Source of the DNA: Bradyrhizobium sp. CCBAU 51765 | Lineage (GTDB): Bacteria; Pseudomonadota; Alphaproteobacteria; Rhizobiales; Xanthobacteraceae | Direction of reading: 5' to 3' | Length of the DNA stretch: 64,000 bases | NCBI RefSeq assembly: GCF_015291725.1 | Contig: NZ_CP030038.1 | Span: forward strand, 7,863,001-7,927,000 | Part shown: piece after piece, positions 1 to 64,000 of the stretch | Layout: the number at the start of each line of letters is the position of its first letter | Position numbering within the stretch: the stretch's first letter is position 1 | Made by a program: the position numbers and the translations under genes | Notes under the pieces: generated by a model | Database searches by the model: none | Seen by the model: only the letters and a program-made list of their open reading frames with translations | Told to the model about the DNA's origin: nothing

Positions 1-399
1 GCGTTCGACGATCTCGATCGCGGCGCGCAGTTGCAGCACCACGGCGGTGTCCATGATGTCCTGCGTGGTCGCGCCCCAATGCACGTAGCGGCCGGCCTCG
101 CCGCATTGCTTCACCATCTGATGCACCAAGGGGAGGATCGGATAACCGACGACATCGGTCTCCTGCCTGAGCAGATCGAAATCGAACGCGGCGACGTCGG
201 TCCGCGCCGCGATCGCCGCGGCCGCCCCTTGTGGGATCACGCCGCACTTCGCTTCCGCCTTCGCCAGCGCCACCTCGACCTCGGCATAGCGCGCGACGGT
301 GGCGACGTCGGAGAACACCTCGCGCATCTCAGGCGTGCCGAAGGCGTCGCGAAACAGCATGGAGTCGAGCACGGTGGTGGAGGCGGGGAAAGCTGGCAT
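1..399 (-). CDS. Lyase 1-like protein, PcaB-type (partial, N-terminus only)
   Basis: Only the first 133 codons are in the window; the gene runs off the left edge. The visible part belongs to the adenylosuccinate lyase/fumarase superfamily. The segment GATTQDIMDT at residues 109-118 is the conserved block around a catalytic region, and the overall N-terminus looks most like 3-carboxy-cis,cis-muconate cycloisomerase (PcaB), which acts in the protocatechuate branch of beta-ketoadipate degradation. No other pca gene is visible, so the pathway cannot be confirmed. Adenylosuccinate lyase or another class II lyase is the alternative. The superfamily signature loop lies outside the window. Confidence 0.75.
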   Translation of the reverse strand, partial: MPAFPASTTVLDSMLFRDAFGTPEMREVFSDVATVARYAEVEVALAKAEAKCGVIPQGAAAAIAARTDVAAFDFDLLRQETDVVGYPILPLVHQMVKQCGEAGRYVHWGATTQDIMDTAVVLQLRAAIEIVER

Positions 400-786
400 G
401 GGCGCTTCTTCGTGGTTGGTGTTTTGTGTGGCGGCAGCTTACGCAGGCCGCGCATTTCGGCAATGGACATTCACCGTTCGCCACATTTGCCGCGCCACGA
501 CATTATGACGGCACGTCATCTGTTACTCGGTCATCCCAAGGTGCGATGCGCGGCAGCGCGGGAAGCCTCGGGATGACAGTAAGCGGCGAGCATGGTCCCG
601 GCCCCGCGGCGATCCGCCGACCGCAACATTCCAGCTGCGGTTGTATTCCCCTCCGACACGGGCATGGCTGCCATCACGCAATCGCGATGAACCAAGCGCC
701 CGCTTCGACAGACACATGATTTTCGGCCCCAATTTCATTTTGTCATTTTGCTTGCCCGATTTCACAATGAGGCCTGAGTTCTCGAC
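400..786. other. Intergenic region between divergent genes
   Basis: This 387-base gap separates the leftward lyase gene from the rightward regulator at 787, so it should carry both promoters. It holds a palindrome at 530-577. The part next to the regulator (about 715-775) is richer in A and T than its surroundings, as expected for a promoter, but I could not assign -35 and -10 boxes. No convincing gene is present; the open frames here are GC-driven. Confidence 0.5.
530..577. repeat. Intergenic palindrome (GTCATCCC...GGGATGAC)
   Basis: The arms GTCATCCC at 530-537 and GGGATGAC at 570-577 are exact inverted repeats around a GC-rich centre. It resembles the short interspersed palindromes found at several other intergenic sites of this window, which share the GTCATxCC/GGxATGAC ends. 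Confidence 0.6.
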
Positions 787-2343
787 GTGCAGTTTCTGTT
801 CCGGGATCACCTTCTCGATACTGACCGGCGCGAGCTGAGCCGCGAGCAGGTTCCCATTGCCGTGGAGCCGCAGGTTTTCGACCTCGTCGTCCACCTCATG
901 CAGAACCGCGACCGGGTGGTCAGCAAGGACGAGCTGATCGACAAGATCTGGCACGGGCGCAGCGTCTCCGAATCCACCCTGACCAGCCGGATCAACGCGG
1001 CGCGCAAGGCGATCGGCGACAATGGCGCAAGTCAGACGCTGATCCGCACCATCACCCGCAAGGGTTTTCGCTTCGTCGGTGATGTCCAGACACAGCTCGG
1101 CGCGGTCGCACCGGGGCCGGTTCGTGTCGCCCGGACCCAGACAACCTTCGCTCTGCCCGAGCGGCCCGCGATCGCCGTGCTGCCCTTCACGAATATGAGC
1201 GGCGAGGCCGGGCAGGATTATTTCTCCGACGGCATCAGCGAGGACATCATCACCGCGCTGTCGAAGCTGCGATGGTTCTTCGTCGTCGCGCGCAATTCCT
1301 CCTTCGTCTACAAGGGCCGCGCCGTGCACATCCACGAGGTCGCACGGGAACTCGGGGTGCGCTACGTGGTCGAAGGCAGCGTGCGGCGGAGCGGCGATCG
1401 GGTGCGCATCTCGGCCCAGCTCAACGACGTCTCGACCGGCAGCCATCTCTGGGCCGAACGCTACGACCGAGAGCTCGCCGACATCTTCGCCGTGCAGGAC
1501 GAGATCACCGAGGCGATCGTCGCCGCGATCGAGCCGCAGCTCTATGCCGCCGAAAGCTTCCGAGCCCAGCAGAAGCCTCCGGGCAGCCTGGATGCATGGG
1601 ACCTCGTGATGCGCGCCCTGTCGCATTACTGGCGCATTACCCGCGAGGACAATGCCGCCGCGCAGGGGCTGCTGGAACAGGCCGTCGCGATCGATCCCGC
1701 CTATGGCAAGGCACTGGGCCTGCTTGCGACCAGCCATATGTTCGGCGCGCATATGGGCTGGGCCGACATGGCCGCGACCTTGCCGCTTGCCGAACGTGCG
1801 GCGCTCGCGGCGGTGGAGGCCGATCGCGAGGATGCCTGGGCCCATCACGGCCTCGCCTACACCTATCTGTTTCGCCGCCGCTTCGACGACGCGCTGGCGG
1901 AATTCGAATTGGCCCTGAGGCTCAACCCGAATTTCGCGATGGCACATGCCTTCCACGGCGTGACGCTTTGCTATGCCGGACGATGGCAGGACGGCGATGC
2001 GGCCGCCCGTCGCGCGCTGCGGCTGAGTCCGCGCGACCCGCTCGCGGCGATCTATTGCGGGGTTGCGGCCTATGCCCGGTTCGTCGGCCGCGACTACGAG
2101 GGGGCCGTCCAGATGGCACGGGAATCGATGCGCCAACGCGGAGATTTCGTCGGCGCGCACCGCGTGCTGACGGCCGCCGCCGGCATGCTGGGCGATCCGG
2201 CGCTCGTGGCGTCCGCCCGGGAAGGCCTCCTCCGCGCCCAGCCCGAGGTCTCGCTTGCCTGGATCACCCGCGAGCTACCGATGCTGCGGGACGAGGATCG
2301 TGCGCACTATCTCGAAGGCTTGCGACGCGCGGGCATGAAGTAG
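787..2343 (+). CDS. Winged-helix transcriptional regulator with TolB-like and TPR domains
   Basis: The 518-residue protein starts with an OmpR/CadC-type winged-helix DNA-binding domain (about residues 1-100, with the typical RxxLxxxxW-like region near residue 50 and the closing RKGFRFVGDV). A linker leads to a TolB-like domain of the kind often fused to adenylate cyclases (RPAIAVLPF near residue 126, then FSDGISEDI). TPR-like helices fill the C-terminal half. There is no transmembrane segment, so this is probably a soluble one-component regulator rather than a CadC-type membrane sensor. The GTG at 787 opens the conserved domain directly. Its ligand and targets are unknown. Confidence 0.85.
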   Translation: MQFLFRDHLLDTDRRELSREQVPIAVEPQVFDLVVHLMQNRDRVVSKDELIDKIWHGRSVSESTLTSRINAARKAIGDNGASQTLIRTITRKGFRFVGDVQTQLGAVAPGPVRVARTQTTFALPERPAIAVLPFTNMSGEAGQDYFSDGISEDIITALSKLRWFFVVARNSSFVYKGRAVHIHEVARELGVRYVVEGSVRRSGDRVRISAQLNDVSTGSHLWAERYDRELADIFAVQDEITEAIVAAIEPQLYAAESFRAQQKPPGSLDAWDLVMRALSHYWRITREDNAAAQGLLEQAVAIDPAYGKALGLLATSHMFGAHMGWADMAATLPLAERAALAAVEADREDAWAHHGLAYTYLFRRRFDDALAEFELALRLNPNFAMAHAFHGVTLCYAGRWQDGDAAARRALRLSPRDPLAAIYCGVAAYARFVGRDYEGAVQMARESMRQRGDFVGAHRVLTAAAGMLGDPALVASAREGLLRAQPEVSLAWITRELPMLRDEDRAHYLEGLRRAGMK

Positions 2344-2403
2344 TGGCGGGGCGACAATGACCACGCACCTTCTCCATTGCAGCTTCCGATCCTGGGCCGG
2401 GTG

Positions 2404-3087
2404 TTATTCGTCATCCGGCCCGAACAGCCTGATCTGCGGAAAGCCGCTGCGTGGCCGGCCCGCATAGTCGCGCGCTTCGGAATCTTCGCGGACGTTGCGC
2501 GCGACGTCATCCCAATCGGTGCGGTCGCGCATGCCGCGCGGTTCGCGCAATTCATGGTGCCGGCGCTCGGCCCAGCGCTCGCGGCGCTCCGCCCGGCGCC
2601 GTTCGGTCGCCGCACGCTTCACGTCGGATTCCCTCGCCTTGGCATAGGCATTGTTCGAGGCGGATGACGGCTCGGTCGAGGCCTGCGGCTCGGCAGGTCT
2701 CGCGGCCTGCGCGGACACTGCCGGCGCCGGCCTGGGCGGCTCGACTGCAGCGGCTTGCGAAGGCTGCGGCGCCGGCGGTTCAGCATTCGCCTGCGTGGTT
2801 TGCGTGTCAGACTTTGCGGCTTCAGGCTTTGCTTCGGCCCGCGCTGGCGCAGCCATCATCGCCCCGAAGGCCTGCGAGCCGGTGAGATAGTTCACGCGCT
2901 CGGACGGCGCGTTCGTGGTCGCCGGCGTGGCGCCCTCGGTGCGCTGCGCCATCTTGCTGGTGTCCGGGCCCTGCCTGGACGCGACCGGATGCATGATGTT
3001 GCCGGCAACGATACCGCCGCCGAGACCAATGGCGATGGCCGCGATGATGGTTCCGGCACCGACAAAATAGGCTGTCGAGGCGCGCAT
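2404..3087 (-). CDS. Membrane-anchored hypothetical protein, Pro/Ala-rich with charged C-terminus
   Basis: This 227-residue protein has an N-terminal hydrophobic, glycine-rich segment (about residues 7-31) that is a signal anchor or uncleaved membrane segment. A long low-complexity Ala/Pro/Gln/Glu stretch follows (about 85-150), then an Arg/Glu-rich helix with repeated RRAERRERW-like patterns, and an acidic end. No catalytic motif is visible and I do not recognise a family. The layout suggests a periplasm-spanning or periplasmic protein. The neighbouring gene on the same strand is also a membrane-anchored protein of unknown function. Confidence 0.6.
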   Translation of the reverse strand: MRASTAYFVGAGTIIAAIAIGLGGGIVAGNIMHPVASRQGPDTSKMAQRTEGATPATTNAPSERVNYLTGSQAFGAMMAAPARAEAKPEAAKSDTQTTQANAEPPAPQPSQAAAVEPPRPAPAVSAQAARPAEPQASTEPSSASNNAYAKARESDVKRAATERRRAERRERWAERRHHELREPRGMRDRTDWDDVARNVREDSEARDYAGRPRSGFPQIRLFGPDDE

Positions 3088-3176
3088 TCGTCCACTCCCT
3101 CTTTGGAGCGGCCAACGCGTGGGGATTGCCAGATGTTCCTGATGGCTGCGGCTCCTGAAGCAGGAACCGCGCCGGA

Positions 3177-3920
3177 TCAGATCTGCTGCGCGACCTTCTC
3201 GAGCCCGATGAGGCGAGCGAGCTTGCGCACTTCTTCCTTCTGGTCGTCACGCAGCTGGAACAACAGCGGCATCGCGGCCGACTTCAACTGCTGCACCTCG
3301 TCGCAATTCGGGTCGATCTGCGAACTGGGCGGCGCGTTCGGATTCGACAGCTTGTTCGCCTGGATCTTGCGGGCAACGTTGCGAAGCGCGGTCTCGACCG
3401 AGGGCCAGTAATATTCCTGCGACGACGACAGCTTCAGGCGATCCCTGATGCCCGCGATCTGCACGTCGGACAGCAGCGAATAGGCCTTCTGCGGCTGCGG
3501 CTTGGCGACGACCTTCGGCTTGGCCGGAACCTCGACGGCCGGAACCTCCGCCGCGGCGGGCGCCTCGTGCGCGCTTGCCTTCGGCATCGGGAAATCGGAG
3601 GGCGTGGCGGCGGCGAAGGCCTGGCGCAACGGCTCGGTCAGGACGGGCGCCTGGGAAAGCTTGTCGGCGGCCACCTGGACCGGCTCGATCGCGGCCGAGG
3701 CCAGCGCGAGTGTCGGGACCAGACGGTCGGCCTTGGCGGCGCGGTTGGTTGCGAGCGGCTTGGCCGGGGGCGTCTGGTCAATCATCTCGGCGCTGACGCT
3801 GGGCACGCTGTCGCGGCCGAGAATGGCGGTGGTGGCGGCGCCGAGGACGAGGAAACAGGTCAGCGCGACGATGGTGATGGCTTTGGACAAACGTCTCTCC
3901 GCGTCCGACTTCAAGTCCAC
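3177..3920 (-). CDS. Membrane-anchored periplasmic hypothetical protein
   Basis: The 247-residue product has a single N-terminal membrane segment (about residues 13-34), an Ala/Pro-rich linker to about residue 140, and a compact helical C-terminal domain of about 100 residues with the pattern LSSSQEYYWP and a later region rich in charged helices. This distantly recalls Spy/CpxP-like LTxxQ proteins, but the match is by eye only. It lies 89 bases upstream of the other anchored protein on the same strand, so the two may be co-transcribed. Function unknown. Confidence 0.65.
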   Translation of the reverse strand: MDLKSDAERRLSKAITIVALTCFLVLGAATTAILGRDSVPSVSAEMIDQTPPAKPLATNRAAKADRLVPTLALASAAIEPVQVAADKLSQAPVLTEPLRQAFAAATPSDFPMPKASAHEAPAAAEVPAVEVPAKPKVVAKPQPQKAYSLLSDVQIAGIRDRLKLSSSQEYYWPSVETALRNVARKIQANKLSNPNAPPSSQIDPNCDEVQQLKSAAMPLLFQLRDDQKEEVRKLARLIGLEKVAQQI

Positions 3921-4022
3921 GTGATCACTGCCCCGAAACTGGGCGATAAATAAGGCTTAACCGTGCCATTGCAGCGGCAATCGCTCGGACTGCGGCGACA
4001 CCGCGCGAAAAACTCAACGAAA

Positions 4023-4271
4023 TCAGGCGGCTGCCGCGAGGTCATAGGCGTCCTGGATGTCGGCCACGATCTCCGAGGCCTCCCAGACCGCGCGCGGCTC
4101 GACCGATTGCAGCGTCACCGTCCAGTTGCCGCCGCGGCGGGTCCGGGGAACGCTGACGATGTCGAAGCGGACGTTGCGGCACAGCGGGTGGCGGGCCAGG
4201 GCATGGGCGACGCGGACGCGGATTTCGTCCATCGTCGCAGCTGACTTGCTGTTGAGAAAATCGAAGTCCAT
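4023..4271 (-). CDS. Small conserved-looking hypothetical protein
   Basis: This 82-residue soluble protein has no signal peptide and mixes helices and strands. A GAGGGGA ribosome-binding site sits about 7 bases before the ATG, which supports it as a real gene. The segment GNWTVTLQSV around residues 48-57 looks like a folded beta region. No family recognised. Confidence 0.6.
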   Translation of the reverse strand: MDFDFLNSKSAATMDEIRVRVAHALARHPLCRNVRFDIVSVPRTRRGGNWTVTLQSVEPRAVWEASEIVADIQDAYDLAAAA

Positions 4272-4370
4272 CGCCTGTCCCCTCTCGGTCTGGTTGGCGG
4301 CCGTGAAGGGGATTCTTGGCGGGCGATGGTTAATCTGCCGTTAAGTGCGGGCGCGCAGGGGCCCGCTCGA

Positions 4371-5342
4371 TTAACTGTGATCGGGGCCCGCCTCTTGATA
4401 TTCCGCACGCGTCCGCGCGACGAGATCGTCGACCGCGAGCACCTCCGTCACCCCAGATGCGGAGTGCCCGGCGCTCCAGATGTCGCGCCAGCGCTTCGGC
4501 CGGTTCTCGCGCGCGGAGACGTCGATGTCCTTGACGATGTCGATCGCGCCGCGCGCCGGCAGGTCGTCCGGATCAAGTCCGGCGGCGACGACCGACGGCC
4601 GCAGCATGCTGGTCTGCAAGCCCGTGAACGCGGTGGTGAGCAGGACGTCGTCGGCGCTGCTCTCGACCAGCATCCGCTTGTAGCGGTCGTCCGCCATGCT
4701 CTCCCGCGTCGCAATGAACTTCGTGCCCATATAGGCGAGATCGCAGCCCAGCACTTCAGCGGCCCGCAGCGCGTAGCCGTCGCTGATGCCGCCCGCCAGC
4801 ACGATGATGCCGTCGTAGAATGCGCGCACCGCGCGGACGAAGGCGAACGGGTTGAGCCAGCCGGTCTGGCCGCCCGCGCCCGCCGTGAGCAGCACCAGCC
4901 CGTCCGCGCCGGCTTCCGCCGCACGCTCGGCGTGGCGGATCGAGGCGACATCCGCCAGCACCAACGCGCCGGCATCATGGAGCGGCCTCAGCACCTGCGC
5001 CGGCGATCCGACCGAGGTGATGACGATCTCCGGCCCGTGCCTCAGCAGCACGGCGAGATCCTCTGCGAGCCGCGCATTGGAACGGTGCACGATCAGGTTC
5101 GGACAGAGCGGCGCGACCTTGCGCCCGGTCTGATCTTCGTGCCGTCGCAGCCGCGTGCCGATCTCGGTGAACCATGCGTCGAGTTGTTCCGTGCTGCGGC
5201 AATTCGCGGTGGGAAAGCTGCCGATCACGCCGTTGCGGCAGGACGCGACCATGAGCTCGACGCCCGACACCAGAAACATCGGCGCCGCGATCAGCGGCAG
5301 CGCGAGACGATCGTGGAAGCGTTGCAGTTGATCCGATGGCAT
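4371..5342 (-). CDS. Nitronate monooxygenase-like flavoprotein lacking the catalytic His
   Basis: The 323-residue protein is an FMN-binding TIM barrel of the 2-nitropropane dioxygenase/nitronate monooxygenase family (N-terminal PLIAAPMFLVSG, central AGADGLVLLTAGAGG, later LAGGISDG and GTKFIATRES). In class I nitronate monooxygenases the central glycine loop carries the catalytic histidine (GGHxG). Here the same place reads GGQTG with Gln159. The paralogue at 8261-9229 keeps the His. The enzyme may therefore use a different substrate, for example as an enoyl-thioester reductase or quinone reductase. It is divergent from the acyl-CoA synthetase at 5450, with about 107 bases between starts. Confidence 0.85.
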   Translation of the reverse strand: MPSDQLQRFHDRLALPLIAAPMFLVSGVELMVASCRNGVIGSFPTANCRSTEQLDAWFTEIGTRLRRHEDQTGRKVAPLCPNLIVHRSNARLAEDLAVLLRHGPEIVITSVGSPAQVLRPLHDAGALVLADVASIRHAERAAEAGADGLVLLTAGAGGQTGWLNPFAFVRAVRAFYDGIIVLAGGISDGYALRAAEVLGCDLAYMGTKFIATRESMADDRYKRMLVESSADDVLLTTAFTGLQTSMLRPSVVAAGLDPDDLPARGAIDIVKDIDVSARENRPKRWRDIWSAGHSASGVTEVLAVDDLVARTRAEYQEAGPDHS

Positions 5343-5449
5343 GCATGCCTCCCTGCGCGGGCTTTGTCGTTTCCTCCCGCATTCGCTGTGCTAGCGTCAT
5401 CGGTAACATTGGCACGCCAGAAGCCGGTGACAAAGCAACGAGGAAACAT

Positions 5450-7012
5450 ATGTCTGATCCGCTCCACGCATCGCCTCCAGCTTGTGCGCAGACGCTACGG
5501 GCGCTGTCGCGCTATCCCGATCGCACCGCTTTCGCCTGGCCCGAGGGTTCGCTGAGCTATGGTGGCACCATCGACCTGATCGGACGCATCCAGGGCGTGT
5601 TCATGCGGCTTGCATTGCAGCCAGGTGCGCGCGTCGCCTTCCTCACCGCGAATCGCGCCGATACCTGGTGCGCCGGTGTCGCCGCGCAATTGGCCCGGCT
5701 CTGCATCACCTGGCTGCATCCGCTGGGATCGCTGGAGGACCAGCTGTTCCAGCTCGAAGACTCCGAGGCAGAGATGCTGGTGGTCGATGCCGCCGCCTTC
5801 CGCGACCGCGGTGGCGAGCTCGCAGCCAAGGCCGGCCGGCTGAAGGCGGTCTTCACCATGGGGCCGGCCGGCTACGGCGTCGATCTGCTGGCCGCCATCG
5901 AAAATGCCGGACATGCGCGCCCGCTGTGCCTTGCCGGCCCCGACGATCTCGCCACGCTGAACTACACCGGCGGCACCACCGGCAAATCCAAGGGCGCACT
6001 GCGCTATCACCGCGAGAACGCCGGCGCCGCAGGCGCGATCCTCGCCGACTTCGAGATTCCGGAGGCTGCGCGCTATCTCACGGTCGCGCCGATCAGTCAC
6101 GTCGCTGGGACGAAGGTGCTGCCGACCCTGATGCGCGGCGGCACCGTGCACATGCTGAAAGGCTTCGATCCCGAGGCGGTGCTGACGACGATCGCGCGGG
6201 AGCGCATCAACTTCACGCTGTTCGTGCCGACCATGATCTATGTGCTGCTCGATCATCCCGCCCTGGACAAGACCGATTTGTCCTCGCTCGAGCTCGTGCT
6301 CTATGGCGCCTCCGCGATGTCGCCGAGCCGATTGCTCGAGGGTATCGAACGCATCGGGCCCGTGTTCGCGCAGCTTTACGGCCAGACCGAATGCTATCCC
6401 GTCTCGGTGCTGCGCAAGGCCGACCACGATCCCAGGACCCCGGAGCTGTTCCTGTCCTGCGGTTTCCCGATCGCGGCCTGCGAGGTCAGGATTCTCGACG
6501 ACGACGACCAGGAGGTGAAGACGGGCGAGCCTGGCGAGATCTGCGTGCGTGCCCCGCACGTGATGGCGGAGTACTGGAAGCGGCCGGACATCACCGCCGA
6601 GACGCTGAAGAACGGCTGGGTCCACACCGGCGACATCGCGCGCCAGGACGAGCGCGGCTACATGTTCATCCTCGACCGCAAGAAGGACATGATCGTGTCC
6701 GGCGGCTTCAACATCTTCCCGCGCGAGGTCGAGGACGTGCTGTCGCAACACGCTGATGTCGCGATGGTCGCGGTGGTCGGCATTCCCGACGAGAAGTGGG
6801 GCGAGGCCGTCACCGCCATCGTCGTGCCGCGCGAGGGCGCAAGGCCCGATCCGGACGAGTTGATCAACCTGGTCAAGACGCGAAAGGGCTCGGCGCATGC
6901 GCCGAAGCAGATCCAGTTCGTCAAGCAATTGCCGATGACCGGCGTCGGCAAGGTCGACAAGAAGGTGCTGCGGGCGGGCTTCTGGAGCGGGCGGGACCGG
7001 ATGGTGGGATGA
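5450..7012 (+). CDS. AMP-forming acyl-CoA synthetase
   Basis: The 520-residue protein is a member of the ANL adenylating superfamily. The ATP loop YTGGTTGKSKGA is at residues 172-183, the hinge region DRKKDMIVSGGFN is present, and the C-terminus keeps the catalytic lysine segment GKVDKK. The start is placed at the ATG at 5450 because AGGA lies a few bases upstream; the same frame stays open for 38 codons before it but shows no conserved sequence. The acyl substrate cannot be told. A thioesterase-like gene and two flavoproteins lie next to it, which suggests fatty or aromatic acid metabolism. Confidence 0.9.
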   Translation: MSDPLHASPPACAQTLRALSRYPDRTAFAWPEGSLSYGGTIDLIGRIQGVFMRLALQPGARVAFLTANRADTWCAGVAAQLARLCITWLHPLGSLEDQLFQLEDSEAEMLVVDAAAFRDRGGELAAKAGRLKAVFTMGPAGYGVDLLAAIENAGHARPLCLAGPDDLATLNYTGGTTGKSKGALRYHRENAGAAGAILADFEIPEAARYLTVAPISHVAGTKVLPTLMRGGTVHMLKGFDPEAVLTTIARERINFTLFVPTMIYVLLDHPALDKTDLSSLELVLYGASAMSPSRLLEGIERIGPVFAQLYGQTECYPVSVLRKADHDPRTPELFLSCGFPIAACEVRILDDDDQEVKTGEPGEICVRAPHVMAEYWKRPDITAETLKNGWVHTGDIARQDERGYMFILDRKKDMIVSGGFNIFPREVEDVLSQHADVAMVAVVGIPDEKWGEAVTAIVVPREGARPDPDELINLVKTRKGSAHAPKQIQFVKQLPMTGVGKVDKKVLRAGFWSGRDRMVG

Positions 7013-7149
7013 GCACCCGGGATTCTACGGGGGAGTTGTGGCCCGGACACCACAACACGCAACGGAGTTGTTGGCGACGAGGTCCACGAATTGCCGGCGA
7101 ATCAGGGAATCACCTAGACCGCTGATGGGGCTGGGAAGCGGAGTAAGAG

Positions 7150-7248
7150 ATGAGAGTCGCTTCCCTGGAAAGTGCAATCGCCGCGGTTACGTTGATCACG
7201 GCGATCATCGTGGTGCTGTGGGAGATCAAGATCTTCTACGGAATGTGA
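7150..7248 (+). CDS. Putative 32-residue single-span membrane peptide
   Basis: A short frame begins at an ATG preceded by GGAG with a 6-base gap, an ideal ribosome-binding site. It encodes a charged start, a hydrophobic run of about 15 residues (AAVTLITAIIVVLWEI) and a short tail. This is the layout of a bacterial small membrane protein. It lies in the 335-base gap (7013-7347) between the acyl-CoA synthetase and the thioesterase-like gene, where I see no other gene. It is shorter than usual gene-finder limits. Conservation is untested. Confidence 0.4.
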   Translation: MRVASLESAIAAVTLITAIIVVLWEIKIFYGM

Positions 7249-7347
7249 ACTGGCAGGATGCCCTGGTCGAGCACGACCTTGCATCCCTTCCGCGGCGGCG
7301 GAAGCCTGCCGTTCAATCGGCTCCAAGAGCGACGCTAGCCGTCGCGC

Positions 7348-8124
7348 TCACCGCTTCTCGATCACCAGGCTCTGCACCGCGCGGCCGAAATAGCCCTGCC
7401 GGTCGGCCAGCCGAGACATCGCAAGGCCGGCGCCGTCGGGACCGATCCACGACTCGCCGTCGAGCAATATCCACTCACCGATGGGTTGGCGCGAAAAGTT
7501 CACGGTGAGATCGGCGTTGATGTAGGTCCAGGCGCGGAAGTCGAGCGTCGAGGCGGTGCCATTGGAGAAGTCGGCGGCGACCACGGCGCGCATCGCCTGC
7601 GAGACCGCTTCACCGGCTATCAGCGGATGGTCGACGCGAAACCAGATCGCGCCGGCGCCGGCTTGGCCGAAGCGACCGCGCGCGGCACGCATCGAGACCG
7701 ATCGCACGAACGGGCTGGTGGCGGCGTGACCGTCCTCGACCAGCGAGTCCTCCGGCAACGGCAGCGTGACCGGCAGCTCCTCGACGTCTTCAGGCAAGGT
7801 CAGCGCTTGGCGCCTGACCTTCAGCACGGTGGCGCCGACGACCTGCACGCCGTCGGCGAGCAGCTTGACCCCGCACAGCTGGATCTTGCGGCCCTCGCGC
7901 AGGACCTCCGTGGCGATCGTCAGCGGCGCCACGGGGACCGGGCGCATCAGATCGATGGTGACGCGCGCGATGTCCATCGGGGCAGGCGTCGGAATGCGTT
8001 CGGCAGCCCACGTCACCAGGGAAGCAGGCGCCGAGCCGTGCTGCATGCGCCTGTCCCAGGGACCGGCGGCATCCGGGCTGGTGATGACGCTGTTGCCGTC
8101 GACGCGGTAGATGGCGGTCATCAT
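7348..8124 (-). CDS. Acyl-CoA thioesterase-like protein (double hot-dog)
   Basis: The 258-residue protein matches the TesB-like double hot-dog pattern: an N-terminal half with GSAPASLVTWAAER and DLMRPVPVAPL, and a C-terminal half with TYINADLTVNFSRQP followed by a tryptophan-rich segment, as in many uncharacterised thioesterase-family proteins of actinobacteria and rhizobia. The start is set at tandem ATGs at 8124/8121, because the upstream in-frame extension has no protein-like composition. It probably hydrolyses an acyl-CoA thioester. It lies downstream of the flavoprotein gene at 8261 on the same strand, with 136 bases between them. Confidence 0.75.
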   Translation of the reverse strand: MMTAIYRVDGNSVITSPDAAGPWDRRMQHGSAPASLVTWAAERIPTPAPMDIARVTIDLMRPVPVAPLTIATEVLREGRKIQLCGVKLLADGVQVVGATVLKVRRQALTLPEDVEELPVTLPLPEDSLVEDGHAATSPFVRSVSMRAARGRFGQAGAGAIWFRVDHPLIAGEAVSQAMRAVVAADFSNGTASTLDFRAWTYINADLTVNFSRQPIGEWILLDGESWIGPDGAGLAMSRLADRQGYFGRAVQSLVIEKR

Positions 8125-8260
8125 TTCAATCGGTCTCGGTTGACGTTGCCCCGACGCGGCGCAGCGGTGCGCCGCTGATCCGGGGTCCCACGCGTGGCGG
8201 CGATGGTCCCCGGCTCTGCGGAGCAATGCTACGCATTGCACCGCGTCCGGGACAAGAGAA

Positions 8261-9229
8261 CTACAGCGGCGGATCGACCGCCTCGTCGTATTCCTTCTTG
8301 AAGCGCGCGATCAGCTCGGCGGCGGGGACGACCTTGTCGATGCTGCCGATGCCTTGTCCGCTTCCCCAGATCTCCTTCCAGGCTTTCGGCTTGGCGCGCT
8401 CGCCGGAGGCGTCGGTGCCGAAATTCATCTTGGAAGGATCGGAGGTCGGCAGATTGTCGGGATCCATGCCGGCCGCGAGGATCGAGGGCTTCAGATAATT
8501 GCCGTGCACGCCGGTGAAGAGGTTGGAATAGACGATGTCGTCGGCCGACGAACCCGCGATCATCTCCTTGTAGCGCTCGACCGCATTGGCCTCCTTGGTC
8601 GCGATGAAGGCCGAGCCGATATAGGCGAAGTCGGCGCCGAGAATGCGTGCGGCGCGGATGGCCTTGCCGTTGCCGATCGCTCCCGACAGCGCGATCGGAC
8701 CGTCGAACCATTTTCGCGTTTCGGCAACGAAAGCCAGCGGCGAGATGGTGCCGGCATGGCCGCCGGCGCCGGCTGCAACCAGGATCAGGCCGTCGGCGCC
8801 CTTCTCGATCGCCTTGTGCGCGAATTTCTGGTTGATCACGTCGTGGAAGACGATGCCGCCCCAGCCGTGCACGGCCTGGTTCAGCTCCTCGCGCGCGCCG
8901 AGCGAGGAGATGATCATCGGCACCTTGTACTTGGCACACAGCTGCATGTCGTGGTCGAGCCGGTTGTTCGACTTGTGCACGATCTGGTTGACCGCGAACG
9001 GCGCCGACGGCTTGTCGGGATGGGCGCGGTCATAGGCCGCGAGTTCTTCGGTGATCCGCGCCAGCCATTCGTCGAGCAGCTCCGGCGGCCGCGCATTCAG
9101 CGCCGGAAACGAGCCGACCACACCCGCCTTGCACTGCGCGATCACGAGATCGGGCACCGAGATGATGAAGAGCGGCGAGCCGATCACGGGGATCGACAGG
9201 CGCCCTTTGAACAAGGCAGGCATGGACAT
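8261..9229 (-). CDS. Nitronate monooxygenase family flavoprotein
   Basis: The 322-residue protein is a paralogue of the gene at 4371-5342. It has the N-terminal PVIGSPLFIISVPDL barrel strand, the motif AGAGGHAG with the conserved His158, and the FMN phosphate-binding region near GSAFIATKE. The family oxidises alkyl nitronates, but many members serve as flavin reductases. The start MSMPALF at 9229 is chosen over the longer frame because the upstream residues are not family-like. A palindromic repeat lies about 140 bases upstream. Confidence 0.88.
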   Translation of the reverse strand: MSMPALFKGRLSIPVIGSPLFIISVPDLVIAQCKAGVVGSFPALNARPPELLDEWLARITEELAAYDRAHPDKPSAPFAVNQIVHKSNNRLDHDMQLCAKYKVPMIISSLGAREELNQAVHGWGGIVFHDVINQKFAHKAIEKGADGLILVAAGAGGHAGTISPLAFVAETRKWFDGPIALSGAIGNGKAIRAARILGADFAYIGSAFIATKEANAVERYKEMIAGSSADDIVYSNLFTGVHGNYLKPSILAAGMDPDNLPTSDPSKMNFGTDASGERAKPKAWKEIWGSGQGIGSIDKVVPAAELIARFKKEYDEAVDPPL

Positions 9230-9368
9230 TGCGGAACGATCCTCTGTTGGCCGGTCAATGGAAGGTTGGGCACCATACCAACAAGGCAATCTTTCCACTG
9301 TCAAGTATTGCGTTTTGGCGCCGTGGCGGAGGCGCCGATCGCAATTCCAACCAACGGAATTCTTCTTC

Positions 9369-9473
9369 CGTCATTCCGGGGCGACGCGAAGCGTCGAGCC
9401 CGGAATCCATCGGGCGTCAGTACGCGTAGTAAAATGGATTCCGGGTTCGCGCTTCGCGCGCCCCGGAATGACG
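9369..9473. repeat. Interspersed intergenic palindrome (CGTCATTCCGGGG family)
   Basis: The left end CGTCATTCCGGGGCG and right end CCCCGGAATGACG are inverted repeats about 105 bases apart. Inner arms (CCCGGAATCCAT near 9400 and ATGGATTCCGGG near 9434) also pair, so the whole can fold as a long hairpin. A related copy lies at 36747-36829. It sits between the end of aspA and the start of the flavoprotein gene. Confidence 0.8.
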
Positions 9474-9490
9474 AGAGGAGAGACCTGCCC

Positions 9491-10891
9491 CTACCCGATT
9501 ATATCCGGATTGATCAGCCGCTCGAACGAGAACATCTCGTCCCACTTCTCCTGCGTGAGCAGTTTGCGCTCGACCACGACGATCTGATGCAGCGATTTGC
9601 CCGTCTTGTAACCCTCGCGCGCGATCTCGGCGCATTGCTTGTAGCCGAGCAGCGGCTTCAGCACGGTGACGATGCCGAGAGAGTTCAGCACCATGTTGCG
9701 GGTGTGCTCCTCGTTGGCGGTGATGCCGACCACGCAGTTCTCGCGCAGGCTGTTGACCGCGCGCTCCATGGTGCGGATCGAGAAGAACAGCGCGAACGAG
9801 ATCACCGGCTCCATCACGTTGAGCTGGAGCTGTCCGGCGGAAGCCGCGAGCGTCACCGTGGTGTCGAGCCCGATGACGAGGAAGCTGGTCTGGTTGACGA
9901 CCTCGGGGATGACAGGATTGACCTTGCCGGGCATGATCGAGGAGCCCGGCTGCAGCTGCGGCAGATTGATCTCGTTGAAGCCGGCGCGCGGACCCGAGGC
10001 GAGCAGGCGGATGTCGTTGCAGATCTTCGTCAGCTTGCTCGCCGTGCGCTTCAGCACGCCCGAGAGCTGCACATAGGCGCCGGTGTCGGAGGTCGCCTCG
10101 ACGAGATCGCCGGCGAGGATGAAGTCGACGCCGGTAAGCGCGCTGAGGTGCCGGACGGCGAGCTTGGGATAGCCGACCGCGGCCGTGACGGAGGTGCCGA
10201 TCGCGGTGGCGCCGAGATTGATCTCGCGCAACAGCGCGCGCGCTTCCGAGATGCGCTCGACCTCCTCGCCGATGGTGGTGCCCCAGCCGCGGAATTCGGC
10301 CCCGAGCGACATCGGCACCGCGTCCTGGAGATGCGTGCGGCCCATCTTCAGCACGCGGTCGAATTCGCGGCCCTTGGTGAAGAAGGCCTCCTGGAGCTGG
10401 CGCAGCGCCGTCATGTAGCTCTCGAGCCGCAGGATCAGCGCCAGCCGAAAGGCGGTCGGATAGGTATCGTTGGTCGACTGGCCGTAATTGACGTGATCGT
10501 TGGGACTGACGTGCTGGTAGTCGCCCTTGGCAAAGCCGAGCGCTTCCAGTGCGAGGTTCGCGATCACCTCGTTGGCGTTCATGTTGGTGGAGGTGCCGGC
10601 GCCGCCCTGGATGAAGTCGGTGACGAACTGATCCATCATGTCGCCGGCGATGACGCGGTCGCAGCCGAGGATGATGGCGTCCGCGACCTTGGCGTCGATC
10701 GCACCGAGATCGCGATTGGCCATCGCGGCAGCCTTCTTGACGTAACCGAGCGCCTTCACGAAGTAAGGCTCCTGGCTCATCGGAATGCCGGTGATGTGGA
10801 AGTTCTCCTTCCCGCGGATGGTCTGGACGCCGTAATAGATGTCGTCGGCGATCTCACGCTGCCCGAGGAAGTCCTGCTCCGTCCTGCTCAT
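9491..10891 (-). CDS. aspA: Aspartate ammonia-lyase
   Basis: The 466-residue enzyme of the fumarase/aspartase superfamily deaminates L-aspartate to fumarate. The superfamily signature GSSIMPGKVNP is present, as are GTSTNMNANEV and the nearby NYGQSTNDTYP block. The IMPGKVNPV form and the N-terminal DDIYYGVQT fit aspartase better than fumarase. The ATG at 10891 has AAGGAG five bases upstream and is preferred over an in-frame GTG two codons earlier. The gene is followed by a palindrome and seems to be monocistronic. Confidence 0.93.
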   Translation of the reverse strand: MSRTEQDFLGQREIADDIYYGVQTIRGKENFHITGIPMSQEPYFVKALGYVKKAAAMANRDLGAIDAKVADAIILGCDRVIAGDMMDQFVTDFIQGGAGTSTNMNANEVIANLALEALGFAKGDYQHVSPNDHVNYGQSTNDTYPTAFRLALILRLESYMTALRQLQEAFFTKGREFDRVLKMGRTHLQDAVPMSLGAEFRGWGTTIGEEVERISEARALLREINLGATAIGTSVTAAVGYPKLAVRHLSALTGVDFILAGDLVEATSDTGAYVQLSGVLKRTASKLTKICNDIRLLASGPRAGFNEINLPQLQPGSSIMPGKVNPVIPEVVNQTSFLVIGLDTTVTLAASAGQLQLNVMEPVISFALFFSIRTMERAVNSLRENCVVGITANEEHTRNMVLNSLGIVTVLKPLLGYKQCAEIAREGYKTGKSLHQIVVVERKLLTQEKWDEMFSFERLINPDIIG

Positions 10892-10921
10892 GGGCACTCC
10901 TTGTTGCTCGCGCGATGTCCT

Positions 10922-11461
10922 CTAATTCTGGCACAGCGCACTGGTCACGAACGTATCGGTGCGGCAATCATCCGGTTTGCGTTGCCTGCCCGGAATGAGA
11001 ACCTTGGCTGAGCATTTCTCCGCGGAGTCGGCGTTCAGGCTCTTGCCTTCCTTGTAGCCCTTGCCCTGGCAGAGCTGGTCGGCGGCCTGCTTGCAGTCCG
11101 GGGCGCCGTTCGACGAGATGGGGCAGACCACGCGCCCTGATACCATGGTCGAGGGCGTGGCCAGCCGCGACAGGTCGTTCATGGTCTCGCTCGGGCTTTT
11201 GATCGGCGGCAGGATCGAAGGCAGCTTGTCGAACAGCTTGCCCATTTCATTGATCAGCCCGGGATTTTCCTCGCGGGTCGGCGCGGCGGACGAGGCCGGC
11301 GTCGAGGGCGACGGCGCGGACTGGCCCCCCTGCTGCTGGAGGCCGAGCGATGGCGGTGCAGATTGCGTCCATCCGATGCCGCCGCCACCGAGAAGGAGCA
11401 GCAGCGCCGCTGACATCAGCGTCCCGAGCCGGACCGCCGGATTGCCGGATCGAACCATCAT
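10922..11461 (-). CDS. Exported Cys-containing hypothetical protein
   Basis: The 179-residue product begins with a signal peptide (a hydrophobic run with LLLLLGGGGIG and a likely cleavage after WTQS or similar, near residue 33). A Ser/Pro/Gln-rich linker follows, then a C-terminal domain with six cysteines in the patterns VCPIS, DCKQAADQLCQGKGY, EKCSAK, DDCR and ALCQ, suggesting a disulfide-stabilised periplasmic fold. Tandem ATG codons at 11461/11458 form the start. I do not recognise a named function. It lies just downstream of the YqaA-like gene on the same strand. Confidence 0.75.
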   Translation of the reverse strand: MMVRSGNPAVRLGTLMSAALLLLLGGGGIGWTQSAPPSLGLQQQGGQSAPSPSTPASSAAPTREENPGLINEMGKLFDKLPSILPPIKSPSETMNDLSRLATPSTMVSGRVVCPISSNGAPDCKQAADQLCQGKGYKEGKSLNADSAEKCSAKVLIPGRQRKPDDCRTDTFVTSALCQN

Positions 11462-11508
11462 GGCGGCAACCGTAGCCGAAGCCGGCCCTGCGGCAAAGCC
11501 GCCAGCGC

Positions 11509-12090
11509 CTAGATCAACTTGACCGCCACCACGAAGCCGAGCACCAGCACGATGGCACCGAGCGCGACCCACAATCCGAGATGCCGCTCGATCCTGACCC
11601 GGATCCAGTCGCCGTAGCGGTTGAGCAGGATCGCGACGACGAAGAAGCGTCCGCCGCGCGCGACAATCGAGCAGAGGATGAACAGGATGATGTTGTAGCC
11701 GGCAAAGCCCGAGGTGATGGTGACGAGCTTGTAGGGGATCGGCGTCAGCCCCTTGAGCAGGATGATCACCGCGCCCCATTCCGCATAGGAGGCGCGGAAG
11801 GCGTCGACCTTGTCGCCGAGGCCGTAGACCTGGATCAGCCATTGGCCCACCGAGTCGAACAGCAGCGCTCCGATGGCGTAGCCGACGATGCCGCCAAGCA
11901 CCGACGTCGCGGTGCAGACCGCCGCATAGAGCCAGGCGCGCTGCGGGCGCGCCAGTGACATCGGAATCAGCATCACATCCGGCGGGACCGGAAAGAATGA
12001 GCTTTCGGCGAAGGAGACGACACCCATGATCCAGAGCGCGTAGGGCTTGTGGGCGGCGTCGATGCACCAGTCGTAAATACGTTTCAGCAT
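11509..12090 (-). CDS. YqaA/DedA-type (VTT domain) inner-membrane protein
   Basis: The 193-residue protein has several membrane segments and the VTT/SNARE-associated pattern: SFAESSFFPVPPDVMLIPMSL near the N-terminus and LLKGLTPIPYKLVTITSG in the middle, both re-entrant-loop regions with conserved prolines and glycines. This fits the YqaA branch of DedA proteins, which are linked to lipid scrambling or membrane homeostasis. The ATG at 12090 (MLKRIYDW) is preferred over a frame that starts 7 codons earlier. It precedes the exported Cys-containing protein gene by 47 bases. Confidence 0.82.
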   Translation of the reverse strand: MLKRIYDWCIDAAHKPYALWIMGVVSFAESSFFPVPPDVMLIPMSLARPQRAWLYAAVCTATSVLGGIVGYAIGALLFDSVGQWLIQVYGLGDKVDAFRASYAEWGAVIILLKGLTPIPYKLVTITSGFAGYNIILFILCSIVARGGRFFVVAILLNRYGDWIRVRIERHLGLWVALGAIVLVLGFVVAVKLI

Positions 12091-12156
12091 GGCGCCGCGA
12101 TGAAGCACCATGGGACGGATTTGTCCATGCCGAGATTGAGGCGAATTATGACGTTT

Positions 12157-12570
12157 CTAGTGGCGCTTGCGCGCGGCACGGCTCTCGAGCGCGACAATTG
12201 GCCGCCTGGCCGCAGCGCGGGGTGACGCGACTTTGGGCAGTTTCATCGGTGATTTCGGCAGCTTCTCGGCAATGCCGAGCATGTCTTCACGCCGCGTCAT
12301 CTCCTGCCAGACGTCCTCGGGGCGTACCCCGGCCGAGGCCCACAGCACGGTGAGATTGTAGAGCAGATCGGCACTTTCCCGGATGACGGCCTCGCTATCG
12401 CCGTTAACCGCATCGATTACGACTTCGATGGCCTCTTCGGCCAGCTTCTTCGCCATTTTTGAAGGGCCGCGCTGAAACAGCCGGGCCGTGCGCGATGTTG
12501 CCGGATCAAGATCTCTGGCCGCGAGCACAGCCAGATATAGCCGCTCAAGCGAATCACTCATGGTACTCAA
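12157..12570 (-). CDS. Phosphoribosyl-ATP pyrophosphohydrolase-like protein (HisE-like)
   Basis: The 137-residue protein carries the all-alpha NTP-pyrophosphatase fold of HisE: KMAKKLAEEAIEVVIDA with metal-binding glutamates and ESADLLYNLTVLW. HisE hydrolyses phosphoribosyl-ATP in histidine synthesis. The core of about 100 residues is followed by a C-terminal Lys/Arg/Pro/Ala-rich tail of about 35 residues that is not typical. No other his gene is nearby, so this may be a second copy or a house-cleaning pyrophosphohydrolase. Confidence 0.8.
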   Translation of the reverse strand: MSTMSDSLERLYLAVLAARDLDPATSRTARLFQRGPSKMAKKLAEEAIEVVIDAVNGDSEAVIRESADLLYNLTVLWASAGVRPEDVWQEMTRREDMLGIAEKLPKSPMKLPKVASPRAAARRPIVALESRAARKRH

Positions 12571-12618
12571 ACTACTCTAAACCAATGGCGAGCGCGTTAA
12601 CGCGCGACAATAAAAGCA

Positions 12619-12650
12619 GAAAACGGGCCGGCGCAAGCGCGACGGCCCGT
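12619..12650 (-). terminator. Rho-independent terminator of the 12675-13043 gene
   Basis: On the minus strand ACGGGCCG pairs with CGGCCCGT around a GC-rich loop and is followed by TTTTCTGCTTTTA. It lies about 25 bases after the stop codon of the Gly/Tyr-rich protein gene. Confidence 0.75.
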
Positions 12651-12674
12651 CATGGTCAACCCATGGATGCCGAA

Positions 12675-13043
12675 CTAGTAGCAGTTCTGATAGTAGCCCT
12701 GGCCGCAGAACTCGGACGGAGCCGTGCCGCCATAGCGCTGATACTGGTAGTTCGGGCCCGGACCATAATAGGGACCATAGGCCGGAGCGCTGTAATAGAC
12801 CGGACCGCCGTAATAGCCGTAGCCCGGACCGTAGTCATAGGCATAGGCGTTGCGGCTGGCGGCGATGGCGAGACCCGTGCCGATGGCGGCGAAAGCCGCA
12901 GCTGCGGCCGCGCCGCCTCCACCGCCATGCCAGTGGCGGCCGCCCGCATATGAAGCGGTCGGGGCAATCGTGGTCAGCGCCAGCACGGCGGTGGTGGCAA
13001 GAACGGCCTTTCGGCCCGCAAATTTGGAGACTCGCTCGAACAT
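12675..13043 (-). CDS. Small exported Gly/Tyr-rich protein
   Basis: The 122-residue product has a signal peptide (residues about 1-33, ending in a typical ASYAGG cleavage area), a Gly/Ala-rich region with a second hydrophobic stretch, and a Tyr/Gly/Pro-rich repeat region (GPGYGYYGGPVYY-like). It ends with two cysteines in CGQGYYQNCY. Proteins of this type are common in rhizobia and are annotated as hypothetical or BA14K-related. An outer-envelope location is inferred. Confidence 0.75.
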   Translation of the reverse strand: MFERVSKFAGRKAVLATTAVLALTTIAPTASYAGGRHWHGGGGGAAAAAAFAAIGTGLAIAASRNAYAYDYGPGYGYYGGPVYYSAPAYGPYYGPGPNYQYQRYGGTAPSEFCGQGYYQNCY

Positions 13044-13268
13044 GTCTTGGCCCTCCTTTGGGACCTGGAATGGACGCCTGCGGACAGGCTCATGCCTCTC
13101 AAACCCACATAATCTAAGTTAGGTTCCCCAAGCCCAATACAAGCTGAACGGGGTTGCGTAACGATGCCGCAACGCCGCTCATCCTGCGTTCATGTTGGCG
13201 CGCGCACGGTCGCGGGCCGCGCGCTGCAAGCGTCACGAAACCATAACAATGCGGGACCGGCGCAACCG

Positions 13269-14315
13269 ATGTCAGGATTCAAGACAACCGCACTTCACGG
13301 CCTGCTGGCTCTCTCGATCTTGCTTGCGACGCTGTTTGCACGCGATGTCGGCGCGACCGAGACCAACGCGCCCGTTGCGATCCACTTCACCTTCGACCGC
13401 CCACCGGACGCAAGCATGGCGCCGTTTTTCCTTGCGGCGAAGGACGGCAGGTTCGGCGCCGAGCGCCTCAACGTGGCCTTCAACAGCGCAAGCGGATCGC
13501 CGGAGGCGCTCGCACGTGTCGCCAGGGGCGACAGCGAGCTTGCGCTCGTCGACATCAACGAGCTGATCCGCTTTCGTGACAAGGACGACGCGGCGCCGAT
13601 CAAGGCCGTGTTCATGCTGTTCAACCGCGCGCCCTACGCGATCGTCGCGCGCAAGAGCCGCGGGATCCAGCTGTTGACCGATCTCGACCGCAAGGCCGTC
13701 GGCGTCGCCGACAGCGATCTGTCGATGCGGCTGTGGCCGGCGCTGGCGCGGCAGAACGGAATCGATCCATCGCGCGTCAAATTCCACAAGATCAGCGCGG
13801 CGGTGCGCGAGCCGATCCTCTCCGCGGGCCAAGTCGATGCGGTCGCCGGCTTCAGCTATCTCACGGCGGTGAACCTGCGCGACCGCGGCGTGCCCGACGC
13901 CGATCTCGTCGTGCTGCGCTACGCGGACTACGGCTGCGAAGCCTACGGCTTTGCCGTGGTGGTCAATCCCGCCTTTGCCGCAGCAAAGCCGGACGCCGTG
14001 AGGGGCTTCGTCCGCGCCCTGATGGCCGGCATCACCGCGACCGTCAGGGAGCCGGGACGAGCGGCGGAGGAGGCGGCGAGCCGCATCGACGGCGGCGACC
14101 CCAGCCTGGAGCTTGAGCGCCTGCGCGCCGTACTCGCCGACAACATCCTGACGGACGAAGTCAGGCGCAACGGCCTCGGCGGCGTCGACCCGGCACGCTT
14201 CGATCGTTCGATCGGCCAGATCGCGCAGGACTTCAAATTCCGAAAGCTGCCCACGGCGGGTGATATCTTCGACGACCGGTTCCTGCCACCGGTTGCCGGA
14301 CGGCTGATCAACTGA
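13269..14315 (+). CDS. Orphan ABC-type substrate-binding protein (NMT1/SsuA-like)
   Basis: The 348-residue periplasmic binding protein has a signal peptide (about residues 1-27) followed by the NMT1/THI5-like layout: FDRPPDASMAPFFLAAKDG near residue 38, FNSASGSPEALARVARGDSELALVD, and a C-terminal lobe with YGFAVVVNP. Such proteins deliver nitrate, taurine, sulfonates or pyrimidine precursors to ABC importers. No importer permease or ATPase is next to it; the ABC gene downstream is an exporter of a different family. The start ATG at 13269 directly opens the signal peptide. Confidence 0.82.
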   Translation: MSGFKTTALHGLLALSILLATLFARDVGATETNAPVAIHFTFDRPPDASMAPFFLAAKDGRFGAERLNVAFNSASGSPEALARVARGDSELALVDINELIRFRDKDDAAPIKAVFMLFNRAPYAIVARKSRGIQLLTDLDRKAVGVADSDLSMRLWPALARQNGIDPSRVKFHKISAAVREPILSAGQVDAVAGFSYLTAVNLRDRGVPDADLVVLRYADYGCEAYGFAVVVNPAFAAAKPDAVRGFVRALMAGITATVREPGRAAEEAASRIDGGDPSLELERLRAVLADNILTDEVRRNGLGGVDPARFDRSIGQIAQDFKFRKLPTAGDIFDDRFLPPVAGRLIN

Positions 14316-14399
14316 GCAAAACTGACAGCTTCCGCTATATCTCCCGCACGATCCCTGCTTAGAATGCGGGCTCCGTTACTCGCCCGAGCTCGTCGCCGC

Positions 14400-16196
14400 A
14401 TGTCCATCTTCCGCCTCTACATCCGCGTTCTCGAGCTGCTCGGCAAGGAGGCGCGGCTGGGCTGGCTGCTCGCGGTCGCCAATCTCCTGCTCGCGGCCTC
14501 GCAATTCGCCGAGCCTGTGCTGTTCGGCCGTATCGTCGACGTGCTCTCGGGCAAGGCGGTGGCCGGGTCGAACTCGGCCTGGCCGTTCCTGGCTGCCTGG
14601 GTGGCGTTCGGGCTCTTCACCATCGCCTGCAGCGCGCTCGTGGCCTTGCAAGCCGACCGGCTCTCTCACCGCCAGCGTCAGGCGGTGCTGACGAGCTATT
14701 TCGAGCACATCCTGCAACTGCCGTTGACGTTCCATTCCGGCACCCATTCCGGTCGGCTGATGAAGGTGATGCTCAACGGCACGGACGCGCTGTGGCGGCT
14801 CTGGCTCGGCTTCTTCCGCGAGCATTTTGCCGCGATCCTCTCGGTCGTGGTGCTGCTGCCGCTGTCGCTCTACCTGAACTGGCGGCTCGCAATCCTGCTG
14901 TTCGTGCTCTGCATCGTCTTCACCGCGCTGACCACCTTCGTGGTGCGCAAGACCTTCGGCATGCAGATGGCGGTCGAGGAGCACTACAGCGAGCTCTCCG
15001 CGCGCGCCTCCGACGCACTCGGCAACGTCGCGCTGGTGCAGAGTTTCGTGCGTGTCGAATCCGAGGTGAAAGGGCTGCGCTCCGTCGCCGACGAGCTGCT
15101 GGCCGCGCAGATGCCGGTGCTGTCGTGGTGGGCGCTGGTCACCGTGATCACACGCGCCTCCACAACCATCACGGTGCTCGCGATCTTCACTTTCGGCATC
15201 GCCCTGCACGACCAGGGGCTCACCTCGGTCGGCGAGATCGTGATGTTCGTGAGCTTCGCGACGATGCTGATCCAGAAGCTCGAGCAGGTCGTGAGCTTCA
15301 TCAACAACGTGTTCATGGAGGCCCCGCGCCTGCGCGAGTTCTTCAATGTGCTCGACGCCGTGCCCGCGGTGCACGACCGGCCCGACGCAATCGACGCCGG
15401 CCGGCTGTCCGGCCTCGTCGAGTTCAACGACGTCACGTTCTCCTATGACGGCAAGCGGCCGGCGATCGAGGACCTCACCTTCACCGCCCTGCCCGGCCAG
15501 ACCATTGCGCTGGTCGGCCCGACCGGCGCCGGCAAGTCGACCGCGATTGCGCTGTTGCATCGCGCCTTCGATCCGCAGTCCGGCGTCATCAAGATCGACG
15601 GCATGGACGTGCGCGGCGTCACCTTGACCTCGCTGCGGCGAAACATCGGCGTGGTGTTCCAGGAAGCGCTGCTGTTCAACCGCTCGATCGCCGACAATTT
15701 GCGCGTCGGCAAGCCGGACGCGACCGAGGCCGAGATGCGCATGGCGGCGGAGCGCGCGCAGGCGCTCGCGTTCATCGAGCGCAGCGGCGGCTTCGAGACC
15801 AATGCCGGCGAACGCGGCCGCATGCTCTCGGGCGGCGAGCGCCAACGCCTGTCCATCGCCCGTGCGCTGCTGAAGGATCCGCCGATCCTGATCCTGGACG
15901 AAGCCACCAGCGCGCTCGACGCCGTCACCGAGGCCAAGGTGAATGCCGCTCTCGACGAAGTGATGAAGGGCCGAACCACCTTCGTGATCGCCCACCGCCT
16001 TTCGACCATCCGCAACGCCACGCGGATCCTGGTGTTCGAGAATGGGCGCGTGATCGAAAGCGGAACTTTCGATGAACTCGTGGCCAAAGGCGGCCATTTC
16101 GCCGAGCTCGCCAAGGCCCAGTTCATGGTTCAGGAGACCGCGCGGGCCAGCGTGACGGCGGCCGAGACTGCCGCGACGGCCGCCAAATCCCCCTAG
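14400..16196 (+). CDS. ndvA: ABC exporter, NdvA-like beta-glucan transporter
   Basis: The 598-residue half-transporter joins six membrane segments (residues about 20-310) to an ATPase domain with Walker [10 protein letters not shown] at 373-381, signature LSGGERQR at 476-483 and Walker B ending [12 protein letters not shown] at 496-507. The membrane part contains the NdvA/ChvA-like block [20 protein letters not shown] and [13 protein letters not shown]. NdvA exports cyclic beta-glucan to the periplasm, important for hypo-osmotic growth and plant interaction in rhizobia. The glucan synthase gene is not in the window, so the substrate is inferred from family similarity. Start at 14400 chosen to match the family N-terminus. 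Confidence 0.82.
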
Positions 16197-16386
16197 CAAG
16201 TCCCCACGGCGCCGTCGAAATTCGGCCTATTTCATTGCGGAATACCGCGCCGATCCCCCTATTCTCGACGCACGAGCCGGTATAGGTTTGCGACGCCGCA
16301 AGCGGCGGCGCTGGATTTCAGGAACCGACCATCAGATCACGAGAGCCGACCGTATCAGGCGGATCTCCAAGGACCGGAATCGGATA

Positions 16387-17922
16387 GTGCACGCCCTTCG
16401 CCCGCTGCTTCGCAAATCGCTGTTCAACCTGTTCGCTGCGAGCCTCGCATGCGCCGCATTGCTCGCGCCGCGCGAGGCGAGCGCCGAAGCGCTGCTGCTG
16501 ATCGAGGCCGACAGCGGCAAGGTGCTGCAGGCGGACAACGCGACCATTCCCTGGTATCCGGCCTCCGTCACCAAGATCATGACCGCCTATGTCACGTTGA
16601 AGGCGGTCAAGGACGGCAGGCTGACGCTCGACACGCTGCTCACGGTGTCGCCGACGGCGGCCTCGCAGTCGCCCTCGAAGATGGGCTTCCGCCCGGGGAC
16701 GCAGCTCACCGTCGACAACGCGCTGAAGATGATGATGGTCAAGTCGGCGAACGACATGGCCGTGGTGCTCGCCGAAGGCGTCGGCGGCTCGATCGACGGC
16801 TTCTCCGCGATCATGAACGACACCGCGAAGAAGCTCGGCATGACGCAGACGAGCTACGTCAATCCGAACGGCCTGCCCGCCGACGGCCAGATCACGTCCG
16901 CGCGCGATCTCGGAATCCTGGCGCGCGCCTTCCTGCGCGACCTGCCGGAATACGAATACTTCGTACACATCCCGGCGATCCGCTTCGGCAAGCGCGTTAC
17001 CGGCAATTTCAACAAGCTGATCGGCCGCTATCCCGGCGCCGACGGTTTCAAGACCGGCTTCATCTGCGCCTCCGGGTACAACCTGGTGGCCTCGGCCACG
17101 CGCAACGGCCGCCGGCTGATCGCAGTGGTGCTCGGCGCCAGTTCCGGCACCGCGCGCGCGGTAAAGGCGGCGCAGCTGCTCGAGCGCGGCTTCGCCCAGG
17201 ACAATCTCACCTGGCTGCGCCCCTCGCTCGGCACCGTCGACAATCTCGTCCCGGTCGACGCCTCGCCGCCGAACCTGCGCGACGAGATGTGCGGGCCCCA
17301 CCGCAAGCGGCCGGCCAGTGACGACGACGATGCGCTGATTGCGGCCAATGGCGGCGCGACCGGATCGGCCTCGGCCACCGGTGGAGAAGCCCAGGTCACC
17401 TTCTTCACGGCGGGCCTGCAGCCGCCCCTGATGATGAAGGCTTCCGAGCTGATGGCCTCGGCCCCCGCGGCGGCCGAACCCGTGCTGGTCTATACCGGCC
17501 CGACCCGCACCGGCACCGCCCTGATCGCGGCGGTCGCGGCCGATGCCGACCAGCAGGCCGCATCCAAGCCGCGTGGCAAGAAGTCGCGCGTCGCCAAGAA
17601 GCCTGAGGCCGCCGACAAGCCCAAGGATGGGAACAAGGATGGACACAAGGACGCAGGCAAGGACACCAAGACGGCGGCGGTGAAGCCGGACCCCAAGTCC
17701 GAAGCCAAGCTTGGAGCCAAGTCTGAAGCCAAGTCCGGCGCCAAGGGTGACGCCAAGATCGCAGCCAAGCCGGCCGGGTCCAAGCATGCCGCGACCAAGC
17801 ATGATGCGGCGGCGAAGCCCGCCGAGAAGCCTGCGGCAGGCGGCGATCAGGCAGCCAAGCCCGCCAAGCCCAAGGCCGCGACCAAGCCCGCCGCTGCCGC
17901 CAAGCCGGCGAACAACAGTTAA
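16387..17922 (+). CDS. D-alanyl-D-alanine carboxypeptidase (DacF/PBP5 type) with long basic tail
   Basis: The 511-residue penicillin-binding protein trims peptidoglycan stem peptides in the periplasm. All three active-site motifs are present: S60-V-T-K63, S120-A-N122 and K222-T-G. A signal peptide spans about residues 1-33. After the catalytic region, residues about 390-511 form a low-complexity tail rich in Lys, Ala, Pro and Asp, with repeated KSEAKxGAK-like units, unusual for the family. The GTG at 16387 is taken as start because it opens the signal peptide; an in-frame ATG at 16288 would add a basic extension. Confidence 0.87.
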   Translation: MHALRPLLRKSLFNLFAASLACAALLAPREASAEALLLIEADSGKVLQADNATIPWYPASVTKIMTAYVTLKAVKDGRLTLDTLLTVSPTAASQSPSKMGFRPGTQLTVDNALKMMMVKSANDMAVVLAEGVGGSIDGFSAIMNDTAKKLGMTQTSYVNPNGLPADGQITSARDLGILARAFLRDLPEYEYFVHIPAIRFGKRVTGNFNKLIGRYPGADGFKTGFICASGYNLVASATRNGRRLIAVVLGASSGTARAVKAAQLLERGFAQDNLTWLRPSLGTVDNLVPVDASPPNLRDEMCGPHRKRPASDDDDALIAANGGATGSASATGGEAQVTFFTAGLQPPLMMKASELMASAPAAAEPVLVYTGPTRTGTALIAAVAADADQQAASKPRGKKSRVAKKPEAADKPKDGNKDGHKDAGKDTKTAAVKPDPKSEAKLGAKSEAKSGAKGDAKIAAKPAGSKHAATKHDAAAKPAEKPAAGGDQAAKPAKPKAATKPAAAAKPANNS

Positions 17923-18112
17923 CGTTCCTCGGGCCTAACCGCAGCCCGCGCTTCGCACCCGCGGCAGCGCGGTTTGCGACGATTCCAGTAGCTACGCCCC
18001 GACCTTTGCCCTAAGCCACGACGGCTTGCCACCAGTTCCGGCAGGCTGGATACTGGCGGCAATGCGGCAAGCCCGTGACACAACGGGCTCTGGTCAATGA
18101 GGGGAGTTTTCC

Positions 18113-19798
18113 ATGGAGCGCATCTGGCTCAAGCAATATCCGCCCGGCGTGCCCGCCGATATCGAGCCGACACAATACGCATCGCTGGTCGACCTTCTGG
18201 AGGAGAGCTTCACCAAGTTCGCCGACCGCAAGGCGTTCATCTGCATGGACAAGTCGATCAGCTATCGCGACCTCGACCAGATGTCGGTCGCGCTCGCCGC
18301 TTACTTGCAGGGCCGCGGGCTCCAGCGCGGCGCCCGTGTTGCGATCATGATGCCGAACGTACTGCAGTACCCCGTCGCGACCGCCGCCGTGCTGCGCGCC
18401 GGATACGCGGTCGTGAACGTCAACCCGCTTTACACCCCGCGCGAGCTCGAGCACCAACTCAAGGATTCCGGCGCCGAAGCCATCATCGTGCTGGAGAACT
18501 TTGCCCACACGGTCGATCAGGTGATCGCGAAGACGCAGGTGAAGCACGTCATCGTCGCCAGCATGGGCGACCTGCTCGGCTTCAAGGGGATCATCGTCAA
18601 TCTCGTCGTCCGCCGGGTCAAGAAGATGGTACCGGCCTGGTCGCTGCCGGGGGCGGTGGCCTTCAACGACGCGCTCTCCGCCGGCCGCGGCATGACGTTC
18701 AACAAGCCGAAAATCTCGCCGGGCGACGTCGCGTTCCTGCAATATACCGGCGGCACCACCGGTGTCTCCAAGGGCGCGACGCTGCTCCATCGCAACATCG
18801 TCGCCAACGTCCTGCAGAACGACGCCTGGCTCCAGCCGGCGCTCGCCGCGCCGCCCCATGTCGACCAGCTCATGATCGTCTGCGCGCTGCCGCTCTATCA
18901 CATCTTCGCGCTGACGGCCTGCTACCTGCTCGCGGTACGCGCCGGCGGCTGCAATCTCCTGATCCCCAACCCGCGCGACATTCCCGGCTTCATCAAGGAG
19001 CTGGCGAAATACCAGGTCAACAGCTTCCCGGCCGTCAACACGCTCTACAACGGGCTGATGCATCATCCCGACTTCAAGAAGCTCGACTTCTCCAAGCTGA
19101 AGATCTCCAACGGCGGCGGCATGGCGGTGCAGCGACCCGTTGCCGACCAGTGGAAGGCGATCACCGGCTGCTTCATCGCCGAAGGCTACGGCCTGTCGGA
19201 GACCTCGCCGACGCTGACCTGCAATCCGGCGACCGCGACCGAGTTCTCCGGCTCGATCGGCATCCCCGTGCCATCGACTTACATCTCGATCCGCGACGAC
19301 GACGGCAACGAGGTCCCGCTCGGGCAGCCCGGCGAGATCTGCGCCAAGGGCCCGCAGGTGATGTCGGGCTACTGGAACAGGCCGGAAGACACCGCGAAGG
19401 TCATGACGGCGGACGGCTTTTTCCGCACCGGCGACATCGGCATCATGGACGAGAAGGGCTACACCAAGATCGTCGACCGCAAGAAGGACATGATCCTGGT
19501 CTCCGGCTTCAACGTCTATCCCAACGAGGTCGAGGAAGTGATCGCGAGCCATCCGGGCGTGCTCGAATGCGCCGTGATCGGCATGCCCGATTCCAAATCG
19601 GGTGAGGCGGTGAAGGCCTTCGTGGTGAGGAAGGACCCGAACCTCACCGCCGAGGCGGTGATCGCGTTCTGTCACGAGCAGCTCACCGGCTACAAGGTGC
19701 CCAAGCACATCGAGTTCCGCACCGACCTGCCGAAGACCAATGTCGGCAAGATCTTGCGCCGGCAGCTCCGCGACGAGCAAAAGGCCGAGGCGGCGTAA
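18113..19798 (+). CDS. fadD: Long-chain fatty-acid--CoA ligase
   Basis: The 561-residue enzyme activates long-chain fatty acids to acyl-CoA at the inner membrane for beta-oxidation or lipid synthesis. The ATP loop YTGGTTGVSKGA is at residues 211-222, followed by the YGLSETSP motif and a hinge DRKKDMILVSGFNVYPNE. The C-terminus has GKILRR with the catalytic lysine. Length and N-terminal WLKQYPPGVP fit FadD of proteobacteria. A GGGGAG ribosome-binding site precedes the ATG by about 8 bases. The DUF924 gene follows after 16 bases. Confidence 0.93.
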   Translation: MERIWLKQYPPGVPADIEPTQYASLVDLLEESFTKFADRKAFICMDKSISYRDLDQMSVALAAYLQGRGLQRGARVAIMMPNVLQYPVATAAVLRAGYAVVNVNPLYTPRELEHQLKDSGAEAIIVLENFAHTVDQVIAKTQVKHVIVASMGDLLGFKGIIVNLVVRRVKKMVPAWSLPGAVAFNDALSAGRGMTFNKPKISPGDVAFLQYTGGTTGVSKGATLLHRNIVANVLQNDAWLQPALAAPPHVDQLMIVCALPLYHIFALTACYLLAVRAGGCNLLIPNPRDIPGFIKELAKYQVNSFPAVNTLYNGLMHHPDFKKLDFSKLKISNGGGMAVQRPVADQWKAITGCFIAEGYGLSETSPTLTCNPATATEFSGSIGIPVPSTYISIRDDDGNEVPLGQPGEICAKGPQVMSGYWNRPEDTAKVMTADGFFRTGDIGIMDEKGYTKIVDRKKDMILVSGFNVYPNEVEEVIASHPGVLECAVIGMPDSKSGEAVKAFVVRKDPNLTAEAVIAFCHEQLTGYKVPKHIEFRTDLPKTNVGKILRRQLRDEQKAEAA

Positions 19799-19814
19799 GC
19801 CGCGCCTCCGGTTC

Positions 19815-20369
19815 ATGACCGACGTCGACGACATCTCGCCGTCAGGCATTCTCGCCTTCTGGCGCGAGGCCGGCCGCGAGCGCTGGTACGCGCGCGACGA
19901 AGGCTTCGACGCGGAGATCAGGCGCCGCTATCTCGCGCTCTGGCACAAGGCGGCCGCCGGGGAGCTGGCGGACTGGGAGACCAGCGACGAGGGCGCGCTG
20001 GCGCTCGTCATTCTGCTTGATCAGTTTCCGCGCAACATGTTCCGCGGCACGCCGCAAGCCTTTGCCAGCGATGCGCTGGCGCGCGACGTTGCCCGCCGCG
20101 CCATCCAGCGGGGGACCGATCGCAGGATCGATCCCGCCCTGCTCGAATTCCTCTACATGCCTTTCATGCATTCCGAGCACCTGGCGGACCAGGAGCGCTG
20201 CGTCGCCCTGTTCGAGGGCGCCGGTGACGCCGAGAGCCTGAGCTACGCCCGGGAGCACGCAGACATCATCCGCCGCTTCGGCCGCTTTCCTCACCGCAAC
20301 CGCATCCTCGGCCGCGAGACCTTGCCCGAAGAACAGGCTTTCCTGGACGGTGGCGGCTTTGCAGGCTGA
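19815..20369 (+). CDS. DUF924 family protein
   Basis: The 184-residue helical protein has the DUF924 patterns: ILAFWREAGRERWY at the start, LALVILLDQFPRNMFRGT in the middle, and FLYMPFMHSEHLADQ, then GRFPHRNRILGR near the end. The family has a TPR-like helical fold and no proven function. The ATG at 19815 is used; the longer frame overlaps fadD. It may be co-transcribed with fadD, 16 bases upstream. Confidence 0.85.
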   Translation: MTDVDDISPSGILAFWREAGRERWYARDEGFDAEIRRRYLALWHKAAAGELADWETSDEGALALVILLDQFPRNMFRGTPQAFASDALARDVARRAIQRGTDRRIDPALLEFLYMPFMHSEHLADQERCVALFEGAGDAESLSYAREHADIIRRFGRFPHRNRILGRETLPEEQAFLDGGGFAG

Positions 20370-20477
20370 TGACGTCGCCGTGAGGGCCGGTCGGCCTTGC
20401 TGCTTCCCCGGCCGGCAATATTGTGCAGTCCCGCCGCACGGTCTAAAACGCGGGACCGATTTCCAGGGAGACTGATG

Positions 20478-20963
20478 ATGGCGATCCAGATTGGCGACAA
20501 GCTACCCGAGGCGAAATTCCGCGTGATGACGGCGGAAGGCCCGCAGGTGAAGACCACCGACGACATCTTCAAGGGCAAGAAGGTGGCGCTGTTCGCGGTG
20601 CCCGGCGCCTATACCGGCACCTGCCACAAGATGCATCTGCCGAGCATCTTCCTCAACGCCTATGCCATCAAGGACAAGGGCGTCGACACCATCGCCATTA
20701 TCTCCGTCAACGACGCCTTCGTCATGAACGCCTGGAAGCGCGACACCGACCAGCGCGACGAGGCCGTCTTCCTCGCCGATGGCAATGCCGACTTCACCAA
20801 GGCGATCGGCATGGAGCTCGACGCCTCCGCCAACGGCCTCGGCATCCGCTCGAAGCGCTATTCGATGCTGGTCGAGGACGGCGTGGTCAAGAAGCTGAAC
20901 CTCGAGGCGATGCCCGGCAAGGTCGAGGTCTCCGGCGGCGATACGCTGCTCGGGCAGCTGTAA
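20478..20963 (+). CDS. Peroxiredoxin, Prx5-like, single cysteine
   Basis: The 161-residue thiol peroxidase reduces hydrogen peroxide and organic peroxides. The peroxidatic motif PGAYTGTC places the catalytic cysteine at residue 49. No other cysteine is present in the protein, so it acts as a one-Cys enzyme that must be recycled by an external thiol such as glutathione or glutaredoxin. GGGAG precedes two consecutive ATG codons at 20475 and 20478; the second has the better spacing. It is convergent with rnhA across a palindromic repeat. Confidence 0.9.
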   Translation: MAIQIGDKLPEAKFRVMTAEGPQVKTTDDIFKGKKVALFAVPGAYTGTCHKMHLPSIFLNAYAIKDKGVDTIAIISVNDAFVMNAWKRDTDQRDEAVFLADGNADFTKAIGMELDASANGLGIRSKRYSMLVEDGVVKKLNLEAMPGKVEVSGGDTLLGQL

Positions 20964-20995
20964 GGCGACCGCCGTTATTGGCTACGCGTAACGCT

Positions 20996-21115
20996 GTCAT
21001 GCCCCGCGAAGGCGGGGCATCCAGTACGCCGAGGCCTCTCGGCTCAATCACAAGCGTCTCTGGAATACTGGATCGCCCGCCCCTGTGCGCAATTGCGCAC
21101 TAGGCGGGCGATGAC
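20996..21115. repeat. Interspersed intergenic palindrome (GTCATGCCCCGCGA family)
   Basis: The element begins GTCATGCCCCGCGAAGGCGG and ends with GGCGGGCGATGAC. Inside, ATCCAGTA and TACTGGAT pair, and each end also forms its own small hairpin. It lies between the convergent prx and rnhA genes, where it could fold as a transcript end. Close relatives are at 39135-39238 and 41691-41790. Confidence 0.85.
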
Positions 21116-21146
21116 AGCCGAGAGTGGGGCAATGACAGCGCGCCCC

Positions 21147-21611
21147 CTACTCCCTCACCCGCTGCTGCAAGCGCGCCATCGCAACGCCCTCGCGCGCGAG
21201 CTGATCGGCGCGCTCGTTCTCCGGGTGCCCGGCGTGGCCCTTGACCCAGTGCCAGCGGACCTCGTGCTGCTTCAGCGCGGCATCCAGGCGCTGCCATAGC
21301 TCCACATTCTTCACCGGCTTCTTGTCGGCGGTGCGCCAGCCGTTGCGCTTCCAGCCGAAGATCCAGCCCGTGATGCCCTGCCGGACATACTGACTGTCGG
21401 TGTAGAGATCGACCGTGCACGGCTTCTTCAGCGCCTCGAGGGCGGAGATCGCCGCCATCAGCTCCATCTGGTTGTTGGTGGTATGTCGCTCGCCGCCGTT
21501 CAGCTCCTTTTCCTTGTCGCCGAACTTCAGGATCGCGCCCCAGCCGCCCGGCCCGGGATTTCCCGAGCAGGCGCCGTCGGTATAGATCGTGACATTGGGG
21601 AGCTCGCTCAC
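21147..21611 (-). CDS. rnhA: Ribonuclease HI
   Basis: The 154-residue enzyme degrades RNA in RNA-DNA hybrids. The catalytic acidic residues are all present: D12 ([11 protein letters not shown]), E50 (NNQMELMAA), D72 (YTDSQYV) and D136 (NERADQLA), and the flexible-loop histidine is in KGHAGH. The GTG start overlaps the thrB stop (GTGA), so translation is coupled to thrB. It is the last gene of an ispH-thrB-rnhA operon typical of rhizobia. Confidence 0.95.
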
Positions 21612-22591
21612 GCCACCAGCCCCGACGGCGTCAGCCCATAGTCGCGCGCACTCGTCACGCTCTGGTGGAAGCGCAGCTTGCGGAAATATTCCAAGGGATC
21701 CTTCGGCCTGACCAGCGCGCCCGGCGGCACGTTGAGCCAGTCGACCAGCCGCGTCAGCAGGAAGCGGATCGCGGCGCCGCGTGCCAGCAGCGGCAGCGCC
21801 GCCTCTTCCGTCTCGGAGAGCTTGCGCACCCGGCCATAGGCGTTGAGAAAAGCGCGCGCCTTGGTGACGTTGAAGGAGTGATCCGGCTCGAAGCACCAGG
21901 CGTTGAGGCAGATCGCGACGTCATAGGCCAGCATGTCGTTGCAGGCGAAAGTGAAGTCGATGATGCCCGAGAGCTTGTCGCCGAGGAAGAAGACGTTGTC
22001 GTTGAAGAGGTCGGCGTGGATCACGCCCTCCGGCAGATTGGTCGGCCAGACGCCGCTCGAGAGATAATCGAGCTCGGCGGCAAGAAAATCGCGCAAGCCC
22101 GGCTGCACCTCGTCGGCACGGCCTGAAGCCGCCTCGAACAGCGGCCGCCAGCCGGAAACCGAGAGCGCATTGGTGCGCTTGATCGCAAAGTTCGCGCCCG
22201 CCAGATGCAGTTTCGCCAGCCCGTCGCCGACCCCGGCGCAATGCGTCGCGTTCGGCTTGCGCGGCCAGACGCCTTCGAGAAAGGTGATGATCGCCGCGGG
22301 CCGGCCTGCCAGCTCGCGCAGCGCCTCGCCGTCTTTCGCCTTCACAGGCAGCGGACAATTGACGCCGTGCTCGGCCAGATGCGTCATCAACGCGAGGAAG
22401 AACGGCAGATCGTTCTTCGCCACGCGCTTTTCGTAGAGCGTGAGAATGAACGAGCCCTTGCTGGTGTGCAGCAGGAAGTTGGAATTCTCGACACCCTCGG
22501 CGATGCCCTTGTAGGAGAGCAATTCGCCGAGATCATATTGTTTCAGGAAATCCGCAAGCTCGTCGGCGGCGACGTCGGTGTAGACCGCCAT
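21608..22591 (-). CDS. thrB: Homoserine kinase (type II, choline-kinase-like fold)
   Basis: The 327-residue enzyme phosphorylates homoserine in threonine synthesis. It belongs to the APH/choline-kinase-fold form found in alphaproteobacteria, not the GHMP form of enterobacteria. The catalytic loop [13 protein letters not shown] and the metal-binding [10 protein letters not shown] follow the kinase layout, and the N-terminal [16 protein letters not shown] matches known ThrB proteins. It starts 6 bases after the ispH stop and overlaps rnhA by 4 bases. Confidence 0.94.
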
Positions 22592-22597
22592 AAACGT

Positions 22598-23566
22598 CTA
22601 CTCGGCGGCAGCTTCGGGGCGCACCTGACGCGGCAGCGGGAAGAACTCGTTCTCCTCCGCGGCCGAGACCGTCTCCACATGCAGCGTGTAGCGCTCGGCG
22701 AAGGCGTCCATGATCTCCTCGACAATCACTTCAGGCGCGGAGGCGCCCGCCGTGATGCCGAGACTGGCGATGTTGCCGAACCTGGTCCAGTCGATGTCGG
22801 TGGCGCGCTGCGCCAGCACCGCGATCTTGCAGCCCTCGCGCTCGGCGACCTCGCGCAGGCGCTGCGAGTTCGACGAATTCGGCGCACCGACCACGATCAG
22901 GGCGTCCACCACCGGCGCCACCTTCTTCACCGCGAGCTGGCGGTTGGTGGTGGCGTAGCAGATGTCTTCCTTGTGCGGGCCGTTGATGTTCGGGAAGCGC
23001 TCCTTGAGCAGCGCCACGATCTCCGCGGTGTCGTCGATCGACAGCGTGGTCTGGGTCACGAAGGCAAGGTTGTTGGGGTCCTTCGGCGTGATCGTCTTGG
23101 CGTCCTCGGCGGTCTCGATCAGGGTCACAGCACCGGGCGGAAGCTGGCCAAGCGTGCCGACCACCTCGGGATGGTGGGAGTGGCCGATCAGGAAGATCTC
23201 GCGGCCGCGCTTGAAATGGATCGCGGCCTCGCGGTGGACCTTGGTCACCAGCGGGCAGGTCGCGTCCAGCGAGAAAAGATTGCGGGACTGGGCGTCGGCC
23301 GGAACCGACTTCGGCACGCCGTGCGCCGAGAACACCACCGGAGCGGTGGTGTTTTCCGGGATTTCAGCGAGCTCCTCGACGAAGATGGCGCCCTTCTTCT
23401 TCAACCCATCGACGACGTACTTATTGTGCACAATCTCGTGGCGAACATAGACCGGGGCGCCGTACTTATCGAGCGCCCGTTCCACGGTGTCGATCGCCCG
23501 GACCACGCCGGCACAAAAGCCGCGGGGAGAACAAAGCACGATCTTGAGGTCTGGTTTGGCTGACAT
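22598..23566 (-). CDS. ispH: 4-hydroxy-3-methylbut-2-enyl diphosphate reductase
   Basis: The 322-residue iron-sulfur enzyme makes IPP and DMAPP in the last step of the MEP isoprenoid pathway. The three cluster-binding cysteines are C18 (RGFCAG), C104 (DATCPLV) and C203 ([10 protein letters not shown]). The substrate-binding segments SAHGVP and [11 protein letters not shown] are present. It is the first gene of the ispH-thrB-rnhA operon. The 265-base gap upstream, shared with divergent trcR, should hold its promoter. Confidence 0.96.
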
Positions 23567-23831
23567 TGAGCGATCTCGGGACCGAATCGCCCGTTTCGCC
23601 TTCTGGCGGGGGCGGTCGATGGATTGAATAGGGGCTTAAAACGGTCGGCTTGAACCCTACAGCGGTTCAAAGGGAATTGGGCCCCCTTTCGGGCGGTGTC
23701 AAGGCACTATCTATAGCAGAACCATTGCGTGGCTGCCCCCTCCCGGCTTATATAGCGCGAATTCCCTGTCATCGCTGATGACCACCGGTTTCGCCTCCAG
23801 AGGGGTGGGCGAAGCACAAAGGAGATTTGCC

Positions 23832-24527
23832 ATGAGCAACGCACCTCTGATGCCCAAGGCGACCGCCGTCTGGCTGCTCGACAACACCGCGCTGACCTTC
23901 GACCAGGTCGCCGATTTCACCAAGATGCACCCCCTCGAGGTCCGCGCGATCGCCGATGGCGACGCCGCCCAGGGCATCAAGGGCATGGATCCCCTCTCCA
24001 ACGGCCAGCTGACGCGCGAGGAGATCGAGAAGGGTGAGAGGAACCCGGATTACCGGCTCCGCCTGCAGGAGAGCAAGGTGGTGCTGCCGCCCCAGCCCAA
24101 GCGCAAGGGACCGCGCTACACCCCTGTCTCGCGCCGCCACGAACGTCCGAGCGCCATCCTCTGGCTGCTGCGCAACCATCCGGAACTCAAGGACGCCCAG
24201 ATCATGCGCCTGGTCGGCACCACCAAGAGCACGATCGCGAGCGTGCGCGACCGTACCCACTGGAACACGTCGGCGCTGACCCCGATCGACCCCGTCACCC
24301 TCGGCCTGTGCTCGCAGATCGAGCTCGATTTCGAGGTGCAGCGCGCTGCGAAGGAAAAGCCGATCGACGCAACCTATGGCGGCGCGACCCTGCTGCCGGC
24401 CTCCGAGACCACCCGCAAGGACGAGTACGAGCCCGCGGAAAAGTCCAGCGACGATCTCAATGTCGACGCCGTGTTCGCCAAGCTCAAGACGCTCGGCGGC
24501 AAGAAGCACGAAGACGACGAGGAGTGA
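23832..24527 (+). CDS. trcR: Cell-cycle transcriptional regulator TrcR (DUF1013)
   Basis: The 231-residue protein matches the alphaproteobacterial DUF1013 family, named TrcR after work in Sinorhizobium cell-cycle control. The N-terminus LMPKATAVWLLDNTALTFDQ and the block RPSAILWLLRNHPELKDAQI, followed by GTTKSTI, suggest two helix-turn-helix-like segments. The ATG at 23832 is preceded by AAAGGAG at ideal spacing. A TATATA stretch near 23750 could be part of its promoter. A strong terminator follows the gene. Confidence 0.9.
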   Translation: MSNAPLMPKATAVWLLDNTALTFDQVADFTKMHPLEVRAIADGDAAQGIKGMDPLSNGQLTREEIEKGERNPDYRLRLQESKVVLPPQPKRKGPRYTPVSRRHERPSAILWLLRNHPELKDAQIMRLVGTTKSTIASVRDRTHWNTSALTPIDPVTLGLCSQIELDFEVQRAAKEKPIDATYGGATLLPASETTRKDEYEPAEKSSDDLNVDAVFAKLKTLGGKKHEDDEE

Positions 24528-24557
24528 GGCGCTCCGGGTAATTCGACGATCGATCGC

Positions 24558-24590
24558 AAAAAACGCGGCAGGGAAACCTGCCGCGTTTTT
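24558..24590. terminator. Rho-independent terminator, probably bidirectional
   Basis: AAAAAACGCGGCAGG and CCTGCCGCGTTTTT form a perfect stem around GAAA, with A and T runs on both sides. It lies between the convergent trcR and OmpW-like genes and can stop transcription from either side. Confidence 0.9.
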
Positions 24591-24634
24591 GGCTTTATGA
24601 GATCCGCGGGCGTCGCGACGACGCCGCAACCGCC

Positions 24635-25381
24635 TCAGAACTTGTACGTCACACCCGCGCCGACCAGCCACGGATCGATATGCGCTGTGCCGGTCACCGG
24701 CAGGCCGGAGACGGTCGCCGAGTAGTTCGGACGCAGCCAGAGCTTCTTGACGTCGACGTTGAGACCCCAGTGCCGGTCGATCATGTAGTCGAAGCCGAAC
24801 TGGACGGCACCGCCCCAGGCGTTGCTGACGTGCAGGTTGGTGGTGGTGGCGACGATCGCGGGCGGACCGGCGATCGCAGCCGGCGCATTCGCGGCGGAGT
24901 TGTTGAAGAACACCGTGTAATTCACGCCGGCGCCGATATAGGGCTTGAACGCGCCGAAATTGTCGAAGTGATATTGCAGCGTCAGCGTCGGCGGCAGCAG
25001 CGTGGTCTTGCCGATCGGCAGGTTTGCCAGCGAGCCGGTGCCGCTGATCGAGTGCCTGGTCACGCCGAGGATCAGCTCGGCCGCGATGTTCTTGGTGAAG
25101 AAATAGCTGATGTCGAGCTCGGGAACGACCTGATCGCTGATCGACAGGCCGGAATTCGGCGACGAGAGCGAGGGCACGCCCGCCACGTTCACGCTGCTGC
25201 CGCCGCCATCGGGCAGCACGCCGAGCGCACGCAGGCGGATCATCCATGGATTGAACGCCTCTACCGGCGGCGGCGCCTTCTTGTAGACCGGCAAATCGGC
25301 AGCCTGCGCCGAGGCAAAGGTGCCCACAAGCATCGCGCCAATCGTGGCCAGCCGCGCCAGGTTTCTCGTCGTTCTGTGCAT
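24635..25381 (-). CDS. OmpW family outer-membrane protein
   Basis: The 248-residue protein has a signal peptide (residues about 1-27, cleavage near AQAAD) and an eight-strand OmpW-like barrel: GWMIRLRALGVLPDGG-like first strand, ISYFFTKNIAAELILGVTRH, LQYHF, YIGAGVNYTVFF and the closing aromatic VTYKF at the C-terminus. OmpW channels pass small hydrophobic molecules. A perfect FixK/FNR-type box lies 77 bases upstream of the ATG, suggesting induction in low oxygen. The start ATG at 25381 is chosen because it opens the signal peptide. Confidence 0.88.
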   Translation of the reverse strand: MHRTTRNLARLATIGAMLVGTFASAQAADLPVYKKAPPPVEAFNPWMIRLRALGVLPDGGGSSVNVAGVPSLSSPNSGLSISDQVVPELDISYFFTKNIAAELILGVTRHSISGTGSLANLPIGKTTLLPPTLTLQYHFDNFGAFKPYIGAGVNYTVFFNNSAANAPAAIAGPPAIVATTTNLHVSNAWGGAVQFGFDYMIDRHWGLNVDVKKLWLRPNYSATVSGLPVTGTAHIDPWLVGAGVTYKF

Positions 25382-25457
25382 TTCAATCCCCTTCAGCCAT
25401 CTCTCGCGCATCGTTGCGCGACATCAGCGTCAGAGCAGAAAGGAGATGGTGAAGGAT

Positions 25458-25471
25458 TTGATGCCGATCAA
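25458..25471. promoter_or_regulatory. FixK/FNR-type operator upstream of the OmpW-like gene
   Basis: TTGATGCCGATCAA is a perfect palindromic match to the FNR/FixK consensus TTGAT-N4-ATCAA. It sits 77 bases upstream of the OmpW-like start codon, in the range expected for a class II site centred near -40. Binding is inferred. Confidence 0.7.
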
Positions 25472-25573
25472 ATCAGGACAAGCGCGCCACGATTTGGTCG
25501 AGGCGTTGCAGATGTGTCACGAAAAGCACGAACGCACGGCGCGTGGAGCGGCACCATAATGCCGCGCCTCACA

Positions 25574-25843
25574 TCACGGCCGCACGGGATTGTTCAGCAT
25601 GTACTCGCCGAGGTCGCGCTGGCGGCGGTCGGCGCGGGCGGTGGCGGCATTGCGCTGGACGTCGCGGTCCTTGCGGCAGGCCACGTATTCCGGCGAGCCT
25701 TGCGCATAGCCCCGGCTCTGGCAGACCGCGTCATCATCGTCGCCGCCCATCGCCACCGGCGTCTGGTAGCGCGCGGAGCAGGCGGCGAGAGCGATGGCGA
25801 GAGCTAAAGCGATCAGCAGGCGCGACGTGACGGCGAGTGGCAT
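25574..25843 (-). CDS. Small lipoprotein
   Basis: The 89-residue product has a type II signal peptide with lipobox LAAC near residue 21. The mature part is hydrophilic with two more cysteines (AVCQSRGY, YVACRKDRD) and an Arg-rich stretch. It is likely anchored in the outer or inner membrane. The ATG at 25843 is preferred, since the longer frame runs through a palindrome. Function unknown. Confidence 0.75.
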   Translation of the reverse strand: MPLAVTSRLLIALALAIALAACSARYQTPVAMGGDDDDAVCQSRGYAQGSPEYVACRKDRDVQRNAATARADRRQRDLGEYMLNNPVRP

Positions 25844-25921
25844 ACGAGGTTCCCTATCGGCCGCCCTGTTTAGCGCGGAATAAGGAGATTGTAAGTCCCC
25901 GAACGCCGTTCCCCGCTCGCG

Positions 25922-25975
25922 GTCATTCCCCGCGACCCGGCTACGCCAAGGCTTCGCCGGGTCGCGGGTGATGAC
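25922..25975. repeat. Intergenic palindrome
   Basis: GTCATTCCCCGCGACCCGG and the complementary CCGGGTCGCGGGTGATGAC enclose a short loop. The ends match the same GTCATTCCCCGCGA family seen elsewhere in the window. It lies between the prpE stop and the lipoprotein gene. Confidence 0.75.
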
Positions 25976-26032
25976 AGCGGAGATTGGGTTGCGCCGTCGC
26001 GCCTCACTGGCCCGGCGACCGAAGCGCAATCC

Positions 26033-27967
26033 TCACACCCTCCCCTTCAGCGCCTCCCCGATCTCCTCGAGCGCCTTGGGATCCTCGATGGTCGCCGGCA
26101 TGGTCCAGGAGTCGCCGTCGGCGATTTTCTTGATGGTGCCGCGCAGGATCTTTCCGGAACGCGTCTTGGGCAGGCGGCCGACGGTGATGGCGAGCTTGAA
26201 GGCGGCGACCGGGCCGAGCTTGTCGCGCACCAATGCGATGATTTCCTTCTCGATCTCGGCCGGCGGGCGCTTCACGCCCGCTTTCAGCACCAGGAAGCCG
26301 CAGGGCACCTCGCCCTTGATCGCGTCCTTGACGCCGAGCACGGCGCATTCGGCGACGTCGGGATGCGAGGCCAAAATCTCCTCCATGCCGCCGGTGGAGA
26401 GCCGATGGCCGGCGACGTTGATGATGTCGTCGGTGCGGCCCATGACGAAGACATAGCCGTCCTCGTCCTTGTAGCCGGCATCAGAGGTTTTGTAGTAGCC
26501 GGGGAATTCGCTGAGGTAGGCCTCCTTGAAGCGCTCGTCCTGATTCCACAGCGTCGGCAGACAGCCCGGCGGCATCGGCAGCTTGATGACGATCGAGCCC
26601 ATGGTGTTGGCGCCGACCGGCTTTGCCGCTTCATCGACGACATCGACCTGGTAGCCCGGCATCGGCACCGTCGGCGAGCCGTGCTTCACGGGCAGCATGC
26701 CGAGCCCGACCGGATTGCCGGCGATGCACCAGCCGGTCTCGGTCTGCCACCAATGGTCGATCACCGGCACGTTCAGCTGCTGCTCCGCCCACTCCACCGT
26801 CGGCGGATCGGCGCGCTCGCCGGCGAGGAACAGCGTGCGGAATTTGGAGAGGTCGTACTGCCGGATGAATTTTCCTTCCGGATCGTCCTTGCGGATGGCG
26901 CGGAATGCGGTCGGAGCGGTGAAGAAGGCCACCGCCTTGTGCTCGGAGATCACGCGCCAGAACGCGCCGGCATCGGGCGTGCCGACCGGCTTGCCCTCGT
27001 ACATGATCGTGGTCGCGCCATGAAACAGCGGGCCGTAGACGATGTAGCTGTGGCCGACCACCCAGCCGATGTCGGAGCCGCACCACCAGACCTCGCCCGG
27101 CTTGACGCCATAGAGGTTGAACATCGACCATTTCACCGCGACGAGATGCCCGCCATTGTCGCGCACGACGCCCTTCGGCACGCCGGTCGTGCCCGAGGTG
27201 TAGAGGATGTAGAGCGGATCGGTCGCGGCGACAGGCACGCAAGCCGCGCTCTTGCCGTCGTTCAGCGCCTTGCGGCGCAGGCTGGCCCAGTCGTAGTCGC
27301 GGCTTGGCGTCATCTCGCAGGTGAGTTGCGGACGCTGCAGCACGATACAGGCTTTCGGCTTGCTGCCGGCGAGCCTGATCGCCTCGTCGAGCAGCGGCTT
27401 GTAATGCACGATACGGCCGGGCTCGATGCCGCAGCTTGCGGAGAGGATCAGCTTCGGCTGCGCGTCGTCGATGCGGGTGGCGAGCTCTTTCGCCGCGAAG
27501 CCGCCGAACACGACGGAGTGCACCGCGCCGATACGCGCGCAGGCCAGCATCGCGACCACCGCTTCCGGCACCATCGGCATATAAAGGATGACACGGTCGC
27601 CCTTGGCGACGCCGAAGTCCTGCATGACGGCGGCGAGCGCCTGGACCTCGTTCAGCAGTTCGGCATAGGTGAGTTTGGTGACCGAATTGGTCAGCGGCGA
27701 ATCATGGATCAGCGCGACCTGGTCGGCGCGGCCGCGTTCCACATGGCGGTCGAGCGCGTTGTAGCAGGTGTTGACGACGCCGCCGGCGAACCAGCGGCCG
27801 TAGGTTCCTTGCGAGGGATCGAAGATCCTGGTCGGAGGCTCGATCCAGTCGATCTCCTTCGCCGCCTCGGCCCAGAAGCCGGCGGGATCGGACAGCGAGC
27901 GCGCATGGACCTCATGATAACGACTTTTGCCGTCGGCGTTCCCTTGGACGTTCCCTTGGACGTTCAT
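26033..27967 (-). CDS. prpE: Propionate--CoA ligase
   Basis: The 644-residue AMP-forming enzyme of the acetyl/propionyl-CoA synthetase subgroup activates short-chain acids. The ATP loop YTSGTTGVPKGVV is at 256-268, WWQTETG binds the adenylate, and PKTRSGKILR near the end carries the catalytic lysine that is regulated by acetylation in Acs proteins. The N-terminal FWAEAAKEIDWIEPP fits PrpE. The first codons contain a 12-base perfect tandem duplication. No methylcitrate or propionyl-CoA carboxylase gene is nearby. Confidence 0.9.
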   Translation of the reverse strand: MNVQGNVQGNADGKSRYHEVHARSLSDPAGFWAEAAKEIDWIEPPTRIFDPSQGTYGRWFAGGVVNTCYNALDRHVERGRADQVALIHDSPLTNSVTKLTYAELLNEVQALAAVMQDFGVAKGDRVILYMPMVPEAVVAMLACARIGAVHSVVFGGFAAKELATRIDDAQPKLILSASCGIEPGRIVHYKPLLDEAIRLAGSKPKACIVLQRPQLTCEMTPSRDYDWASLRRKALNDGKSAACVPVAATDPLYILYTSGTTGVPKGVVRDNGGHLVAVKWSMFNLYGVKPGEVWWCGSDIGWVVGHSYIVYGPLFHGATTIMYEGKPVGTPDAGAFWRVISEHKAVAFFTAPTAFRAIRKDDPEGKFIRQYDLSKFRTLFLAGERADPPTVEWAEQQLNVPVIDHWWQTETGWCIAGNPVGLGMLPVKHGSPTVPMPGYQVDVVDEAAKPVGANTMGSIVIKLPMPPGCLPTLWNQDERFKEAYLSEFPGYYKTSDAGYKDEDGYVFVMGRTDDIINVAGHRLSTGGMEEILASHPDVAECAVLGVKDAIKGEVPCGFLVLKAGVKRPPAEIEKEIIALVRDKLGPVAAFKLAITVGRLPKTRSGKILRGTIKKIADGDSWTMPATIEDPKALEEIGEALKGRV

Positions 27968-28415
27968 TCCCGCGCTCCCGTGCCTTTATTCGCCTGCCCT
28001 TGACCCTTGTGGCAGGACAGGCGCCCCGCCATGACCAGGATCAATTGCCGGCCTTGTTGTGAAGCTATTTTCGCGGGAACGGGCCGCGGTTCAAGCTCAA
28101 AAGGATGGGCCTTTCGGGAAAGACACAACTACCGCCGCGCGGGCGGTGCGCCCCCTCGCCCCGCTTGCGGGCAGGGTGATCGCATTTGAAATATTGCAGA
28201 GGTCGTCATGCCCGGGCTTGTCCCGGGCATCCACGTTCTTTGTGCTGCATGGAAGGGCGTGGATGGCCGGGACAGGCCCGGCCATGACGTTGTGGGGACA
28301 GTCGGTGCCCATAGCCACATCTCATATGCGATAGCCCTGCGCTTGCGGGGGCAGGGGTCTCCGGAAGGACGGTGGTGGTTCGACTCGAGGAGAGACGACG
28401 AGTTCGGAACGCTTC
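27968..28415. other. Intergenic region with one palindrome
   Basis: This 448-base gap separates prpE (leftward) from the end of the TPR/LprI-like gene. It contains the palindrome at 28205-28288 and the probable prpE promoter near 27970-28100. Open frames here have no protein-like composition, and I see no RNA gene. Confidence 0.5.
28205..28288. repeat. Interspersed intergenic palindrome (GTCATGCCCGGG family)
   Basis: GTCATGCCCGGGCTTGTCCC at the left pairs with GGGACAGGCCCGGCCATGAC at the right, with inner arms ATCCACG / CGTGGAT. A truncated relative is at 36703-36733. Confidence 0.8.
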
Positions 28416-29801
28416 TCAGCTCTCCATCGCGTTCAGCTTCTGCAACCGCTGCTGCATGATCTTCTTCAGATCATAGTCGGGGCGGCCGAAGCTGGCGTTG
28501 CGCGTGGCGAGGAAATCGCGCTGCGTCCTGCGCAATTCGCCGGCCGAGCGCTTGTTCGCCAGCTTCAGCACGCGCTCGTAGGCCTCTGCGATCCGGCGGT
28601 CGAGCACGCCGAGCTGGGGATCGGCACAGATCACCTTCTCGACCTCGCGCTTCGCCGTCGCGCAATCGAACGACGGGCCGTTGCCGAAAGCCGCATTCAG
28701 CGGACGTAGCGGCTCGGCACCGAACTTTGCGATCTCGGCGATCATGGCGCGGCGGCCGTTGGCTGCATTCTCGTTGCCCGGATCGAGCTTCAGCGTCGTC
28801 TCGTAGTCCGCCAGCGCCTTCTTGCGCTCGCCCATCTTCTTGTAGAGCACGGCACGGTTGTTGTAGGTCTTCGCAAAATTCGGATCGAGCTCGAGCGCGG
28901 CGTCATAGTCGCTCAGCGCGGCCCCGAGCTCGCCCTTGAACTGGTAGGAATCGCCGCGGTTGGTCAGGAAGTTGGCGCGCCGCTCACGCCGGATCGCTTC
29001 GTCGTAATCGGCGATGGCCTTGTCGTACTCGCCCATCGCGGCATAGGCGAGACCGCGATTGTCGTAATATTCCGGCACCTTCGGGTCGAGCCTGATGGCC
29101 TCGGTGTTGTCGGCGACCGATTTGTCGTTCTGGCCGAGCTTCTTCCAGGCCGCGCCGCGGTTGGTGTAGGTGCGAGGCCGGTTGGGGTCGAGCCGCAGCG
29201 CCTCGTCGAAATTCCTGATGGCCTTCTCGTTGTCGCCGCCGAGATAGTAGGCCACGCCGCGGTCGGACCAGGCCTGCGCATCGTCCGGCTTCAGCTTGAT
29301 GGCCTGGTCGTAATCGGCGAGCGCGCGGTCGAGCCGGCGCTGATTGGTGTAGACCACGCCGCGCGACTCGTAAGCCTCCGCATCCTGCGGATCGAGCTCG
29401 ATCGCCCTGGTCAAATCCGCCGCAGCGCGGCTGAGATCGCCGCCGGCCTCGCGCAGGAGGTCGCCGCGCAGGCGCCAGGCCTTTGCGTTCCTGCCGTCGA
29501 GCGCGATGGCGCGGTCCAGATCGCGCAGCGCCTGCGATTGCCCGCCAAGGGTTCGCGCATTGGCTTCGGCGCGGACAACGAGGGCCGGGCTGCGATCGGA
29601 GGCCGGATTTGCAGTCTTGTCGATGATGGCGCTGCATGCCGCAATCAACTCTGCCGGGGCAGCCTTGCTGCCCAGCACGCACTCGGTGCTCGCCGAGGCT
29701 GGGGAAGCAAGAACAAGGCTCATTGCCGCGCTGAGGAAAAAGGCGCGAAGCGAGATTTTGGCAGGCGAAGGCGCTTGCGCGGAGGTTTGGGTGCCGCACA
29801 T
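28416..29801 (-). CDS. Exported TPR protein with LprI-like C-terminal domain
   Basis: The 461-residue protein has an N-terminal hydrophobic signal segment (about residues 18-38), at least seven TPR units between residues 60 and 350 (repeats of the YxNRGxAxxxxGxxxxAixDYdeAi type), and a C-terminal domain of about 85 residues. That domain has two cysteines (SFDCATAKREVEKVICAD) and the YDLKKIMQQRLQKLN end, and resembles LprI/DUF1311 lysozyme-inhibitor-like proteins. It is probably periplasmic. A shorter paralogue lies directly upstream on the same strand. Confidence 0.8.
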   Translation of the reverse strand: MCGTQTSAQAPSPAKISLRAFFLSAAMSLVLASPASASTECVLGSKAAPAELIAACSAIIDKTANPASDRSPALVVRAEANARTLGGQSQALRDLDRAIALDGRNAKAWRLRGDLLREAGGDLSRAAADLTRAIELDPQDAEAYESRGVVYTNQRRLDRALADYDQAIKLKPDDAQAWSDRGVAYYLGGDNEKAIRNFDEALRLDPNRPRTYTNRGAAWKKLGQNDKSVADNTEAIRLDPKVPEYYDNRGLAYAAMGEYDKAIADYDEAIRRERRANFLTNRGDSYQFKGELGAALSDYDAALELDPNFAKTYNNRAVLYKKMGERKKALADYETTLKLDPGNENAANGRRAMIAEIAKFGAEPLRPLNAAFGNGPSFDCATAKREVEKVICADPQLGVLDRRIAEAYERVLKLANKRSAGELRRTQRDFLATRNASFGRPDYDLKKIMQQRLQKLNAMES

Positions 29802-29914
29802 GACATTGGGCTCCGTGACGTCGGGTTCTCACCGTTGTCGCAGCCGGCAAGGGATGGGTTCAAATCGGGTCCGTCCGCGCCGTCATGGCCGGGCCTGCCT
29901 CCGGCGAAGGCCCG

Positions 29915-30673
29915 TCAATATCCGCCCGCCCCGTTCAGCCGCTGCAACCGCTCCTGCATCGCCTTCTTGAGATCATAGCCCGGCCGGCCGAAACCGGCAT
30001 TTCGCCGCGCGATGAATTCATCCTGCTCGCGCTGGAGTGCCTTTGCTTCATCCGCATTGCGCGCCGCGCGAATCACGCGCGCGTTCGACGCAAAAATCTC
30101 CCGGTCGAGATCGGCGAGCTCGCGATTGCCGCAGATCGCCCTTTCCACCGCGCGGCGCGCTCGCGCGCAATTGAAGCTGGGCTTGCCGGCGACCGCCATC
30201 TGCGCGCCGATCCGCTCGAGCTCGCGCGCCATCGCCTTGTGATTGGCCTTGGCCTTCGCGTGGTTCGGATCGATCTTGAGTGCTGCGCCGAAATCCTGCA
30301 CCGCCCTGGGCTTGTCGCCCTTCTTCAGCCAGAGCTCGCCGCGCGCGTTGAAGATGTCGGCGAGGGTCGGATCGAGCAAAAGAGCACGGCTGTCGTCGGC
30401 GATCGCACGGTCGACCTGGTCGTGCCGCGCCAGCAGTGCGCCGCGCGCGATCAGCGCCTTGATCAGATCCTCCTTCGTCGTCTTCTCATTGTCGATCACG
30501 GCAGCGCAGGCGGTGGCCGCCTTGTCCACGTCGTCGGCCGCGGTCGCCGCGAGGCAGAGCTCGACATCGACCTGCGTCACCGCTACCGGCTCGCCTCCGG
30601 TCGCAGCATCGGCCGGGGCGAGCGAGAGTGCGTAGAGCAGCCCGGCGCCAAACAGGTGAAGGAGAGAACGCAT
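29915..30673 (-). CDS. Exported TPR protein with LprI-like C-terminal domain (short paralogue)
   Basis: The 252-residue protein has a signal peptide (cleavage near ADA, residue 24), two or three TPR-like units and the same C-terminal module as the gene at 28416-29801: SFNCARARRAVERAICGN, QDEF and YDLKKAMQERLQRLN. The two share the domain order but differ in repeat number, indicating a tandem duplication followed by repeat change. The 113-base gap and shared strand suggest co-transcription. Function unknown; lysozyme inhibition is only a family-based guess. Confidence 0.8.
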   Translation of the reverse strand: MRSLLHLFGAGLLYALSLAPADAATGGEPVAVTQVDVELCLAATAADDVDKAATACAAVIDNEKTTKEDLIKALIARGALLARHDQVDRAIADDSRALLLDPTLADIFNARGELWLKKGDKPRAVQDFGAALKIDPNHAKAKANHKAMARELERIGAQMAVAGKPSFNCARARRAVERAICGNRELADLDREIFASNARVIRAARNADEAKALQREQDEFIARRNAGFGRPGYDLKKAMQERLQRLNGAGGY

Positions 30674-30802
30674 GTTCGTTGCAGCCGGAAAGCCTTGTCT
30701 CAGGATCTTGTCTTAAGGTCTTGCCTTGACGCTGCACTATCCATCATACGGCCGGATTGGTGCTAGCTTGTGGCGCCGCTCAGGTCGGTCTCGGGGATCA
30801 TC

Positions 30803-32347
30803 GTGTCGACATTCGAATGGATCATTGCACTTCTGCTCGGCGCTGTTGCCTTATCGGCGCTGGCGCGGCGGATCAAGGTCCCTTACCCGACCTTTCTCGC
30901 CATCGGTGGCGCTCTGATCGCCTTCGTGCCGTCCAGTCCGTCCTGGGCGCTGGAGCCGGACCTGGCCTTGGCCCTTTTTGTCGCACCGGTCCTGCTCGAT
31001 GCCGCCTTCGACACCTCGCTGCGCGATCTACGGAACAATTGGGTTCCGGTCTCGACCCTGGTGGTCGCCGCAGTCGGCCTGACCACGGCCGCCGTGGCCT
31101 ACGTCGCGCACCGGCTGATGCCCGACATGCCCTGGGCCGCCGCGGTCGCGCTCGGCGCGATCGTGGCGCCGCCGGATGCGGCCGCTGCCGTTGCGATCCT
31201 GAGCCAGGTGAAGCTGCCCCACCGCATGATGAAGGTGCTGGAGGGCGAGAGCCTGCTCAACGACGCCAGCGCGCTTCTAATCTATCGCATCGCGGTCGGC
31301 GCGGTCGCCACCCAGCATCTGACATGGAGCCAGGTCGCACCGACCATGGCGCTGGGCCTGGTCGGCAGCGTCATCGCCGGCCTGGTCGCGGCCCGCATCA
31401 TCCTCCCCATCATGGAGCGCGTGAAGGAGGCGCCGAGCGCCATCATCGTGCAGTTCGCCACCACCTTCATGATCTGGATCGCCGCCGAGCATCTCGGCCT
31501 CTCCGGCATCCTCACCATCGTGGTCTATGCCATCGCGATCGCGCGCACGGCGCCGGTACGCATGCCGGCGCGGCTGCGGGTGCCGTCCTATGCGGTCTGG
31601 GAGACGATGGTGTTCGTGCTCAACGTGCTCGCCTTCATGCTGATCGGCATGCAGATGCGACCGATCTGGACGCGGCTGGACGCGGACGTGCGCTGGGAAT
31701 ATTGCGTGGCCGCCGGCTGGATCCTGCTCACCGTGGTGCTGGTACGGCTGTTCTGGGTGACGTTCTACCGCGCCACGTTGCGCGCGCTGGTCGCGCGCGG
31801 GATCTACCATCCGAAGGATCCGAAACAGGTCGCCTCGGCGAGGGGCGGCCTCATCATCTCCTGGTGCGGCATGCGCGGCCTCGTCACGCTGGCCGCCGCC
31901 TTTGCCCTGCCCGAGAACTTTCCCTATCGCGACTTCATCGTCTTCATTGCGTTCGCGGTGGTGCTGGGTTCGCTGGTGATCCAGGGCCTGACGCTGCGGC
32001 CGCTGATCCTCGCCTTCAACCTCGAGGACGATGATCCGGTCGGCGTCGAGGTCGCGCGCGGGCGCGCGGTCGCCTATCGCGCAGCGCTCGATGCGATCGA
32101 GAGCGATCCGTCGGAGGAGGCGGAAATCCTGCGGCTCGAGTATCGCGCCATCCTGATGCAGGCCGAGACCGATCCGAACGGCGGCATCGCCAATGGCGAA
32201 TTGCCCGCCGATCCCCTGCGCCGCCGCGCCATCGAGGCCGCGCGCAAAGCGATCTTCGACCTCCGCACCACCGAGGTGATCGGCGACGACGCGTTTCATC
32301 GGCTGGAGGAAGAGCTCGATCGCGCAGAATTGAGCGCAGGGGGATGA
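30803..32347 (+). CDS. CPA1 family Na+/H+ antiporter
   Basis: The 514-residue membrane protein has about 12 membrane segments and typical CPA1 features: ALGAIVAPPDAAAAVAIL with the ion-binding acidic residue, GESLLNDASALLIYR (ND motif), and SWCGMRGLVTLAAAFALP near the last segments. It exchanges sodium or potassium for protons at the inner membrane. A soluble C-terminal tail of about 100 residues, helical and charged, may be regulatory. The GTG at 30803 is preferred; an alternative GTG lies 33 bases upstream. Confidence 0.88.
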   Translation: MSTFEWIIALLLGAVALSALARRIKVPYPTFLAIGGALIAFVPSSPSWALEPDLALALFVAPVLLDAAFDTSLRDLRNNWVPVSTLVVAAVGLTTAAVAYVAHRLMPDMPWAAAVALGAIVAPPDAAAAVAILSQVKLPHRMMKVLEGESLLNDASALLIYRIAVGAVATQHLTWSQVAPTMALGLVGSVIAGLVAARIILPIMERVKEAPSAIIVQFATTFMIWIAAEHLGLSGILTIVVYAIAIARTAPVRMPARLRVPSYAVWETMVFVLNVLAFMLIGMQMRPIWTRLDADVRWEYCVAAGWILLTVVLVRLFWVTFYRATLRALVARGIYHPKDPKQVASARGGLIISWCGMRGLVTLAAAFALPENFPYRDFIVFIAFAVVLGSLVIQGLTLRPLILAFNLEDDDPVGVEVARGRAVAYRAALDAIESDPSEEAEILRLEYRAILMQAETDPNGGIANGELPADPLRRRAIEAARKAIFDLRTTEVIGDDAFHRLEEELDRAELSAGG

Positions 32348-32496
32348 TGTCTCTCCGCGGTCGTCCCGGACAAGCGCGCCCTAAGCGCGCAAATCCGGAA
32401 ATGACGGCGAGCTTTGGGGCGTTCAGCAACGTGCGCCAGGTCACACAGATCATCCCGAACTTTGAACCAAGCCCCGCCGCCCCAGACTCACCCCTG

Positions 32497-33267
32497 ATGA
32501 CGACCCTGATCGACGACCGTCGTGTCCGCGCGCGTGATGCGTCGCCTGCACGATATTTTTATCTCAACATGGCGCTTGCCTGCGCCGCGACCGCCTTCCT
32601 CGGCTTCGCACCGACCTATTGGGTGCCGCTCGCTCACCGGACGTTGTCCGCAAGCCCGGTGATTCATTTTCACGGACTCTTGTTCTTCACCTGGTCACTC
32701 TATTTCGTGCTCCAGACTTGGCTCGCGGCCTCGGGCCGTGTGGTCAACCACCGCTCGTTAGGCATTGCCGGCGTCTCGCTTGCGACCGCTATGGTCATAT
32801 TTGGCTTCTTCGCATCCGTGACCTCGATGAAGAACGCCGCGGCGCTTGGGAAGGCCGATGCAGGCGTTGCCTTCTCGATCGTGCCGATGAGCGGAATCGC
32901 GTTCTTCGCCGTGGTGTTCGTGCTGGCGATCATGAACACGCGCAGACCGGAGATCCACAAGCGCCTGATGCTGCTGGCGGCGGTCTCGATCCTCGATGCC
33001 GCGATTGCGCGCTGGTTCCTGACCTTCCTCGCGCCGCCGGGACCGCCCGGCCCGCCGCCGGTGCCCGTGACGATTGCGCCGGCCGTCGTCGCCTCCCTTC
33101 TGCTCGTCGTCGCCATGGTGCGCGACTGGCGCACCGAGGGCCGCGTGCATCCGGTCTACATCTACGGCACGCTCGCGCTATTGGCGGTGAAGGTGCTGAA
33201 CTGGCCGGTCAGCGAGACGGCGGCATGGCATGCCTTCGCCGGCGGCATCCTGGCGCTGGCGCAGTAA
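32497..33267 (+). CDS. Polytopic membrane protein of unknown function
   Basis: The 256-residue protein has about seven hydrophobic segments. Two conserved-looking elements are HFHGLLFFTWSLYFVLQTWLA, with histidines in a membrane segment, and RRPEIHKRLMLLAAVSI. Histidines placed in membrane segments and the HK-RLM pattern recall heme-binding or DUF2306-like membrane proteins, but I cannot assign a family. The start at 32497 is used, since the upstream frame runs through a degenerate palindrome after the antiporter gene. Confidence 0.7.
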   Translation: MTTLIDDRRVRARDASPARYFYLNMALACAATAFLGFAPTYWVPLAHRTLSASPVIHFHGLLFFTWSLYFVLQTWLAASGRVVNHRSLGIAGVSLATAMVIFGFFASVTSMKNAAALGKADAGVAFSIVPMSGIAFFAVVFVLAIMNTRRPEIHKRLMLLAAVSILDAAIARWFLTFLAPPGPPGPPPVPVTIAPAVVASLLLVVAMVRDWRTEGRVHPVYIYGTLALLAVKVLNWPVSETAAWHAFAGGILALAQ

Positions 33268-33275
33268 TCACCGCT

Positions 33276-33311
33276 GTCGTCCCGGATCGGCGCGCGCTGG
33301 TCCGGGACGAC
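33276..33311. repeat. Short palindrome between convergent genes
   Basis: GTCGTCCCGGATC and the complementary TCCGGGACGAC form a 36-base hairpin between the membrane protein gene and the SDR gene, which converge here. It may serve as a bidirectional transcript end. A degenerate relative is near 32360-32404. Confidence 0.6.
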
Positions 33312-33328
33312 AACGGAGTATGAGGCGC

Positions 33329-34135
33329 TTACGCCCCCGCCTTGCACGTGATCCCGCCGTCGACCACGAGCTCGATTCCCGTCACGTATTTCGACTCGTC
33401 CGAGGCTAGGAACAGCGCGGCGTTGGCGACGTCGAAGGCATCGCCCATGTGGCCCATCGGCACCTGCGCATCGCGCGCGCGCCACATCGCTTCCACGTCG
33501 CCCTTGGCGTAGCTGGCGGCAAGACCCGCTGAATGCTCGACCATCGGCGTCTTCATCAGGCCGGGCAGGATCGCGTTGACGCGGACATGATGGCGCGCGA
33601 ACTCGATCGCCGTGGTGCGCGTCATCTGGTTCATCGCCGCCTTCGAGGTGCCGTAGGTGACGTAGGAGATGCCCATGTGGCGGATCGAGGCGATCGAGGA
33701 AATGTTGATGATTGAGCCGCCGCCCTGCTTCACCATGACGGGGATGACGTGCTTCATGGCGAGATAGGCGCTCTTGAGGTTGACGCTGAAGACGCGGTCC
33801 CAGCTCTCCTCGCTCACCTCGACCACGCTGCCCATCTCGGCAATGCCGACATTGTTATCGAGCACGTCGATGCGGCCATGGGCCTTCAGGCACGCTGCCA
33901 CCATCGCCTCGATCTCACTTGCGCGCGACACGTCGGCCGTGAACGCCGTCGCCTTGCCGCCTTCCTCGGTGATGATCTTCGCGGTCTCCTCGGCCGCGGC
34001 ATCGTTGCGATCGACGCAAAACACCTGCGCGCCCTCGCGCGCGAACGCCACCGCGGTGGCCTTGCCATTGCCCCAGCCGGGCCCGATCGAGCCGGCGCCC
34101 ACCACCATCGCAACCTTGCCCTTGAGCCTATCCAT
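33329..34135 (-). CDS. Short-chain dehydrogenase/reductase
   Basis: The 268-residue enzyme has a Rossmann fold with a glycine-rich cofactor loop GAGSIGPGWGNG near residues 13-24 (a longer loop than the usual TGxxxGxG), and the catalytic Y161-G-T-S-K165. The C-terminal LASDESKYVTGIELVVDGG is typical of classical SDRs. NAD(H) or NADP(H) preference cannot be told, and the substrate is unknown. GGGAG precedes two ATG codons, and the second (34135) has the better spacing. It lies 12 bases from the DUF1850 gene on the same strand, so it may belong to the TRAP operon. Confidence 0.88.
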   Translation of the reverse strand: MDRLKGKVAMVVGAGSIGPGWGNGKATAVAFAREGAQVFCVDRNDAAAEETAKIITEEGGKATAFTADVSRASEIEAMVAACLKAHGRIDVLDNNVGIAEMGSVVEVSEESWDRVFSVNLKSAYLAMKHVIPVMVKQGGGSIINISSIASIRHMGISYVTYGTSKAAMNQMTRTTAIEFARHHVRVNAILPGLMKTPMVEHSAGLAASYAKGDVEAMWRARDAQVPMGHMGDAFDVANAALFLASDESKYVTGIELVVDGGITCKAGA

Positions 34136-34147
34136 CATGATCTCCCT

Positions 34148-34531
34148 TTATTTCTCTTGTTGTTCGCAGATGCTCATTGTGGTGACGTTAGCACCGATCG
34201 GATGGCCGACAATCTCCGACAATGTCCGGCACTTCCCGTCATGGCACAATCGCCATTCCCCGGCCGCACCGGAATTACCGAGGATCACCTCCTGCATCGG
34301 CGAACGCTGCGGCCGCCATTGAAACCAGCCATCGACGAGCCGCGCCTCGGGCGGCGGCTCCATGCCGGGCCCGGTGCCCTTGACGCGAGCCTGCACCAGC
34401 TCGAGGCCGGCAGGCGTGACACGCCAATCTTCCTGCCATTCGACCTTCGCGACCGAATGCGTCCAGGCCAGCGTGAAGGCGGACAGGGCCAGCGCCTTCA
34501 CACCTGATGCCGTTGCGAAGCAGAGGCTCAC
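34148..34531 (-). CDS. DUF1850 protein of a TAXI-TRAP operon
   Basis: The 127-residue product has an N-terminal hydrophobic segment and a core with the conserved WTHSVAKVEWQEDW pattern of DUF1850. The family is found next to TAXI-type TRAP transporters and is thought to be an accessory protein. The GTG start overlaps the stop of the TRAP permease (GTGA), so translation is coupled. Two cysteines (LCHDGKCRTL) lie near the C-terminus. Confidence 0.82.
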   Translation of the reverse strand: MSLCFATASGVKALALSAFTLAWTHSVAKVEWQEDWRVTPAGLELVQARVKGTGPGMEPPPEARLVDGWFQWRPQRSPMQEVILGNSGAAGEWRLCHDGKCRTLSEIVGHPIGANVTTMSICEQQEK

Positions 34532-36648
34532 GCCGCCTCGACCGCCGCCGGCGGGCGCTGCCGCCATTGCCACAGCGCCAGCGCAGCAGCGAGCACGAAG
34601 CCCGCGGTGTCGCTGAACGGGAATTCGCCGAGCAGGCAGAACGCGGCGCCGAGCGCAACCAGGCGCTCGATCAGCGTCAGCCGCGTGAACAGGAAGCCGA
34701 TCGCGACCATGCCGAACAGGCCGATCGCCACCAGCGCCTTGGTGGCGGCCAGCGCCACCGCGCCGTAGAAGCCAAGCTTGGCCGCCATGGGATCGCCCGC
34801 CTGCAGCATCAACGCCGGCGAGTAGACGAAGATGAAGGGGATGACGTAACCGGCGAGCGCGATGCGCATCGCCTCCCAGCCGATCTTGTCCGGGTTCTCC
34901 TTCGCAATCGGTGCCGCCGCAAGCGCGGCCAGCGCCACCGGTGGCGAAAGGTCGGCCATGATACCGTAGTAGAACGCGAACATGTGGCTCGCGATCAGCG
35001 GCACGCCGAGCTTGGCGAGGGCCGGCGCGGCGAGCGCGGCGGTGATGATGTAGGTCGGGATGGTCGGAATGCCGGTGCCGAGCAGGATCGACAGCAGCAT
35101 GGTCATGACCAGCGCCAGGAACAGGCTCTTCTCGCCGAGCCCGATCACCCAGCCGCCGAAGATGGTGCCGACGCCGGTCTGCGACATCATGCCGATGATG
35201 ACGCCGACGATGGCGCAGGCCATGCCGACGGTGATGGCGGATTTCGCGCTCTCGGCCAGCGCATCGCGGCAGGCGCGCAACGCCGCAAAGCCGCCGCGGA
35301 CGAAGGCCGTGATCACGATCAGCCCGACCACGACGCTTGCGACCGGCACGATCTGCAAGCCGTCGCGTGACAGCGCGGCGACCACGAGCGCAAGTCCGAT
35401 CCAGAAGATGTAGCGGATCGCCGTCGCGGAGACGCCGGCCGTGATGGCAGTGCCAAGGATCAGCGTCACGGTCAGCGCGAGGCCCATGCTGCCGGCATAG
35501 AGCGGCGTGAAGCCCTCGAACAGCATGTAGACGAGGGCGGCGAGCGGCAGCACGAGGTACCAGCGCGTCACCAGCGCCTTCCAGGCGCTCGGGATTTCCG
35601 AGCGCTTCATGCCGACGAGGCCGTGCTTGCCGGCTTCGAGATGCACCATCCAGAACGCGGAAGCGAAATAGAGGATCGCGGGGATCGCGGCAGCCTTGAC
35701 GATCTCCGAATACTGCACGCCGAGCGTCTCGGCCATGATGAAGGCGACCGCGCCCATCACCGGCGGCATGATCTGGCCGCCCATCGACGCCGTCGCCTCG
35801 ACGCCGGCGGCGAAGGCACGGCGGTAGCCGAACCTGATCATCAAGGGAATCGTGAACTGGCCGACGGTGACGACGTTGGCGACGCCCGAGCCTGAAATCG
35901 TGCCCATCATGCCCGAGGCGAACACCGCGACCTTGGCAGGTCCGCCGCGGGTGCGGCCGAACAGGCCGAGCGAGACGTCGGTGAAGAGCTGGATCATGCC
36001 GGCACGCTCCAGGAACGAGCCGAACAGGATGAACAGGAAGATGTAGGTCGCCGACACGTAGATCGGCACGCCGTAGAAGCCTTCGGTGCCGAACGACAGA
36101 TGCGTGACGATCTGGTCGAAATCATAGCCGCGATGGTTGAGCGGCGACGGCAGGTACTGGCCGAAGAACCAGTAGACCAGACACGCGCCGCACATCAGCG
36201 GCAGCGCCGCTCCCATCAGGCGCCGCGTGCCCTCGAAGATCAGCACCGCGAGCAGCGTGCCGACCACGAGATCGAGCCGGGTCGGATCGCCGTCGCGCGC
36301 GATCAGGTCGGCGTAGAAGATCCATTGGTAGAGGCCGCAGAAGAAGCCGGCGCCGCCGATCACCCAGCCGAGCGCACGGCCGAAATTGCTCTTCGCAGTG
36401 AAGTTCGCGATCAGGCCGAAGGTGAGCAGAACGAGGAAGCCGACATGGACGCCGCGCACCACCTGGCTCGGCAGATAGTTGAAAGCGGCGACATAGAGCT
36501 GGAAGGTCGCGAACGCGATGCCGATCCAGTAGGCGAGCAGTCCCCACCAGCCCGGGCCGAAGCCTTCCGGGAAACCATGCTCGAAATTGTCGAACTCGAC
36601 CTTGACCTTGTCGGGCGCCGTCGCCGTGCCCTCTGCCTTTTCGAGCAT
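34528..36648 (-). CDS. TRAP transporter permease, fused DctQ-DctM type
   Basis: The 706-residue protein is the fused 4TM/12TM permease of the TAXI TRAP family, with about 16-18 membrane segments. Conserved loops include MGTISGSGVANVVTVGQFTIPLM and ASMGGQIMPPVMGAVAFIMAE in the first half, and LGTGIPTIPTYIITAALAAPAL in the second. It takes up organic anions with a sodium or proton gradient. The ATG at 36648 opens the family-like N-terminus. The binding-protein gene lies 193 bases upstream, separated by a palindrome. Confidence 0.92.
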   Translation of the reverse strand: MLEKAEGTATAPDKVKVEFDNFEHGFPEGFGPGWWGLLAYWIGIAFATFQLYVAAFNYLPSQVVRGVHVGFLVLLTFGLIANFTAKSNFGRALGWVIGGAGFFCGLYQWIFYADLIARDGDPTRLDLVVGTLLAVLIFEGTRRLMGAALPLMCGACLVYWFFGQYLPSPLNHRGYDFDQIVTHLSFGTEGFYGVPIYVSATYIFLFILFGSFLERAGMIQLFTDVSLGLFGRTRGGPAKVAVFASGMMGTISGSGVANVVTVGQFTIPLMIRFGYRRAFAAGVEATASMGGQIMPPVMGAVAFIMAETLGVQYSEIVKAAAIPAILYFASAFWMVHLEAGKHGLVGMKRSEIPSAWKALVTRWYLVLPLAALVYMLFEGFTPLYAGSMGLALTVTLILGTAITAGVSATAIRYIFWIGLALVVAALSRDGLQIVPVASVVVGLIVITAFVRGGFAALRACRDALAESAKSAITVGMACAIVGVIIGMMSQTGVGTIFGGWVIGLGEKSLFLALVMTMLLSILLGTGIPTIPTYIITAALAAPALAKLGVPLIASHMFAFYYGIMADLSPPVALAALAAAPIAKENPDKIGWEAMRIALAGYVIPFIFVYSPALMLQAGDPMAAKLGFYGAVALAATKALVAIGLFGMVAIGFLFTRLTLIERLVALGAAFCLLGEFPFSDTAGFVLAAALALWQWRQRPPAAVEAA

Positions 36649-36702
36649 ATCGTTCGTCCTTAGCCTGTCCGCCCCGGACAGCGGTGGCACATGGCGCCAA
36701 AA

Positions 36703-36829
36703 CGTCATGCCCGGGCTTACCCTGGGCATTCACAACTTTCCCTCTCCGTCATTCCGGGGCGATGCGCAGCATCGAGCCCGGAATCTCGAGATTCCGGGTC
36801 TGGTCCTTCGGACCATCCCGGAATGACGA
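36703..36829. repeat. Composite intergenic palindrome inside the TRAP operon
   Basis: Two elements are adjacent. GTCATGCCCGGGCTTACCCTGG (36704-36725) resembles the left half of the 28205-28288 element. The second element (36747-36829) begins CGTCATTCCGGGGCGATGC and ends CCCGGAATGACG, like 9369-9473. It lies between the binding-protein and permease genes of one operon. Confidence 0.8.
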
Positions 36830-36841
36830 CGAAAGAGAGAC

Positions 36842-37789
36842 CTACTTGATCAGCCCTTTTTCCTTGTAATAGCGGATCGCGCCGGGGTGCAGCGGAACCG
36901 GGCTGCCATTGGCTGCGGTCTCGAGCTTGATCTCCTTGCCGGCCGCATGGGCGTTGACGAGTTCGGGCAGCGACTCGTAGACCAGCTTGGTCATCTGATA
37001 GGCGAGATCGTCCGACACGGCGGAGCTCGTGACGAGATAGTTGATCACGGCCGCAGTCGGCACGTCCTTGTCCTGACCGGTATAGGTCTTGGCCGGAATG
37101 ATCGCCGAAACGAACGGGGGCCCGATCTTGTCGACGGTCTCCTTCGGCACCGACACCACAGTGATCGGGCTCGAGGTCGACAGGTCCTTCAGCGAGGCGA
37201 CGCCGAGCCCGGCCGATTGCAGCGTGGCGTTGAGCTGCCGGTTCTTCATGAGATCGACCGATTCGGCGAAGGGCAGATATTCGACCTTGCCGAGATCCTT
37301 GTAGCTCATGCCGGCGGCCGCGAGGATCGCGCGCGAGTTCAGCTCCGTGCCGGACTTCGGCGCGCCGACCGACAGGCTCTTGCCCTTGAGGTCGGCGAGC
37401 GTCTTGATGCCACTGTCGGCGGTCGCGACGATCTGGATGTAGTTCGGGTAGATCGCGCCGATGGTCCGGAGCTTGTCGAGCTTGGTCTTGAAGCCGGCCT
37501 CCTCCTCGCCGTCCCAGGCCGCTTTCAGCGAGTCGCCGAGCGTGAACGCCAACTCACCGCGCCCCTGCTGCAGCAGGATCAGATTCTCGACCGACGCCTT
37601 GGTGGCCTGCACCTGCGTCTTCACGTTCGGAATCTTGTCGCCGTAGATCTTCCCGATTGCGACGCCGAGCGGATAGTAGACGCCCGAGGTGCCGCCGGTC
37701 AGCACGTTGATGAAGGATTGCGCATGCGCGCAAGGCGCCGACGCCGCCAGAGCAAGAGCCGCGGCCACGCCGAAAATCGTCCGTTTCAT
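36842..37789 (-). CDS. TAXI family TRAP substrate-binding protein
   Basis: The 315-residue periplasmic protein has a signal peptide (residues about 1-24, cleavage AHAQ) and the TAXI hallmark near the mature N-terminus: NVLTGGTSGVYYPLGVAIGK. Later segments LQQGRGELAFTLGDS and LKGKSLSVGAPKSGTE line the ligand site. TAXI proteins bind glutamate, 2-oxoglutarate or related acids; the ligand here is not known. The ATG at 37789 directly opens the signal peptide. Confidence 0.92.
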   Translation of the reverse strand: MKRTIFGVAAALALAASAPCAHAQSFINVLTGGTSGVYYPLGVAIGKIYGDKIPNVKTQVQATKASVENLILLQQGRGELAFTLGDSLKAAWDGEEEAGFKTKLDKLRTIGAIYPNYIQIVATADSGIKTLADLKGKSLSVGAPKSGTELNSRAILAAAGMSYKDLGKVEYLPFAESVDLMKNRQLNATLQSAGLGVASLKDLSTSSPITVVSVPKETVDKIGPPFVSAIIPAKTYTGQDKDVPTAAVINYLVTSSAVSDDLAYQMTKLVYESLPELVNAHAAGKEIKLETAANGSPVPLHPGAIRYYKEKGLIK

Positions 37790-37978
37790 GGTTGTTGTTC
37801 TCCCCAAACCGGCGGCGAAATTGGCTGGATGAGGGGTGCGGGTCAACCCATCCAAAAGGCAAAACAGGACTGCCGTAAGGTTCGGCTCGTTCTTTTCGGG
37901 AACCCGGCGGCTGCGGCGAGTTGGCGCAGCGCGAGGCCGTTGCTGCGTCGGATGCGAAGGCTGGAGCGGCTTGCTCGG

Positions 37979-38100
37979 TCACCCTCCCGTGTGCGGGAGA
38001 GGCCGGCGCGTCCGGGCGAGGGTTCTCTCCTCTAGGGGACTATCCCATCGTGGAGACACCCTCTCCCCAGCCCTCCCCGCAATCGGGGGAGGGAGCGCAC
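37979..38100. repeat. Interspersed G/C-stem element (CCCTCTCCCC...GGGGGAGGG)
   Basis: The segment contains ACCCTCCCGTGTGCGGGAG, then GAGGGTTCTCTCC, then CCCTCCCCGCAATCGGGGGA ending GGGAGCGCAC. Elements of this pattern are common between genes in rhizobia. It accounts for most of the 324-base gap between the TAXI binding-protein gene and the next gene. Confidence 0.6.
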
Positions 38101-38113
38101 CATTGCTGGCGAT

Positions 38114-38593
38114 CTACTGGAACGTCATGTCCAGGCACTTGGAGATGTCGGAGCCGAGGCCGGAGGAGATGGTGATGCAGCCGCGGATCTTCTGCGCGCC
38201 GACATCGGCGGCCCAGACCGAATAGCCGCCGGGGCCGAAGAACGAATTGGTGTTCGGCGGCTCGGTCTCGGTGGCGTCGAAGTCGTAATGTCCGTCGGTC
38301 TCGAAGATGCGCGGTTTCTTGGTGCAGCCGCCGTCGGTCTGGACGTTGATGACCTCCTTGTTGTCGCGGGTCAGAGCCAGGGAAACCTGGCAGCGGAAAT
38401 ATTCCGACGTCTTGGTGTTGAAGAGATAAGTGTAGGACTTGCAGGTCGCCGTGTTCAGCTTGCCCGGCGCGAGGCCGCGGCTGCAGGAAATGCGCTGATT
38501 ATGGCTGAGCTGGTAATCATCGGCGCGGGCCGCCGGCGCCATCGCCGCCAGCGACAATGCAGCAGCCCAGCAAAGCTTGATCACATGGCGCAT
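38114..38593 (-). CDS. Exported hypothetical protein with Cys residues
   Basis: The 159-residue product has a signal peptide (residues about 1-22, cleavage ARAD) and a beta-rich mature domain with five cysteines (SCSRG, TCKSY, FRCQVS, GGCTKK, GCITIS) plus one near the end (KCLDMTF). It is probably a disulfide-stabilised periplasmic protein. The start at 38593 has AGGG nine bases upstream; an in-frame ATG three codons earlier is possible. Function unknown. Confidence 0.72.
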   Translation of the reverse strand: MRHVIKLCWAAALSLAAMAPAARADDYQLSHNQRISCSRGLAPGKLNTATCKSYTYLFNTKTSEYFRCQVSLALTRDNKEVINVQTDGGCTKKPRIFETDGHYDFDATETEPPNTNSFFGPGGYSVWAADVGAQKIRGCITISSGLGSDISKCLDMTFQ

Positions 38594-38786
38594 CCGAATC
38601 ATCCCTACCAGTAATTTTGTCGAATTGCGTTCTAGACGGAAAGCGGAACATAGTCGCGAGGGGACGAAGGGAAAATCACAAGCTACTGGGCAAGACGTGA
38701 TGCGCTGCGGCGCTTTCGCAAATTGACCCTGTCGCGCCGTTCGTGATTTGTTCAAGCCTGGAATGTCCCGACGGTGGGAGGATGGG

Positions 38787-39092
38787 ATGACGGCATTTTC
38801 AACCAAGACATTTGCAATCGTAGCCGCGCTCGGCGCCTGCGCAGGGCCCGCATTGGCGCAAACCGGAGCGACGCCCTGGGAGCTCAAGCCCGACATGGGC
38901 TATGCCTATGACAGGGACGGCAAAACCTATTCCTACAAAATGGGTACCAGCAACGCCGGCGAGCTCCTCAAGGGAGCCAAGAAGGTGCCGAAGGGCACGC
39001 TGTTCTTCATCGGCCAGAACGGCCAGCTCTACATGCGGAGCGGCCCTTATCTGGAGGGCGACGGCAAGTTCAAGTTCGGGCCGGATCAGTAA
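38787..39092 (+). CDS. Small exported hypothetical protein
   Basis: The 101-residue protein has a signal peptide (residues about 1-24, cleavage ALAQ) and a short mature domain with repeated Tyr/Lys/Gly (GYAYDRDGKTYSYKMG) and no cysteine. GGAGG lies five bases before the ATG at 38787. It resembles small periplasmic proteins of Bradyrhizobium annotated as hypothetical. It is convergent with the lysozyme-like gene across a palindrome. Confidence 0.72.
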   Translation: MTAFSTKTFAIVAALGACAGPALAQTGATPWELKPDMGYAYDRDGKTYSYKMGTSNAGELLKGAKKVPKGTLFFIGQNGQLYMRSGPYLEGDGKFKFGPDQ

Positions 39093-39134
39093 AGTCTGAT
39101 CGGCTCTCGCCGATTGCCGCACCACGCACTCGGT

Positions 39135-39238
39135 GTCATCACCCGCGAAAGCGGGTGATCCAGTATTCCAGAGGCCGCAGCAATTGAATCGAGAGGCTGC
39201 GGCGTACTGACATGCCCCGGTCGAGCCGGGGCATGTCA
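39135..39238. repeat. Interspersed intergenic palindrome (GTCATCACCCGCGA family)
   Basis: The element begins GTCATCACCCGCGAAAGCGG and ends CCGGGGCATGTC, with central arms CCAGTATTCCAGAGGCCGCAG and a matching CTGCGGCGTACTG. It lies between two convergent genes and is related to 20996-21115 and 41691-41790. Confidence 0.8.
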
Positions 39239-39262
39239 GCGGAAAACGTGGCGGACTGAGAG

Positions 39263-40474
39263 CTAAAACGCCCCCGCGAGCTCCCGCGCGCCGGCTTTGC
39301 TGCTGTTCGAGTCCATCCGCTCGTCGGTGACGGCAAGCAGCTTGGCCACCGTGTTGTGGCGGATCGCGACCGGATTGCGCTCGTAGCCGCCGCGCTGGAA
39401 GAAGTTCGAGGTGGGCACCTTCTCGCGCATCGCCTGCGGCATCGTCACCATGTCGAGACCGGTGCCGTCGCCGGTGAGGTTCATCATTTCGAGCTCGGCC
39501 GCGGAGAGCGGTCGGGTGTAGCCCTTGGCGCGGGCGAACAGCACCGACGTCAGCAGCTTGTGGGTCTGCAGCATCGGGCCAATGTCGACGTCGAGCACCA
39601 TCGCATGCATCGCCCAGCCCTGTGGGGTGTTGCCGATCTTCTCGTGCTCCGACCAGGTGTCGGGCACCGACTTCGCATGCGCCACCATCTTCCTGAGCAC
39701 GGCGAGCTTGTGCTCGAGCGCATGCCGCGCCGGCCCTGATGTCCGCGCCACCTTCTCGGACAGCGCACGGATGAGTTCATGGCCCTGCTCCGCCAGCAGC
39801 TCGACGCTGTTGGTGGTCAGCAGCTGGTTGTAGCCCATCGCGGTCGAGATCGCGCGCTTGCCGCCATGCTCGATGCCCGCCTGCACGTCGTAGCTGCCGG
39901 TGCCGCCGGTTTCGAACGAATAGACCCGCACCGCCTGCTCACGTGTCAAGCCGTTGGCCAATGCATAGCGCGCATAGGCGCGCTTGAACTCGAGCTCGCT
40001 GGACGGGCGCTGCGGCGTGAATTGGTAGAGCTCCTGCGCCGCGCGCAGGAAATCGGCAACCACCGGAATAGGCTTTCGCGGCGGCCGTTCCGGCGTCTCC
40101 TCCGGCTCCGGGTTCACCGGGCGCTTCGGCCCGGCATAGAGCGGCGGATGCTCCAGGACGTAATCGTCGAGCGTGATCTGCTGCCCATTGCGTCGCTTGG
40201 CGTTGCGCGTCTTCCGCTTCTCGGAGATCTGGCTCCAATAGGCGCCGGCCTCGGCATCGAAGGCCGCGCGCGCAGCCTGATATTCCGCCAGCTTGCGGCG
40301 ATATTCGAGCACGGCCGGCGAGGCACCTTGCGCGAAGAACTGCGACAGCAGCTGGGCGTTGGCATTGCGAACGGCCGGCGGCAGCGCGTCGGCTTCGGCG
40401 CCGCGCGCAGAGGGTGAGATCAGGACCAGCGCGAATGGAACCAGCGCCAGGCTTCTTCGAATCGAACGATGCAT
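39263..40474 (-). CDS. Exported protein with a possible lysozyme-like domain
   Basis: The 403-residue protein has a signal peptide (residues about 1-26). Residues 55-100 form a charged coiled-coil-like helix, and a Pro-rich linker (about 110-135) leads to a helical domain. That domain contains FETGGTGSYDVQAG with Glu188, then AISTAMGYNQLL. The order of a glutamate, a glycine-rich turn and a G-x-x-Q segment is what one sees in lytic transglycosylases and lysozymes, so it may cut peptidoglycan. This is a by-eye inference; I know no named family. Confidence 0.65.
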   Translation of the reverse strand: MHRSIRRSLALVPFALVLISPSARGAEADALPPAVRNANAQLLSQFFAQGASPAVLEYRRKLAEYQAARAAFDAEAGAYWSQISEKRKTRNAKRRNGQQITLDDYVLEHPPLYAGPKRPVNPEPEETPERPPRKPIPVVADFLRAAQELYQFTPQRPSSELEFKRAYARYALANGLTREQAVRVYSFETGGTGSYDVQAGIEHGGKRAISTAMGYNQLLTTNSVELLAEQGHELIRALSEKVARTSGPARHALEHKLAVLRKMVAHAKSVPDTWSEHEKIGNTPQGWAMHAMVLDVDIGPMLQTHKLLTSVLFARAKGYTRPLSAAELEMMNLTGDGTGLDMVTMPQAMREKVPTSNFFQRGGYERNPVAIRHNTVAKLLAVTDERMDSNSSKAGARELAGAF

Positions 40475-40527
40475 GCTGCTCTCTTAGCAGGCATCCGGTA
40501 ACCGTCACGTTAACGCGCCGTTTACCA

Positions 40528-41151
40528 TCACTTCCAGGCAAATACCGGTTGTTCCAGGTCGGTGACGCGGGTCTGCCGCCCCGCCAGCACCTCGCGGAAC
40601 TGGTAGATCAGCGCCGCGGTGGGCGCGTGGATCAGGCTCATCTGGTGATGGAAGCGGATCACGCGGCGGCTGCTTTCGGGGATCGCGACGAAATCGAAAG
40701 CGTCCTCGCGCTCGATCGTCGCCAGCGCGATGCGATGCACGGACGCGACCTCCTCCGGGTTCGGCCGGATCGCGCCGCTGCCCGCAGCCCAGACCACGAC
40801 CGGCGTGATCAGATAGCCGGACCGCGTAGGATAGTCGTCGAGCGTGCCGAGCACATCCGCGTCCGTAAGGCGAAGGCCGAGCTCCTCGTCGAGCTCGCGC
40901 AGCGCCGCTTCGACCGGCGTCTCGCCGGGATCGCATCGGCCGCCCGGCAGCGCCCATTGACCGCGATGGGCGCGCAGATGCGACGCGCGCAGCGTGAGCA
41001 GCAGCGCAGTGTCGTCGCCCTCGCTCGCGGTTAGCGCAACCGCCACCGCGGCGCGCTTGAGCGTCGCTTGCGCATCATCCTCCTGCAGGCGCGTGAAGGC
41101 CGCGCAGGCATCCGCGATATTCCGCCGTGTGGCATCATCGAACGGTCTCAT
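40528..41151 (-). CDS. Nudix hydrolase, CoA-pyrophosphatase-like
   Basis: The 207-residue enzyme has the Nudix box at residues 71-93 with the pattern G-x5-E-x7-R-E-x2-E-E-x-G (GRCDPGETPVEAALREL). Just before it, LLTLRASHLRAHRGQWALPG matches the extra motif of NudL-type CoA diphosphatases. It would split coenzyme A or acyl-CoA into 4'-phosphopantetheine and ADP. It is divergent from the hot-dog thioesterase gene, with about 70 bases between starts. Confidence 0.9.
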   Translation of the reverse strand: MRPFDDATRRNIADACAAFTRLQEDDAQATLKRAAVAVALTASEGDDTALLLTLRASHLRAHRGQWALPGGRCDPGETPVEAALRELDEELGLRLTDADVLGTLDDYPTRSGYLITPVVVWAAGSGAIRPNPEEVASVHRIALATIEREDAFDFVAIPESSRRVIRFHHQMSLIHAPTAALIYQFREVLAGRQTRVTDLEQPVFAWK

Positions 41152-41222
41152 GATGCTTGACTACACCACGTCCGGCCCCGATGAAATGCGCTCGCAAGGC
41201 CCACGCAGGAACGGACGACGAC

Positions 41223-41648
41223 ATGACCACCAAGGCCGCCGCAAGGCTCAAATCAGACGGCTGGAGCATCCTGGAGACCACGGGTTTCCTCCACCTCGTC
41301 GGTCCCTTGTGGGAGCGCAAGGTCGACGGCCATTACGAATTCGCACTCGCCACGGAGGACAAGCACCACAATCGCCGTGGCATGGTCCAGGGCGGCGTGA
41401 TGATGACCTTCGCCGACCGCACCTGCGGCATGACGGCCCGCCATGTCTCCGGCAAGGAATATCTGGCGACGGTGCAGCTCGACACCCACTTCGTCGAGGC
41501 CGGCCAGATCGGCGACATCCTGATCTCCCGCCCGCGCGTGGTACGCTCGACCCGTAGCCTGATTTTCATGAGCACCGAAGTCAGCGTGGACGATCGTTGC
41601 GTCGTGATGGCAAATGGCGTGTTCAAGATATTGAAGGGGCCGGCGTAG
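41223..41648 (+). CDS. PaaI-type hot-dog thioesterase
   Basis: The 141-residue protein has the hot-dog fold pattern of the PaaI family: HNRRGMVQGGVMMTFADRTC on the central helix, followed by TVQLDTHFVEAGQIGD and a strand-rich end. PaaI enzymes hydrolyse acyl- or phenylacetyl-CoA esters. The ATG at 41223 is used; the longer frame begins with TTG in the divergent promoter region. Substrate unknown. Confidence 0.85.
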   Translation: MTTKAAARLKSDGWSILETTGFLHLVGPLWERKVDGHYEFALATEDKHHNRRGMVQGGVMMTFADRTCGMTARHVSGKEYLATVQLDTHFVEAGQIGDILISRPRVVRSTRSLIFMSTEVSVDDRCVVMANGVFKILKGPA

Positions 41649-41690
41649 GCGAAGCGGTCAGGCCGCCACCGAGCTCACCGCATACTCGCT

Positions 41691-41790
41691 GTCATTCCCC
41701 GCGAACGCGGGGAATCCAGTACGCCGCGGCCTCTCGACCGATCACAGCCGTCTCAGCGTACTGGATCGCCCGATCGCGTCGGGCGATGAC
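41691..41790. repeat. Interspersed intergenic palindrome (GTCATTCCCCGCGA family)
   Basis: This is the most regular copy: GTCATTCCCCGCGAACGCGG at the left, CCAGTACGCCG and CGTACTGG in the middle, and GCCCGATCGCGTCGGGCGATGAC-type hairpin at the right. It lies 43 bases after the thioesterase stop. Confidence 0.85.
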
Positions 41791-41820
41791 ACCGTATATG
41801 AGGCAGGAGCGCCTCCACCC

Positions 41821-41900
41821 GTCGTTGCGAGCGCAGCGAAGCAATCCAGAATCCCTCCACGGACACATTTCTGGATTGCGTCGCTGCGCTCGCAATGACG
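41821..41900. repeat. Interspersed intergenic palindrome (GTTGCGAGCGCAGCGAAGCA family)
   Basis: TCGTTGCGAGCGCAGCGAAG and CAATCCAGAA on the left mirror TTCTGGATTG and CGCTGCGCTCGCAATGACG on the right. It is a different family from the neighbour at 41691-41790; the two elements stand 30 bases apart. Confidence 0.85.
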
Positions 41901-41947
41901 AGATGACGCGACTATGCTGGTGCCTGAAACGCACCAAGGACCCGCCC

Positions 41948-42958
41948 ATGCAATACCGCCAACTCGGCCGCAGCGGCCTGAAAGTGTCGCCGATCTGCCT
42001 GGGCACCATGATGTTCGGCGGGCCGACCGATGAAACCGCATCGAAGCGGATCATCGACAAGGCACACGGCGCCGGTATCAACTTCATCGATACCGCCGAT
42101 GCCTACTCGAAAGGCGCATCCGAAGAGGTGGTGGGGCGCGCGATCGGCAACAACCGTCACGCCTGGGTGCTCGCCACGAAGCTCGCCAACCCCATGGGTA
42201 ACGACCCGAACCGTGGCGGATTGTCACGACGCTGGGTCTTGCAGGCTGCCGACGAAAGCCTGACGCGGCTCGGCACCGATCACATCGACATCTACTATTT
42301 GCACAAGGAAGACCACGCGACTCCGCTGGAAGAGACGGTGCGCGCGATGGGTGACCTGATCCGCGCGGGCAAGGTGCGCTATTTCGGCGTCTCCAACTAC
42401 CGCGCCTGGCGCGTTGCCGAGATCTGCAACATCTGCGACCGGCTCGGCATCGATCGACCCGCGGTGAGCCAGCCTTACTACAACGCCATGAACCGCATGC
42501 CGGAGGTCGAGCACTTCCCGGCCTGTTCCTATTACGGTCTCGGCATCGTGCCCTATAGCCCCTTGGCGCGCGGCGTGCTCACTGGCAAGTACAAGCCAGA
42601 TGCAGCCCCCGACAAGGAGACGCGCGCAGGCCGCAACGACACCCGCATGATGCAGACCGAATGGCGGCCGGAATCGCTGCGCCTTGCGCAGGAGATCAAG
42701 ACTCACGCGGAGAAGAAGGGCATCACCGCCGGACAGTTCGCGGTCGCCTGGGTGCTGAACTCCGCCTTCGTCTCGTCGGTGATTGCCGGTCCCCGCACCG
42801 AGGAGCAATGGGACGGCTACATCAGCGCGCTCGATTACTCCTTCACCACGGAGGACGAGGCGCTGGTCGACCGGCTGGTGACGCCGGGCCATCCCTCGAC
42901 GCCGGGCTACAACGACCCCGCCTATCCGATCGAGGGCCGTCGCGCGCGGACGGCTTGA
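41948..42958 (+). CDS. Aldo/keto reductase
   Basis: The 336-residue NADPH-dependent TIM-barrel enzyme keeps the AKR features: FIDTADAYSKGASEE with catalytic Asp and Tyr, VLATKLANPMG with Lys, and YYLHKEDHATP with His. GVSNY and the C-terminal SSVIAGPRTEEQ bind the cofactor. It is closest to the YajO/YhdN-like AKR branch that reduces diverse aldehydes and ketones. GGACCCGCCC precedes the ATG, a weak ribosome site. Two palindromes lie upstream. The TTC38-like gene follows after 15 bases. Confidence 0.9.
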   Translation: MQYRQLGRSGLKVSPICLGTMMFGGPTDETASKRIIDKAHGAGINFIDTADAYSKGASEEVVGRAIGNNRHAWVLATKLANPMGNDPNRGGLSRRWVLQAADESLTRLGTDHIDIYYLHKEDHATPLEETVRAMGDLIRAGKVRYFGVSNYRAWRVAEICNICDRLGIDRPAVSQPYYNAMNRMPEVEHFPACSYYGLGIVPYSPLARGVLTGKYKPDAAPDKETRAGRNDTRMMQTEWRPESLRLAQEIKTHAEKKGITAGQFAVAWVLNSAFVSSVIAGPRTEEQWDGYISALDYSFTTEDEALVDRLVTPGHPSTPGYNDPAYPIEGRRARTA

Positions 42959-42973
42959 GAACGAGAGACGACG

Positions 42974-44287
42974 ATGCCGCTCGAAGACCGCTACGGCCTG
43001 CCGCTCTCCACCACCTCGCATGAGGCAGCAAGCGCCTATCGCGAAGGCGTCGACCTCATGCTCGCGGGCTGGACCGGCACGGCGGAGACGCTGGATCGCG
43101 CGATCGCGACCGACCCGGATTTCGCACTTCCCCATATCGCCCGCGCCCGCGTGCATGCCTTCTACCAGCAGGGCGATCTCGCGCGGCAGAAGGCGGCGCT
43201 CGCGCGCGAGCTGGTGGCGAAGCGCGGCTCGATGCGCGAGCGCTCGCATGTCGAGACCCTGGCGCTCGCGATCGAGGGCCGGCTGCCGGAGGCGATCGCA
43301 TCGACGCTGAAGCACGTCGACGCATGGCCACGCGACGCCGTGGTGCTGTCGCTGCCGCTCGGCGCTTTCGGCCTGTTCGCATTCTCCGGCATGGCCGACC
43401 ACGATCGCGCCCGGTACGAGCTCTGCGAGCGCGTCGCGCGGCATTATGGCGAGGACTGGTGGTTCCTCACCATGTCCGGCTGGGCGATGACGGAGAATGG
43501 CGACGTCGCCCGCGGCCGCGCCGTCACCGAGCGCGGCTTCAATCTGCGCCGGGCGAACGCCCACGCCGTGCACGCGGTGCTGCATGCGATGTTCGAGGAC
43601 GGCTCGATCGATGCGGCCGACCGCCTCGTCGACGAGTGGATCCCGACTTACGACCGGGCCGGACTCCTGCACAGCCATATCCGCTGGCACCAGGCGCTCG
43701 GCGCGCTCGAGCATGGCGATGCGGCGCGGGCGCTGTCGATCTATGCCGACGTGATTCAGCCCTCCGCCACGCAGGCGCCGCCGCTCAACGTCGTCACCGA
43801 CAGCGCCTCGCTGCTCTGGCGCCTGTCGGCCTACGGCCATGCCGTGCCGAAAGCGCTGTGGCGCGAGGCTGATGCCGCCGCGCAAAAGCTGTTTCCGAAG
43901 TCGAGCCTGTCCTTCGCCGACGTCCACATGGCGCTGTTCGCGGCCGCCACGCAAAACCGCGAGGCGCTCGCCGCGCGCCTTGGGGCGATCGAGCAGCGGC
44001 TCGCTGACGGCAAGCTGCCCGCCGGTCCCGTGGTACCGGCAATCTGCCGCGCGCTCTTGGCGTTCGCCGATGAGGATTACCGGACTTGCGTCCAGGTGCT
44101 CGCGCCGGTCCTCGGCGAGGTCGTGCGCATCGGCGGCAGCCATGCCCAGCGCGAGCTGATCGAGGACACCTTTATCGTCGCGCTCATGCGCAGCGGTGAG
44201 CTGCCCCGCGCCCGCGCCCTGCTGGATGCCCGCCTGCACCGCCGGCCCTCGCTTCGGGATGCGCGCTGGCAGGCGGCGATGGGCTAG
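42974..44287 (+). CDS. TTC38-like tetratricopeptide repeat protein
   Basis: The 437-residue helical protein resembles the TTC38 family (tetratricopeptide repeat protein 38): an N-terminal DLMLAGWTGTAETLDRAIATDP with a repeat, HAFYQQGDLARQKAAL, then AHAVHAVLHAMFEDGSI and HIRWHQALGALEHGD. It has no signal peptide. It lies 15 bases after the aldo/keto reductase gene and is probably in the same operon. No biochemical function is known to me. Confidence 0.8.
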   Translation: MPLEDRYGLPLSTTSHEAASAYREGVDLMLAGWTGTAETLDRAIATDPDFALPHIARARVHAFYQQGDLARQKAALARELVAKRGSMRERSHVETLALAIEGRLPEAIASTLKHVDAWPRDAVVLSLPLGAFGLFAFSGMADHDRARYELCERVARHYGEDWWFLTMSGWAMTENGDVARGRAVTERGFNLRRANAHAVHAVLHAMFEDGSIDAADRLVDEWIPTYDRAGLLHSHIRWHQALGALEHGDAARALSIYADVIQPSATQAPPLNVVTDSASLLWRLSAYGHAVPKALWREADAAAQKLFPKSSLSFADVHMALFAAATQNREALAARLGAIEQRLADGKLPAGPVVPAICRALLAFADEDYRTCVQVLAPVLGEVVRIGGSHAQRELIEDTFIVALMRSGELPRARALLDARLHRRPSLRDARWQAAMG

Positions 44288-44489
44288 CTCCGCCACGAAA
44301 AAAACACTGCCCTGATGGCATGTGCTGGCCATACGGGTTGGGCAATTTGGGCAAAGCGCCGTCGGGGGTGACGCGGTGGTATTCCAGGCGGGAATTGCGG
44401 TGCAAACGGGATCGCAACCAATTTGCGGTTCGATGGTTGTCGGACGGACCCTGTCCGCCGCCACGGCCCCCTGGCACACGAGCCCAACG

Positions 44490-45068
44490 ATGCGCCTCCG
44501 CCGACCGGTCCTCGCCGCCCTGATCATGGTCTTGGCAAGTCCTTGTTTTGCCGAGACTTCTGGACCCATTCCGGTCAACAATCCGCAGCCGCAGCAGAAC
44601 GCCTTTATCGACCTCCTGGCGCTGATCTCCGGCCACTGCAAGACGTTCAAGGTCGCAGGCCGCACCTATGCCTGCAAGACGGTGGCCTACGCCCATGGCG
44701 ACAAGGGCCGGGTCAATTTCGCGGTCGCTGTCGACAATCCCTCCGATGACAGCCACGTCGTGTCGTTTTCCGGGGAGAACGGCAAGCGCGCCGACGACAA
44801 TTCCTACGAGCTGCCGATCGACCGCATGCTGCTGAACTCAAAGGACCGCCCCAGGGTCGACGGCCTGCCGGTGCCGGCCGAGCAGACCTCCACCGGTGTC
44901 TGCCGCCAGACCGGCAATTTCGCCGCCCGGAAGGTGAACGACGTCACCTGCTCGGCGACCGACAACCAGGGCCGGAAATACGAGCTCGTGTTCGTCTCCG
45001 ACGGCTCGCCGGTCAGCGTGCGCCGCATCCGCCAGTCGGCGCCGTCGATCCAGGACCCGTTCAAGTAG
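44490..45068 (+). CDS. Exported hypothetical protein
   Basis: The 192-residue protein has a signal peptide (residues about 1-21, cleavage CFAE) and a beta-rich mature part. Cysteines occur in GHCKTF, YACKTV, GVCRQT and VTCSAT, suggesting two disulfides. The start at 44490 opens the signal peptide; the longer frame has no signal-like start. No family recognised. It ends only 3 bases before the stop of the convergent oleate hydratase gene. Confidence 0.7.
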   Translation: MRLRRPVLAALIMVLASPCFAETSGPIPVNNPQPQQNAFIDLLALISGHCKTFKVAGRTYACKTVAYAHGDKGRVNFAVAVDNPSDDSHVVSFSGENGKRADDNSYELPIDRMLLNSKDRPRVDGLPVPAEQTSTGVCRQTGNFAARKVNDVTCSATDNQGRKYELVFVSDGSPVSVRRIRQSAPSIQDPFK

Positions 45069-45071
45069 CCA

Positions 45072-46631
45072 TCACGTGAACGCCTTTTCCAGCGTCGCGA
45101 AGATCACGGCGAGCGACTTGTCGTGCCGCGTCACCGGCGGCACCGGGCGATCGATCTTCATGAGCCGATAGACCGCCATCTGCGCCGCACGCACCGAATA
45201 TTCGACGGTGAACACGACGTCATCGGGGATTTCGACGAACTGGCTGACGAAGGCGAGATTGACGGAATTTTTGGGCACCGGCAGCGGACGGTCGGCCGCC
45301 TTGCGCGGCATGAACATGCTGGTGATGTAGGGCATGCGGCAGGGAATGCAGATGGCATCCTCGAACACGGCGGGATCGAAGTTCAGGTGACCGCAGAGCT
45401 CCTTCAGGATGTCGGCGCCGCCGCAATCCGACATTGGCTTTGCCACGAAATTGCCGATGCGGTCGGGATGCAGCGCGTAGCCCCAGAACACCTGCACGTT
45501 CTTGGGCTGGCCCGTGAAATGCGGCTGGTGATAGAGCACGACCGACATCAGCCAGTTGGAGTCCTTGAACGTGACGAGACCGCCGGTGCCGGCCCTGTTG
45601 CCCGAGAACGCTTCCATCCGGTCGAAGAACCGGGGATCGCGGCAGGTGACGGTGAAGGACAGCCAGTAGGATTCGGGGATCGAACTGTTGAACGCCGACG
45701 GATTGCCGAATTCGGGACGTCCTTGCGCGATCGTCTCCCACAGCGCCCAACCCTGACTATCGGCCTTGGTCAGGCGCGGCGGCGGCTCGGTCATCGTGCC
45801 CAGGCTCGAAGCGTCCGTCATCGAGCCGTTCTGGAAGAAGACGAGATCGCCGTCTTCGACCCGGACGTTGGCGGTGCGGCTGTCGCGGTCGAGCGTGAGC
45901 TGACGCACGCGCAAGCGCGCGCCGTCGGCCTCGAACGCCATGTCGGTGACGCGCGTGCCGCGCACGAACTGCACCCCCTGGCGCTTGAGCCAGTCGGCGA
46001 GCGGCCGCACGATCGCGTCATACTGATTGTAGACGGTGCGCTTGACGCCGCCGAGCGTCTCGATGCGCGGAAACTCGCTCATGAAGCGGTGCAGATAGCG
46101 CTTCAGCTCGACCGCGCTGTGCCAGGGCTGGAAGGCGAAGGTGGTCTGCCACATGTACCAGAAATTGGACTCGAAGAATCCGGGCGACAGCCAGTCGGTG
46201 ATGCGGCTATTGCCGAGCGTCTCCTCCGAAGCTTCGGTGAGCCGCAGCAGCTCGATCCGGTCGCGCGCGGAAAAGCCCATATGCGAGACGTCGACCTTGA
46301 AGCGGTTGCGGTCGACCAGCCGCGCGCGGGAATGCGCCGGGTTCTCTTCGTTGAAGGCGATGGTCTCGTCGCGCACGCTGAGGCCGGGATGTTCGAGCGA
46401 GGGAATGCTCGAGAGCAGATCCCAGGTGCATTCGTAATGGTCGGTGGTGAGCATGCGGCCGCCGCGCAGCGAATAGGCGCCGTTCGCGAGCTGCGCGCCG
46501 TCGAGACTGCCGCCGACCAGCGGCTGCGTCTCGTAGATCACGATGTCGCGCCCCGGCAGCTGCGCATCGCGAACGAGGAACGCCGCGCCTGCGAGCGATC
46601 CAATGCCACCGCCGATGAAATACGCCTTCAT
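45072..46631 (-). CDS. ohyA: Oleate hydratase
   Basis: The 519-residue flavoprotein of the oleate hydratase (MCRA) family adds water to the cis-9 double bond of unsaturated fatty acids to give 10-hydroxy acids. The FAD-binding GGGIGSLAGAAFL is near residue 7, and the typical blocks SLDGAQLANGAYSLRGGRML, FNEENPAHSRARL and WYMWQTTFAFQPWHSA are present. Length fits the smaller subgroup of the family. The upstream acyl-CoA ligase on the same strand is 94 bases away, hinting at a fatty-acid unit. Confidence 0.93.
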   Translation of the reverse strand: MKAYFIGGGIGSLAGAAFLVRDAQLPGRDIVIYETQPLVGGSLDGAQLANGAYSLRGGRMLTTDHYECTWDLLSSIPSLEHPGLSVRDETIAFNEENPAHSRARLVDRNRFKVDVSHMGFSARDRIELLRLTEASEETLGNSRITDWLSPGFFESNFWYMWQTTFAFQPWHSAVELKRYLHRFMSEFPRIETLGGVKRTVYNQYDAIVRPLADWLKRQGVQFVRGTRVTDMAFEADGARLRVRQLTLDRDSRTANVRVEDGDLVFFQNGSMTDASSLGTMTEPPPRLTKADSQGWALWETIAQGRPEFGNPSAFNSSIPESYWLSFTVTCRDPRFFDRMEAFSGNRAGTGGLVTFKDSNWLMSVVLYHQPHFTGQPKNVQVFWGYALHPDRIGNFVAKPMSDCGGADILKELCGHLNFDPAVFEDAICIPCRMPYITSMFMPRKAADRPLPVPKNSVNLAFVSQFVEIPDDVVFTVEYSVRAAQMAVYRLMKIDRPVPPVTRHDKSLAVIFATLEKAFT

Positions 46632-46725
46632 GATCCGCCTCGATTGCATTTCGAATGTCGCGGCCACATTGCATCGGGCGGCGGCGGCCGAAGTTGCGCT
46701 GGATCAAGGGCAACCGGAGGCGAAA

Positions 46726-48552
46726 TCACGTCGACGTTATCGGCGCCGGCTTCCTGGCGTAGATCTGCTCGATCTCGGCGGCGAAGCGGCGCTCCAGCGC
46801 GGGGCGCTTGTTCTTCAGCGTCGGCGTGAGCAGGCCGCCGGCAATGGTCCACGGATCCAGGGTCCACCAGACCGCGCGCGGCGTCGCGTAGGACGGATAG
46901 GCCTTCACGGCGGCCGCAATCCTGGCCAGCAGCACAGCCCGCTCCGCCGCGGCGCCTTGCTTGCCGCTCGCCGCGAGCCTTTCTTTTTCCTGCACCCAGG
47001 CTTTTGCATTCAGTACGACCAGCGCGGCGAGGAACGGCCGCTGTTCGCCGATCACCAACGCTTGCTCGAACAAGGGATCGGCGAGGATGGCGGTCTCCAG
47101 ATCCACCGGCGCGATCTTCTCGCCGGTCGAAGTGACCAGGATGTCCTTGATGCGGCCGGTGATGGTGATACGCCCGTTCTCGATGCGGGCCTGATCGCCG
47201 GTGTGCAGCCAGCCATCGGCCTGCTTGACCCTGCGCGTCTCCTCCGGCTTGTGCCAGTAGCCGAGCATCACGCTCGGCCCGCGAACGAGCAGCTCGTCGA
47301 GCTCGCCGAGCCTGACCTCCAGACCGTCCAGGACGCGGCCGACCGAGGACGGATCGTTGTCGTCGGGCGTATTGACGGACACGACCGGCGAGGTCTCGGT
47401 CATGCCGTAGCCCTGAAGAACGTCAAGCCCGAGCGCGAGAAACAGGTGGATGACCGGCTCGGCAATCGGAGCGCCGCCGGAGACCGCAACGCGCAGGCGC
47501 CCGCCGAACTGGGCCAGCACCTTGTCGGCGACGAAACGCTTCAGGAGCGGCCAGGCAAGCCGGTCGAACAGCGCCGGCGAGCGGCGACCCTGCCGCACAT
47601 CGAAGCGCCGGCCTCCGACGGCAAGAGCAAGATCGAGCAGCGCGCGTTCTGCGCCGCCGGCCGCCGCGCGATGTTGCATGATCAGGGCGTAGATGCGCTC
47701 GTAAATGCGCGGCACCGAAACAAGCACCGTCGGCCGCACCGTTTTCAGGTCTTCCCCGAGCTGCGACACCGAGCGCGCATAGGCGACGCAGGCGCCAACC
47801 GCGATCGGATAATAGTAGCCGCCGGTACGCTCGAAGGTGTGCGAGAGCGGCAGAAAGGACAAGAAGACGTCGTTCGGCACGGCCGCGATGCGCCGCGCGA
47901 CGGCCTTCACGTTGGCGACGATGTTGCCATGCGACAGCATCACGCCCTTGGGCCGGCCCGTCGTGCCCGAAGTGTAGACGATGGCGGCAAGATCGCCCGG
48001 CTCGACCGCGACGTCAGCCAGCGGCGCGCCGGCGCTTCGAGGCTCCGCAAGCCAGCGGTCGAGCGCGACGATACGGGCGTCGGCAGCACTGAGCCCCGCC
48101 GCATCCGCGCAGATGATGCGCTTGAGATGGTCGAGCGGCTGACCAGTGGCGGTGATCGCCTGCCAGCGCGCCAGCGTATCCACGAACAGCAGCAGCGCAC
48201 CGGAATCGGCGAGGATGTAGGCGATGCTGTCGGGGTTGTCGACGGCATGCATCGGCACCGGAACGAGCCCGCGCGACAGCGCCGCCTGGTCCATCGCGAC
48301 ATGGGGAATGCCGTTCGGCATCAGGATGGCAACGCGCTCGCCGGCCGAAAAGCCCTCCGCAGCCAGCGCCCGCCGCCAGCGCTCGAATTCCGCATCGATG
48401 TCCTGCCAGGACTGGCTGACCCATCGCCCGGCAGCGCCGTCAAAATGGCGATAGGCCTCCGCCGCCGGCGTCGCACGGACGCGCCAGCGCAGGAGCTCCG
48501 GCAGTGTCGTCACGTCGGCGAGTGACTGCGGTTGACTGATCGGCCCCGGCAT
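46726..48552 (-). CDS. Long-chain fatty-acid--CoA ligase (FAA1-like)
   Basis: The 608-residue AMP-forming enzyme has the ATP loop YTSGTTGRPKGVM at residues 193-205, FLSFLPLSHTFERTGGYYYP typical of the FAA1/long-chain branch, GYGMTETSPVVSVN, and the hinge GRIKDILVTSTGEKIAP. The C-terminal TPTLKNKRPAL corresponds to the catalytic-lysine end of this branch. The ATG at 48552 is chosen to match the family N-terminus; the longer frame runs into the divergent DUF3088 gene. Likely substrates are long-chain fatty acids, possibly those handled by the oleate hydratase downstream. Confidence 0.9.
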   Translation of the reverse strand: MPGPISQPQSLADVTTLPELLRWRVRATPAAEAYRHFDGAAGRWVSQSWQDIDAEFERWRRALAAEGFSAGERVAILMPNGIPHVAMDQAALSRGLVPVPMHAVDNPDSIAYILADSGALLLFVDTLARWQAITATGQPLDHLKRIICADAAGLSAADARIVALDRWLAEPRSAGAPLADVAVEPGDLAAIVYTSGTTGRPKGVMLSHGNIVANVKAVARRIAAVPNDVFLSFLPLSHTFERTGGYYYPIAVGACVAYARSVSQLGEDLKTVRPTVLVSVPRIYERIYALIMQHRAAAGGAERALLDLALAVGGRRFDVRQGRRSPALFDRLAWPLLKRFVADKVLAQFGGRLRVAVSGGAPIAEPVIHLFLALGLDVLQGYGMTETSPVVSVNTPDDNDPSSVGRVLDGLEVRLGELDELLVRGPSVMLGYWHKPEETRRVKQADGWLHTGDQARIENGRITITGRIKDILVTSTGEKIAPVDLETAILADPLFEQALVIGEQRPFLAALVVLNAKAWVQEKERLAASGKQGAAAERAVLLARIAAAVKAYPSYATPRAVWWTLDPWTIAGGLLTPTLKNKRPALERRFAAEIEQIYARKPAPITST

Positions 48553-48663
48553 GGCGTTCTTTCTTAACCCTATTGATCCCCAACCATTTGGGGCCTCGAC
48601 ACTAGGCCGGCCAGACCGCGCCGCCTTGATCCTCAGCAAGGCGGCCATGCTTCGGAGCGACCC

Positions 48664-49011
48664 ATGACGCGCGACCGCCTGTTTCTGCTGCGTCCCGGTT
48701 TCGAGGATCCGGCCTTTCCGAATCGCCGGTTCTACTGCTGGCATTGCGCGCTGATCGAGGGCGTGCTGGCCTCGTTTCCGGCGCTCGCCGAAAAGCTGGA
48801 CGTCGAGCGGGTCCCCTGGCCGCGACCGCGGCAAGCCGTGATCGCGCTGGTCGGCGAGGAGAACCAATCGCTGCCGCTGCTCGTGCTCGCGACTGGGGCG
48901 ACTTCGCCGCACCAGACCGGCAGCCATCATGGCCGCGCCTTCATCGCCGACAAGGACGCGATCCTCGCCGCGCTCTCCGAGCGCCACGGCTTTCCCGATC
49001 CGCATCCATAG
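48664..49011 (+). CDS. DUF3088 family protein
   Basis: The 115-residue protein has the DUF3088 pattern MTRDRLFLLRPGFEDPAFP, then FYCWHCALIEG with a CxxC-type pair (C24 and C27), and a thioredoxin-like second half (VERVPWPRPRQAVIALVG). A redox or metal role is possible because of the CxxC; none is proven. It is divergent from the acyl-CoA ligase, with about 111 bases between starts. Confidence 0.82.
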   Translation: MTRDRLFLLRPGFEDPAFPNRRFYCWHCALIEGVLASFPALAEKLDVERVPWPRPRQAVIALVGEENQSLPLLVLATGATSPHQTGSHHGRAFIADKDAILAALSERHGFPDPHP

Positions 49012-49187
49012 AAAGAATTCCCGCGGCCCGCGTAGCCCTATTCTGATGTCGCGGCTCTACAGGCGCACCTTCGAGCTGCGCTGCGTCCGGGGCACGGAAA
49101 CTGTCGCGAAACGAGGGAAGATCGGCATTGCGCTTCCCTGATCGTCTCGCATAGTCGGCCGAACAAACCTGCCGAGAGCCACTCCTC

Positions 49188-49757
49188 ATGCCATACCCCC
49201 TCCCCGCCCTCATCGTCGTCGACGTCCAGCGCGCATTCGACGAATGGGAAGCTGCGGGCAAGCGACGCAACAATCCGGATGCGGTGGCGCGCATCGTCGA
49301 TCTGCTGAAGGCCTTCAGGACGAATCGCGCGCCGATCTTCCACATCCGCCACGAAGGCACGAAGCCGAATTCGTCGTTTCTGCCATCGCGTTCCGGCTAC
49401 GCGGTCAAGGACGAGGCGCGCGAGCAGGACGGCGAGCCCGTGATCGTCAAGCGCGTCAACAGCGCCTTCATCGGCACGGAGCTCGAGACCCGCCTGCGCG
49501 CAAGCAACATCGCCACGCTCGTCATCTGCGGCGCCACCACGAATCATTGCGTCGAAACGACGACGCGGATGGCGGGCAATCTCGGCTTCGATGCATGCCT
49601 GGTGCGCGATGCGACCTGGACGTTCGACCGCATCGGGCCCGACGGCGAGGCGCATTCCGCCGAGGAAATCCACGCCATGACGCTGTCGAATCTCAACGGC
49701 GAATTCGCGCGCATCGCCACGACGGACGAGGTGGTCGCATCATTCGCGGCGAAGTGA
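49188..49757 (+). CDS. Cysteine hydrolase, isochorismatase family
   Basis: The 189-residue enzyme has the catalytic triad of the isochorismatase-like hydrolases: D12 (IVVDVQ), K88 (VIVKRVNSAF) and C121 (GATTNHCVETT). The cis-peptide region VICGATTNHC is intact. Members hydrolyse nicotinamide, N-carbamoyl amines, ureido compounds or isochorismate; the substrate here is not clear. It appears to be transcribed alone. Confidence 0.88.
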   Translation: MPYPLPALIVVDVQRAFDEWEAAGKRRNNPDAVARIVDLLKAFRTNRAPIFHIRHEGTKPNSSFLPSRSGYAVKDEAREQDGEPVIVKRVNSAFIGTELETRLRASNIATLVICGATTNHCVETTTRMAGNLGFDACLVRDATWTFDRIGPDGEAHSAEEIHAMTLSNLNGEFARIATTDEVVASFAAK

Positions 49758-49918
49758 TGGCGACCGCGCGGCGACGCCGGTGATGCGACAATACATCTCA
49801 CGATGAACGAATCATCCTCGTGAAGTCCACATCACACTGCGTCGTTTCGACGCCCGCATTGGCTGGAACGCAGCCAGCACCCATGTGTTGTCACACGACA
49901 TTCAACTGGAGTGATGAC

Positions 49919-50233
49919 ATGAAGTATCTCATTGCCGCGATCGCCCTCGGTGCTGCGGCGTTCGCCGGCGGATCGGCGGCCAACGCGGCAGGAAGCGTGG
50001 GCGCCAAACAGACCGCGCAGGAAAGCCGGTCCACCGACATCAGCGCGCACCGCAGGCACCATCGCTGGCACGGTCACCATCATCACTGGCGGCATCATCA
50101 CGGCCACTACCGGCCCCATTACAGAAGCTACGGCTACTATCCGCGGCACCACGGCTATTACGGCGGCGGACCGTATGGCTATTACGGCGGCGGTCCCGGC
50201 GTGACGTTCAGCTTCGGCGGCGGACGCTGGTAA
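49919..50233 (+). CDS. Small exported His/Tyr/Gly-rich protein
   Basis: The 104-residue product has a signal peptide (residues about 1-22, cleavage near ANAAG), then a basic region with some 20 histidines between residues 40 and 85 (HRRHHRWHGHHHHWRHHH), and a Tyr/Gly tail. The histidine content suggests metal binding in the periplasm or cell surface, as an inference. CTGGAGTGATGAC carries GGAG before the ATG. A strong terminator follows directly. Confidence 0.78.
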   Translation: MKYLIAAIALGAAAFAGGSAANAAGSVGAKQTAQESRSTDISAHRRHHRWHGHHHHWRHHHGHYRPHYRSYGYYPRHHGYYGGGPYGYYGGGPGVTFSFGGGRW

Positions 50234-50236
50234 GAC

Positions 50237-50264
50237 AAAAGGCCCGCAGAGATGCGGGCCTTTT
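50237..50264. terminator. Rho-independent terminator, bidirectional
   Basis: GGCCCGCA and TGCGGGCC form a perfect 8-base stem around GAGA, flanked by AAAA and TTTT. It lies between the His-rich protein gene and the convergent flavoprotein gene (stop at 50268) and can serve both. Confidence 0.9.
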
Positions 50265-50267
50265 CCG

Positions 50268-51539
50268 TTATCCCTGCAAGATTCTCTCCGCCGTCTCCAA
50301 CCCGCTCGCCAGCGCCGCCTCGACTGTGCCCATATCGCGGCCGCGATAGAGCGCTTCACCCGAAAACAGCACGCGCCCGTCGGCACGTGCGAGGATCGCC
50401 TGTGCCTCCCGCGTCCGCGGCGTCGCCCAGGAATAGGCGCCGCGCGCGAATCGATCATGCGCCCAGTTGATCGCAGCCGCCGCCACGAGCTCGCGCGCGA
50501 TATCATCGCGCGGCAGGCCGAACACGGCGGCGAGCGAGCCGAGCCCGGCATCGATCAGTCCTTGCGGATCGAGGCTTTCCAGCTCCGCCGTGCGCGGGCC
50601 GCCGAACCAGCCCGTGAACACGGGCTGCTGGTCCGGATGGCGCGTCCACCACACCGGGATCGCCTGGTCGGACAAGAGGAAGGTCATGTCCGCGAGATTT
50701 TCCTTGCGCTCGCGCCACCATGGCCGAGCGAAGCGCAGCAGGATCTTGATGACATTGCCGAAGCCGATGTCGTCGGCAGCGGCAAGCTTCGCGCGCGCCT
50801 CCGCCGGCAGCGCGATCTCGCGCAGCAGGGGCAGCGGCACGGTGAGGATCACGCGATCGCAGGCGTGCACATCACCGCCGGCGCAGCGAACGGTCACCGC
50901 GCCGCCCTCCTCCGCGAGGGCCGACACGACACAGCCGAGGCGGATGGTCGCGCCGTGCCTGCGGCAGTCGGCCGCCAGCACATCGATCATGGCACCGTAT
51001 CCGCCGTCGATCCGCGCCAGCGGAGCATGTCCGCCATCCATCCATTCCGCGCGCAATGCCAGCGTGGACGCGCGCTCGGGGTCGGCCGCATCATAGCCCT
51101 CGACCATCCGTTCGATCGAACGGCGCATCGGCGCATAGTCGTCCCCGGCAAAATGCCGGCGCAGGAAATCGGCGACCACAAGATCGTCCTTCAGGCCCCG
51201 CAGCGTGGCTCGAAGCTCTGCCTCATGGAGATCGCGGCGATCCTCGCGCGCGAGCCTCGTCCCGTCAAAGCTCCACTGCTCGCCTTCGATCTCCTGAAGG
51301 GACAGCCCGGCGTCGCGCAGGAGTGCGCGCGTGACCGGCGCCTCGCCATGAACGAATTCAGCGCCGCCATCGGCGCGATAGCCGAACTCCGAGGCCGGCA
51401 GCGGATGAATGCGGCCGCCACAGCGCTGGCGTGCCTCCAGGATCGTCACCTTCCGGCCGGCACGCGCCAATTCGCGCGCCGCCATCAGGCCGGCCGCACC
51501 GGCACCGACAATGACGATGTGCTCGGATGGATCGGACAT
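50268..51539 (-). CDS. Flavin monoamine oxidase family protein
   Basis: The 423-residue FAD enzyme has the dinucleotide-binding GAGAAGLMAARELARAGR near residue 12, followed by the GG motif CGGRIHPLP. The C-terminal GRVLFSGEALYRGRDMGTVE with GAxxSG-like end closes the FAD site as in amine oxidases. It may oxidise a primary amine or amino acid. The nearby gene at 51547 lies 7 bases upstream on the same strand, so the two are probably co-transcribed. Confidence 0.88.
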   Translation of the reverse strand: MSDPSEHIVIVGAGAAGLMAARELARAGRKVTILEARQRCGGRIHPLPASEFGYRADGGAEFVHGEAPVTRALLRDAGLSLQEIEGEQWSFDGTRLAREDRRDLHEAELRATLRGLKDDLVVADFLRRHFAGDDYAPMRRSIERMVEGYDAADPERASTLALRAEWMDGGHAPLARIDGGYGAMIDVLAADCRRHGATIRLGCVVSALAEEGGAVTVRCAGGDVHACDRVILTVPLPLLREIALPAEARAKLAAADDIGFGNVIKILLRFARPWWRERKENLADMTFLLSDQAIPVWWTRHPDQQPVFTGWFGGPRTAELESLDPQGLIDAGLGSLAAVFGLPRDDIARELVAAAAINWAHDRFARGAYSWATPRTREAQAILARADGRVLFSGEALYRGRDMGTVEAALASGLETAERILQG

Positions 51540-51546
51540 GCCGCGC

Positions 51547-52254
51547 TTACCGGCTCACTGCGCGAGGGTCGTTCTTGATCAGATATCGCAGCAGCAGGAC
51601 GCCGCCGCCGAGCTCGCGCGTGCTCTCCAGAGTCATCGCGGTGATCGGTGCACGCCGGTCGCTGTCCGCCTCTGTCGAGTCGAACACGAAGGGGGCGCCC
51701 CTTGCGCCGTCGATTGCGGGGCTGAGGATCAGGTTGAACTCGTCGATGAGACCGGCGCGCAGGAACGCGCCGTTGGCGACGCCGCCGCCCTCCACCAGCA
51801 GACGCTTCACGCCCAGCTCGCGGGCGAGGATGTCCAGCGTCAGCCCAAGGTCGATCTCGGACTTGCCGGCAAAGATGTAGGACACGCCCTCGCCACGAAG
51901 GCCGGCGAGATGCGAATCCGGCACACGCTCGGTCAGCACGACGACGATCGGGTCGCCGCCGATGTCCGAGCGTCCCCAGCCGATCTTGCCCTGTGCATCG
52001 AGCACCACGCCATAGGTCTTCGCATCGCGCGAAGCAAACCAGCTTTCGCGCGGGAATGTCGCGTCCGTCGCGGGATAGGGCTTGCCCTTGGCGAACTCCG
52101 CCCCGGTGACGCGGCCGATCACCCAGGCATCGCCGCCGAGTTCGTCATGGATCTTCTCGAACCAATCCGTGCCTGCCCCCTTCGGACGCCAGCGGCTCGG
52201 ATGCGTGCGGCCGTCCAGGCTGGAGTGCATCAGACAGATGACATACGGCTTCAT
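51547..52254 (-). CDS. RibD C-terminal/dihydrofolate reductase-like protein
   Basis: The 235-residue protein has the DHFR-like fold of the RibD reductase domain: VICLMHSSLDGRTHPSRW at the start, GDAWVIGRVTGAEF, then ELGVKRLLVEGGGVANGAFL, the hallmark glycine-rich NADPH site of RibD. Single-domain members are usually reductases of unknown substrate. GGAG lies six bases before the ATG at 52254. It is the upstream partner of the flavin amine-oxidase gene. Confidence 0.85.
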   Translation of the reverse strand: MKPYVICLMHSSLDGRTHPSRWRPKGAGTDWFEKIHDELGGDAWVIGRVTGAEFAKGKPYPATDATFPRESWFASRDAKTYGVVLDAQGKIGWGRSDIGGDPIVVVLTERVPDSHLAGLRGEGVSYIFAGKSEIDLGLTLDILARELGVKRLLVEGGGVANGAFLRAGLIDEFNLILSPAIDGARGAPFVFDSTEADSDRRAPITAMTLESTRELGGGVLLLRYLIKNDPRAVSR

Positions 52255-52273
52255 GCAATTCTCCGGGTAGCGC

Positions 52274-52951
52274 TCAGGCCGCGGATCCACCGCCGGCTGC
52301 TGCATTTTCCTTGGCGCGATCGTTGACGATCGCCGCCAGCGGATTGAGCTTTGGCGGCGCGACGAGCTGGAGCGTGTTGGTGTCGCGATGATTGAACGGC
52401 GCGCCGCGCACGAACAACTCGGTCTGGATCAGATAGGTCCAGCTGCCGTCATCGTTGAAGGTGATGTCGCAGCGGTAGGCATCGGTACGGAACGCCTGTT
52501 CCAGGAAGTCGGTCGAGCAGATTCCGTAAGCGGTGTCGCCGCGTTTGGCCGTGACCGTGATTGTCCTGTCATCCGGCCCGGCCTTGCCCGACGCCAGCAG
52601 CACCTGCCCGCGCGGGATCGCCAGAGTCTGCATGATCAACCCGGTTGCGGGCTCCCACAGCCAATAGCCGACCTGGTCGTGGAAGGTGATGTCTTCCTCG
52701 GGCGTGTTGATGTGGATGTGATAGCGCAGGCCGTACAGCAGCTGCGGCCCGTTGGCCTGCGGATCGATCGGGTCCATGCGGATGCGCTCGATGAAGGTTC
52801 GCCGCTCCGGCCCTTCCGCCTTCGGATTGATGTCGATGCCCTTGTCCGCCTGCCAGGTGCCGGCGAGCCGCCGCAGCGGGCCGAGATTGGCAAGGCCGTC
52901 GGGCGAGACGTCCTCGGGCTCGGTGAAGATATCGGCGGGAATGGGGAGCAT
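52274..52951 (-). CDS. Heme-binding beta-barrel/lipocalin-like protein
   Basis: The 225-residue protein begins its barrel with LGPLRRLAGTWQADKGID, the G-x-W pattern of the nitrobindin/FABP-like (DUF1794) family, followed by alternating strands such as FHDQVGYWLWEPATGLIMQTL and ITVTAKRGDTAYGI. It has no signal peptide. Heme or lipid binding is inferred from the fold. It lies 19 bases upstream of the RibD-like gene and may head that operon. Confidence 0.75.
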   Translation of the reverse strand: MLPIPADIFTEPEDVSPDGLANLGPLRRLAGTWQADKGIDINPKAEGPERRTFIERIRMDPIDPQANGPQLLYGLRYHIHINTPEEDITFHDQVGYWLWEPATGLIMQTLAIPRGQVLLASGKAGPDDRTITVTAKRGDTAYGICSTDFLEQAFRTDAYRCDITFNDDGSWTYLIQTELFVRGAPFNHRDTNTLQLVAPPKLNPLAAIVNDRAKENAAAGGGSAA

Positions 52952-53115
52952 GGAGGCCTCGCGGGATTGCAGAGGCCAGCAATATCACAGCCAGGCGCGG
53001 CGTGAATTCAACTCGTGCCCCGACAAGCGCCGGAGGCATTCGAGCCATGCGACGATGCTCGTTGCATCCCGTGCGCCGACGGCCCGTGGCGCGGCCGCCG
53101 GCCCCGATACTGCTC

Positions 53116-53364
53116 TCAAGCTGCTTCCGACATTGATTTCGCGCGCTGCTCGAGCACGCCGATCGTCGACACCAGGTTATCGCGTCGTGTGCGCAGGTTG
53201 AGCGCGAGCAGCGGATAGGTCGGCTGGTTCACGTCGAACACCCTGGCCCGAGCTTCCTCCTCGAGGATGTCGGTGTTCAGGAGCCGAACGCGCCACCACA
53301 AATCGGCGATCAATGCATCGAGCCGGAGTTCACCGGGAGCACCAGAACGGGACATTTTCTGCAT
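53116..53364 (-). CDS. Small hypothetical protein divergent from the sigma factor
   Basis: The 82-residue soluble protein is helical, with PGELRLDALIADLWWRVRLLN and TRRDNLVSTIGVLEQRAK segments. It has no signal peptide and no known motif. The frame stays open upstream, but the ATG at 53364 begins the plausible part. It is divergent from the rpoE-like gene, so it might share regulation, although I found no sigma-type site facing it. Confidence 0.55.
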   Translation of the reverse strand: MQKMSRSGAPGELRLDALIADLWWRVRLLNTDILEEEARARVFDVNQPTYPLLALNLRTRRDNLVSTIGVLEQRAKSMSEAA

Positions 53365-53501
53365 CACTTGCCTCAACCTGAAACGGCCTCTCGCCGAGAC
53401 CTTGGCTTGGCTCCTGACTGAGCAAGCGGAGTGCCAGGATGGGCGGGTGGCAGGGCATGCGCATCGGAACCAATCGGAACCAGCAATTGAGCATTTCACG
53501 G

Positions 53502-53527
53502 TGATCTGGGGCCTGTTCCCGCTCGTT
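53502..53527 (+). promoter_or_regulatory. Predicted ECF promoter upstream of the rpoE-chrR pair
   Basis: TGATCT at 53502-53507 and CGTT at 53524-53527 are separated by exactly 16 bases. Three more sites in this cluster show the same TGATCY-N16-CGTT layout. The predicted transcript start is near 53534, upstream of the first sigma gene, implying autoregulation. Confidence 0.65.
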
Positions 53528-53627
53528 CTCAGCCACGGAGATCGCTTGTCGAGGCGCTATGATCGCTGCTATCCGGGCTATAGATGTGCCAATCCGGGCT
53601 GAAGCTGGCGTGCCCCGGAGGGGTAAG

Positions 53628-54215
53628 GTGCGGCTTTTCATTGGTGCGAGCAAAGGGCCGAAGGCAAAGGTGGACTGGGCTGATTTGATCGGACGCGTTG
53701 CCTCTCACGGTGACCGGGCCGCTTTCAAGCGGCTATTCGAGCATTTCGCGCCCCGTATCAAGGGGCTGATGCAGAGAGCCGGTTGCAGCTCCGACGAGGC
53801 GGAAGAGATCGCCCAGAACGCCATGATTGCGGTGTGGCGGAAGGCGAGCCTTTTCGATCCTGCGACAGCGGGCGCAGCGGCCTGGATATTCACGATCGCG
53901 CGCAATCTGCGGATCGATTTATTCCGTCGCAGAGCGCGGGCAGACCGTCTGCGGGCCGATTCCGAGCTGCCCGATGCACCGGATCCGGCCGAACCGGCCG
54001 ATGCCGCCATTTCGCGAGTGCAAGACGCCGCACGGATCGAGGCGGCCATCAAGCAGCTCTCGACAGAGCAATCCATGGTGGTGAGGCTGTCGTTCATCGA
54101 GGAGAGGACGCACCCTGAAATCGCGAGCCTGCTCGGTATTCCGCTCGGAACGGTCAAGTCGCGGATCAGGCTGGCGATGAACCGGTTGAGAGACATATTG
54201 GACGAAGAAGCATGA
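53628..54215 (+). CDS. rpoE: ECF sigma factor, RpoE type (ChrR-paired)
   Basis: The 195-residue sigma factor has region 2 (FKRLFEHFAPRIKGLMQRAG, then DEAEEIAQNAMIAVWRKA) and region 4 (ERTHPEIASLLGIPLGTVKSR) of ECF factors. It overlaps the chrR anti-sigma gene by 4 bases (ATGA), the hallmark of ECF11 RpoE-ChrR pairs that respond to singlet oxygen in Rhodobacter. The GTG at 53628 has GGAGG at good spacing. An in-frame ATG at 53559 with a weaker GAGG is an alternative and would fit a shorter leader from the predicted promoter. Confidence 0.9.
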   Translation: MRLFIGASKGPKAKVDWADLIGRVASHGDRAAFKRLFEHFAPRIKGLMQRAGCSSDEAEEIAQNAMIAVWRKASLFDPATAGAAAWIFTIARNLRIDLFRRRARADRLRADSELPDAPDPAEPADAAISRVQDAARIEAAIKQLSTEQSMVVRLSFIEERTHPEIASLLGIPLGTVKSRIRLAMNRLRDILDEEA

Positions 54216-54853
54216 CGATCAGCCACCATCCGCCCGAAGATCTTCTGGCCGATTTCGCGGCCGGCAAGCTGGAAGAGGCTCATCAGCTGGTTGTAGGAGT
54301 GCATGTGGCAGGTTGCACGCGGTGCGCCCGCTTTGTGCAAGCCATAGAGCAGCTTGCGGGAGCAACGCTAGAGGATTTCGAGCCGGTGCCGATCGCGCCG
54401 GATGCGTTCGACCGTGTGATGTCGCGAATTGACAACTCTCCGGAAGATGAAGCGGCGCCCCCCCTCGCGTCCGCCACCGACCATGATCTTCCGCCGGCAC
54501 TGCGAAAATATCGCATCGGCAAGCGCCGGCGCATCGCGCCGGGCCTGAGCATGCGGCCAATCGAGCTTTCCGGTTCGGGCAAGGCGCGCGCCTTTCTGCT
54601 TCGGTCCGCACCAGGCTCGCGCATGCTTGAACACACGCACACCGGCACCGAACTGACCCTCGTCCTCGAGGGCAGCTTCAGTCACGAGGGCGGACGCTTT
54701 GGTCCTGGTGATTTTGATTACGGTGATGATGAGATCGAGCATCGTCCCGTCGTCGGCGACGAAGGCCCGTGTGTCTGCCTGGTCGCAATGACCGGCGGCC
54801 TGCGCATGAACGGCTTTCTCGGCCGACTGATCGGGCCGTTCGTACGACTTTGA
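54212..54853 (+). CDS. chrR: Anti-sigma factor ChrR (zinc, cupin)
   Basis: The 213-residue protein matches ChrR of Rhodobacter sphaeroides in length and in its metal ligands. The N-terminal anti-sigma domain has H6, H31, C35 and C38 (HVAGCTRC), and the C-terminal cupin has H141, H143, E147 (HTHTGTE) and H177. The N-terminal zinc site holds the sigma factor; the cupin is needed for the singlet-oxygen response in Rhodobacter. Translation is coupled to the sigma gene. Zinc binding is inferred from the ligands. Confidence 0.93.
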   Translation: MTISHHPPEDLLADFAAGKLEEAHQLVVGVHVAGCTRCARFVQAIEQLAGATLEDFEPVPIAPDAFDRVMSRIDNSPEDEAAPPLASATDHDLPPALRKYRIGKRRRIAPGLSMRPIELSGSGKARAFLLRSAPGSRMLEHTHTGTELTLVLEGSFSHEGGRFGPGDFDYGDDEIEHRPVVGDEGPCVCLVAMTGGLRMNGFLGRLIGPFVRL

Positions 54854-54878
54854 TTTTCTCAAGTCCTTCTCCCGGGGG

Positions 54879-54904
54879 TGATCCAGACATGCGCCCGGAG
54901 CGTT
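54879..54904 (+). promoter_or_regulatory. Predicted ECF promoter upstream of the second sigma gene
   Basis: TGATCC at 54879-54884, a 16-base spacer and CGTT at 54901-54904 match the shared motif. It lies 29 bases before the ATG of the second sigma gene, so RpoE could drive that gene, or the second sigma its own. Confidence 0.65.
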
Positions 54905-54932
54905 TCGAAACAAACGCAAGGGAGACACGGAC

Positions 54933-55517
54933 ATGGCCGGTTCAAGCCTGGCGAGTCAGGTGCCGAGCGAGAGGCTGCCTGAGCTATTGGCGCGCGTTTC
55001 CGCAGGCGAGACACGTGCCTTCGCAGAGCTCCATACGCTGACACGAGATCGGCTGCGCAGGATAGCGCTGGCCGTTGGAGCCTCGCCTCACGACGTCGAC
55101 GATATCCTCCAGGAAACCTTTCTGAAGATCTGGCGCAACGCTGACCGGTTCGATGCCGGACGCGCCCCGGCGATGGCCTGGATGTCCGCGGTTGTCCGGA
55201 ATGCCGCAATTGATCATCACCGAGCCAGAAGGCAGCCAACCTACGAACTGGACGAAGCGCTTTTGGTTCCGGCAGGAGCCGGCCCGTCTTCGATCGAGGA
55301 TTTCGACTACGCCAGTGCCGAACCGATTGCGCGCGGAGCATTGGCTCGTTTACCGGAAGATCGCCGCAGGCTGTTGGCTCTCGCTTATCTCGAAGGCGAG
55401 AGCCGCGCCAGCCTGTCACGGCGCTTCGGTGTGCCGGTCGGGACCATCAAGACCTGGCTACATCGAACCATTCTGGCGGTGCGCAAGGATTGCATTGCGG
55501 CATCGGCGGCGGCCTGA
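54933..55517 (+). CDS. Second ECF sigma factor
   Basis: The 194-residue sigma-70-family factor has region 2 (HDVDDILQETFLKIWRNADRF, then WMSAVVRNAAIDHHRARR) and region 4 (ESRASLSRRFGVPVGTIKTWLHR). It is more like SigK-type ECF factors than the RpoE copy 79 bases upstream. SigK-type factors usually have a membrane anti-sigma (RskA) next door; none is seen here. AGGGAG precedes the ATG. It is followed, 15 bases later, by a 100-residue orphan protein that may be its partner. Confidence 0.9.
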   Translation: MAGSSLASQVPSERLPELLARVSAGETRAFAELHTLTRDRLRRIALAVGASPHDVDDILQETFLKIWRNADRFDAGRAPAMAWMSAVVRNAAIDHHRARRQPTYELDEALLVPAGAGPSSIEDFDYASAEPIARGALARLPEDRRRLLALAYLEGESRASLSRRFGVPVGTIKTWLHRTILAVRKDCIAASAAA

Positions 55518-55532
55518 AGCCGGAGACCACGC

Positions 55533-55835
55533 ATGACCGCAGAGATCATCGCGTTTCCCAAGCAAGAGTGCGGGGACCGGCTCGTCTCTTCGATCGCACG
55601 GCTCGAAGCGCTGTCGATCGATGTCGAACGTGTCGGAGCCGACGATCCCGGAGCCTGCCTCGATCAGCTGCTTGCCGCCATGGAGCGCATGAGCGATCAA
55701 CTCGTCGACCTCGCGAGCCTCTTGCTCGACGAAGATACGAAGCTGCAGGCTCAAAGCGCATTCCGATCCTTGTCCGGCAGGATCGCGGAAACCAGGGAGA
55801 CGTTCGACCTGATCGGACGGCGAAGAGATATCTAA
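55533..55835 (+). CDS. 100-residue orphan protein following the second sigma gene
   Basis: The protein is helical and acidic, with MTAEIIAFPKQE at the start and a long amphipathic part (DQLLAAMERMSDQLVDLASLLL). It has two cysteines (C13, C42) but no zinc motif, no signal peptide and no membrane segment. It lies 15 bases after the second sigma gene on the same strand, so it is very likely co-transcribed. A role as a regulator or anti-sigma of that factor is possible but unproven. I do not recognise the family. Confidence 0.7.
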   Translation: MTAEIIAFPKQECGDRLVSSIARLEALSIDVERVGADDPGACLDQLLAAMERMSDQLVDLASLLLDEDTKLQAQSAFRSLSGRIAETRETFDLIGRRRDI

Positions 55836-55861
55836 CTCAGCCTGGCACGCTTGTTCTCGGC

Positions 55862-56263
55862 TCAGTGTACCAGTTTTCGAGCGACGATGAATCCGATCCA
55901 GGCACTGACACCGGCGAGAAACGATCCCCAGCAAACGTCCGCAAGTGTCAGCCCGGTCGACCAATTCCGAAGGGTCGCCTGATTGGTGAGATCATAGGTC
56001 GCATAGCTGAAGCAGCCGAGCATCAGGCCGGACGTGAAAGCGCGTAGCGCACTCCCGTCTTGCTGCGCGGGCAGCACCGCGAACCAGATCAAACCGATGG
56101 GATACAGCAAGTAAAATGCTGCAGCGGCCGCCAGATTGGGCTCGCCGCGCAACATGTCGCCCAGCACCGGCCGGTAAAGCCGTTCGACCATGATCTTGAG
56201 CCAGACCATGTCGATTGCAACGAAGGTCAAGGCCACCGAAAGATAGGTGAAGAGAAGATTCAT
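55862..56263 (-). CDS. DUF2177 family membrane protein
   Basis: The 133-residue protein has about four membrane segments and the DUF2177 patterns: TFVAIDMVWLKIMVERLYRP in the first loop and TYDLTNQATLRNWS in the third. The family is unstudied but often found near ChrR-type sigma clusters and CFA-type lipid genes. The ATG at 56263 is used. A site with the shared ECF motif lies on the same strand 56 bases upstream. Confidence 0.82.
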   Translation of the reverse strand: MNLLFTYLSVALTFVAIDMVWLKIMVERLYRPVLGDMLRGEPNLAAAAAFYLLYPIGLIWFAVLPAQQDGSALRAFTSGLMLGCFSYATYDLTNQATLRNWSTGLTLADVCWGSFLAGVSAWIGFIVARKLVH

Positions 56264-56318
56264 GTCCGCGTTCCCGTCCGATTGCATCTGCCCGGCTTGT
56301 CGAACCCGGCACCGGATT

Positions 56319-56344
56319 AACGACCGGCGAGCCACGCCGGATCA
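56319..56344 (-). promoter_or_regulatory. Predicted ECF promoter upstream of the DUF2177 gene
   Basis: On the minus strand TGATCC (56344-56339) is followed by 16 bases and CGTT (56322-56319), with TAATCC beyond. It is the only copy on this strand and faces the DUF2177 gene, about 56 bases before its ATG. Confidence 0.6.
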
Positions 56345-56392
56345 TATCCGCACACACGCGCCCGCTTGCGTGCAGTCAACAACCACCGGCCA

Positions 56393-57196
56393 TCAATGTG
56401 CGTGTTTCGGCGGCCACGGGAAGAATGCACTGGTACGTGCCTGATACTCCCGATAGCGGTCGCCGCGCGATTGCAGCATCTGCTCCTCGAGCGGGGGTAT
56501 CCCCGTCACATGCACGAGTATCCAGTACATGATCGCCGGCGCCGCCAGGCTGGCCCACCCCCAGGCGTATCCGGGCGAGAGCGCGATGACGGGGTAAGCC
56601 AGCCACCCCAGCCATTCGAAGAAATAGTTTGGATGACGCGACCATCGCCAAAGTCCGACATCGCAGACGAGACTGGCATTGGACGAGGAGAGCTTGAACC
56701 GGCGCAATTGCTGGTCCGCCAATGCTTCACCAGCGACAGCCACCAGAATGATGACGACTCCGGCATAGTCCTGCGGCCGCAATCCAGGCTCGGGGGCGTG
56801 GGCTGCGAGGAAGATGGCGAACGGCAGCGGCACCGAGACCAGCGCCTGCGATTGCAGGAACAGGAACATCCGGCGAGGGGCCGCCGCCCCCCACTGCCGC
56901 GCATAGTTCGCGTAGCGCGGATCGTCGATGCCCGCCGCGGCGCGGCGCGCAATGTGCGTTCCAAGTCGCACCGACCAAAGCAACGCGAGCCCTGCGACGA
57001 GCACTCGGCGTGACGGCGTGCCAGCGTCGAGGGGCCACAGGGCGGCGACCGCGCCGACGAGGCCGGTCGCGTAGGACCAGATCGCATCGACCCATCCGGA
57101 GTTTCCCGTGCGCTGCTGAACGACCCAGGCCAGTCCCATCAAGAGGCAAAGGGCCAGCGCAATGCCGACTATGGCCTGAACATGCACAAAAACCAT
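56393..57196 (-). CDS. DUF1295 family membrane protein (steroid 5-alpha-reductase-like)
   Basis: The 267-residue protein has about six to seven membrane segments and the typical C-terminal DUF1295 block: GLWRWSRHPNYFFEWLGWLAY, LVHVTGIPPLEEQMLQSRG and YREYQARTSAFFPWPP. Related enzymes are NADPH-dependent lipid double-bond reductases or methyltransferases. The histidine-proline-asparagine region and the LEEQ motif are conserved in the superfamily. It is divergent from the FAD-oxidoreductase gene. I found no ECF-type motif facing it. Confidence 0.85.
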   Translation of the reverse strand: MVFVHVQAIVGIALALCLLMGLAWVVQQRTGNSGWVDAIWSYATGLVGAVAALWPLDAGTPSRRVLVAGLALLWSVRLGTHIARRAAAGIDDPRYANYARQWGAAAPRRMFLFLQSQALVSVPLPFAIFLAAHAPEPGLRPQDYAGVVIILVAVAGEALADQQLRRFKLSSSNASLVCDVGLWRWSRHPNYFFEWLGWLAYPVIALSPGYAWGWASLAAPAIMYWILVHVTGIPPLEEQMLQSRGDRYREYQARTSAFFPWPPKHAH

Positions 57197-57283
57197 GCGT
57201 CACCAGAATTAACCTCTCCTCGATACGTCCGCTGCACGAGCCGGTTTCGCGTTCGGCCGCGGGTCGGCCGATGATCCGCAGGG

Positions 57284-57309
57284 TGATCCGCGCCATCTCG
57301 CCGAACGTT
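57284..57309 (+). promoter_or_regulatory. Predicted ECF promoter upstream of the FAD-DUF1365-CFA operon
   Basis: TGATCC at 57284-57289, 16 bases, then CGTT at 57306-57309. It lies 61 bases before the ATG at 57370. A second TGATCC at 57273 has no CGTT at the right distance. Confidence 0.65.
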
Positions 57310-57369
57310 TCCTTGCACAGCGACCGTTTCAAGTACCGTAGTGACGGTATCCAGTGGGGGCGACAGAGG

Positions 57370-58683
57370 ATGCGTTTGGCCGTGATCGGGACGGGAATTG
57401 CCGGCAATGCCGCCGCGTGGCTCCTGTCGAAACGCCATGCGGTGACGGTGTACGAGCGCGAGCTGCGCCCGGGCGGACATAGCCACACCGTTCGCGTCGA
57501 CTACGATGGCGAGGCCGTTGACGTCGATGTCGGCTTCATCGTGTTCAACGAGGCGAATTATCCGCAATTGACGGCACTGTTCGAGCGGCTGGGCGCGAGG
57601 ACCGTCGAGACGTGCATGAGCTTCGCCATGTCCGCCGATCATGGCCGGTTCGAATGGCGGGGTGGCGGCGAGACCTTTCTGCAGACTGTTTGCGGCCTGT
57701 TTGCACAACCGCGCAACCTCTCATCGCCATCCTATCTTCGCATGCTGGCTGAGGTCCTGCGATTCAACAGGCAGAGCGCGGCGGACTTGCGCGCCGGCCG
57801 GCTGCACAACCTGACGCTGGGCGAGTATATGCGCAAGGAATCGTTCGGGCCTCGCTTATTCTCCGATTATCTCGGACCGATGGGGGCGGCCATCTGGTCG
57901 TCCTCGTCGGCCGACATTCTGTCCTTTCCTGCGGAAAACTTTGTCGCCTTCTTCGACAACCACCGGCTGCTGCACCTGGACCGGCCGCGCTGGCGTACCG
58001 TAGAGGGTGGCAGCCGGCGCTATGTCGACAAGCTCACCGCTATGTTCAAGGACAACATTCGGCTAGGCTGCGCCGTGACGTCGGTCAACAGAGCGGAGCA
58101 TGGCGTGACGGTCCGCGACAGTCATGGCGGTGTGGAGACTTACGACGGCGTTGTGATGGCCTGCCACAGCGATCAGACCTTGGCGGCGCTGCCGGATGCC
58201 GACGCCCAGGAGCGGTCCATTCTCGGCGCGATCAGGTATGCCCCGAACACCGTCTATCTGCACCGTGATCGCAATCTCATGCCCAAGCGCCGCCAGGCAT
58301 GGGCATCCTGGAACTTCCTGCAATGGCCACGACAAACACCCGTCCAGAGCGACGTCGCGGTGACCTATTGGATGAACCGACTGCAGGGCATAGACGAAAG
58401 CAGGCCATTGTTCGTCAGTCTCAACCCGCCCTTCGAGCCGGCGGCCCATCTGACGTTTGGAAAATTCAGCTTCGCCCATCCGCAATACGACCTGGCAGCG
58501 TTCGCGGCACAGCGACGGCTCCCGGCAATTCAGGGGCGCCGCCGGACGTGGTTCTGCGGCGCCTGGACCGGCTACGGCTTTCACGAGGATGGCTTACAGT
58601 CAGGCATCTCCGTTGCCGAGGCGCTCGGCGGCGAAGTTCCATGGCGTCAGTCGGCCCCCTTGCTGGTCCAAGCAGCCGAGTAG
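57370..58683 (+). CDS. FAD-dependent amine-oxidase-like protein
   Basis: The 437-residue flavoprotein has the FAD loop GTGIAGNAAAWLLSKRH at residue 7 and the GG motif RPGGHSHTVRVDYDG. Later blocks are MGAAIWSSSSADILSFPAENF and the C-terminal FCGAWTGYGFHEDGLQSG. This is the COG2907-type protein that clusters with DUF1365 and CFA-synthase genes in many bacteria. In Rhodobacter a related protein of the RpoE regulon is tied to furan fatty acid formation; the same role here is an inference. The ATG at 57370 opens the FAD fold. The next gene starts 4 bases after its stop. Confidence 0.88.
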   Translation: MRLAVIGTGIAGNAAAWLLSKRHAVTVYERELRPGGHSHTVRVDYDGEAVDVDVGFIVFNEANYPQLTALFERLGARTVETCMSFAMSADHGRFEWRGGGETFLQTVCGLFAQPRNLSSPSYLRMLAEVLRFNRQSAADLRAGRLHNLTLGEYMRKESFGPRLFSDYLGPMGAAIWSSSSADILSFPAENFVAFFDNHRLLHLDRPRWRTVEGGSRRYVDKLTAMFKDNIRLGCAVTSVNRAEHGVTVRDSHGGVETYDGVVMACHSDQTLAALPDADAQERSILGAIRYAPNTVYLHRDRNLMPKRRQAWASWNFLQWPRQTPVQSDVAVTYWMNRLQGIDESRPLFVSLNPPFEPAAHLTFGKFSFAHPQYDLAAFAAQRRLPAIQGRRRTWFCGAWTGYGFHEDGLQSGISVAEALGGEVPWRQSAPLLVQAAE

Positions 58684-58687
58684 CACG

Positions 58688-59476
58688 ATGGTCCGAACGA
58701 ACCCGGCGAGAGCGGAGAATGCGATAGCGCCCGCCGCGCTCTACTGCGGAAAAGTGATGCACGCGCGATGGCGGCCCGTGCAGCACAGGTTCAGCTATCG
58801 CGTGATGAGCCTGCTGATCGATCTCGACCGGTTGAACGAAGCAGACCGTCAGTCCAGGCTGTTTGGCGTCAATCGAGCAGCACTCTTCAGCTTCCACGAG
58901 CGCGATCACGGTGAAGGCAAGGGCCCGTGCCTCGGCCGGTACGTCCGAGGACTGGCAGCGGAGCGCGGCATCGATCTCTCTGGAGGCCGCATTCTCCTTC
59001 TCTGTTATCCCCGGGTTCTGGGCTACGCGTTCAACCCGCTTTCAGTCTATTTCTGCTATGGCGCGTCCGGCGATCTCGAGCTGACGATCTACGAGGTCCG
59101 CAACACCTTCGGAGAGATGCATTCCTACATCCTGCCCGTGCAAGATGCGCGACCAGGCTGTACAATACGACAAAGCCAGGCGAAGGAGTTTTACGTTTCA
59201 CCTTTCATGGAGATGGAGACGCATTACCGCTTCAGCATTTCTCCGCCCGAGCAAGATGTGAAGGTCAGAATCCTGCAGGCAAGCGAGCAGGGCGCGATGT
59301 TTGCGGCAGCGTTCCGCGGACGGCGCCACCCTCTGACCAGCCCCTCGCTATTGGCGACGCTGTTCGGTCTGCCCTTCCTGACTTTCAAGGTGATCGCAGC
59401 CATCCACTGGGAAGCGATGCGGCTTTGGCTGAAAGGTGCTCCGTACGTGCGCCGTTTGAAACAACGCGAGATTTGA
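58688..59476 (+). CDS. DUF1365 family protein
   Basis: The 262-residue protein has the DUF1365 marks: LYCGKVMHARWRPVQHRFSY, then LLCYPRVLGYAFNPLSVYFC and KEFYVSPFMEMETHYRFSI. The family has no established reaction but is nearly always between an FAD-oxidoreductase and a CFA-synthase-like methyltransferase. It starts 4 bases after the upstream stop and ends 3 bases before the next start, so the three genes form a tight operon. Confidence 0.9.
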   Translation: MVRTNPARAENAIAPAALYCGKVMHARWRPVQHRFSYRVMSLLIDLDRLNEADRQSRLFGVNRAALFSFHERDHGEGKGPCLGRYVRGLAAERGIDLSGGRILLLCYPRVLGYAFNPLSVYFCYGASGDLELTIYEVRNTFGEMHSYILPVQDARPGCTIRQSQAKEFYVSPFMEMETHYRFSISPPEQDVKVRILQASEQGAMFAAAFRGRRHPLTSPSLLATLFGLPFLTFKVIAAIHWEAMRLWLKGAPYVRRLKQREI

Positions 59477-59479
59477 ACC

Positions 59480-60697
59480 ATGGACCTCGCAGCCACGCGT
59501 CAGGCCGCTCAATTCGATGGTGTCCCATTCCTTGCCCGACTGGCACTGCGCCTTGCATCGCAGATCAGGTACGGCACGGTTCATGTGCGCCTTCCCGACC
59601 AGAGAACCGTCGCGTTGCGCGGTCGGCTTCCGGGTCCGTCGGCCACGATAGAACTCAACAATTACCGGTTCGCGCGCAGCCTCGTCATGGGTGGCGACAT
59701 CGGCATGGCCGAGGCTTACATTCGAGGCGATTGGACCACGCCCGATCTCACCCAGCTTCTCTACGTGTTCTGTCTCAACGAAGAGCTGGTCGACAGTGCC
59801 TTTGCCGGGAACATGCTGGTCCGGTTCTGCCGGCGGGTGCTTCATCGACTGCGCCGGAACACAAGACAGGGGTCGAGGCACAACATCCATTCGCATTACG
59901 ATCTCGGAAACGAGTTCTTCGCTGCGTGGCTCGATTCGAGCATGACCTACTCGTCGGCTCTGTTCCCGGCCGAGACAGCCGACCTGCCCGCTGCTCAACA
60001 TCACAAATACGAACAACTGGCGAAAGCCATCGAATTGCAGCCCGGTCAGAGCGTGCTCGAGATCGGGTGCGGTTGGGGCGGCTTTGCCGAGTTTGCCGCG
60101 AAGACTTACGGCGCGAGCGTGGTGGCCCTGACCATCAGCAAGGAGCAGCACGAATTTGCCCGTCGACGAATCCACGAAGCCGGGCTCGCCGAAAAGGTCC
60201 AGGTCCGGTTGCAGGATTATCGCGACCAGGAAGGTCATTTCGACCGCATCGTCTCAATCGAGATGATCGAGGCCGTCGGCGAGCAATTCTGGCCAGCCTA
60301 CTTCAATCAGCTGAACCGGCGGCTCAAGCCGGGCGGTCTAGCAGGCATCCAGGCCATCACTGTCCGCGACGAGCTCTTTGACAGCTATCGGCAGCGCGTG
60401 GACTTCATCCAGAGGTACATCTTTCCGGGAGGGATGCTCCCCTCGACGAACATCCTGCGCTCGCTCGGCGAACGCTTCGAGGTGCCTGTCATTCGCGAGC
60501 GCGTGTTTGGACAGGACTATGCGAAGACGATCGCACTCTGGCGCGAGAACTTCGGCAGGGCATGGAGCGACCTGACCTCGCTCGGGTTCGACGAGCCCTT
60601 CCGCCGGCTGTGGGAATATTATCTGTGCTACTGCGAGGCGGGGTTCAGGGCCGGAAAGATCGACGTGGGGCAGTTGATATTTGCCCGTCAAAGCTGA
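59480..60697 (+). CDS. cfa: Cyclopropane-fatty-acid synthase-like methyltransferase
   Basis: The 405-residue SAM-dependent enzyme has the SAM loop VLEIGCGWGG at residues 192-201, the substrate-facing HYDLGNEFF at 139-147, and MTYSSALF, all conserved in CFA synthases. It would methylate double bonds of phospholipid acyl chains, giving cyclopropane or branched methyl products; in some RpoE-ChrR regulons the homologue takes part in furan-fatty-acid synthesis. It closes the operon with the DUF1365 and FAD-enzyme genes. No clear terminator follows; a palindromic repeat is about 50 bases downstream. Confidence 0.92.
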   Translation: MDLAATRQAAQFDGVPFLARLALRLASQIRYGTVHVRLPDQRTVALRGRLPGPSATIELNNYRFARSLVMGGDIGMAEAYIRGDWTTPDLTQLLYVFCLNEELVDSAFAGNMLVRFCRRVLHRLRRNTRQGSRHNIHSHYDLGNEFFAAWLDSSMTYSSALFPAETADLPAAQHHKYEQLAKAIELQPGQSVLEIGCGWGGFAEFAAKTYGASVVALTISKEQHEFARRRIHEAGLAEKVQVRLQDYRDQEGHFDRIVSIEMIEAVGEQFWPAYFNQLNRRLKPGGLAGIQAITVRDELFDSYRQRVDFIQRYIFPGGMLPSTNILRSLGERFEVPVIRERVFGQDYAKTIALWRENFGRAWSDLTSLGFDEPFRRLWEYYLCYCEAGFRAGKIDVGQLIFARQS

Positions 60698-60745
60698 TGC
60701 GTTTCAGGGCGCGGCGACGCCCTTCTGCAAGGGTGCAGTATCTTG

Positions 60746-60795
60746 GAGCATGATCCAGAGAAAGTGCGCAGCAATTTTCCGAAAGGATCATCCTC
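60746..60795. repeat. RIME-like intergenic inverted repeat
   Basis: GAGCATGATCC at the left and GGATCATCCTC at the right are imperfect inverted repeats, with AAAGTGCGCAGCAATTTTCC between. The pattern matches a short interspersed element common in rhizobial genomes. It lies between cfa and the convergent DUF2182 gene and may act as a transcript end. Confidence 0.65.
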
Positions 60796-60869
60796 AAACA
60801 AGCATCCAGAGCGCGACGACGATACATCCCCGTCTCATCGCGCTTCAGCAGCGCTCGCGGTATCGGGCC

Positions 60870-61649
60870 TCACACCGCGCGCGCAATAACGATCGCCCCG
60901 GACAGGATGAGGATCGCACCTGCCGCATAGCTCAATCTTCGGCCGAACGGCAGCAGCTTCTCGCCGGCGACATAGAGCATGAGGCCGATGATCCAGACCA
61001 GGTTCATCACGCCGCCGACAAACAGCAAGGCCATCAGAAACCAACAGCAGCCGACGCAGTAGCTGCCGTGGCGCAGCCCCATGCGGAATGCCCCGTGCGT
61101 GCCGGGCCGCCAATGCCGGCTGAGAAACAACAGCGGGCTCTCGCAGTACCGCAGGCAGGCGCGCTTGAGCGGCGTGAACTGGTAAAGCCCCGCGGCTAGC
61201 AAGATGCCGCCGCCCAGAACCGCGCTGGTGCTTGCCATCGCCATCGACAGGAGGCCAAGGCGTTCAAGTGCCCATTGTGCCAGGACGGCAGCGAGACTGA
61301 ACCCAGCCCATGTCACGAGGTACCCGGCGAGAAAGATCCAGGCATCGATTGCCGCGCGGGAGGCAGTCTCGTCCTTGTGCCTGATCGTCGCATACAAGAG
61401 GACCGTGGGCCCCGCGCTCGGCGCCATCATCGCGATCATCATCACCCACCACATCGCAAACAGCAGCACGGCAGAGCGCAGCGTCCACGGCATCGGGGCC
61501 ATGTCCGGCATCTCGGCCATCATGTCGGTGTCCATGCCGGCGCCGCCCGCGAGATAGGCCCAGGCGAGCGCCGCCACGGCGGCGGTCCCGATCGCGACGA
61601 TCAAGCGATCGCGGTGGAGCAGATGTTCCAGTATCGCACGTCCGTGCAT
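60870..61649 (-). CDS. DUF2182 family membrane protein, Met-rich N-terminal loop
   Basis: The 259-residue protein has about seven membrane segments. After the first segment comes a Met-rich loop with six methionines between residues 39 and 53 (MDTDMMAEMPDMAPM). The family block MWWVMMIAMMAPSAGPTVLLY follows, and a later segment reads HGSYCVGCCWFLMALL with three cysteines. DUF2182 is described as a predicted metal-binding membrane protein; Met and Cys placement suggests copper. It follows the DUF1326 gene by 60 bases. Confidence 0.85.
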   Translation of the reverse strand: MHGRAILEHLLHRDRLIVAIGTAAVAALAWAYLAGGAGMDTDMMAEMPDMAPMPWTLRSAVLLFAMWWVMMIAMMAPSAGPTVLLYATIRHKDETASRAAIDAWIFLAGYLVTWAGFSLAAVLAQWALERLGLLSMAMASTSAVLGGGILLAAGLYQFTPLKRACLRYCESPLLFLSRHWRPGTHGAFRMGLRHGSYCVGCCWFLMALLFVGGVMNLVWIIGLMLYVAGEKLLPFGRRLSYAAGAILILSGAIVIARAV

Positions 61650-61709
61650 CGACTTGTCCGTAGCGATGAGGAGCTGACACCGAGATCTTGTGCCGGTGTC
61701 AGCGCCGCA

Positions 61710-62342
61710 TCATGCCGCAACGCCGTCAGGCGTCTGCACGACATTGGCGAGCGAGCTGTGCGTACCGCGGGTCTCGAACGGGATCGCGCCGGTGGAGCGG
61801 ATGTTGGCGGATGCGACCTCGGCCGCCCGATGTTCGAACCCCTCGGGCATGACCACCTGGATGCGGTGCGGATCACCGGTCACCGGATTCTTGATCGGCT
61901 CAACATCGGTCTCAAGCACGCCCCTGGCGACGAGACTTGCGACGCGTCCGTCCTTGTCGAAGGAAAACTCGAACGGCGCGAACACCGGATCGTGGATCTT
62001 GGTAACGATCATGCTGACGATGTGGAAAAGCGTGCCTTCGGCCGAATGCTTGCCGGAGAAGATATCGAACAACGCCTGACGTTGCTCCGCCGTGGCGCGT
62101 TCGTCGATGATGGGCTGGATTGTCCCGTTGCCCTCATGCAGCGGGCCAGGGAAATCGACCGTGATCGCAAAGCAGAGACCATCGAGCCTGGTCCCTTCGA
62201 AATGTCCCTTGGCGATCCGCATGGCGACCAATCCCTTGCAATAGCCTTGGGTCGGCCGCGCATTGAAATCGCAGGGACAGCCAAACGCGCAGGTGCAGTT
62301 CTTCATCCATTCCCCTTCGAGACGCCAGTCCGATGCAGCCAT
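61710..62342 (-). CDS. DUF1326 family Cys-rich protein
   Basis: The 210-residue soluble protein opens with the Cys-rich block KNCTCAFGCPCDF (C16, C18, C22, C24) and GYCKG (C35), then a long beta-rich domain without further motifs. DUF1326 genes are usually beside DUF2182 genes, as here. The cysteines could bind copper or another metal; this is an inference. It is the first gene of the pair. Confidence 0.85.
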   Translation of the reverse strand: MAASDWRLEGEWMKNCTCAFGCPCDFNARPTQGYCKGLVAMRIAKGHFEGTRLDGLCFAITVDFPGPLHEGNGTIQPIIDERATAEQRQALFDIFSGKHSAEGTLFHIVSMIVTKIHDPVFAPFEFSFDKDGRVASLVARGVLETDVEPIKNPVTGDPHRIQVVMPEGFEHRAAEVASANIRSTGAIPFETRGTHSSLANVVQTPDGVAA

Positions 62343-62583
62343 GGCACATCTCCCAATGTGAGCGGGGACGCGGCAGCCGTTGACGAATTTGTTCAGCGTT
62401 GTTGTCGAGGCAATGCGAAAGGGCGCGAGCGGGATCGAGGTCCGATCAGAAGGCCGGCATCGCAGAAGAGTTGGTGGCGAGCTGCCGTTTACCGTCCAAG
62501 GATCATATCAGCGGCCGCGGGCCACGTATAGCGAACGAGGGTCGTGGCTCGGGGGAAGCCACATCTCGGGGATGTCAGGGAAA

Positions 62584-62659
62584 TGGTGCCCAGGGGCGGA
62601 ATCGAACCACCGACACTGCGATTTTCAGTCGCATGCTCTACCAACTGAGCTACCTGGGC
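62584..62659 (-). tRNA. tRNA-Phe (anticodon GAA)
   Basis: The minus-strand sequence folds as a tRNA of 76 bases including the encoded CCA: acceptor GCCCAGG with its partner CCTGGGC, the D-arm AGCTCAGTTGGTAGAGC, an anticodon loop CTGAAAA with GAA, and the T-arm GGTTCGATTCC. Genes yacG and maf lie upstream on the same strand, an arrangement seen in many rhizobia. Confidence 0.96.
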
Positions 62660-62834
62660 GTGCTCCAAGAGAGGGGCCAAAGCCCATCGAGCGGGCGGTT
62701 TATAGTGGGCTCGGGGCGGCCTGTCCACCCGGCTTCGCCAAGAGGCTTCGCCGGGCGCGGCCCGGCTGTGCACAAGGTGGGGTGGCCCGGTTGCGACTGG
62801 CCGATTTGGTCTGCAAGCGATTGGAATTATTCGT

Positions 62835-63017
62835 CTATTCTACGTCGTCGACGTCGTCATCACGGCCGGGGATGACATAGGAGCCCTTCAGCCAGCGGTT
62901 CAGATCGACGTCGCGGCAGCGGGACGAGCAAAACGGGCGGGTCTTTTCCGACTGCGGCTTGCCGCAAATCGGGCAGGCCTTCCGCGGGCCGGCGGGCTTT
63001 TCGACTTGGTCATTCAT
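62835..63017 (-). CDS. yacG: DNA gyrase inhibitor YacG
   Basis: The 60-residue zinc-finger protein has CPICGK (C15, C18) and FCSSRC (C30, C34), the four zinc ligands of YacG, followed by DVDLNRWLKGSYVIPG, which is the conserved tail that contacts gyrase. In E. coli YacG binds GyrB and blocks DNA binding. It lies between maf and tRNA-Phe. Confidence 0.92.
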   Translation of the reverse strand: MNDQVEKPAGPRKACPICGKPQSEKTRPFCSSRCRDVDLNRWLKGSYVIPGRDDDVDDVE

Positions 63018-63162
63018 GAGGTCGGCAGCTTACACGAGGTGAACGGCTTCAAGCGCCTGTCGACAAACGGGTTCCCGGGGCGGCGGCGCAGGGAGCCGTG
63101 GCGGCCCCCTCTACTGTGCATGGGGTTGTTTTCGCGGTTTTGTTCGGGCCGCCGCCTTCGGC

Positions 63163-63792
63163 TCACACGGTGGTGGTGTTGAGCCAGCCGAAGCGGATCG
63201 GAAAACCTTCGCCGCCGAGCAGCGTCGTGGTCTCGTACAGCGGCAGGCCGACGACGTTGGTGTAGGAGCCCACCATCTTCACCACGAAGGAGCCGGCGAT
63301 GCCCTGCACGGCGTAGCCGCCGGCTTTGCCGCGCCATTCGCCTGAACCGATATAGGCCTGGATGTCCTCCTCCGACAGACGCTTGAAGCGCACGCGGGTC
63401 TCGACCAGGCGCTGGCGGAACGCCTCGCGCGGCGTGACGAGGCAGATCGCGGTGTAGACGCGGTGGTTGCGGCCCGACAGCAGCCGCAGGCATTGCGCGG
63501 CTTCATCGACCAGATTGGCCTTGGGCAGGATGCGCCGACCGACCGCCACCACAGTGTCCGCGGCGAGGATGAAGGCGCCGCGCAGCTCGTCGTCCAGCTG
63601 CACCGATTTCAGCGCCGCATCGGCCTTGGCCCGGGCGAGGCGGTTGGCGCAGGCACGCGGCAGCTCGCCCCGCTTCGGCGTCTCGTCGACATCGGCCGGC
63701 CGGAGCGCGTCGGGCTCGATGCCGGCCTGGTTGAGCAGCGACAGGCGGCGCGGCGAGCCGGAGGCAAGTACGAATTTGGGGCGGCCGAGCAT
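63163..63792 (-). CDS. maf: Maf-like nucleotide pyrophosphatase
   Basis: The 209-residue protein opens with [19 protein letters not shown], the conserved Maf substrate loop, and has [16 protein letters not shown] with the catalytic aspartate, then [16 protein letters not shown] and [14 protein letters not shown]. Maf proteins hydrolyse non-canonical or pyrimidine nucleoside triphosphates as house-cleaning enzymes. The yacG gene follows after 145 bases on the same strand. The usual upstream neighbour, infA, is not in the window. Confidence 0.93.
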
Positions 63793-64000
63793 CAGGTGAT
63801 TTGCGGGATGAAGCAGAGGGGTGAATTGCGCGCGGAACCTATCGGAAGGGGGCTGATTTCACAACCCGGGAACCGGGGGTTTGGTGATTCGAGGTGTCCG
63901 ACATGCCTGTGCCTGCGCTCTGTGACGCGGGTGTTACGGAAGGCCCCGGACCCGGCGCGGCATGAGACGGGCCCTCGGCTCCGCAGCGCATCGTTGCACG
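63793..64000. other. Non-coding end of the window
   Basis: The last 208 bases hold no convincing gene or RNA. They should contain the maf promoter or the start of the upstream operon. Small GC hairpins such as CCCGGGAACCGGG near 63867 are visible but not assignable. Confidence 0.4.

Follow-up and report, generated by a model that had tools for sequence, protein, structure and literature searches.

Conserved TGATCY-N16-CGTT sites in Bradyrhizobium delineate a predicted RpoE-ChrR regulon that includes a second ECF sigma factor

Four TGATCY-N16-CGTT sites lie within 3.8 kb of the window (the whole 64,000-nucleotide stretch of Bradyrhizobium DNA that was analyzed), and we estimate at about 0.9 the probability that they are promoters read by sigma 1, a factor held by the anti-sigma factor ChrR, whose release would switch on its own operon, the sigma 2 gene, a DUF2177 gene and a putative furan-fatty-acid operon. 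The sequence-only reading had described four copies of this motif with the same spacing, and both statements hold: exact matches are found at 53502..53527, 54879..54904 and 57284..57309 on the plus strand and at 56344-56319 (56319..56344) on the minus strand, with 16 bases between the two elements in 4/4. The first, TGATCT-N16-CGTT, is the predicted promoter of the sigma 1-chrR operon, and the others, all TGATCC-N16-CGTT, are those predicted for sigma 2, the FAD-DUF1365-CFA operon and DUF2177, respectively. From the end of the site to the next start there are 28 nt for sigma 2, 55 nt for DUF2177 and 60 nt for the FAD gene, and about 31 nt to the sigma 1 ATG at 53559, the true start of sigma 1 being uncertain.

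The window holds five exact matches to the motif, compared to 0.20 expected (sd 0.47, largest 3) from 100 dinucleotide shuffles of the complete window. The fifth match, at 21879 on the plus strand and absent from the sequence-only reading, is antisense within an open reading frame (21608-22591, minus strand), and its matrix score of 15.1 falls below the 5% quantile of the training sites (19.2). Judged by eye, this frame is homoserine-kinase-like. Four sites in 3.8 kb compare with 0.022 expected (Poisson P about 1e-8), or P about 2e-5 once all such stretches of the genome are allowed for, both values referring to a region picked after the fact. A pattern scan of the whole genome returned 49 matches, and the 15 spacings from N10 to N24 together gave 799, or 53.3 per spacing; N16 was thus not enriched over the other spacings in this range (49 vs a mean of 53.3). 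The lack of a genome-wide excess is what would be expected if the four matches had arisen by chance, but chance is opposed by the local clustering and already refuted by the footprint described below, which leaves it with next to no probability. The real signal lies in the local clustering of the sites and in their conservation, not in the genome-wide frequency. The genome scan that had been proposed for further targets recovered the cluster sites but yielded no convincing additional regulon member in this genome. Of the 45 matches located elsewhere in the genome, the site preceding folE (G000:C1:3281897) is the only one whose matrix score is comparable to that of a real site, and no photolyase gene was recognized downstream of the genome's 49 sites. 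TGATCY-N16-CGTW was found at folE in 10/21 Bradyrhizobium genomes with chrR vs 1/9 without it (Fisher one-sided P=0.06; 31 genomes were searched, and G128, from another genus, gave no locus and was left out).

The footprint in related loci was specific to the predicted target genes. With the window included, TGATCY-N16-CGTW was present upstream of sigma 1 in 90/95 regions, of sigma 2 in 67/67, of DUF2177 in 54/58 and of the FAD gene in 51/52, counts that reflect common ancestry and are not independent samples. Spacings of 8-24 other than 16 gave 30 matches in 4352 tests in the same regions, and the motif occurred in 1/52, 0/33 and 0/35 control regions upstream of DUF1295, DUF1365 and CFA, respectively. 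Mean pairwise identity in the related-locus regions was 0.96-1.00 for the -35 and -10 boxes vs 0.36-0.44 for the spacer. The site was missing upstream of sigma 1 in L186-L190, of DUF2177 in L178, L186, L187 and L188, and of the FAD gene in L176. The L186-L190 loci, whose ChrR has just 29-33% identity, carry a CGTA site roughly 1 kb farther upstream, which in L186 precedes a folE-like gene.

Sigma 1 (53559..54215, plus strand; a GTG start at 53610 is possible) is an ECF sigma factor with regions 2 and 4 only (Sigma70_r2 and r4), as in the ECF11 group. Its 3′ end overlaps the start of chrR (54212..54853, plus strand), which shares its operon and encodes a zinc anti-sigma factor with an N-terminal anti-sigma domain and a ChrR cupin domain (PF12973). 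The protein scored 180.1 bits against TIGR02451 (cutoff 124.5) and matched 2z2s_B with E=1.9e-31, while its score against the equivalog NF051881 was under the cutoff (188.5 of 300). In an alignment, H31, C35, C38 and the cupin H-x-H-x3-E...H motif match Rhodobacter sphaeroides ChrR; the zinc-ligand positions His6, His31, Cys35 and Cys38 are kept, as are the cupin-ligand positions. The sites have the TGATC -35 and N16 spacing of ECF11 promoters, and of the ECF11 core regulon, made up of rpoE-chrR, FAD protein, RSP_1090-type protein, cfa and photolyase, the first four are present here with sites. By these sequence comparisons, sigma 1-ChrR is an ECF11 (RpoE-ChrR) system of Bradyrhizobium. ChrR would keep sigma 1 inactive until singlet oxygen or organic peroxide frees it, and free sigma 1 would then transcribe the sigma 1-chrR operon (autoregulation), sigma 2 with the small protein behind it, DUF2177 and the putative furan-fatty-acid operon.

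Published ECF11 promoters read TGATCC-N16-CGTA, as derived from ChIP-seq (PMC5507510) and from transcript starts mapped in Shewanella (PMC4336711). These promoters and the footprint support the earlier interpretation of the motif as an ECF -35/-10 pair with predicted promoter activity, and the footprint and the ChrR assignment likewise favor the proposal that the RpoE-ChrR regulon is autoregulated and probably has sigma 2 among its targets. The likeness to the published promoters covers the TGATC -35 and the N16 spacing but not the -10, which is CGTT at 4/4 window sites, CGTA being usual rather than defining for ECF11. The consensus of the general stress factor EcfG, GGAAC-N16-CGTT (PMC7083833), has the same -10 and spacing, and the four sites might on that account be EcfG targets. 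However, their -35 is a nearly invariant TGATC and not GGAAC, and they match the published ECF11 sites (PMC5507510, PMC4336711), which makes control by EcfG very improbable.

Of the predicted targets of sigma 1, DUF2177 (55862..56263, minus strand; PF09945) is a membrane protein, and the operon on the plus strand encodes a FAD amine-oxidase-like protein (57370..58683; PF01593), a DUF1365 protein (58688..59476; PF07103), which gene order leads us to take for ufaO-like, and a cyclopropane-synthase-like methyltransferase (59480..60697; PF02353) similar to ufaM/cfa. It looks like a furan-fatty-acid operon, ufaD-ufaO-ufaM, and a furan fatty acid would be its product. The ufaM-ufaO-ufaD homologues of R. 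palustris are RPA2569-2571 (PMC7380195), whose numbering suggests an order like that of FAD-DUF1365-CFA here, and the ufaD-like assignment comes from this order shared with RPA2571-2569, set by numbering rather than sequence comparison. The R. sphaeroides sigmaE-ChrR system (PMC6852236) resembles the one described here in the pairing of a sigma factor with ChrR, in the architecture of ChrR, in a core regulon that includes furan-fatty-acid genes and in having a sigma cascade. There, however, RpoHII, a sigma factor of the heat-shock type, forms the second tier, whereas the one predicted for Bradyrhizobium is an ECF. Pseudomonas syringae PSPTO_1043/1042 shares the TGATCC-N16 spacing, the site before its own gene and a regulon with orthologues of the FAD protein, RSP_1090 and cfa, and differs in its CGTA -10 and in that the promoters of Table 3 include no second ECF (PMC5507510). 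Similarly, Shewanella oneidensis RpoE2-ChrR (PMC4336711) and Vibrio cholerae SigE-ChrR (PMC5241685) have a TGATC -35 with similar spacing and targets that include a cfa operon and a photolyase, but their -10 is CGTA and the targets described include no second ECF.

The -10 of these other ECF11 systems, CGTA, was retained in nine basal relatives' loci, whereas CGTT was found in 280/290 sites across 86 relatives' loci. Eight of the 10/290 CGTA exceptions precede a single gene, identified as MHYT-GGDEF in L112 and L126, where it was read. Furthermore, in L249 and L250 (G175, G161) a second lipid cluster has TGATCC-N16-CGTA, despite there being a single chrR and a sigma 1 of the CGTT type. These exceptions rule out a concerted -10 switch that is complete at every site.

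Sigma 2 (54933..55517, plus strand; Sigma70_r2 and r4_2) is 27% identical to sigma 1 and has no recognizable anti-sigma factor. The 100-aa helical protein behind it (55533..55835, plus strand), of unassigned family, had no match in Pfam, NCBIfam or PHROGs and was matched in 31/95 fetched loci. Considered as an anti-sigma factor for sigma 2, it was predicted to form three helices (mean pLDDT 68, pTM 0.41), a model too weak for a fold search. A DPRP gene follows sigma 2 in 4/9 sister-clade loci examined; the home-made gene finder used on the loci was weak, missing sigma 2, and serves as a guide only. Sigma 2 would be a second tier limited by transcription and not by an anti-sigma factor, and its own ECF11 promoter suggests an ECF-to-ECF relay comparable to the RpoE-to-RpoHII cascade. 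No paper among the literature matches listed, which cover few subscription papers, reports an ECF11-controlled second ECF in Bradyrhizobium. The fuller proposal is that sigma 2, governed only by its ECF11 promoter, serves a separate regulon, and that in the same lineage the core-regulon -10 moved from CGTA to CGTT along with changes in region 2 of sigma 1, namely the loss of Arg after Ile-Asp and the gain of Gly at position 76 of P0002; its odds are lowered by the CGTA exceptions and by L249 and L250, and we hold it tentatively, at somewhat less than even odds.

Alternatively, sigma 2, or both sigma factors, could read TGATCY-N16-CGTT and form a shared-promoter amplifier instead of a relay to a separate regulon. 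Sigma 2 lacks a recognizable anti-sigma factor and itself lies behind such a site, and Thalassospira ECF genes 35-37% identical to sigma 2 have TGATCA-N16-CGTA upstream in 10/10 Thalassospira loci among the 80 matches listed, although these could be sites of ECF11 or of that ECF itself. On the other hand, the site at sigma 1 is kept in 23 sigma 1-chrR loci without an adjoining sigma 2 (L109, L134, L135, L137-L156), 20 of them from genomes with no sigma 2 match, while G294, G196 and G386 have sigma 2 elsewhere. Sigma 2 is therefore not required for retention of the sites, and a shared-promoter amplifier appears unlikely.

A further reading is that sigma 2 recognizes a different promoter, GAAAC-N16-CGTA, upstream of DUF1295. 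This GAAAC motif (N15-17) is conserved in 31 window-clade regions, window included, and in 27/30 of the loci L221-L250, whose genomes encode sigma 2 and have DUF1295 elsewhere, and it is absent at DUF1295 in L251 (G350), from a genome without sigma 2. However, it is also found in L252, L253 and 19/20 of the loci L261-L280; 16 of the latter, with L252 and L253, come from genomes without chrR or sigma 2 matches, and 17/18 of these carry it. Since the motif persists without sigma 2, we rejected sigma 2 as its reader, an assignment that is now decidedly improbable, and a factor present across the genus is more likely. A SigK-like ECF followed by an RskA-like gene (by eye) was also discarded for this role, with no GAAAC site upstream in the 24 loci examined.

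The predicted relay from sigma 1 to sigma 2 would be an ECF-to-ECF cascade open to testing, in a large genus that comprises soil and symbiotic bacteria; otherwise, these findings extend a known regulon. In addition, sigma 1 and the majority of its promoters appear to have shifted together by one base, a natural case of co-change that may be useful for locating the sigma residue that reads this -10 base.

A pattern search of the window recovered all four TGATCY-N16-CGTT sites exactly as described in the sequence-only reading, at 53502 (plus strand) before the ECF11-type sigma 1 and chrR, at 54879 (plus) before sigma 2, at 56344-56319 on the minus strand before the DUF2177 gene, and at 57284 (plus) before the FAD-DUF1365-CFA operon, where two TGATCC boxes lie 12 bases apart (57272-57289) and only the second has CGTT at 16 bases. 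A fifth exact match, absent from that reading, lies at 21879, giving five in the window against 0.20 expected from dinucleotide shuffles; since it is antisense inside an ORF (presumably homoserine kinase-like, judged by eye) and scores 15.1 on a matrix built from 89 non-redundant sites, it is probably due to chance. The 8.4-Mb genome contains the pattern 49 times, and varying the gap from 10 to 24 gave 799 matches, or 53.3 per spacing, so there is no genome-wide preference for a 16-base gap and a scan with the bare pattern is mostly noise. Within the cluster, four sites fall in 3.8 kb against 0.022 expected (Poisson about 1e-8, or about 2e-5 once all such stretches are allowed for); because this region was picked after the fact, conservation was taken as the real test.

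Judged by sigma 2, the closest relatives with a name belong to Bradyrhizobium, with 99% in Bradyrhizobium sp. RP6 and 57% in BTAi1. At E<=1e-15 for chrR and E<=1e-40 for sigma 2, 90 and 66 of 265 genomes of the genus, respectively, have a match, and only 8 of 149 sampled genomes of the family have one for sigma 2 (E<=1e-30). We annotated 95 fetched chrR loci and the window by tblastn and scanned their upstream regions for TGATCY-N16-CGTW. In counts that include the window and come from loci sharing ancestry, and so are not independent trials, the site lies upstream of sigma 1 in 90/95 regions (misses L186-L190; L185, without sigma 1, left out), of sigma 2 in 67/67 (including L185, whose broken genes missed the E<=1e-40 threshold), of DUF2177 in 54/58 (misses L178, L186, L187 and L188) and of the FAD gene in 51/52 (L176 being one base off). 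Other spacings between 8 and 24 gave 11/1520, 14/1072, 1/928 and 4/832, respectively, and in the same loci the site occurs upstream of DUF1295 in 1/52, DUF1365 in 0/33 and CFA in 0/35. Mean pairwise identity is 0.96-1.00 in the -35 and -10 boxes versus 0.36-0.44 in the spacer, and this divergence of the spacer suggests that selection maintains the boxes.

In 23 loci (L109, L134, L135 and L137-L156), sigma 1-chrR has no adjoining sigma 2; all 23 keep the site at sigma 1, and 20 of them come from genomes in which sigma 2 has no match (E<=1e-40). Since the sites are kept where sigma 2 is absent, sigma 1 would suffice to account for them. The motif also agrees with ECF11 promoters in the accessible parts of published reports, namely TGATCC-N16-CGTA by ChIP-seq in P. 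syringae (PMC5507510), TGATCC with CGTATT or CGTAAT and mapped starts in Shewanella (PMC4336711) and TGATC-N16-18-CGTAW in V. cholerae (PMC5241685), whereas the -10 here is CGTT. On the footprint, these promoters and the ChrR assignment below, the main points of the proposed autoregulated ECF regulon with sigma 2 as a predicted target hold provisionally.

Both sigma factors have sigma regions 2 and 4 only (Pfam), and at about 27% identity the two are too far apart for sigma 2 to be a recent copy. By sequence, the gene behind sigma 1 encodes ChrR: its product carries a ChrR cupin domain (Pfam), exceeds the TIGR02451 cutoff, falls below that of the equivalog NF051881 (NCBIfam), and has R. sphaeroides ChrR as its best solved relative (E=1.9e-31). 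The zinc-ligand positions, in their usual numbering, and the cupin-ligand positions are kept in the alignment with R. sphaeroides ChrR, the cupin numbers coming from the accessible part of PMC6852236. Divergent from the sigma 1 promoter is an ORF (53116-53499, minus strand) with no Pfam hit, matched at 61-100% identity in many fetched loci of the window's clade. In its apparent gene order, FAD-DUF1365-CFA corresponds to ufaD-ufaO-ufaM. We take RSP1090/UfaO to be a DUF1365 protein. According to the parts of the reports available, RPA2571, 2570 and 2569 of R. palustris jointly yield furan fatty acid in R. sphaeroides (PMC7380195), and ChrR turnover in R. sphaeroides requires furan-fatty-acid synthesis genes (PMC6852236), so that by analogy a positive feedback through these genes is plausible in Bradyrhizobium.

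The window and 66 of the 95 fetched loci carry sigma 2 downstream of chrR, at a distance of 474-867 nt, in the fetched loci, from where the chrR match begins; as it has a site of its own each time, sigma 2 probably forms a transcription unit apart from chrR, controlled by sigma 1. Read most simply, the tree suggests that sigma 2 was gained once, when the L137-L156 clade had already branched off, and is missing from L109, L134 and L135 by loss. No recognisable anti-sigma was found in the vicinity of sigma 2; the 100-aa protein that follows it has matches in 31 of the fetched loci and is predicted, with low confidence, to form three helices. Sigma 2 does not reach the cutoff of any specific ECF model among the 25 listed (NCBIfam), so the label 'SigK-like' is loose. 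A relay as such is already known: in R. sphaeroides, sigmaE switches on RpoHII as a second-tier sigma (PMC6852236, in the part available). Here the second tier would be an ECF, for which we found no precedent in the part of the literature searched.

A matrix from the 89 sites gave the extended consensus G-TGATCC-R-N14-T-CGTT-T. In the genome scan that had been proposed, five of the 49 sites scored above 20: the four of the cluster, which were part of the training set, and one upstream of folE. As a candidate further member, folE has the site in 10/21 chrR+ versus 1/9 chrR- genomes examined. Extra sites in relatives precede genes of five kinds: folE-like (L100, L109, L134, L186), TspO-like (L128, L132, L191 and probably L117), MHYT-GGDEF (L112, L126), fasciclin (L134) and, by eye, CheY-like (L109), with one protein each confirmed by Pfam for the folE-like (L109), TspO-like (L132), MHYT-GGDEF (L112) and fasciclin (L134) genes. 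A photolyase-related gene lies closely 3' of sigma 2 in 4/9 sister-clade loci examined (L099, L108, L117, L126), that of L108 being confirmed as DPRP. The predicted regulon in Bradyrhizobium sp. CCBAU 51765 stays at four operons.

Divergent from the adjoining FAD promoter, GAAACC-N15-CGTA lies directly upstream of DUF1295 (57224-57248, minus strand). Across the genus many genomes keep a GAAAC-type motif before this gene, including some in which DUF1295 is elsewhere and some in which no chrR or sigma 2 was found. GAAAC-N16-CGTA failed as a candidate sigma 2 target because it persists in 17/18 DUF1295 loci from genomes that lack both chrR and sigma 2. Two loci (L034, 2013-2345; L282, 1070-1500) hold another ECF, divergent from a sigma-2-like ECF (about 41% identical), with a cupin-type protein behind and GAAACC-N14-CGTA upstream; this ECF could be akin to the sigma factor that recognises the DUF1295 motif. 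In Thalassospira, ECF genes with 35-37% identity to sigma 2 have TGATCA-N16-CGTA upstream in 10/10 loci among the matches listed (L395, L398, L400-L402, L406, L409-L411, L414), reflecting either an ECF11 target or self-regulation; in L395 an RskA-like gene follows (by eye).

At the four promoter classes, 84 of the 94 relatives' loci have CGTT only, nine CGTA only and L180 both, with CGTA assigned by hand in L186-L190 from a site further upstream. When every site is counted across the 95 fetched loci, CGTT sites number 280 and CGTA sites 10 in loci of the CGTT type, against 0 and 18 in loci of the CGTA type. Eight of the ten exceptional sites are spread over eight loci, on the minus strand and roughly 950 nt ahead of chrR, and precede the MHYT-GGDEF gene in the two loci read (L112 and L126); furthermore, genomes G175 and G161 have a single chrR locus with CGTT sites, yet a second lipid cluster with CGTA (L249, L250). 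Both observations count against a complete switch from CGTA to CGTT. The second lipid cluster holds DUF2177, FAD and DUF1295 at 47-56% identity, and its sites are of the ECF11 CGTA type. The sigma 1 residue after Ile-Asp is Arg in 9/9 CGTA loci and 1/85 CGTT loci (L111), and at position 76 (numbered on the protein P0002) all 85 CGTT loci have Gly, the CGTA loci having Thr, Ala or Ser; many further columns also differ. In a tree built with FastTree from 37 sigma 1 proteins out of the 95, with the root chosen at L186-L190, the CGTA loci are basal, which is consistent with a single -10 change in the lineage, and with only one event the responsible residue cannot be singled out. The cluster is a conserved, predicted ECF11 regulon, in which what is new is that most of its promoters have one -10 base changed and that a further ECF is a putative target.
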